Assembly: GCA_023261595.1 (NCBI GenBank)
Contig: JAHFOQ010000004.1
Coordinates: 1-32,321, forward strand
DNA length: 32,321 nucleotides
From: a bacterium
GTDB taxonomy: Bacteria > Patescibacteriota > Saccharimonadia > CAILAD01 > BJGX01
Direction of reading: 5' to 3'
Under the pieces are notes generated by a model, which saw nothing but the letters and a program-made list of their open reading frames with translations, ran no database searches and was not told the origin of the DNA. Position 1 is the first letter of the stretch; every line of letters begins with the position of its first letter. Below, piece after piece: positions 1 through 32,321 of this stretch. A program made the translations under genes and the position numbers.

Positions 1-122
1 GAATTTGCTCGTACAACAGCTTGTTGCAAGGTGACGTCACTTACTTCAACTTCAAAAACTGCTTTTGGTAGCTGAGTTTCGACAGACTTTGTGCCAGTCT
101 TCGAGAAAGTTGCAGCTTTCAT
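1..122 (-). CDS. rplD: 50S ribosomal protein L4, N-terminal fragment (continues beyond window start)
   Basis: Minus frame from ATG at 122 reads MKAATFSKTGTKSVETQLPKAVFEVEVSDVTLQQAVVRAN; directly downstream of rplC with overlapping TAATG. Confidence 0.85.
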   Translation of the reverse strand, partial: MKAATFSKTGTKSVETQLPKAVFEVEVSDVTLQQAVVRAN

Positions 123-733
123 TATGCGATCCCCCATATTCGTACAATTGATTTTTTTGGACCAGGAATTGCACCTTTAATACCAATAATATTATTCTTT
201 GCATCCACATGCGCTACGGTCAAATTTTTTGTTGTAACTTGAGCATTGCCCATATGTCCTGCCATTTTTTGGCCCTTAAATACGTGTTGCGGATACCCAG
301 CACCAATAGAACCAGGGGCACGATAATTGTGACTACCATGTGTTTTTGGTCCACGAGCAAAATTATGTCGCTTAATTGTCCCGGCGAAGCCTTTTCCTTT
401 AGAAACACCACTTACGGTTATAGTGTCGCCAACAGAGAAAACTTCGGCAGTAATATTATCTCCTACTTTTGGTATTTCAGTTTCACCTTCTGTGCGAAAT
501 TCTCCAAGAGTTTTAGGTGTTGCACCGCTTTTTTTCACATGACCAACCTGCGGTTTTGCAAGTTTTTTTGTTTCGCCAAAACCAAGCTGAATAGCATTAT
601 AGCCATCAGTTTCATCGGTCTTTACTTGAGTCACCACACATGGTCCAGCAGAAAGCAAGGTAACAGGAATAACGGCTCCCTTTTCAGAGAACACTTGAGT
701 CATACCAATTTTTTGTGCAATCAATGCTTTCAT
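122..733 (-). CDS. rplC: 50S ribosomal protein L3
   Basis: 203 aa; MKALIAQKIGMTQVF...GVSKGKGFAGTIKRHNF..GPKTHGSHNYRAPGSIG typical of L3. Confidence 0.97.
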   Translation of the reverse strand: MKALIAQKIGMTQVFSEKGAVIPVTLLSAGPCVVTQVKTDETDGYNAIQLGFGETKKLAKPQVGHVKKSGATPKTLGEFRTEGETEIPKVGDNITAEVFSVGDTITVSGVSKGKGFAGTIKRHNFARGPKTHGSHNYRAPGSIGAGYPQHVFKGQKMAGHMGNAQVTTKNLTVAHVDAKNNIIGIKGAIPGPKKSIVRIWGIA

Positions 734-864
734 AAAATAAATTGAAAAAAATAATATCTGAACACTTGATGGTTTCGGCTTTTACCGACCTTTCCTATGT
801 TCAGCTGTGGCGACTTGATTTGTAAAAACTCTTCTTTTCGAGTAAGTTTTTTAAGTCGTTAGCT

Positions 865-894
865 AGTGTATCAGAAAAACACCTGATATGTCAA
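865..894 (-). promoter_or_regulatory. Putative sigma70 promoter of rplC-rplD
   Basis: Minus strand TTGACA-N18-TACACT about 130 nt upstream of rplC. Confidence 0.65.
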
Positions 895-898
895 CACT

Positions 899-1150
899 CT
901 AAAGCTGGATTGTAATGCCAAGACCGTACAGGCCAAACAAAGCGCCAACCACTAAAAGTGCATATTCAATTTTTCGATCAATTCGTAAGAAATCGAACTG
1001 AGAAAATCCAAAACCAAGTATCAATCCAACAGGAATGAAACGGTGACCACCAAAGCCGATCCAAACCGTACCTAGTAATAGATATATTCCTGCTTTTACT
1101 AAAAAAACAAAATCGTGTGCAATAGAACGTTTAGGCTTTTTTGTGCTCAT
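899..1150 (-). CDS. Small membrane protein, unknown function
   Basis: 83 aa with hydrophobic segments; ATG overlaps the upstream ORF's TGA (ATGA). Confidence 0.7.
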   Translation of the reverse strand: MSTKKPKRSIAHDFVFLVKAGIYLLLGTVWIGFGGHRFIPVGLILGFGFSQFDFLRIDRKIEYALLVVGALFGLYGLGITIQL

Positions 1151-1635
1151 TTTTTAAATCGAGATCTAATTTGGAATAAGAAGAAGAATCCAATAACTGC
1201 CGAAATTGCTGCTCCTACTACATTTAAGTTGAGTAAGTTACCGACAATTGCCACAACTTCAGCGTAAAAAGCAAAGTCCCACCCAAGTAATTTTTTATGC
1301 TTTAACCCAGGAATTGAAATAAGTAATAATATTCCTTCCGCAGCGAGGAACACAATACCAAAGCCGATTGTTGAGAAGAAGCTAAATGTACCTGTAGAAG
1401 CAGCTACGCCTGAAAATACTGCCCCTAGACCCAATAATGTAAGTAAGCCAAAGCCTCGAATTATCACACCAATAAGCGCAAAAAGCCAAACCCACTCCGC
1501 TACCCAATCTTTTGCAGATTTCGGTAGTTGAAGTGGGCCTTTATCACCAAAAATATTATCAAGAGCATTCATTATTCCTGCAGAATTTTTGCTATTCCAG
1601 GAATGAATTTTTGATCTTTTTTTATTTTTCGCCAT
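1147..1635 (-). CDS. Multi-pass membrane protein, unknown function
   Basis: 162 aa with several hydrophobic helices; coupled to 899..1150. Confidence 0.7.
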   Translation of the reverse strand: MAKNKKRSKIHSWNSKNSAGIMNALDNIFGDKGPLQLPKSAKDWVAEWVWLFALIGVIIRGFGLLTLLGLGAVFSGVAASTGTFSFFSTIGFGIVFLAAEGILLLISIPGLKHKKLLGWDFAFYAEVVAIVGNLLNLNVVGAAISAVIGFFFLFQIRSRFKK

Positions 1636-1686
1636 TTTTATTTTCCTTTATTTTTAGTAGAGTATATCTACTACATGTAGAAGAAT

Positions 1687-2052
1687 CTATTTAATTAGGT
1701 TGATGCCGCCAATAATTGGAAGTGGGACCATCTTTTTGTTGACTACATTTACAATACCGAGAATAGAAAGAACAAATGTTCCAATCCAAACTAACCAAAT
1801 GAGCATGGCAAATAGACCGAAGAAGCCGAGACCACCCATTAAAGCAATAAATCCAATCACCCATTGTAATAGAACTAATACGATTTCCAGTCCAAATAGT
1901 GTTAGTCCTTGTTTAGCGTGATATTGTGCAAATTTAGAATCTTTGGCAGCTAGCAATGGAACTAAACAAAGAATTCCTAGATAAGCTAATACACCCATTA
2001 GTACATCGTTTGAATCATTACTTGTTGTTGCTGGTTTATTATCTTCTGGCAT
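1687..2052 (-). CDS. DUF4870/Tic20-like membrane protein
   Basis: Likely start MPEDNKPATTSND...; LMGVLAYLGILCLVPLLAAKDSKFAQYHAKQGLTLF is typical of DUF4870-type proteins. Confidence 0.7.
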   Translation of the reverse strand: MPEDNKPATTSNDSNDVLMGVLAYLGILCLVPLLAAKDSKFAQYHAKQGLTLFGLEIVLVLLQWVIGFIALMGGLGFFGLFAMLIWLVWIGTFVLSILGIVNVVNKKMVPLPIIGGINLIK

Positions 2053-2154
2053 TTTACTCTCCTTATTAATTATTGAAGTTTTTAACTTGTTTTCATTGTA
2101 ATACAGCTTAAGAATAAAGCGCAAGTTTTTCTATCTTAATTCTACATTCAAAAC

Positions 2155-2184
2155 TTGACAGTATTGCTCTTTTAAGCTTAGTAT
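2155..2184 (+). promoter_or_regulatory. Putative sigma70 promoter for 2266 ORF
   Basis: TTGACA-N18-TAGTAT, ~80 nt upstream of a GGAGG RBS and GTG start. Confidence 0.6.
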
Positions 2185-2265
2185 AAAACCTATCGCTGCA
2201 ACGAAGCAACGGTTGAATACAGTACCTATCCGCAGAGTCACTCATCTAAAGCAGAGGGAGGAAGA

Positions 2266-2718
2266 GTGACGCAATACCTAAAACCCCCATCAACAGCAAC
2301 CGATACGAACATGACGGTGGAATACGCCATGTTCTATCCAACTCAGAAAGTTGGAGGAAAAAAACGTCGGCGGACCGTAATGCTCATTGTTATGCCCGTC
2401 TGCACCAAGACCAAAGATGGGTTCAGAGATACAGTCGAGAGCTATCTCGATCGGAATGGCATCACAGTTGTTCGTCTCAGCAGCACTCATGTTGCGATCG
2501 TTCCTGATGAGAAGTTCGTCGATGGGCAGGTCCGGGGCATCCTCGATTCCGTCGCTCGCTATCGAGGACTCACTCCAGACCAACTCAGGAGACGACGCCT
2601 CTATGGCGTGGCTGTGACTTCACTGCGGGGCTATTTCGAGAGTCAGATGCCTCTTTTGCTTCAGCGTTTAAGTGCCGATGCTGGCACATCTCACATCATT
2701 ACTTACCCCAGCGGGTAA
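2266..2718 (+). CDS. Hypothetical protein
   Basis: 150 aa, GTG start with GGGAGGAAGA RBS, flanked by its own promoter and terminator; more GC-rich than neighbours. Confidence 0.65.
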   Translation: MTQYLKPPSTATDTNMTVEYAMFYPTQKVGGKKRRRTVMLIVMPVCTKTKDGFRDTVESYLDRNGITVVRLSSTHVAIVPDEKFVDGQVRGILDSVARYRGLTPDQLRRRRLYGVAVTSLRGYFESQMPLLLQRLSADAGTSHIITYPSG

Positions 2719-2752
2719 ACCAAGGTCGTCGTCGAGATTGGAGCTCGACATA

Positions 2753-2787
2753 CCCCGTCCGCCATTGTGCGGACGGGGATTTTATTT
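2753..2787 (+). terminator. Intrinsic terminator
   Basis: CCCCGTCCG-ccattgtg-CGGACGGGG followed by ATTTTATTT. Confidence 0.85.
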
Positions 2788-2806
2788 ATCATAAGCTACA
2801 TTTTTC

Positions 2807-2835
2807 TTGCAATCGGTAAAGTTGCCTGATACAAT
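2807..2835 (+). promoter_or_regulatory. Putative sigma70 promoter for 2882 ORF
   Basis: TTGCAA-N17-TACAAT. Confidence 0.6.
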
Positions 2836-2881
2836 CCTATTTCGTCATAGGTACCTACCCACAAAAACGAGGACTCTCACC

Positions 2882-3358
2882 ATGGAAAGCCCCTTTCTGC
2901 AGGACCCAGATATTGGTCGTTTGCAAGTTATTACCGAACGAATTGATCAGGTAACATATATACAACTCATGAGCTGTCTGCGTAAATCTCAAATTGCCTG
3001 GGCAGTTGCTTCTTCGCGTGGTCTGGGTGACTGGACATGGCAAGAAGAACCGTTTTTGATCGAGATATCTTCTCCACGTGCAATTAGAAAATTCAATCAA
3101 ATTTTGCAGGGTCACAATCCACGTATTAGTATTTCTGAAACACGCATTAAAGAACCGGAATGTGATAAAGATGAACTCCTTGCTCGAGTTACGAATTTCT
3201 TAATGCAGCCTTGTCTTCCGAGCTTTTTACGACCAGTTGCTCTGAGAGTTGATCTCCCGCAAATCAGTAATGAAGATCCATACAAAATTGCTGGTATCAT
3301 ATTTTCAGCAGGTCTCGATGAACGATATATTGTTGATCGTCTCCAACCCATTCCCTAG
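2882..3358 (+). CDS. Hypothetical protein
   Basis: MESPFLQDPDIGRLQ... ; the ORF-track start at 2807 lies in the promoter, so ATG at 2882 is preferred. Confidence 0.65.
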   Translation: MESPFLQDPDIGRLQVITERIDQVTYIQLMSCLRKSQIAWAVASSRGLGDWTWQEEPFLIEISSPRAIRKFNQILQGHNPRISISETRIKEPECDKDELLARVTNFLMQPCLPSFLRPVALRVDLPQISNEDPYKIAGIIFSAGLDERYIVDRLQPIP

Positions 3359-3377
3359 AAACATTCTAGGGTTTTTT
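3353..3377 (+). terminator. Intrinsic terminator
   Basis: CCCTAGAA-aca-TTCTAGGG-TTTTTT. Confidence 0.85.
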
Positions 3378-3402
3378 AATAAATTAGTACATGTTCCACA
3401 AG

Positions 3403-5049
3403 TTATATCTGTACTATCTCACCGCCAAGTTTATCTCTAAAATAGTTATCGTGGCTGACATACAAAATTGCACCTGAATAGTTAAGCAGGGCTTTCTCGA
3501 GCTCTTCAATAGAAGGAAGATCTAAGTGATTTGTAGGTTCATCGAGAATGAGTAAATTAGGCTTTCCAGCGAGCATCTTTATAAGCTGGAAGCGTGCTTT
3601 TTGTCCGCCCGAAAGTTTACCCAGGGCTAGGCCGAGGTCTCTTTCTGGTTCGAACAAATATTGATGTGCTAAGCCTCGCATTTTTTCATCATTCATATCA
3701 ACGTTTACCGCTAAATACACTTTTTTTATCGCTTCGGCTAACGATAATTTAAGTAGTTCTGAACCGATCTCTTGTTCATAATATCCTACATTGAGAGCCG
3801 GTTCTGGCTCTATAAATCCATCGAAACTTTTAGACTGATGAAGTTCTTTTTCGTTGGCATAATCTAAAATAGCGCGTATCAACGTGCTTTTTCCGGCTCC
3901 GTTTCTTCCTCGAATCTCTACCCTGTCTCCGGTATTTAACATAATACTAACACCTTCAAATAATGGGACGCTATAGCCAAGTGAAAGATTCGAGACATTC
4001 AATAAACGCTGGAAATGTCCTGATCCTGAATCTGTTTTAACGGCTATGTTTCGAGCTTTGTACTTATCATACTTTTCTACCACCTTGCTATGTTCTGTTT
4101 CTATAGAGCTTTGATCTACCCAGAAACTTGGTTTATTGAGAGTTTTTTCGAGTTCAGCAATCTCTTTTTCGAAACGCTTAATCATTGGTATGAAAGGGTT
4201 TGGATTTTTACTTGTGCTGGCTTTTTTGCGATTCGCTTCTTGTAGTTGTTTTTTTAGATTAGCCATAGTTTTAAGCTGAATCTCGTATTGATCAATACCC
4301 TGAAGGGTTGAATGACTGTTTTGCTTTAAATACGCATCATAATTACCGCTAAACAGCACTGCCTTATGGTCTTTTATTTCAATAATCATATCTACCCCAG
4401 CCAATACATCCCTGTCATGGCTCACCATCACAACTGCGCATTGCGCTGCCGCAAGCCACGTAATAAATTCGGCTTTGGCAATGTAGTCCATGTGGTTCGT
4501 TGGCTCGTCTATGAGTGCCAAATCAACGTGACTCTCGGCAATTTTACACAGTTCTACAAACCGTTTTTGCCCACCCGAGAGATTTTTTACTAACCCATTC
4601 GCTTTGCTTGCATCTATCTGATATCGCTCGAGTTCTTGCAGTACTTTATCTTCGGCTCGATAGTAATCAAGCTGACCAAAACGCTCTATCGCATCGCTGT
4701 ATTCATGTAATTGTTCTTCTGTGGGGCTAATAAGATCTGGATAGTTGTCAATAGTTGATTTCAGCGTGACATACTCTGGCAACTCACTGAGAATGTATGC
4801 AAGCACTGTCATGTCGTCTACATCATTATGTTCTTGTCGAGTAACTCCAATAACCGTACCTTTTTTTATCTGAACTTTTCCGATAAATTCATCGTCTGTA
4901 CCAGAGAGTAGACCGAGTAGTGTAGATTTTCCTACGCCATTACGCCCAATAATAGCTACTTTTTGTTTTTCTTGTAGCGTTAAAGAGAGGTCTTTGAGTA
5001 ATAATTTTGAACCTAGGGTTTTTTCTTGTATATCTGCTTGGATAATCAT
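3403..5049 (-). CDS. ABC-F family ATPase (two ABC domains; ribosome-associated type)
   Basis: Two Walker A (GRNGVGKST, GRNGAGKST), two LSGGQK signatures, DEPTNHMD/DEPTNHLD, no TM segments. Confidence 0.9.
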   Translation of the reverse strand: MIIQADIQEKTLGSKLLLKDLSLTLQEKQKVAIIGRNGVGKSTLLGLLSGTDDEFIGKVQIKKGTVIGVTRQEHNDVDDMTVLAYILSELPEYVTLKSTIDNYPDLISPTEEQLHEYSDAIERFGQLDYYRAEDKVLQELERYQIDASKANGLVKNLSGGQKRFVELCKIAESHVDLALIDEPTNHMDYIAKAEFITWLAAAQCAVVMVSHDRDVLAGVDMIIEIKDHKAVLFSGNYDAYLKQNSHSTLQGIDQYEIQLKTMANLKKQLQEANRKKASTSKNPNPFIPMIKRFEKEIAELEKTLNKPSFWVDQSSIETEHSKVVEKYDKYKARNIAVKTDSGSGHFQRLLNVSNLSLGYSVPLFEGVSIMLNTGDRVEIRGRNGAGKSTLIRAILDYANEKELHQSKSFDGFIEPEPALNVGYYEQEIGSELLKLSLAEAIKKVYLAVNVDMNDEKMRGLAHQYLFEPERDLGLALGKLSGGQKARFQLIKMLAGKPNLLILDEPTNHLDLPSIEELEKALLNYSGAILYVSHDNYFRDKLGGEIVQI

Positions 5050-5128
5050 AGTTTGGTAATTATAGCATGTCGTCAGGTGATCACTTGGTTACAAAGCGTA
5101 ATGCAAATGTCGTACCTGCTATCTAACT

Positions 5129-5154
5129 AAAAAAGACCCGTCTGGGTCTTTTTT
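5129..5154. terminator. Bidirectional-looking intrinsic terminator between rpsJ and the ABC-F gene
   Basis: AAAAAAGACCC-gtct-GGGTCTTTTTT. Confidence 0.85.
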
Positions 5155-5170
5155 AGTGTCTAAAACGATA

Positions 5171-5491
5171 TTACATCTTAATTTCGATATCTACACCAGC
5201 TGGTAAAGACAGATTCATAAGATTATCAATAGTCTTTGGAGTTGGCTCGGTAATATCAATTAAACGTTTGTGCGTACGCATTTCGAACTGCTCGCGCGAA
5301 GTCTTATAGACATGGGGACTTTTATTAACGGTATATTTTTTCTTATCAGTTGGTAGTGGGATTGGCCCGGCTACATTTGCACCCGTACGAATAGCAGTAT
5401 CGATAATTTGTTTTGTCGATTGATCCATTACTTTATTGTCATAAGCTTTGAGCTTAATGCGGATGCGTTGTTTGGTTGGTACGTCGGGCAT
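5171..5491 (-). CDS. rpsJ: 30S ribosomal protein S10
   Basis: [60 protein letters not shown] typical of S10. Confidence 0.97.
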
Positions 5492-5506
5492 GGTATCTGT
5501 ATTCTA

Positions 5507-6688
5507 CTACTTGATGATCTTAGTTACAACACCAGCACCTACGGTTTTACCACCTTCACGGATAGCAAAACGTAAACCGTCTTCCATAGCAATTGGTGCA
5601 AGTAGTTTTACTTTTACCGAGATATTATCTCCTGGCATTACCATTTCTGTACCTTCTGGAAGTTCAACTTCACCTGTTACATCAGTAGTTCGGAAGTAAA
5701 ATTGTGGTTTATAACCCTTAAAGAATGGAGTGTGTCGTCCGCCTTCTTCTTTTTTAAGAACATATACTTCACATTCGAATTCAGTGTGTGGAGTAATACT
5801 ACCTGGCTTTGCAAGAACTTGACCGCGTTCGATGTCGTCTCGTTCAATACCGCGAAGCAAGATACCAACGTTATCGCCAGCTTGACCTTCATCGAGAAGT
5901 TTTTTGAACATTTCTACACCAGTTACAACTGTCTTAGAAGTGTCTTTAATACCAACAATTTCTACCTCGTCATTAATATTTACTTTACCTTGTTCGATAC
6001 GACCAGTAGCAACGGTACCACGACCTTTAATTGAGAATACGTCTTCGATTGGCATAAGGAATGGCTTGTCGAGTTCCCGTTTTGGTTCTGGAATGTATTC
6101 ATCCATTGCTTTTACAAGCTCCATAATAGCGTCTTCGTTAGCAGCATCACCTTCGAGAGCTTTAAGTGCAGAGCCCTTAATAATTGGAGCATCTTTGTCG
6201 TATTCGTATTTTTCTAGGAGTTCGCGAATTTCAACTTCTACCAATTCAGCGAGTTCTGGATCAGCCATATCCATCTTGTTCATAAAGACGATAATTTTTG
6301 GCACACCCACTTGTTTGGCAAGCAATACGTGTTCGCGAGTTTGAGGCATTGGACCATCAGCAGCAGAAACTACTAATATCGCACCATCAATCTGAGCAGC
6401 ACCAGTGATCATGTTTTTAATGTAATCAGCGTGACCTGGCATATCAACGTGAGCATAATGTCGTTTTTCACTTTCGTACTCTTGGTGAGAGGTCGAGATA
6501 GTGATACCACGTTCACGTTCTTCAGGTGCTTTATCTATTGATGCATAATCAACTGCTTTATTCACATCACTTGGTAATTTCTTAGACAAAACGTGAGTCA
6601 TAGCTGCAGTCAAGGTAGTTTTACCATGATCAACGTGACCCATTGTACCTACATTTACGTGTGGTTTATCTCGCTTATAATCTGCCAT
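5507..6688 (-). CDS. tuf: Elongation factor Tu
   Basis: 393 aa; [42 protein letters not shown]. Confidence 0.98.
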
Positions 6689-6764
6689 TCTAACTCCTTA
6701 TTTTCTTATGTTATTAGTAAATTATTTTAGACAATAAAAAATCGCCTTGGAATAGCTTGTTCTT

Positions 6765-6793
6765 AGTATAGCTAAAGTTTCTCGGTTTGTAAA
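6765..6793 (-). promoter_or_regulatory. Putative tuf promoter
   Basis: Minus strand TTTACA-N17-TATACT upstream of tuf. Confidence 0.55.
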
Positions 6794-6805
6794 GGCTTTT
6801 TATAT

Positions 6806-6833
6806 GAAAAAAGACCTTTGTGAGCAAAGGTCT
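6806..6833 (-). terminator. Intrinsic terminator
   Basis: AGACCTTTG-tgag-CAAAGGTCT with poly-A on the + side (U tract on minus). Confidence 0.75.
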
Positions 6834-6837
6834 GTAT

Positions 6838-7110
6838 TTAATGTTCATCATCGGTTCTCGCATCCATGTCGGGATGAAAACTATCAGGTGGAAGAGGTGA
6901 ATAAAAAGCAGTTTTCTGATGAACGTAGTAGGTTGTTCCAAAGAAAGCAAGCACCAGAATCGCAAGAGTACGAAAAAGAATATCAAAGTCACCGGTAAAA
7001 ATCCAGGCAATCACACCTACACAGATGACTATCGAGAAAAAAGCGGTGGCGACGATAAAGAGTGCCAACTTGAGGCGCTCTATGGGGTCTTCGAGGTACA
7101 TTTCGTCCAT
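6838..7110 (-). CDS. Small membrane protein, unknown
   Basis: Likely start MDEMYLEDPIERLKLALF...; two hydrophobic segments; a longer upstream start (7173) is possible. Confidence 0.6.
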   Translation of the reverse strand: MDEMYLEDPIERLKLALFIVATAFFSIVICVGVIAWIFTGDFDILFRTLAILVLAFFGTTYYVHQKTAFYSPLPPDSFHPDMDARTDDEH

Positions 7111-7202
7111 TTCGCCTCCTAGTGGCAGGGATGTGGACAAGATATATTCTACCATATAATTATAGTTTTGCATAAATTTATTCAGTAATTTGTTAGTAAA
7201 AT

Positions 7203-7228
7203 AAAAAAATCCCAGCTTACTAGCTAGG
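7203..7228 (-). terminator. Intrinsic terminator
   Basis: CCcAGCT-tact-AGCTaGG hairpin with A7 on + (U7 on minus). Confidence 0.6.
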
Positions 7229-7238
7229 ACATATTTGC

Positions 7239-7514
7239 TTATGGTGCGGAATCAGGTTCTTCTGTACCCTCTTTAGAAAGTCTTTCAACTACTTTACCAA
7301 GGTGTTCAGTAAGGGTGCTTGGATCTGCTCCTGAGAGCTGACTCGCTCGCAGTACAGACTGAATTTTTTGTTGTTCAGAAAGCAATTCTTCTGGAGTTTT
7401 TACAGGATGGTCGGGCTCTTTTCTTACCGACCTTTCTCTATGAATTAATGGGCGTGAACGCCAATCTTCTTCAGATACATTTCTTTCTTCTTCCTGATCC
7501 GGCTCGTCGCTCAT
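7239..7514 (-). CDS. Small charged hypothetical protein
   Basis: MSDEPDQEEERNVSEED...; good RBS (AAGGAGA) at this internal start. Confidence 0.6.
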   Translation of the reverse strand: MSDEPDQEEERNVSEEDWRSRPLIHRERSVRKEPDHPVKTPEELLSEQQKIQSVLRASQLSGADPSTLTEHLGKVVERLSKEGTEEPDSAP

Positions 7515-7629
7515 ACGAGTCTCCTTTGCTTGCCGGTGGCTGAAAGTGGGGTGACTCCGCCCGCTTCTTGCACCAACCCAGGAAGGCATAGATAACGATA
7601 CGCTTTTTGTATTTTTTTGCAAGCATAAC

Positions 7630-7657
7630 AAAAAAGACCCATGTGGGTCTTTTTTTT
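7630..7657 (-). terminator. Intrinsic terminator downstream of fusA
   Basis: AAAAAAGACCC-atgt-GGGTCTTTTTTTT. Confidence 0.85.
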
Positions 7658-7673
7658 AAAGAAAATAATAATC

Positions 7674-9800
7674 TTAGCTGGCGCGAGTTGATGCATCGCC
7701 AGATTCACGAGCAGCAGTGTATTTACCTTTAAGTTCTTCAGCTACATTGCCCGGTACTTCGGCATAGTGATCAAATTCCATGGCGTAAGAAGCTCGACCT
7801 TGGGTAAGGCTTCGCAAACTCGTTGCATATCCAAACATTTCAGCCAGCGGCACAAAAGTTCGAATTACTTTAGCTCCAGATCGGTCTTCCATTTCATCGA
7901 TACGTCCACGCTTTGCGTTGATGTCCCCAATTACATCACCCATTGATTCTTCTGGAGTAGTTATTTCTACTTTCATAATTGGCTCCATAATAACTGGCTG
8001 AGCTTTACGCACACCTTCTTGTAGGGCCATAGAAGCGGCAATTTTAAAGGCTACTTCAGAACTATCAACTTCGTGATAACTACCATCGTATAGCTTAGCG
8101 TGAATATCTACCACAGGGTATCCCGCAATAACACCATTACTCATAGCTTCAATAATGCCCTGTTCTACTGGCTTAATATATTCTTTTGGCACAGCACCAC
8201 CAACAATGGCATTTTCGAATTCAAAGATTTTTCCTTTTTCGTCATCTTCGGTATGTACAAGCGGACTAAGTTCGAGCCAAACATGACCAAACTGACCACG
8301 ACCACCAGATTGTCGAACAAATTTACCTTCGATCTTCGTAGTACTCTTAATAGTTTCTCTAAAAGCTACTTGTGGTCGACCAACGTTCGCTTCTACTTTA
8401 AACTCACGCTTCATTCTGTCAACGATAACTTCTAGGTGAAGTTCGCCCATACCATCAATAATAGTCTGTCCGCTATCTTCATCAGTATGTACTCTAAAGG
8501 TTGGATCTTCTTCTGAAAGACGACCAAGCGCGATACTCATTTTTTCTTGATCGGCTTTGGTTTTTGGTTCGATAGCAATACTAATAACTGGTTCTGGAAA
8601 AACAATACTTTCGAGTACAATATTGCCACCTGGATCACACAGTGTGTTACCTGTTACTGTTGCTTTTAGGCCTACAGCAGCAGCAATTTCACCTGCAAAT
8701 ACTTCGTCTACTTCTTCGCGGTTATTTGCGTGCATACGTACAATACGACCAACACGTTCTTTTTCGCCCGTAGAGCTATTTAAGATGTAACTACCGGTTT
8801 TTACTGATCCGGCATATACTCTAAAGAAAGCAAGTTTACCTACAAATGGATCGGTAGCGATTTTAAATGCTAAAGCTGCAAATGGAGCTTCGTCACTTAC
8901 TTCTAAAACTTTATCTTCGCCCGTTTTGGTGTCAATAGCAAGTGGAGGTGTTACTTCGAGTGGGTTTGGTAGATAATCAGTTACGATGTCGAGCAATTTT
9001 TCTACAATTACCCCACGACCGTCACCGCCAGAAACGATAAAGAAATCGCCCCGTAAAACCGATTTACGAATTACGGTTTTAATTTCTGCTTCAGTAAGTT
9101 CAGTTCCTTCAAGATATTTTTCCATTATTGTATCGTCAGCTTCCACAGCAGCTTCAATAAGATGTTGTCGGTATTTTTCTGCTTTTTCTTTCATATCAGC
9201 AGGAATTTCGCTTTCGATAAGTTCTTTGTCGGTATAGTCTTTATAGCTATATGCTTTCATCGAAATAAGATCTACAACGCCATTAATTTGCTGTTCGAAT
9301 CCGATTGGTAAATGAATTGGATAGGCATGTTTGGTTAGTCGTTCGTGAATAGATTCGAGTGATTTATAAAAGTCCCCGCCAGTTTGATTAATCTTGTTAA
9401 TAAAACAGATACGTGGCACGCCATACTTATCAGCTTGACGCCATACAGTTTCTGATTGAGGCTCTACACCCATTTTGCCGTCGAAGACCGTAACGGCGCC
9501 GTCGAGTACACGAAGACTGCGTTCTACTTCTACCGTAAAGTCGATGTGACCTGGGGTATCAATGATGTTAATGCGTTTTTTATTCCAAAAACAGGTTGTG
9601 GCAGCAGAGGTAATAGTGATACCACGTTCGCGTTCTTGTTCCATCCAGTCCATAGTAGCTTCACCTTCATGAACTTCACCAATTTTGTGCACTTTACCAG
9701 TACGATAAAGAACTCCTTCAGTTACGGTAGTTTTACCTGCATCGATGTGGGCAATAATACCAATATTTCGAGTGTCTTCTAAGCTATAATCACGGGCCAT
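7674..9800 (-). CDS. fusA: Elongation factor G
   Basis: 708 aa; [47 protein letters not shown]. Confidence 0.98.
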
Positions 9801-9872
9801 GGGGTTTACATTCTCTCCTTCTAAATTTATTGCAAAATGAAAAATGTGCCTTTTAACGGCTATTTCTGAATA

Positions 9873-9901
9873 ATTGTAGCAGATTACTTCGACACTGGCA
9901 A
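9873..9901 (-). promoter_or_regulatory. Putative fusA promoter
   Basis: Minus strand TTGCCA-N17-TACAAT. Confidence 0.6.
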
Positions 9902-9933
9902 CTGTATATTCACTGTGGACTAGGAGTAATTTA

Positions 9934-9962
9934 TTGACAAAATATACTATTCTCCGTAGAAT
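9934..9962 (+). promoter_or_regulatory. Putative sigma70 promoter
   Basis: TTGACA-N17-TAGAAT upstream of 10001 ORF. Confidence 0.75.
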
Positions 9963-10000
9963 AGCGATGTTCTCAGTGTACCTTCGAAGCGAGGTTCAAA

Positions 10001-10237
10001 ATGAGTATCGGAATCGTTCTACTCTTTGTTCTTGCAGTTGTGTTGATATGTATTGGATTTATTTTTATCTATGCATGGCATAAGTCACCAAGTAATTACG
10101 AAGGTGCTGCATCGGCAGAGATCGCAAAATATCTACGTAAAAATGACAGGAATGCTTTGCTTGGAGTTTTGTTTGTGTATTGGACGGTTGCGCTAGCAAT
10201 TCTCTTGTACTGTTTTAATTCTATTCGCTCTGGTTAA
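10001..10237 (+). CDS. Small membrane protein, unknown
   Basis: 78 aa with two predicted TM segments; own promoter and terminator. Confidence 0.65.
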   Translation: MSIGIVLLFVLAVVLICIGFIFIYAWHKSPSNYEGAASAEIAKYLRKNDRNALLGVLFVYWTVALAILLYCFNSIRSG

Positions 10238-10254
10238 CACCAGAGCATTTTTAT
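10227..10254 (+). terminator. Intrinsic terminator overlapping the stop codon
   Basis: GCTCTGGT-TAAC-ACCAGAGC-ATTTTTATT. Confidence 0.8.
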
Positions 10255-10282
10255 TGACAAGTTTGTTTGACAAGAGTATATT
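10254..10282 (+). promoter_or_regulatory. Putative sigma70 promoter
   Basis: TTGACA-N17-TATATT upstream of 10326 ORF. Confidence 0.65.
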
Positions 10283-10325
10283 TATATAGTCTTATTGCAA
10301 CCTCCTCGAATTCGAAAGGGATAGT

Positions 10326-10907
10326 ATGGATTCCAAGATGATTGCTGCACTACCTTGGTTACTTGAGATAGCAAAGAAGAAAGAGTTTCCAGATTCAGTC
10401 TTTGCGGTCGAGAGTATGGCCGATGTTATGTGGAATATCGCTCGAGAGAACGGTAGTGATGATCCAGAAAGTTGTGAGGCCGTCACAGCTCAGTGCAATC
10501 TTCTGGGCGCAAGTTACGAAGAAATTCTCAATCTCTATATCCACACTGTCTCGACTGAGTTAAATACCCGTTTTGAAAAAGGCAAAGATTCTATAGAAGA
10601 TCTCTTCTTTGGACTCTGTATGATTGCCGCAACTAAGTTAGATGATACTGGCTCTGAAGTGATTCACGTTGAGTGGTCAATGTGGGATGGTTATGATCCA
10701 ACAGACCTGATTCGATTGCCAACCGACAGATTCGCACTCATACCTGATATCCCATACACCATCTTCAGTCAAATTGTGAATATTTATGGTCGATCAGGTA
10801 TGTACCTAGATACACTCCTTGGTGAAGTTGCCTTCAGAATGAAGCAAATTTTCGAGAGAGACAGAGACAAGTTCGTTATTCGACGTTTGAGCGAACTTCA
10901 GCTCTAG
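10326..10907 (+). CDS. Hypothetical protein
   Basis: 193 aa; own promoter and terminator. Confidence 0.7.
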   Translation: MDSKMIAALPWLLEIAKKKEFPDSVFAVESMADVMWNIARENGSDDPESCEAVTAQCNLLGASYEEILNLYIHTVSTELNTRFEKGKDSIEDLFFGLCMIAATKLDDTGSEVIHVEWSMWDGYDPTDLIRLPTDRFALIPDIPYTIFSQIVNIYGRSGMYLDTLLGEVAFRMKQIFERDRDKFVIRRLSELQL

Positions 10908-10913
10908 TCTATT

Positions 10914-10940
10914 CCCCAGCTAACGCTGGGGTTTTTATTT
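10914..10940 (+). terminator. Intrinsic terminator
   Basis: CCCCAGC-TAAC-GCTGGGG-TTTTTATTT. Confidence 0.85.
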
Positions 10941-11597
10941 ATACGTAAGTTCTACAAAAAAATGATCTTTCGATTCTTTAGCAAGTCGCGCAAGTTCTGA
11001 CATACTTACCATGTATGGTTCATGGCCAAATTCTTCTTGCCAAGCCCAAAATGCTTTACCTGGCTTTTTGGTAGAAGTAATTTCTCCATATGGATTCTTG
11101 CCATAAAAAAGGTGAAACAGAATTTGACTTACTGGTTCGCCAGATTCATAGATAGTAATATATCCATCACCTTTATGGGTAAGTTGGCACTGCAGACCAG
11201 ATTTTTCTTTTAGTTCTCTGTGTGCTGCCTCACTTATCGTTTCACCCAAATGTATCTTGCCATACACAAATCCCACTTGATCTATCAGGGGTTGGCGAGC
11301 ACGTTTATATACTAGCCACTGTCCCTTCTCGTTCTGACACGTTATAAGTGTAACAATATTCGGCTGTTTACGCGGCTTATACGTTTCTAAACTCATATTA
11401 TCGGCTAATTGTTTACCTTCAGCACTAAGCAGGTATAAGCCTTCATCATTTTTTACAACCAGGCCATCTTTCATAAGCGACTTTAGATGATACATAAAAT
11501 GATTACTTTCAATGTGTTTTGGCTTAAGTTCGCTAAACCGTAAGTACGGATGAGTTATGAGACGTGCTAAAATTTCTTTTTGAATTATATGTGTCAT
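10935..11597 (-). CDS. Winged-helix-like N-terminus + Nudix domain protein (candidate regulator)
   Basis: Nudix-box-like GKIHLGETISEAAHRELKEKSGL (second Glu of EE is Lys); N-term MTHIIQKEILARLITHPYLRFSELKPKHIESNHFMYHLKSLMKDGLVVK resembles a wHTH. Start at 11597 preferred because the promoter -10 lies at 11605-11610. Confidence 0.75.
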   Translation of the reverse strand: MTHIIQKEILARLITHPYLRFSELKPKHIESNHFMYHLKSLMKDGLVVKNDEGLYLLSAEGKQLADNMSLETYKPRKQPNIVTLITCQNEKGQWLVYKRARQPLIDQVGFVYGKIHLGETISEAAHRELKEKSGLQCQLTHKGDGYITIYESGEPVSQILFHLFYGKNPYGEITSTKKPGKAFWAWQEEFGHEPYMVSMSELARLAKESKDHFFVELTYK

Positions 11598-11604
11598 TAC
11601 TTTC

Positions 11605-11633
11605 ATACTATATCCACAAATTAATTGAGTCAA
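11605..11633 (-). promoter_or_regulatory. Putative promoter of Nudix/wHTH gene (near-leaderless)
   Basis: Minus strand TTGACT-N17-TAGTAT; -10 ends 7 nt before the ATG at 11597. Confidence 0.6.
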
Positions 11634-11694
11634 ATACAGCTTAGTCAAATTATTTTGAGTGAAAATATCTAGACTAGATAAATAATTGACTCAA
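11625..11694. promoter_or_regulatory. Cluster of TTGASTCAA-type operator-like repeats between divergent genes
   Basis: TTGAGTCAA (11625-11633), TTAGTCAAA (11641-11649), TTGAGTGAA (11655-11663), TCTAGACTAGA (11669-11679), TTGACTCAA (11686-11694). Confidence 0.6.
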
Positions 11695-11732
11695 ATATAC
11701 AGTGGAAAAGTACCTTAACATAAGGAGCAGGA

Positions 11733-12347
11733 ATGAAAAAAATCGTAATAACTGGTGGTCCTTGTGCCGGTAAGACTACTGTAGTTGAGTTTCTAAGGGA
11801 AGAACTGCAAACTGAAGCTATTTTTGTACCTGAAGCAGCTACCATGCTTTTGAGTGGTGGCTTTCCACCACCGCCCGAGGGCCAATTTCTTGGTGAAGAG
11901 CAATTTAATGTCTGGATGCAACAATTTCAGGCTGCTGTGTATCACACTCAAATCGCTCTAGAAGATTTAGCAATGTCTGAGGCTGAACGTGGTAACAAAA
12001 GCTTAATTCTTCACGACCGTGCCCGAGCAGACGTTATTGCCTATCACCCGCACGGTTTGGCTGGTTTTATTTTTCAATTCCATATTAATGCGCCGTCAAT
12101 TCATGCACACTACGATATGGTAATTTTTCTGGAATCACTTGCAGTTGGTCAGCCAGAAATGTTTGGTCGGTTTGGCAACGAACATCGTTATGAGAGCTTG
12201 GAACATGCCATAGAAGCCAATGCGCGCACGAGAAGAGCTTGGTATACACATCCAAATTTTCGCACCATTGATAGCAGACTTTCTCTACAAGAAAAGACCA
12301 TTCAGGTTCGTGAGTTGATCATCCAAACAATGAAAGAAGGTGAATGA
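11733..12347 (+). CDS. AAA_28/NadR-like P-loop NTPase or kinase
   Basis: MKKIVITGGPCAGKTTVVEFLREEL; Walker A GGPCAGKTT near the N-terminus; LILHDRARAD Walker B-like region. Confidence 0.75.
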   Translation: MKKIVITGGPCAGKTTVVEFLREELQTEAIFVPEAATMLLSGGFPPPPEGQFLGEEQFNVWMQQFQAAVYHTQIALEDLAMSEAERGNKSLILHDRARADVIAYHPHGLAGFIFQFHINAPSIHAHYDMVIFLESLAVGQPEMFGRFGNEHRYESLEHAIEANARTRRAWYTHPNFRTIDSRLSLQEKTIQVRELIIQTMKEGE

Positions 12348-12610
12348 TGACAAACAAAAAACCTGGCTATCATCTCAGAGATATTACCAAACAACCCATT
12401 GGCACTATTGCTAAAATTCGTGAAGAGCTTGAAGAGCTTGAAGATGCCATTGAACAAGAATGCAAACTAATGGCACTGCAAGAACTGAGTGATATGGTGG
12501 GAGCAATTCGATTATATCTAGAAAATGAATACCCAAACTTTACACTGCAAGATCTCATTACTATGAGTGATATTACCCGTAGAGCCTTCGAGAATGGAGC
12601 CAGACAATGA
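12344..12610 (+). CDS. MazG-like all-alpha NTP pyrophosphohydrolase-type small protein
   Basis: EELEELEDAIEQ...ALQELSDMVGAIRLYLE matches the EExxE...ExxD layout; start overlaps the previous stop. Confidence 0.6.
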   Translation: MMTNKKPGYHLRDITKQPIGTIAKIREELEELEDAIEQECKLMALQELSDMVGAIRLYLENEYPNFTLQDLITMSDITRRAFENGARQ

Positions 12611-13161
12611 TAGACCATGCAAAGATTGCTAAAGCCGAAGAGTACTATGCAAAAGTTGGTTTTCAAAAAATTGATGTGCCTTGGATAGTGGGTCGAGAAG
12701 CGTATCAAGCAACATTTCCTCTTACCGGTAACTTTCCGTACTTTACTCTGGGTGGTTTTTTGCCAGCCAGTGGTGAACAATGTTTTGTTCAGTTGTTGCT
12801 GGATGGTAGATTACCTCAAGGAAAATATCAGTGTACTACACCGTGCTTTCGGGACGAACTAGAAGAAGATGAATTACATCTTCCCTACTTCTATAAGGTC
12901 GAATTGATAGAAGTTACAGACGAAGCTGGTAGATATATGGAATTGGCACATATTGCATTTGACTATTTTACACAGTACTGTTCGGTAGAATATGAATACT
13001 TACCGGCTGAACAAACTGACATTATCGAACACTACACTGGGATAGAGCTTGGCAGTTATGGCCGTAGGCATTACAAAGGACTCGTGTGGAATTACGGCAC
13101 CGGGCTTGCTGAACCGCGACTTAGTCAAGTTCTCGCCAAAATACAGCCTGATCAGAAATGA
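12607..13161 (+). CDS. Minimal class II aminoacyl-tRNA synthetase-like protein
   Basis: Motif 2-like YQCTTPCFRDELEEDELHLPYFYKVELIEV and motif 3-like GTGLAEPRLS in only 184 aa, no anticodon-binding domain; start overlaps the previous stop (ATGA). Confidence 0.65.
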   Translation: MIDHAKIAKAEEYYAKVGFQKIDVPWIVGREAYQATFPLTGNFPYFTLGGFLPASGEQCFVQLLLDGRLPQGKYQCTTPCFRDELEEDELHLPYFYKVELIEVTDEAGRYMELAHIAFDYFTQYCSVEYEYLPAEQTDIIEHYTGIELGSYGRRHYKGLVWNYGTGLAEPRLSQVLAKIQPDQK

Positions 13162-13175
13162 TCGGGTATTTTTTA
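13147..13175 (+). terminator. Intrinsic terminator of the NTPase operon
   Basis: CCTGATCA-GAAA-TGATCGGG then TATTTTTTAT. Confidence 0.75.
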
Positions 13176-13180
13176 TACTA

Positions 13181-13208
13181 AAAAACCACCATATGCAGGT
13201 GGTTTTTT
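13181..13208 (-). terminator. Intrinsic terminator of rpsL-rpsG
   Basis: AAAAACCACC-atatgca-GGTGGTTTTTT. Confidence 0.8.
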
Positions 13209-13217
13209 AGTTACTCG

Positions 13218-13694
13218 TTAGGATCGAGCAAAGTGAGCAAAAGCTTTGTTGGCTTCGGCCATTTGGTGAGCATCTTGTTTCTTCTTCATAGCTTCACCTT
13301 CACCATTTGCAGCAGCAATGAGTTCGGCAGAGAGTTTCTGATCGAAGCTTTTGCCATTTTTACTGCGGGCACTATCTAAGATCCAGATAAGGGCGTAATG
13401 AGTTTTACGATCTCCCCTAACTTCCATTGGCACTTGATAGTTAGCACCACCAATACGTTTGCTCTTTACCATTACGGCTGGGCTAACGTTTTTTACTGCT
13501 AGTTCGAGAATTTCTACAGGTTCTTTTTTACTCTTTGCGGCAGCACTTTCCATAGCTGAGTATACAAGATTTTCGGCAAGACGTTTTTTTCCGTCTTTCA
13601 TTACCTTATTGATGGTTTTTTGCACCAACACGTTCTGATATTTTGTATCAGCTGGAATGATTCGCTTAAGAGATTTAGTAGTTTTTCTTGGCAT
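13218..13694 (-). CDS. rpsG: 30S ribosomal protein S7
   Basis: Start at MPRKTTKSLKRIIPADTKYQNVLVQKTINKVMKDGKK; S7 family. Confidence 0.96.
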   Translation of the reverse strand: MPRKTTKSLKRIIPADTKYQNVLVQKTINKVMKDGKKRLAENLVYSAMESAAAKSKKEPVEILELAVKNVSPAVMVKSKRIGGANYQVPMEVRGDRKTHYALIWILDSARSKNGKSFDQKLSAELIAAANGEGEAMKKKQDAHQMAEANKAFAHFARS

Positions 13695-13695
13695 A

Positions 13696-14118
13696 TTATT
13701 CTTTTCCACCCTTTTCGAGTTTGGTTCCGTATTTGCTACGACCTTGCTTACGATCTGATACCCCACCGGTGTCGAGCGCACCACGTACAACATGGTAACG
13801 CACACCAGGTAAGTCTTTTACACGACCGCCACGAATCAATACCACTGAGTGTTCTTGTAGGTTATGGCCTTCACCGCCGATATAGGCAGTTACTTCCATT
13901 CCGTTAGTAAGACGCACACGAGCTACTTTACGCAAAGCCGAGTTCGGTTTCTTTGGTGTTTGAGTAAACACCTTAGTACAAACGCCACGCTTAAGTGGAG
14001 AGTTCATACTGGTTGAACGAACTTTCAGTGCGTTAAAGCTCTTCCCCAAAGCTGGAGCCTTGGTTCTCTTAACTTTACGAACGCGTGGTTTGCGAATTAG
14101 TTGATTGATTGTTGGCAT
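13696..14118 (-). CDS. rpsL: 30S ribosomal protein S12
   Basis: [12 protein letters not shown]...[20 protein letters not shown]...[17 protein letters not shown]. Confidence 0.98.
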
Positions 14119-14152
14119 AACAAAAGTATTCTATCAGATTCTTATCTGTTAA

Positions 14153-17100
14153 TCAAGCGTTATCTTCTTCGCCTCGAAAACCCGTACCGACAGGAATCAA
14201 CCGACCGATAATTACGTTTTCTTTTAGACCATGAAGTTTGTCTACTTTACCGCGCATAGCACCAGAGATAAGCACCTTAGTGGTTTCCTGGAAACTTGCT
14301 GCAGAAAGCCAGCTATCAGAACTTGTCGAAATCTTAGTTATTGGCATAAGAAGCTTCTCGTAGGTAGCAACTTTACCTTTTTCTTCTTTAACTCGGGTGT
14401 TTTCTTCGTTAAGTACAGTAGTAGAGATAATATCACCAGAGATAAACTCAGTATCATTTGGCTCTTCGATACGAACTCTACTAAACATCTGACGAATAAT
14501 CACTTCGATATGTTTTGCAGCAATGGTTTGACCTTGGCTTAAGTAGATAGCTTGTACTTCGTCAATAATATAGCGCTGTACAGCTTCTTCACCACTTAAC
14601 AAGAGCATGTCTTGAAGATTAACTGATCCTTCAGTAAGTCGCTGACCCACTGCAACCATATCTCCGTTCTTTACTTCGAGAGTAGTGTATTCACTAATGG
14701 TGTATTCGCGTAAGTTTCCACCTTCGTGTACGAGAGTAATACCATCTTTGGTAACTTTTACCGTACCGTTGCCACCAGCTTTAATGGTCTTTTTGCCATC
14801 GGCTGATTTTGCCATTACTGCACTTCTCTTCACGACATCCCCAGTTTTTACCGAAGGTTTCATATCTTTTAGTTCGTATTCAGTCACTTTTTGGTTAAGT
14901 GGAATAATCGAAATAAGTTGTTTGTTATCCTTCTTAGTAATCTTTACGGTTCCTTCGATATCAGCAAGAATAGCTTGACCTTTTGGTGCACGAGCTTCAA
15001 ATATTTCTTCAACTCGAGGCAAACCTTGGGTAATATCACTACCTACACCAGTTGAGTGTTTTGTATTCATAGTTAGCTGTGTACCTGGCTCACCGATACT
15101 TTGCGCGGCCACAATACCAACAGCTTCACCCATTTCTATAGAAGTGCCTTTAGCTAGATCAAGTCCGTAACAACGTTGGCAAAGGCCCCATGTGCTTTTA
15201 CATTTTAGGATCGAGCGAATGTGAACAGCTTCAATTTCGAGTTGATCAATTAGTTGAGCGGCTTCGTCGCCGATAATACTGCCGGCTTTTACAATTACTT
15301 CGTTCGTCTTTGGATGAACAATCTTCTTCATAGCAGCGCGTCCAGCAATCCAGGCACTTAATCCTTCTTCACCGGTAGCAATTGCTTCGCTACGGGTCAT
15401 TATGTAACCTTCTTTATCACCACAATCTGGTTCAGTAATAACTACGTCTTGAGCAACATCTACCAGACGTCGTGTTAGATAACCAGATTCAGAGGTTCGT
15501 AGGGCAGTATCGGTAAGTCCTTTACGAGCACCGTGAGTAGAAATAAAGTATTCCAACACACCAAGACCATCTTTATAGTTCGATTTTACTGGGAGTTCGA
15601 TGATTTGTCCGGTTGGAGAAAGCATCAGACCGAGCATACCACTCATTTTATTAATCTGACCGATACTCGCACGAGCACCTGACTGTAAATCGTCGTAGAG
15701 TGTAGAATCAGAGGCTAAAAGCGTACTTTCGAGTTCAGCTTCTACTTCTTCACCTGTTTTCTTCCAAACATCTACCGTATGGGTACGGCGTTCTTCATTG
15801 GTAATCAAACCTTGTTGATATTGATTAACATACTCGATAGTTTTTGCTTCGGCAGCAGCTACGAGTTTATCGCGGTTTTCAGGAATAACGAGATCATCCA
15901 TACCGATTGAGATACCTGAGCTCGTTGCATAGCGGAATCCAAGGTTTTTAATTGCATCAGCTAAATCAGCGGTAACTTCTTGTCCTTGTGCGGTAAATAC
16001 TTCTGCCATAATGCCTTTTAGCTTACTTTTATTAACAGTTTCGTTAACAAATTCGAGCTCTGGAGGCAGTATTTCGTTAAAGAGAAGTCGACCTGGAGTT
16101 GTTTCGATAATACCACTATCTAAACGAACTTTTACTTTGGCTCGTAAATCTACGCATTTTTCTTGAAAGGCCATAATAGCTTCATCGGTATTACTAAACA
16201 CTTTGCCTGCTCCGAGACCATCTTTAATCTCACTGGTTAGGAAGTAACAACCAAGTACAATATCTTGGCTTGGATTTACTACTGGTTCACCACTACTTGG
16301 TTTAAGTAGGTTAATCTTAGAAAGCATAATGTTCTTAGCTTCGGCTTGAGCAGCATCAGAAAGTGGTACGTGTACAGCCATTTGGTCACCATCGAAGTCA
16401 GCATTAAATGCAGTACATACCATTGGGTGCAATTGAATTGCTTTACCTTCAATAAGTACCGGTTTAAAGGCCTGAATACCAAGTCTATGTAGGGTAGGCG
16501 CACGGTTAAGCAGTACGTATTTACCAGAAATTACTTCTTCGAGCGTATCCCAAACTTCGGTTCGTGCTCGTTCAATCATTCTGCTTGCACTCTTTACGTT
16601 ATGAGCAATGCCTTTTTCAATTAGTTGACCAATTACGAATGGTTTAAACAGTTCGAGTGCCATCATCTTTGGCAGACCACATTGGTCTAGCTTAAGGTGA
16701 GGACCAATTACAATTACAGATCGACCAGAGTAATCTACACGTTTACCAAGTAGGTTTTGTCGGAAACGACCTTGTTTACCTTTAAGTAAATCAGTAAGAC
16801 TTTTGAGTTTCTTACGGCTTCCTGCAGCAGAAACCGCTCTATCGCGACGAGCATTGTTATCAATCAACGCATCAACTGCTTCTTGAAGCATACGTTTTTC
16901 GTTACGACAGATTACTTCTGGAGCTTGCAAGTTATACAGTTTCTTTAGCCGGTTATTTCGATTAATTACGCGACGATATAGATCATTTAGATCTGATGCA
17001 GCAAAACGTCCACCATCAAGCTGAACCATTGGACGCAAGTCGGGTGGAATAACTGGAACATTCGTCATAATCATCCATTCTGGACGAATACCGGCTTGTT

Positions 17101-17944
17101 CCATACCTTCAATAAGCTTGAGTCGCTTAAGAGCTTTTTTCTTCTTTTGACCCTGAGCTTCTTCTGATTCTTTGCGTAGATCTTCTACAAGTTTCTTAAG
17201 ATCAATTTCTTCTAAGAGGAGTTGCAGTGCTTCTGCACCTATACCGGCCTTAAATACCTGACCAAATTTCATATTGAGCTCACGGTATCGACCTTCTGGC
17301 AATAACTGATACTTAGCAAGATTACTTAAATCGGTCTTAGCATTAGTATAGTTTGCTTCTAAGTCGGTTAATTCTTTGGTAGCTTCTTCTGATATTTCTG
17401 CATTTTTTGCATCTTTAATTTGAAATTTCTGTAGGATATCTTTACGTTTTGTATTAAAGTCTCGGTCGAGCTCTTCGAGTGCTTCAGTTTTAAGCTTTTC
17501 ATCAATATCAGTAACAATAAAGTTAGCAAAGTAAACTACACGCTCTAAGTCACGAATACCTACATTTAATACTAGACTAATAGGACTCGGGGTACCACGT
17601 AAGAACCAGATATGTGCGACCGGAACAGACAATCCAATATGTCCCATTCGTTCACGTCGGACAATTGCACGAGTTACTAAAACTCCACATTTATCACAAA
17701 CGATACCTTTGTATCGAATGCCTTTGTATTTACCACAATAACATTGCCAGTCTTTTGTCGGGCCGAAGATTTTTTCACAGAATAAGCCATCTTTTTCAGG
17801 TTTTTGCGTACGATAATTGATAGTTTCTGGTTTTACTACTTCACCATGTGACCAATCAAGAATATGATCAGAGCTGGCTACGCCTAAGCGAATACCATCA
17901 AAGTCAATAATCTGTTGTTCGTGAATAAGTGTATCTCTATCCAT
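14153..17944 (-). CDS. rpoC: DNA-directed RNA polymerase subunit beta'
   Basis: 1263 aa; [16 protein letters not shown] catalytic motif; zinc-finger [20 protein letters not shown]. Confidence 0.99.
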
Positions 17945-17946
17945 TT

Positions 17947-20900
17947 TTATACCTCTTCCGATTCTATATCTTTGGTTAATTCTGCTTCTGCAAGTGTAGC
18001 GAAATCATCTTCGCCTCCAGCATCTGTTAGGTCTACAATAGCTTCTCCTTCGGCTGCTGAGTCACCAACTAACAATTGTTCGTCGGCCAAATCTTTTACT
18101 TCAGCGGCAGTTTCGGCAGCTAATACTTCTTCAGCATCAATACTGGTAGCAAGTTTGCTTCGTTCAAGGTCTACTGACAAACCAAGACTTTGCAATTCTT
18201 TTACTAACACATTAAAGCTTTCAGGAACACGTGGGCCTTTTATCTGTTCACCCTTAATAATAGATTCATAGGCTTTTGATCGTCCTATTACATCATCCGA
18301 TTTAATAGTGAGGATTTCTTGCAAAGTATTGGCAGCGCCATACGCTTCGAGCGCCCATACTTCCATTTCTCCAAATCGCTGACCACCCATTTGCGCCTTA
18401 CCACCAAGTGGTTGCTGAGTAACCATAGCGTATGGACCAGTTGAACGAGCATGAATCTTATCATCAACCATATGTTGTAGCTTAAGCATATATTTAACAC
18501 CGACAGTAGTCTTATAAGTAAGTGGTTCACCGGTAAAACCGTCGTAGAGCTGAGCTTTACCATCTTCTGGTAGTCCGGCTTTTTTGAGCTCGGCTTTAAT
18601 TTGATCGATCTTAACTCCATTAAATACTGGACTTGCAATCTTGTAACCAAGTGCTTGAGCAGCCCAACCTAGATGAGTTTCTAAAATCTGACCAAGGTTC
18701 ATACGAGTACCTACACCGAGAGTATTAAGCACGATATCTACTGGTGTGCCGTCTTCTAGGTATGGCATATCTTCGATAGGCATAATTTTAGAAATAACAC
18801 CTTTATCACCGTGTCGTCCAGCCATTTTATCACCAACCTGAATCTTTCGAAGCTCAGCTACAGCAACATAGATCTGAGTAGTACAGCCAGCTGGCAAGTC
18901 ATCACCTGCTTCACGACTGAGAATTTTAACATCTACCACCTTACCTGATGCACCGTTTGGCATACGCAAGCTAGTATCTTTTACATCGCGTGCTTTTTCA
19001 CCAAAGATAGCACGTAATAGGCGTTCTTCTGAAGTAAGTTCAGTTTCACCCTTTGGAGTAATCTTACCAACCAAGATATCTCCAGCAGTAACTTCAGCAC
19101 CAATTCGTACAATACCTTCATCGTCGAGGTCTTTCAGACTTTCTTCTGAAACATTTGGAATATCACGAGTAACAACTTCAGAACCAAGTTTCGTATCGCG
19201 TACATCGATTTGATGAGTTTCAATATGGATACTGGTATAGCGATCGTCTTGTACGAGTCGTTGGGAAAGTACAATTGCATCTTCGAAGTTTAATCCGTCA
19301 AATGGCATAAAAGCTACAACAACGTTTTGTCCAAGAGCAAGCTCACCGTTTTGAGTACTCATACCGTCTGCCAAGATGTCACCTTCTTTAACAGTTTGTC
19401 CGGCGTGCGCAACGGTACGTTGGTGAATACAACTGGCTTGGTTTGATCGTACAAAAGTAATAAGTTCGTACGTTTTTGTACCCAGCTTTTTATATTTAAC
19501 AGTAATTTCAGAAGCAGTTGCGCTGAGTACTTCACCGTCTCCTTCTGCAACAATTACTTGGCCTGAATCAACAGCTACAGTATCTTCGATACCGGTGCCG
19601 ACTACAGGAGAATCAGGACGGACCAGTGCTACAGCTTGGCGTTGCATGTTGGCACCCATTAAAGCACGTTTTGCGTCATCGTGTTCTAAGAAAGGAATAA
19701 GACTTGCTGAAACACCAACGGTTTGTTTGCTCGTAACATCCATATAGTTAACGTTATTCACGTCTTCTTCATCAGCTTCACCACCAATACCACGAACAGA
19801 AACGCGTGGTTCAATAAAATATCCATTTTCGTCTGTTGGGGTGTTAGCTTGAGCAATAACTGCTTTTTCTTCGTCAGAAGCATCTAGATAAACTACTTCT
19901 GTAGTTAGTCGAGCTCGTAGTGGAACTTCTTCGATACCAGCTTTTTCCATTTTTTTCGAAAGTGCAGGAGAAACTTTTTCTCCAGCCTTTGCTAATACCG
20001 CACCTTTACTATCTTTTACTTGTCGAGAAATTATTTCACCAACAGCTTTAGCAGGAGCTTCATTATTAATAACGCGAAGGTATGGGCTTTCGATAAAACC
20101 ATATTCATTTACTCGCGCATATGTTGCAAGTGTTGAAACCAAGCCAATATTTGGTCCTTCTGGAGTTTCGATAGGACAAATTCGACCATAGTGAGTTCGG
20201 TGAACGTCACGAACTTCAAACCCGGCGCGTTCACGAGACAAACCACCTGGACCCATAGCGTTGAGTCGGCGTTTATGTACAATTTCTGCTAATGGATTAA
20301 CTTGATCCATGAATTGACTGAGTTGGTGAGAAGCAAAAAATTCTTTTACCGAAGCTACAATTGGGCGTACATTAACCAGTTGAGCAGGCATAATAGCTTC
20401 TGGATCAGCAATACCCATACGATCTTTAACAATACGTTCAGTTCGTAAAATACCAACGCGGAATCTTTGTTGCATAAGTTCGCCAACCATCTTAAGACGA
20501 CGGTTACCAAGGTGATCAATGTCTTCGGCAGGAGCATCAGTGTTACTCATTCTAATTACTTCTTTAATAATCGCAACAAAATCTTCGCGACGAAGAATAC
20601 GATTTTCTGGAATGTTTTTGCATTCTAAGCCAAGGCGCTTGTTCATTTTATATCGGCCAACTTTAGAGAAGTCGTAACGTTTAAAGTCGAAAAACATACC
20701 ATCGATAAGACTTTTTGAGTTTTCTACCGTAGCCATATCTCCTGGTCGGATACGTCGATATACTTCCATTAACGCTTCTGCAGTAGAGTGTGATGGATCT
20801 TTTGCAATTGTTTCTTGAATAAATTTAACTTCGCCAGTATCTACGTCAGCAAACATTTCGGTAAGTTCTTTGTCGGTACCATACCCAAAAGCTCGCAACA

Positions 20901-21465
20901 ATGCAGTAACAGCAATCTTACGTTTACGATCAATCTTTACGCTCATTACACCATTATGGCCAGTTTCAATTTCTAACCATGCACCACGAGAAGGAATAAT
21001 TTTAGCACCAAAGTAATCAGCACCAGCTTCGCGAGTAAAGAAAACGCCAGGGCTACGCACCAACTGGCTTACTACTACACGTTCAACACCATTAATAATA
21101 AATGTTCCGCGATCGGTCATAATAGGATAATCACCCAAGAAGATTTCTTGAGTTTTAACTTCGCCAGTTTCTTTATTTAAGAGTTCTACGTTAGCTTTAA
21201 GAGAAGCTTCATAACTTAAATTTTTCTCTTTTGCCAAAGATTCTGAAGCTTTTGGAGTTTCATAATGATAATCTTTTAACGTTAAGGAATATTTCTTACC
21301 AGTAAAGTCTTCGATTGGAGAGACTTCTTCAAAAAGTTCTTTCAATCCTTCATCGACAAACCACTGATACGAATCACGTTGAATTTTAATTAAATTTGGT
21401 AGGGGCAAGATGTCTTTTTTTGTTTCATTTGCATAGATACGCAAAGGAGCTGGGGTTTTGGCCAT
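17947..21465 (-). CDS. rpoB: DNA-directed RNA polymerase subunit beta
   Basis: 1172 aa; [42 protein letters not shown] (Rif region). Confidence 0.99.
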
Positions 21466-21636
21466 ATTATTTTAATACCTTCCTAAATTAGACGACGTTT
21501 ATGAAGCTGGCGAACATGAAAGACTAGTTGTAAGTAGATAAGAGCCAAAGACGTATAGCTGCTAACTACTTTTTCTAATCTGTCTGTCCTTTTGTTTTGG
21601 CATAAAAGGAGGTGTTTCTAAACCGACAAAAAACCG

Positions 21637-21672
21637 GCGTATCCCAATTTCTTAGGTTACAATAAACCGGTT
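21637..21672 (-). promoter_or_regulatory. Terminator-like hairpin in the rpoB leader (possible attenuator)
   Basis: Minus strand AACCGG...CCGGTT with partial internal pairing, followed by T tract, ~170 nt before the rpoB start. Confidence 0.4.
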
Positions 21673-21704
21673 GTTTTCGTTTAAGCGTCCTTCTTAATAG
21701 ACCT

Positions 21705-21734
21705 ATTGTACCCTAGTTTCTCCTAGTGGGTCAA
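21705..21734 (-). promoter_or_regulatory. Putative rpoB promoter
   Basis: Minus strand TTGACC-N18-TACAAT. Confidence 0.6.
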
Positions 21735-21741
21735 GCCTTTT

Positions 21742-22986
21742 TTAACTATTTTTTAAATCAATACCAGAGAATACTTTGTACTGGTAAATACCATAAAGAC
21801 CAATAAGTACTCCTGCTCCACTGAGTACGGTTACTGGACTCACAAGATCTGCAGTAATACCAGCTAAAAGCACCGGGACTGAAGCTGCGATATTCATCAT
21901 CATATTGAGTGTACCAAATATTTTACCTCTTTGTTCGTCTGTAGAATTAACTTGTAGCAGTGTCTGTGCAGAAACACTGACTAAACCATTCGCAAACCCT
22001 AGACCGATGGAAAAACCAACCACTAAATAGCTAAAATATGCCATTCCTCGCAACTGATACACACCACTAATACTAATCAACATTACTGCTGCTAAAGCTA
22101 TACCAAGAGTAATAATCTTTGTTTTTTTGGAATTTTTTAAGAATTGTCCTACTACCACTGCACCAGCAATCATACCGATTGCAGCCGGCACGATAAGCTT
22201 TACACTCACCACAGCTAAACTCTGATTAAATAACATTAAGGCCAATCCGGGTGCCAAAACAGCAATAACATTTATCATCATTTGTCCGATGGTAAGATTA
22301 ATGATAGGGAAAATAAGTTTTTGCGAAGTAAAGATCTGACGCATACTACTTCGAATAGTAGAAAAAACTTGTTTATTAATTGCTGCAAAATTAATACCTA
22401 CTTCACTTGGGCGAAGTTTTGGTAAAAACCAACTGAGAAGTGCTGCTAAAACAAACGATGCAGATACCAAGTAATACACTGCTGGCCCACCAAATGCTGC
22501 TATAACTGGACCAGCCAAACTGTAACCAATTACAAAGCTCGAGTACAAGGTAAAGAGAAACAAGCTATTGGCTGCCAAGAATTGTTGTGGTTTTACAAGT
22601 TTTGGTAAAGCGGCACCTTCTGCAGGAGTAAAGAATTGACTCAGGGTTGAAATACAAAAGACCAACCCAAATACAACAAAAATGTTGTTTTCAAACAACA
22701 AGAAAAATAATACTAAGACTGCTCGAGCAATATTAGTAATAACCAGTACTTTTCGCCGATCGAGATGATCAACATACGCACCTGCTAAGACTGCAAATAT
22801 TATCGATGGAATGCCAAAACTCAGAATCAGAAGACTAACCGAGATATTTGCAAATGGAGTATGTGCAGCCAGATCAAAAATACGAATAATCAGTGCAAAG
22901 TTTAATAAATTAGATGCAATCTGACTAAGTAATTGAGCCGACCAGATTTTTAAGAAATTTTTATTCTTTAGCAGCTGAGCATACAT
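21742..22986 (-). CDS. MFS transporter
   Basis: 414 aa with ~12 hydrophobic helices; GAYVDHLDRRKVLV MFS-type loop motif. Confidence 0.85.
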   Translation of the reverse strand: MYAQLLKNKNFLKIWSAQLLSQIASNLLNFALIIRIFDLAAHTPFANISVSLLILSFGIPSIIFAVLAGAYVDHLDRRKVLVITNIARAVLVLFFLLFENNIFVVFGLVFCISTLSQFFTPAEGAALPKLVKPQQFLAANSLFLFTLYSSFVIGYSLAGPVIAAFGGPAVYYLVSASFVLAALLSWFLPKLRPSEVGINFAAINKQVFSTIRSSMRQIFTSQKLIFPIINLTIGQMMINVIAVLAPGLALMLFNQSLAVVSVKLIVPAAIGMIAGAVVVGQFLKNSKKTKIITLGIALAAVMLISISGVYQLRGMAYFSYLVVGFSIGLGFANGLVSVSAQTLLQVNSTDEQRGKIFGTLNMMMNIAASVPVLLAGITADLVSPVTVLSGAGVLIGLYGIYQYKVFSGIDLKNS

Positions 22987-22997
22987 ATTTTAGCTCG

Positions 22998-23615
22998 CTA
23001 TTTTTTGTCGCGTTTAGCTACAACGCTATCTATTAGCCCGTATGTCTTTGCTTCACCAGCACTCATCCAATAATCTCTATCGGTATCTTTGTGTACTTCT
23101 TCAATACTTTTACCGGTATTTTCTGCTAAGATTTCATCGAGCTTTTTTCTACTCTTTAATACTTCTCGGGCAGTAATTTCGATATCACTTGGAGTACCTG
23201 AGAATCCTGCCGAACCTTGATGAATCATTATTTTTGAGTTTGGCAGAGCAAAACGTTTTCCTTTTGTTCCAGAGCTGAGCAAAACTGCTCCCATACTCGC
23301 TGCCATGCCAACACAAATAGTGCTCACGTCTGGGGTAATTAAATTCATCGTATCGAGCATTGCTAAACCAGCATAGACACTTCCGCCTGGACTATTAATG
23401 TAGAGCTTAATATCGGCTGTTTTGTCTTCTGATTCTAAAAACAACAATTGAGCAATAACTAAGTTTGCTACCTGATCATTCACTTCGGTTCCTAAAAATA
23501 TAATACGTTCTTTTAATAATCGAGAATAAATATCATATGCTCGCTCACCTCCAGCAGTTTTTTCGATAACTGTTGGTACTAAAATAGAATTATTGTAATT
23601 TCCACGCTCATTCAT
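22998..23615 (-). CDS. clpP: ATP-dependent Clp protease proteolytic subunit
   Basis: [14 protein letters not shown] Ser site; [11 protein letters not shown] His site. Confidence 0.96.
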
Positions 23616-23662
23616 AGCTTACATTTTATCACACTCGTTATATTTTCAAGTACTGCTTGTAC

Positions 23663-24940
23663 TTATTTTTTTGCAGCAGCTTCAACCAAAACATTTACCG
23701 CTTTGGTTGTCAAAAGATGATTACGAACATCTTCGCGAAAATGATCATGTTGAATATGTTCAAGCATTTGTGGATCGCTATATTGTTCTTTCATAATCTG
23801 AATTTCACTATCAATTTCTTTATCACTAACTACAATCTTTTCGTTTGCAATTAATTGGCGGAGTAATAATCCAAGTTTTACTCTTTTTTCAGATTCACCC
23901 GTAAGTTCTTTTTCAAAGTCTTCTCGACTTCGTTTTTGTATTTCTAAATACTTTTCTAAATCGAGTCCAGAGTTTTTTAGGTTTTCTTCAGTTTCAGAGC
24001 GTAAATGGTTAGCTTGTTCTTCGACCAAACTTGCTGGGGCTTCAAACTTAGCTTGTGTAACTGCAGCTTCGAGTACTTGATTTTCATACGCTTTGGTTGT
24101 TTCTGCCTGTTTCTGCGTAAGCAGGGTTTGTTCAATATCTTGTTTAAGCTCGGCTAGGGTTTTTACTGGACCCATAGTTTTCGCCCAAGCGTCATCCATC
24201 TTTGGTAAATCCATTTGTTCAATTTTATGGATAGTAACGGTAAATACTACATCTTTTCCAGCAAGGTCTTTGGCATGATAGTCTTTTGGAAATGTTACAG
24301 TAAACTCTTTTGTTTCACCTTGCTTTAATCCAATTAGATTGTCTTCGAAACCCGGAATAAACTGTTTACTCCCAATGAGTAAAACATGGTTGGTTGCAGA
24401 AGCGCCTTCGACAGGTTTTCCTTCGCGGACACCGGTAAAGTCAAATGTTACCTCGTCGCCATTTGCAATTGCGCCCTTCTTTTCGCTTTTCTTTGCAGCT
24501 TGTTTTTGCATGGCTTGCAAAGTTTCTTCGACTTCTTTTTTATCAACTTTTGCGATAAGTGGACTAACTTTCAGCTTTTTAAGATCAAATGTAATGTTTG
24601 GCATAATCGGTGCTTCCGCTTCAAATTCTAGATCGGTATAGGGCACGAATTTCTTTAAGGTAATTTTTGGGCTCGCTACGGTCTCAATTTTTTCATCACG
24701 AACTGCTCGAGAATAAGCGTGCATAATTACTTCATCTAATACATCGGCTTGCACACGAGCTTCGCCGAGTTCTTTTTCGGCTAGGTTGTCAGGTGCCATA
24801 CCTGGTCGAAAACCAGATATTTTTACATCCTTCTTAAGACGTTTTAGTACTGCTTGTTTATATGGAGCAATAAACTGCTCATCAACAGAAATAGTTAATG
24901 TAACTTGGCTTGGGGCTGATTTGGTAGTAACTTTTATCAT
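23663..24940 (-). CDS. tig: Trigger factor
   Basis: N-terminal KISGFRPGMAP (GFRxGxxP), FKBP-like middle domain, C-terminal domain; upstream of clpP. Confidence 0.94.
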   Translation of the reverse strand: MIKVTTKSAPSQVTLTISVDEQFIAPYKQAVLKRLKKDVKISGFRPGMAPDNLAEKELGEARVQADVLDEVIMHAYSRAVRDEKIETVASPKITLKKFVPYTDLEFEAEAPIMPNITFDLKKLKVSPLIAKVDKKEVEETLQAMQKQAAKKSEKKGAIANGDEVTFDFTGVREGKPVEGASATNHVLLIGSKQFIPGFEDNLIGLKQGETKEFTVTFPKDYHAKDLAGKDVVFTVTIHKIEQMDLPKMDDAWAKTMGPVKTLAELKQDIEQTLLTQKQAETTKAYENQVLEAAVTQAKFEAPASLVEEQANHLRSETEENLKNSGLDLEKYLEIQKRSREDFEKELTGESEKRVKLGLLLRQLIANEKIVVSDKEIDSEIQIMKEQYSDPQMLEHIQHDHFREDVRNHLLTTKAVNVLVEAAAKK

Positions 24941-24984
24941 AATCGTTGTAGTTTAGCAGATTCACCAACAATTTTCTAGTGTAA

Positions 24985-25010
24985 ATAAAACCCCGATCTT
25001 TCAATCGGGG
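24985..25010 (-). terminator. Intrinsic terminator
   Basis: CCCCGAT-ctttca-ATCGGGG with AAAA on the + 5' side. Confidence 0.75.
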
Positions 25011-25020
25011 GGGGTGTACT

Positions 25021-25503
25021 TTAGAGAGCAAGGTATTCAGCTCTCGCATCTGATGGTTTCTTAATTGGTACAACTACCTTTAGATTTGGTGAATCTGCCC
25101 ATATAAATGCAGTTCTGTTTAACTGAGCGATTGTTTTACCACTTGCAATTATTATAGCCTTTGTTCCTGTTGGTAGTGATGTTATCTGATTTAAGGCAGT
25201 CGCATAAAACGTGCTCGACATCTCTGCACGAACTGTGTGTAAAGACTCTATGTTACGTATCCAGGAGCTGTGAAGCCCTGAAATTAAATGAGGATTTGCA
25301 CAGAAGAACACATTATGAACATCCTTTGCCCAGCAGAATTCACTCGGCATTACTACCCCATTAATTTCTTCTACTGCTACCAAAATTACTGATGGATGCA
25401 AATATTCAAAATAATACGGCTTTGGCCTATTGAACCATATAAACAACAATTTGGTACTGGCTATTATGCTAGATACCAAAATAATCAGTCTTTTGAGGTT
25501 CAC
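25021..25503 (-). CDS. Hypothetical membrane-anchored protein
   Basis: 160 aa; N-terminal hydrophobic segment. Confidence 0.6.
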   Translation of the reverse strand: MNLKRLIILVSSIIASTKLLFIWFNRPKPYYFEYLHPSVILVAVEEINGVVMPSEFCWAKDVHNVFFCANPHLISGLHSSWIRNIESLHTVRAEMSSTFYATALNQITSLPTGTKAIIIASGKTIAQLNRTAFIWADSPNLKVVVPIKKPSDARAEYLAL

Positions 25504-25567
25504 TATCTTCTCCTTAATGCAGGAAACAAGCTGGGTCTGATACTAACAAATCTAGTAATTTTTGTAA

Positions 25568-25598
25568 ATAAAAACCCATACTTTATGAAAAGTACGGG
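25568..25598 (-). terminator. Intrinsic terminator overlapping the end of the 25583 ORF
   Basis: CCCaTACTTT-atga-AAAGTAcGGG with A tract on +. Confidence 0.6.
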
Positions 25599-25831
25599 CG
25601 ACGAAGTTTTTTAAGCTGCGGGTTATATCTTTCATTCTCTAATCTTGCTTCTTCAGCACGTTTTTGTACCTTCCGCAGAGCTATGACTTGTCGAAGCGCT
25701 CGCCGAAGCATTGGATCACTAAGATTATGTTGGTGTTTTTCAAACAAATCTGGGTGATAACGTTGCAATATTCTTCCGAAAGTTTCTATCCGCATTTGAA
25801 TTATCTCCTGGGGGTTCAAGGGCAGGTTCAT
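25583..25831 (-). CDS. Hypothetical small basic protein
   Basis: 82 aa; start overlaps the upstream ORF stop. Confidence 0.6.
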   Translation of the reverse strand: MNLPLNPQEIIQMRIETFGRILQRYHPDLFEKHQHNLSDPMLRRALRQVIALRKVQKRAEEARLENERYNPQLKKLRRPYFS

Positions 25832-26157
25832 AGCATTTCTCCAAACTCATCTTGGGCTTTTTCGATAATACGAACAATTTGATCAGGTAAAGTTTCCCAT
25901 TGCTTGTTGTTTTTTAACACCACGGTAAGAGTGTTATTTGCAATAAAAACTGTCCGAATTTCATAAAAAGTCAGTACCTCTCGAACTACTCGCTCAGCCA
26001 AAAGCCCAATTTTTACAAAATCTTTTTGTGAATGCTCTATATTATAATGAGTAAAGAATGATGTGAGTGTAGTATGACTAAGGTTTTGCTCAGTAACAAA
26101 CACATATGCCAGAGGATTTGTGCATTGTTTACAACTAACACTATCCTGCATATTCAT
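25828..26157 (-). CDS. Hypothetical protein
   Basis: 109 aa (or start at 26151); AAAGGGG RBS; coupled to 25583..25831. Confidence 0.6.
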   Translation of the reverse strand: MNMQDSVSCKQCTNPLAYVFVTEQNLSHTTLTSFFTHYNIEHSQKDFVKIGLLAERVVREVLTFYEIRTVFIANNTLTVVLKNNKQWETLPDQIVRIIEKAQDEFGEML

Positions 26158-26213
26158 CCCCTTTGTTGAAGGTACGCATGTAATCCGTTAAAGCGGATCA
26201 CATTGATACCAAC

Positions 26214-26241
26214 AAAAAAAGCCTCGGTTTTCACCGAGGCT
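26214..26241 (-). terminator. Intrinsic terminator (GAAA tetraloop on minus)
   Basis: AGCCTCGGT-TTTC-ACCGAGGCT with A tract on +. Confidence 0.85.
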
Positions 26242-26263
26242 CATTGATCTATCTATTATTTAC

Positions 26264-26332
26264 TTAACGCAAAACACCCCGGTGAGACACAGAGTTTGTA
26301 AAATAAAACCAAGCTGTTTGTATTGCATTCAT
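26264..26332 (-). CDS. Possible 22-aa micro-ORF between two terminators
   Basis: MNAIQTAWFYFTNSVSHRGVLR*; no clear RBS. Confidence 0.25.
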   Translation of the reverse strand: MNAIQTAWFYFTNSVSHRGVLR

Positions 26333-26378
26333 AGCTATTAATGTATCATATCAATCGAGAAAGAACAATATTTCTCAT

Positions 26379-26410
26379 AAAAAAAGAACCTCAGTATTAA
26401 CTACTGAGGT
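26379..26410 (-). terminator. Intrinsic terminator ending the structured ncRNA locus
   Basis: Minus: ACCTCAGTA-GTTAA-TACTGAGGT-TC-TTTTTTT. Confidence 0.88.
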
Positions 26411-26721
26411 TTGGTGTGGCGACCCGACTACCGGGCTGTCTGTCGCCACACCGGTTCAAAATCCCTACCCGGTATACTCTCCTTTTCTATCTTCACGCTC
26501 GTCGCAGAGCAAGGGGCATGAAGACCAAGTACTCAGCCTAGGAGGGGCGAGGTTGCCGCGCGAATCGGAGGTTCACGTTCAGGCGCACTTGGATTTGATG
26601 GTCCGGCAACGAGCCCAGCAATTATCAACCCGAGAGTCGATGTTTGCCAAGCCCGAAGCCGGTAAGCAGCACAATCTTACCGCCGGTGACAGGAAGGGAC
26701 CCGCCGTCGAGATTGCACCGC

Positions 26722-26796
26722 TGGTGGAGACGAGTGGAGTTGAACCACTAACCTTTCCGCCGAAGCGAAACGTTCTTCCACAAGAACTTCGTCCCC
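26722..26796 (-). tRNA. tRNA-like element (anticodon position UCG) embedded in the ncRNA, ends in CCA
   Basis: GGGGACG-AA-GTTC TTGTGGAA GAAC-G-TTTCG CTTCGGC GGAAA-GGTT-AGTGG TTCAACT CCACT-CGTCTCC-A-CCA: 7-bp acceptor, 4-bp D, 5-bp T stem with TTCAACT loop. Atypical A8/T14 and a G-G mismatch at 31-39. Confidence 0.55.
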
Positions 26797-27569
26797 TGAA
26801 ACAGTTTCCTGTTTCGAATTCGCCCGAGAGACCGGGGCAAGAGTGGTTTTGGAGTAGCACTCTTATGGCACCTCAGCCCGTGGCATTGGGCTTCAGTCTC
26901 TCGAGCGTTCCGCTCGCATTGGTTCTGCCCGGAGATGGCTCAGCTGGCAAAACTAGCGCGCGGAGAACGTGCCGACTCGCAAAAGACCCCCGTTTTACAG
27001 GCGTTTTGCGTGTACTCGCCCGCTTCTGCGAGTCGGCACTGATTTTCGTGAGTTTCAAGGTGTCCTGAGGCCCGAAGACAACAGAACTCCCTGCTTCTAC
27101 CCTATGGAGTGTTCCCCTTCCTGATCGAGAAGGAGACACTGAACAGGTATTTATCGGTGTTGCCGAGTGGATCTAAACCGTCCTCCCGGGAGGCCGGTCA
27201 AGAAGAGCTCATCCCACAAGTGCGAAGCGTTAACCCGAAAACTCACGATAGCTAGTCGCGCCTTCAGTGCAGCGAACCGCCGCACCGCGGCTTTGACCAG
27301 CAGTTGATTTGTGTCACAGGGTGACACGATGGCTTGTGGTGCCCTCTTGCGAGAGAACTCCAGTAACATCCTGACTTAACAGAACACGACCGGCTATACA
27401 CCACAATCTGTTGCTGCATTATGCAGCGATAACCAGATTCATTATCGATAAAAATCAGTAGGCGAATCAAACCGTGCATCAGCCAAGGCTAACACTCTGG
27501 AAAATCTGGTTATCGCTGCACGAATCTTGCGACTCTGCAGCAAATGTAAGGTTCAAAAACGTGATTACG

Positions 27570-27598
27570 ATTGTAGCAAACAACAGATTCAATGTCAA
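27570..27598 (-). promoter_or_regulatory. Strong sigma70 promoter driving the ncRNA
   Basis: Minus strand TTGACA-N17-TACAAT. Confidence 0.8.
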
Positions 27599-27620
27599 GA
27601 GATGAATTGCTCCTAATTAC

Positions 27621-27649
27621 TTGACTAATACATACTTTATATGTAGAAT
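27621..27649 (+). promoter_or_regulatory. Divergent sigma70 promoter for 27683 ORF
   Basis: TTGACT-N17-TAGAAT. Confidence 0.7.
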
Positions 27650-27682
27650 AACTCCGACCGCCTATTCACAGAAGGTGTACCA

Positions 27683-28201
27683 ATGACAGCAGAACTTTTG
27701 CCGGGAGATCTATATATGGATTGTGATTATCATCCAGTGATATGTACTGAATCAGATCAAGACGACGTTAGTGGTATTTCTTTGCTTGATGGTTCTGTGC
27801 CACACAGTTGTTCTCTTGAACATTGTAATGTAAAAAGGATTGCCATACACGATGCGATAAACTTGAGGAAAGTTTGGGATCTTGCATTGCCACGTGCTGA
27901 ACGTAAAATTTTCGAGGTGTTTAAAGGCAAGGTGTTTCGGTTGCTTACTGAAGAGCAGCACCAGTTTATTCTGAGAATGATTTATCAATCAGATTCGCCG
28001 TTTACAATTGATTCTCTCCTTACATCAGTCGCATACAACACAATTTTTTTGCAAGAAAATATTGCTCCAGGTGTTGTAGCTGGCTTTTGGATTATAAGAA
28101 TGTATTGCCATGAAGAGATTGAAGTTGGAGAAGATGGAATTCTGACTCTTACAGAAATCACCTTAGAAATGGGAGTAATTAGTAGTGCTACCGAATCATA
28201 A
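27683..28201 (+). CDS. Hypothetical protein
   Basis: 172 aa; own promoter and terminator. Confidence 0.7.
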   Translation: MTAELLPGDLYMDCDYHPVICTESDQDDVSGISLLDGSVPHSCSLEHCNVKRIAIHDAINLRKVWDLALPRAERKIFEVFKGKVFRLLTEEQHQFILRMIYQSDSPFTIDSLLTSVAYNTIFLQENIAPGVVAGFWIIRMYCHEEIEVGEDGILTLTEITLEMGVISSATES

Positions 28202-28217
28202 TGATTCGGTTTTTTTA
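28191..28217 (+). terminator. Intrinsic terminator overlapping the stop codon
   Basis: CCGAATCAT-A-ATGATTCGG-TTTTTTT. Confidence 0.8.
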
Positions 28218-28220
28218 TTT

Positions 28221-28233
28221 CCGCGGAGAGGAC
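28221..28233. repeat. 13-bp partial copy of the tRNA-Leu 3' end
   Basis: CCGCGGAGAGGAC at 28221-28233 and identical at 28338-28350 inside the tRNA. Confidence 0.7.
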
Positions 28234-28302
28234 AACGCCAGAGTTTCGTATAACTCAATCTGGCTAACCTTAGGTTTCAAGCCCTCCATAAATATGCAAA
28301 AC

Positions 28303-28323
28303 AAAAACCCCAGAAAACTGGGG
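28303..28323 (-). terminator. Intrinsic terminator downstream of tRNA-Leu
   Basis: CCCCAG-AAAA-CTGGGG with A5 on + side. Confidence 0.75.
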
Positions 28324-28332
28324 CTCTTGTTT

Positions 28333-28419
28333 TGGTACCGCGGAGAGGACTTGAACCTCCACGAGTGTTACCTCACCAGCTCCTAAGGCTGGCGTGTCTA
28401 CCAATTCCACCACCGCGGC
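28333..28419 (-). tRNA. tRNA-Leu(UAG), CCA encoded
   Basis: GCCGCGGTGGTGGAATTGGTAGACACGCCAGCCTTAGGAGCTGG...GTGGAGGTTCAAGTCCTCTCCGCGGTACCA; long variable arm. Confidence 0.96.
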
Positions 28420-28440
28420 ATAAGAACGTATTATACCAGA

Positions 28441-29754
28441 TTATTCCGAAATAATCACCGTACCAATTGCACGTAGTTTCTCTTCAAATTTCTCATACCC
28501 TCGCTCGATAGTTTTAATTCCATGAATAGTAGTTTTACCTTTAGCAACGAGTGCCGCAACTACATAACTAAAGCCTGCACGTAAATCTGGAACTTGAATT
28601 TCAGCACCATGTAAACTCGTCGGCCCGTTAATAATTGCGCTATGAAGATGGTTACGATTTTCAAATCGACAGTGCGTACCACCTAGACAATCTTGGTAAA
28701 GTTGAATTTTGGCCCCCATTTTATTGAGCGCATTAGTAAAACTAAAGCGATCTTCGTAAACAGTTTCGTGAATCGTACTGCTTCCTTCGGCTTGGGTTAA
28801 TAAAACCACAAAAGGCTGTTGCCAGTCGGTCATAAAGCCTGGATGCACGTCTGTTTCTAATGTAATGCTTGTTAGAGGACGGCCTCGCCAAAACTCTATT
28901 CCACCTCCTCGAACCGCAAACTCACCCCCTACTCGACGAAATGTATTCAGAAATGTCATCATTGGTTCTTGTTGTGCGCCATGCACAAATATCTTACCGT
29001 CGGTTACAGCAGCAACACAGGCCCAACTTGCTACTTCAATCCGATCCGTTAAAACTTTGTGATCAAAACCATGTAGTGTATCTACTCCTTGAATGGTAAT
29101 AATTCTGTTCGTACCAACTTCGATAATTGCACCCATCTTTTGCAACACACAAATTAAATCAATAATTTCTGGTTCGACTGCTGCATTTCGAAGTTCCGTT
29201 ACTCCTTTAGCCAATACTGAGCTAAGCAGTACTTGTTCGGTTGCTCCTACACTTGGATAAGAAAGTTCTATCTTTGCTCCACCGAGTTTATTTGCCTTAA
29301 TAACAAGTGCTTTTTCACTTTCTTCTACTTCGGCACCCATACTCTTAAGCGATTGAAGATGAAAATCTACAGGTCGTGGACCTATTTCACAACCACCCAG
29401 TGTGGGTAAATGTGCTTCGCACAATCGATGCAAGAGCGGGCCGGCAAATAAGATTGGTATTCTACTCGTACCAGCAATTTTATGGAGTGCGTTTGTGTCT
29501 GGCTGATGAAGCTCAGCTGGTGTAATAACAATTACTCCATCGCTAGTTTCTTTTACTTCACCACCCACTTCTCGGATCATTTCGCTTACCACACGTACAT
29601 CTTCTATGTCTGGCACATTAGCAATAGTACTTGGTTGTTCACTTAAGAGTGCTGCAACCATAATCTTTGTTACTGCGTTTTTAGCTCCGCGAACTTTTAT
29701 GGTACCTGTAAGTTTTTTACCACCTTCTATTACAACTGTGTCGCTCTTTTTCAT
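28441..29754 (-). CDS. murA: UDP-N-acetylglucosamine 1-carboxyvinyltransferase
   Basis: Start MKKSDTVVIEGGKKLTGTIKVRGAKNAVTKIM; EPSP synthase-like repeats. Confidence 0.94.
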   Translation of the reverse strand: MKKSDTVVIEGGKKLTGTIKVRGAKNAVTKIMVAALLSEQPSTIANVPDIEDVRVVSEMIREVGGEVKETSDGVIVITPAELHQPDTNALHKIAGTSRIPILFAGPLLHRLCEAHLPTLGGCEIGPRPVDFHLQSLKSMGAEVEESEKALVIKANKLGGAKIELSYPSVGATEQVLLSSVLAKGVTELRNAAVEPEIIDLICVLQKMGAIIEVGTNRIITIQGVDTLHGFDHKVLTDRIEVASWACVAAVTDGKIFVHGAQQEPMMTFLNTFRRVGGEFAVRGGGIEFWRGRPLTSITLETDVHPGFMTDWQQPFVVLLTQAEGSSTIHETVYEDRFSFTNALNKMGAKIQLYQDCLGGTHCRFENRNHLHSAIINGPTSLHGAEIQVPDLRAGFSYVVAALVAKGKTTIHGIKTIERGYEKFEEKLRAIGTVIISE

Positions 29755-29784
29755 AGTGAGATTTATTATAGCACTTTGGATATT

Positions 29785-29810
29785 AAAAAATCCGAACATA
29801 ATTTGTTCGG
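29785..29810 (-). terminator. Intrinsic terminator
   Basis: CCGAACA-taatt-TGTTCGG with A6 on + side. Confidence 0.75.
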
Positions 29811-29812
29811 GT

Positions 29813-30307
29813 TTACATACGTGGGTAGTTGCCGAGCGAACATTGATGGCAATTTTCGCCACGGCTTGAGTCAAACGCGTAATTATGATTCACACAAATG
29901 TAGGCATCACGAGGTTTGGCCAGCTGATGTGTGGTTGTAATCCAAACCGCTGCGCGAGAGTTGTAAGCCGAGCAGGCTTCTTTGAATTCTCTGTATGGCT
30001 TATCTGGCTGGTTCAGTATATACCAACACGGAGGATCATTCCGAAATTCAAGTCCTTCTTCGCAAGTCGCTCGCCAACCAAAGTGCATAAACCTATCATG
30101 TGTAGAAAAAACTGGAACGACTTCTACAATTTCTACCCTGAATTCATTGACTACCAAATAGCCATCGTGTGGTATTCCAAACTGATCAATATATAGAGGA
30201 TCCTTACTTGATTTGAACTGGACTTCCCATAAGGTGAATTTTATCCCAATTCGAACCAACTCGGTGGTAGGCATAGGGACTGTCTCGGTAAACTGAGTTT
30301 TACTCAA
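29813..30307 (-). CDS. Hypothetical protein with Cys/His-rich C-terminus
   Basis: 164 aa; C-terminal CVNHNYAFDSSRGENCHQC. Confidence 0.65.
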   Translation of the reverse strand: MSKTQFTETVPMPTTELVRIGIKFTLWEVQFKSSKDPLYIDQFGIPHDGYLVVNEFRVEIVEVVPVFSTHDRFMHFGWRATCEEGLEFRNDPPCWYILNQPDKPYREFKEACSAYNSRAAVWITTTHQLAKPRDAYICVNHNYAFDSSRGENCHQCSLGNYPRM

Positions 30308-30353
30308 GGCTCACTCTTTTCTTTGAGGTACGAGTTAGAAATAGTATAGCAAA

Positions 30354-30887
30354 CTAGAGTTGTTTGTAATATGCAATCTGAGTATCGCCATATTTTTTTA
30401 TTTTTATGAGTTCGGCTTTACCGTATTTTTCCAGTAATTCAGTTTTAGAAGAACAGCTCACTACGAGTGTACCGTTTGGTTTTAGCAGTTCGGTAGTGAG
30501 TTTTACATGCCGTGGATCAAATTCTGCATAGGGTGGATCAAAGAAAATTAGATCGTATTTCGATTCACTACTTTTAACAAAGTTTTCTACCTTAGAATTT
30601 ACCACGATTATTTTTGCAGTAATTTCTAGAGTCTTACAATTGGTCTTGATTGCGTCCATCGCAACTCTTGCAGTATCTACAAATGTAACCGAATGTGCGC
30701 CAAGACTTACAGATTCTAGTCCTAATGCTCCGCTGCCAGCATAGAGATCGAGCACATCAAAACCTGCCAACTCTCCGAGCACCTGAAATATCGCATGTCG
30801 CGTGCGCTCCATTACCGGACGAGTTTTGTTGGTCTTTGGCTGCACTAATTTGCGGCCACCATATATACCTGAGGTGATTTTTAACAT
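30354..30887 (-). CDS. rsmD: 16S rRNA (guanine(966)-N(2))-methyltransferase RsmD-like
   Basis: ITSGIYGGRKLVQPK..TRPVMERTRHAIFQVL; VLDLYAGSGALGLES; LIFFDPPY. Confidence 0.93.
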   Translation of the reverse strand: MLKITSGIYGGRKLVQPKTNKTRPVMERTRHAIFQVLGELAGFDVLDLYAGSGALGLESVSLGAHSVTFVDTARVAMDAIKTNCKTLEITAKIIVVNSKVENFVKSSESKYDLIFFDPPYAEFDPRHVKLTTELLKPNGTLVVSCSSKTELLEKYGKAELIKIKKYGDTQIAYYKQL

Positions 30888-30942
30888 ATGGACTATGATA
30901 CAATGAATTTAATCATAAAAACGTAAATCGGAGGGGTTAGTT

Positions 30943-32321
30943 TTGGCTGAGTTAAATGAAAAATGTGCAGTAATGGCAGTTTATTCTCATACCCAACCCT
31001 CTGCACGTCTTACATACTTTGGCCTTTCTGCACTTCAACATCGTGGTCAAGAAAGCTCGGGAATTGTTAGTGGCGACGGTGAAGGATTTATTTCGCATCA
31101 TGGTGCTGGACTTGTAGCACAAGTCTATAGTGAGGATGATTTACAGAAGCTTGAAGGTCATATGGCAATTGGACATAACCGTTATGCTACATCTGGTGGG
31201 AAGCTTGATCGCCATATGCAGCCAGTACATCGTGGTGATGATGTTATCTCGCTCGCCCACAATGGTAATTTGCCAAGTACTGCCGCTCTCAAGGAATTTT
31301 TAAGAGATAAAAAAATACTTAAGCGTGGTAGTAATGATAGTGAAATGATGACCGATGCTATTCGGTATTATATGTATCAAGGCAAGTCAGTTTCTGATGC
31401 CATTAAGGCAGCTTGGCCACTTTTTACCGGGGCATTTAGTTGCGTTCTTTTAAACCATAAGGGTCTTTATGCATTTCGGGACAAACATGGTATTCGCCCA
31501 CTTAGCCTGGGCAAAATAAAAGACGGATATGTGATTGCCTCTGAAACTTGTGCATTTGATATGATTGGCGCAAAGTTGGTGCGCGATATTAAACCTGGAG
31601 AGCTAGTCCGTATCGATAAAAAAGGAATTACCAGCTGGCAAATAGAAGAACCAGATCTAAAACTAGAAGTTTTTGAGTTTATCTATTTTGCCCGACCAGA
31701 TAGTATTTTGGCTGGCAAATTAGTTAACGAGGTCCGACGAAAACTCGGCGTTCAGTTAGCACTTGAACAACCAGTTAAGGCTGATGTGGTTATCCCAGTA
31801 CCAGATTCTGCTATTCCTGCCGCTCTAGGTTATGCCCACACTCTCGGTATTGAATTCGATCATGGGCTCATAAAAAATCGATATATTCACCGTACTTTTA
31901 TCGAACCTACCCAAGAAATGCGCAATAGAGCCGTGCAAATGAAACTTAACCCCTTACCCGAACATCTTGCGGGTAAAAGCGTAGTACTGGTTGATGATTC
32001 TATAGTGCGAGGAACCACAACACAACAAATTGTAAAAATGCTCAAATCTGCCGGTGCACGAGAAGTACATATTCGCGTAAGTTCACCGCCAGTAAAATAT
32101 CCCGATTTTTATGGTATTGATACCCCAGATCAAGCCCAGTTGTTAGCTTCTAAAATGTCGGTCGATGAAATGAAAGAACATATTCATGCCGATAGTCTTG
32201 GGTTTTTAAGTTATACCGGGATGATAGATGCAATTGGTCTACCAGAAGATAAACTTTGTACTGCATGCTTTTCTGGTGTGTATCCCATTGATTTACTCGA
32301 ACGCAGTAATGAAGTTCAGCC
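30943..32321 (+). CDS. purF: Amidophosphoribosyltransferase (partial, runs off window)
   Basis: TTG start after GGAGGGG RBS: MAELNEKCAVMAVYSHTQPSARLTYFGLSALQHRGQESSGI; later VVLVDDSIVRGTTTQQIVKML PRPP motif. Confidence 0.94.
   Translation, partial: MAELNEKCAVMAVYSHTQPSARLTYFGLSALQHRGQESSGIVSGDGEGFISHHGAGLVAQVYSEDDLQKLEGHMAIGHNRYATSGGKLDRHMQPVHRGDDVISLAHNGNLPSTAALKEFLRDKKILKRGSNDSEMMTDAIRYYMYQGKSVSDAIKAAWPLFTGAFSCVLLNHKGLYAFRDKHGIRPLSLGKIKDGYVIASETCAFDMIGAKLVRDIKPGELVRIDKKGITSWQIEEPDLKLEVFEFIYFARPDSILAGKLVNEVRRKLGVQLALEQPVKADVVIPVPDSAIPAALGYAHTLGIEFDHGLIKNRYIHRTFIEPTQEMRNRAVQMKLNPLPEHLAGKSVVLVDDSIVRGTTTQQIVKMLKSAGAREVHIRVSSPPVKYPDFYGIDTPDQAQLLASKMSVDEMKEHIHADSLGFLSYTGMIDAIGLPEDKLCTACFSGVYPIDLLERSNEVQ

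Follow-up and report, generated by a model that had tools for sequence, protein, structure and literature searches.

Several proteins derived from class II aminoacyl-tRNA synthetases (aaRS) work outside translation, among them EpmA (PoxA), AsnA and HisZ, which come respectively from LysRS, from AspRS/AsnRS and from HisRS. Stand-alone aaRS-like enzymes have repeatedly proved to do unexpected chemistry. The amino acid:carrier protein (aa:CP) ligases, derived from SerRS, AlaRS or GlyRS, are also stand-alone class II cores without a tRNA-binding domain, and are presumed to adenylate their substrate; for none of the aaRS paralogues aa:CP ligases, AsnA, EpmA, HisZ and SLIMP is a MazG-type partner described, at least in the part of the source available (PMC9437257). 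A combination of this general kind is found in the phage Z-cluster (PurZ, MazZ and DatZ), where a MazG-like enzyme accompanies an ATP-using, amino-acid-joining enzyme (PMC8342488).

Here we describe a pair of genes, coding for a minimal SerRS-like core and a MazG-like protein. It is a widely conserved two-enzyme system of phages, apparently undescribed, and a few Saccharibacteria have a version of it that is predicted to be regulated. A literature search whose reach excluded many subscription papers returned no description of the pair; one phage paper mentions a 'seryl-tRNA synthetase' and also MazG genes, but as unlinked items of ordinary metabolism (PMC8953757). Hundreds of phage genomes carry the aaRS-like core, almost always tied to this one partner enzyme. 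In databases the core goes under the name of tRNA synthetase, and its partner is entered as a protein of unknown function.

Gene layout of the Saccharibacteria locus

The window (the whole 32,321-nucleotide stretch analysed) belongs to a genome of 0.8 Mb (G000, contig C19), and the relatives carrying the same genes are Candidatus Saccharibacteria. An operon sits between fusA (9800) and rpsG (13218), on the strand opposite to both, divergent from a regulator gene:

10935..11597, minus strand: wHTH-Nudix regulator (Pfam NUDIX 1e-8, homologue starts, Nudix box comparison)
11733..12347, plus strand: AAA_28 P-loop kinase-like NTPase, GGPCAGKTT (Pfam AAA_28 5e-15; homologues adjoin wHTH-Nudix genes in other Saccharibacteria)
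12344..12610, plus strand: probable MazG/HisE-type all-alpha NTP pyrophosphohydrolase, phrog_6408, 88 aa (phrog_6408 6e-37, invariant columns, PRA-PH matches, model, folds)
12607..13161, plus strand: minimal SerRS-like class II aaRS catalytic core, phrog_4806, 184 aa (phrog_4806 9e-37, PDB profile search, model, fold search, SerRS alignment)
13146..13167, plus strand: hairpin resembling an intrinsic terminator, overlaps the aaRS-like stop codon (stem, then T-rich tail)

This layout agrees with what a sequence-only reading of the DNA had proposed. The three plus-strand genes overlap by ATGA at 12344-12347 and 12607-12610, in keeping with the translational coupling that had been proposed, the operon ends in a terminator-like stem with a T-rich tail at 13146-13167, and the divergent gene is present at 10935 to about 11597. 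The ORF listing starts this last gene at TTG 11648; because its homologues start at the equivalent of ATG 11597 (MTHIIQ...), it likely spans 10935-11597. The folds claimed for the four proteins were also supported, by Pfam, PDB profile and model searches.

In this family of Saccharibacteria the rpsG-fusA gap (window 9800-13805) is a hotspot for cargo: relatives (L156-L166) have differing small genes there, usually with a wHTH-Nudix gene. A 193-aa hypothetical protein without family match is encoded at window 10326-10907 and kept beside the wHTH-Nudix gene and fusA in the same genus (L157). At the same place, the operon is absent from G001, of the same genus, and G010 has the kinase only.

A conserved pair of genes, mainly in large phages

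Genes of the cassette do recur together outside this genome, so that a lack of co-conservation elsewhere, which would have refuted the proposal, was not borne out; however, what is conserved is not the four-gene unit first proposed. The conserved core is two genes, the MazG-like and the aaRS-like one of phages, regulator and kinase being separate. A scan of viral contigs with the aaRS-like alignment only gave 80 loci, 79 of which have a MazG-like gene adjacent or nearby, and overall the MazG-like gene is present at 137 of 138 aaRS-like loci. In Lazarusvirus (Acinetobacter phages) the partner at first seemed to be missing, a sensitivity artefact: a diverged, extended MazG-like copy of 207 aa overlaps the aaRS gene. 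The extension of these Lazarusvirus proteins is C-terminal and about 115 aa long (L187:3357-3980). In L133, an Acinetobacter-type phage record, the aaRS-like gene is present and a MazG partner was not detectable.

Both genes are on the same strand in all 92 non-redundant pair loci, with a median gap of 8 bp (more than 300 bp in 13 loci), the MazG-like gene coming first in 66 and the aaRS-like gene in 26. Three single-gene fusions, aaRS then MazG, were found: in an archaeal MAG (L150), in G480, and in the cultured phage Ma-LMM01 (MAP_131). Pairing and catalytic intactness (see below) are well supported by these sequence comparisons.

Among 50,697 phage records, tblastn detected the aaRS-like gene in 270 and the MazG-like gene in 213. 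Carriers comprise phi92-like phages, Phapecoctavirus, Certrevirus, phages of Caulobacter, Brevundimonas, Acinetobacter and Microcystis, and huge metagenomic phages. The pair is thus spread over diverse large phages, and very few cellular genomes have it: a pattern scan of one genome per species over 85,462 species gave at least 7 pair loci, a minimum, as loci in which the peptide patterns are not conserved would escape such a scan. A plasmid search gave no match. Four records of about 146 kb named as Campylobacter jejuni phages (MG065639, MG065645, MG065656, MG065689) match the query as E. coli phi92-like phages do; their host label may be wrong.

When the neighbours of the pair in 95 non-redundant loci were clustered to look for a third partner, nothing but generic phage genes came up, none at more than 6 loci. 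A radical SAM gene adjoins the pair in G480 and Ma-LMM01, and was rejected as third partner for lack of recurrence elsewhere. In G480, from another Patescibacteria class, it ends 12 bp before the fused aaRS-MazG gene (L201:3912-5417), with a thymidine kinase and an NrdR-like gene nearby. After the pair, phi92 has a gene for a GatB/YqeY-like 'tRNA amidotransferase' (phrog_1460) and RNR genes (L008:5837-6271). Genes for dNTP metabolism (RNR, thymidylate synthase, DHFR, dNMP-kinase), counted as those matched by seeds within about 4 kb of the pair, were found at 9 of 95 non-redundant loci, and a general clustering of the pair with dNTP genes was thereby ruled out. Neither protein matched the PADLOC anti-phage defence models at an E of 0.1.

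The aaRS-like protein has a SerRS-type active site

A search of the PDB with the single aaRS-like sequence gave nothing, and matches were obtained with a 91-row profile alone: its 19 best matches are all SerRS (best E=6e-8), followed by PylRS, and HisRS is absent from the 44 matches. The AlphaFold model (pLDDT 92, pTM 0.88) was matched by Foldseek with the catalytic domains of PylRS, SepRS and SerRS (E about 1e-8). The HisZ, AsnA and EpmA types had been named for comparison; by the PDB profile, the closest aaRS in sequence is SerRS, not HisRS, AsnRS or LysRS.

Motifs 1, 2 and 3 of the class II aaRS catalytic fold are all present, with the arginines of motifs 2 and 3 (P25, R82 and R171 in at least 90% of rows). 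The family shows about 26% column identity. Fifteen residues are invariant in the 91 rows (T36, S55, E57, Q58, P79, C80, F95, K97, E99, D138, E147, G149, S150, T165, A168), and R82, P170 and R171 are kept in at least 90%. Upon alignment with a Saccharibacteria SerRS, the TxE-type loop (S55/E57), P79, C80 and R82 of motif 2, F95-K97-E99, E147-S150, T165 and R171 of motif 3 coincide with SerRS residues. Nearly all catalytic residues of the family are identical to the aligned SerRS residue, S55 aligning with Ser/Thr; alignment and PDB profile agree on a SerRS-type active site.

The N-terminal tRNA-binding arm of SerRS is absent from the 184-aa protein, which confirms the missing tRNA-binding domain noted earlier, and compared with SerRS the loop of motif 2 has lost 6 residues. 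No NCBIfam model for SerRS (including TIGR00414) or HisRS matches the protein, and the window genome has an ordinary full SerRS elsewhere, on contig C12. Taken together, SerRS-equivalent residues kept, arm absent and motif 2 shortened point to tRNA-independent amino-acid adenylation. This is in line with the adenylate-forming enzyme outside translation that the sequence-only reading had thought likely. The database names histidyl- or seryl-tRNA synthetase are misleading as to function. Residues equivalent to E57, E99 and T165 touch the bound serine in SerRS, so that serine is our best guess for the substrate.

The MazG-like protein keeps its metal ligands

In 90 aligned MazG-like rows, the metal-site residues E27, E28, E31 (EExxE) and E47, D50 (ExxD) are invariant, as are Y9, H10, K24, G53, T78, F82 and R87. 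The model (pLDDT 93.6) places EExxE and ExxD on helices 22-37 and 41-62, a pairing of helices that is the mark of the all-alpha NTP pyrophosphohydrolase superfamily. Pfam matches are weak: 62 of the 90 members match PRA-PH (PF01503) and 6 match MazG (PF03819), and the window protein stays under the gathering cut-off for PRA-PH (15.6 bits versus 21.3). The six best folds returned by Foldseek are all MazG/PRA-PH, with non-significant E values (>0.5). The protein thus probably has a MazG/PRA-PH fold, and the retention of all metal ligands suggests real nucleotide chemistry.

A native regulator-kinase unit joined by the pair

The product of the first operon gene had been described as a NadR/AAA_28-like NTPase. 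The AAA_28 assignment stands (PF13521, 56.4 bits versus a cut-off of 27, E=5e-15), but the NadR part is not supported, as no NadR model is among the NCBIfam matches. Searching phages by tblastn with this protein gave no relative, and the kinase is therefore placed outside the phage pair.

The regulator passes the Pfam NUDIX cut-off (35.7 bits versus 21.1, E=1e-8). In its Nudix box, GKIHLGE..RELKEKSGL, the second catalytic Glu is missing. Most of the 30 wHTH-Nudix members likewise have REUxEK, with this Glu replaced, in place of the intact box GX5EX7REUXEEXGU, and this points to sensing rather than hydrolysis.

Of the 295 genomes in the class, 97 have genes of the wHTH-Nudix family, frequently several of them, and 4 have the pair. 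Neighbours of wHTH-Nudix genes in Saccharibacteria are commonly AAA_28 or PRK-family kinases, or MazG enzymes. In five Saccharibacteria with the pair, a wHTH-Nudix gene or a wHTH-Nudix/kinase unit always adjoins it. The AAA_28 kinase and the wHTH-Nudix regulator are the older unit, native to Saccharibacteria, that the pair joined. In the tree, the Saccharibacteria pair proteins fall in two places among viral ones, a single Saccharibacteria clade not being rejected (p-AU 0.2). An extra domain, CYTH-like by eye (e.g. IERKYI) and unnamed by Pfam, was also seen in P-loop kinases, both of the AAA_28 and of the PRK/uridine kinase type (L009:6990-8174, L010:7369-8547, L151:3832-4983).

A candidate operator shared by regulator and pair

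The gap at 11607-11732 holds three TTGASTCAA-like copies, spaced by 30-31 bp (no strand assigned):

11625..11633: candidate operator copy 1, TTGAGTCAA, palindrome TTGASTCAA
11655..11663: candidate operator copy 2, TTGAGTGAA, one mismatch, 30 bp from copy 1
11686..11694: candidate operator copy 3, TTGACTCAA, 31 bp from copy 2

By pattern search, the paired arrangement is unique to this gap within G000. A perfect TTGASTCAA lies at most 150 nt upstream of 17 of the 30 wHTH-Nudix genes, versus 0.18% in shuffled sequence, and all 5 Saccharibacteria carrying the pair have the palindrome in the region of its promoter. It is likely to be the operator of the wHTH-Nudix protein; its presence upstream of both regulators and pair makes the pair a predicted member of the wHTH-Nudix regulon. 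The Nudix regulator had been proposed to sense the nucleotide/adenylate pathway of this cassette. Sensing as such is plausible, because the second Glu is lost in most members and the palindromic operator recurs. Another perfect TTGAGTCAA is found at window 29866-29874, where a minus-strand ORF (28441-29874) has its start region.

Discussion

Pairing, fusions, intact active-site residues, absent tRNA-binding parts and a recurrent operator-like palindrome are read directly from sequence. We propose that the pair is a two-component, tRNA-independent amino-acid-activating system, mainly of large phages, and give this explanation as a whole a probability of about 0.5. The minimal SerRS-type core would adenylate a small alpha-amino acid, possibly serine, with ATP. 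The MazG-like enzyme would act with it, physically or in sequence, and either supply an NMP acceptor or dispose of a by-product, NTP or pyrophosphate. The amino acid would then pass to a nucleotide or other small molecule rather than to tRNA. A few Saccharibacteria would have taken up the pair beside their native wHTH-Nudix/P-loop kinase unit, and transcribe it from the TTGASTCAA-bearing promoter region, to which the wHTH-Nudix protein would bind; the degenerate Nudix domain of this regulator may sense a nucleotide-like ligand. The window kinase could act on the product of the pair, though it is not conserved with it.

We infer adenylation activity, serine, complex formation and operator binding from these features, the nucleotide acceptor being the weakest step. 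A nucleotide or small-molecule acceptor is favoured by the absence of tRNA parts, of a carrier protein and of any further partner that recurs; neighbouring genes, with dNTP-type genes near so few loci, give no pointer to it. Against an active enzyme counts the fact that an aaRS-like core is able to lose catalysis, as HisZ did. More tentatively, the pair may make a new aminoacylated nucleotide (e.g. seryl-NMP), a phage-encoded metabolite or signal for which the MazG-like enzyme supplies the acceptor, Saccharibacteria having recruited the pair into a Nudix-sensed nucleotide regulon.

The aaRS-like core might instead give its activated amino acid to a protein, for instance one of the host while the phage takes it over; the MazG-like protein would then serve as adaptor or clear away a by-product. 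Such is the known fate of stand-alone class II cores (EpmA on EF-P, aa:CP ligases on a carrier protein), Ser-specific aa:CP ligases descend from SerRS (PMC9437257), and the pair crosses hosts, as a takeover function would. But neither a carrier-protein gene nor any other recurrent third gene adjoins the pair in the 95 non-redundant loci, although a carrier could be encoded elsewhere, and a partner retaining every metal ligand suggests a real activity on nucleotides. We consider this unlikely.

Rather less probable is a role in nucleotide signalling or pool control, where the core would make an Ap4A-type dinucleotide, the MazG-like enzyme trim NTPs and, in Saccharibacteria, the Nudix regulator sense the product. 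Ap4A synthesis by aaRS cores is general knowledge, and wHTH-Nudix genes of Saccharibacteria adjoin P-loop kinases and MazG enzymes. The regulator is, however, mostly found without the pair, and the pair-bearing phages have no wHTH-Nudix regulator in the loci searched.

We give little credit to phage DNA hypermodification following Z-cluster logic, in which the MazG-like enzyme would make a dNMP, the aaRS-like core add an amino acid, and kinases return the product to the dNTP pool. The precedent is MazZ, which supplies dGMP to the amino-acid-adding PurZ (PMC8342488); the window operon has a P-loop kinase, and a few phages have the pair inside dNTP gene clusters. This scheme is disfavoured because phi92-like and Phapecoctavirus carriers are reported to be exceptionally susceptible to restriction systems (PMC8594841); moreover only 9/95 pairs have dNTP genes nearby, and Saccharibacteria also carry the pair.

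Equally doubtful is a regulatory pseudoenzyme, i.e. an aaRS-like protein whose role is limited to amino-acid sensing and to allosteric control of the MazG-like enzyme, in the manner of HisZ with HisG. HisZ is indeed a class II core without catalysis (PMC9437257), and the partner here belongs to the MazG/HisE superfamily and is sometimes fused with the aaRS-like protein. Yet over 91 divergent sequences the arginines of motifs 2 and 3, the glutamate of the TxE-type loop and the equivalents of SerRS active-site residues vary little or not at all, which is not the pattern of a pseudoenzyme. As for a minimal phage seryl- (or histidyl-) tRNA synthetase charging tRNA, the PHROGs and GenBank names and the SerRS-like active site speak for it, but with 184 aa, no N-terminal arm, a shortened motif 2 loop, no NCBIfam SerRS/HisRS match, no HisRS among the 44 PDB matches, a host SerRS and a MazG partner not needed for translation, it is highly improbable.

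Two-component amino-acid activation, our preferred reading, would if true and extended to aminoacyl-nucleotide synthesis put the class II aaRS core to a new use, in company with an NTP pyrophosphohydrolase. Carriers include E. coli phages grown in the laboratory (phi92-like, Phapecoctavirus), as well as Acinetobacter, Caulobacter and Microcystis phages. Since E. coli K-12 is a plating host for the carriers EmilieFrey and JohannJBalmer, the function is open to direct testing.

Comparison with described systems

With the SerRS core, the aaRS-like family shares motifs 1-3, the TxE-type loop, the F/K/E residues after motif 2, the E..S residues and the GT..R of the motif 3 region; it differs by its length of 184 aa, the lack of a tRNA-binding arm, the short motif 2 loop and a near-obligate MazG-like partner. 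EpmA, AsnA and HisZ have other ancestors, whereas this core is nearest SerRS. Compared with aa:CP ligases, the pair has no carrier protein gene in its conserved neighbourhood, and its partner is an NTP pyrophosphohydrolase.

MazG/HisE (PRA-PH) enzymes, including MazZ, have the same EExxE and ExxD metal sites, with weak profile and fold similarity. In contrast, phrog_6408 is a family of its own of 80 residues, with an invariant YH near its start and T...F....R near its end, and is nearly always beside or fused with the aaRS-like core. NrtR-type regulators, like the regulator of the window, join an altered Nudix box to a winged helix and use a palindromic operator, but in the window the wHTH is N-terminal, and the protein belongs to a separate Saccharibacteria family with the candidate operator TTGASTCAA. 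Finally, the architecture of the phage Z-cluster, a MazG-like enzyme with an ATP-using enzyme that joins an amino acid, is also that of the pair. PurZ, however, is an adenylosuccinate-synthetase homologue, and the gene beside the MazG-like gene here codes not for a PurZ homologue but for a class II aaRS core.
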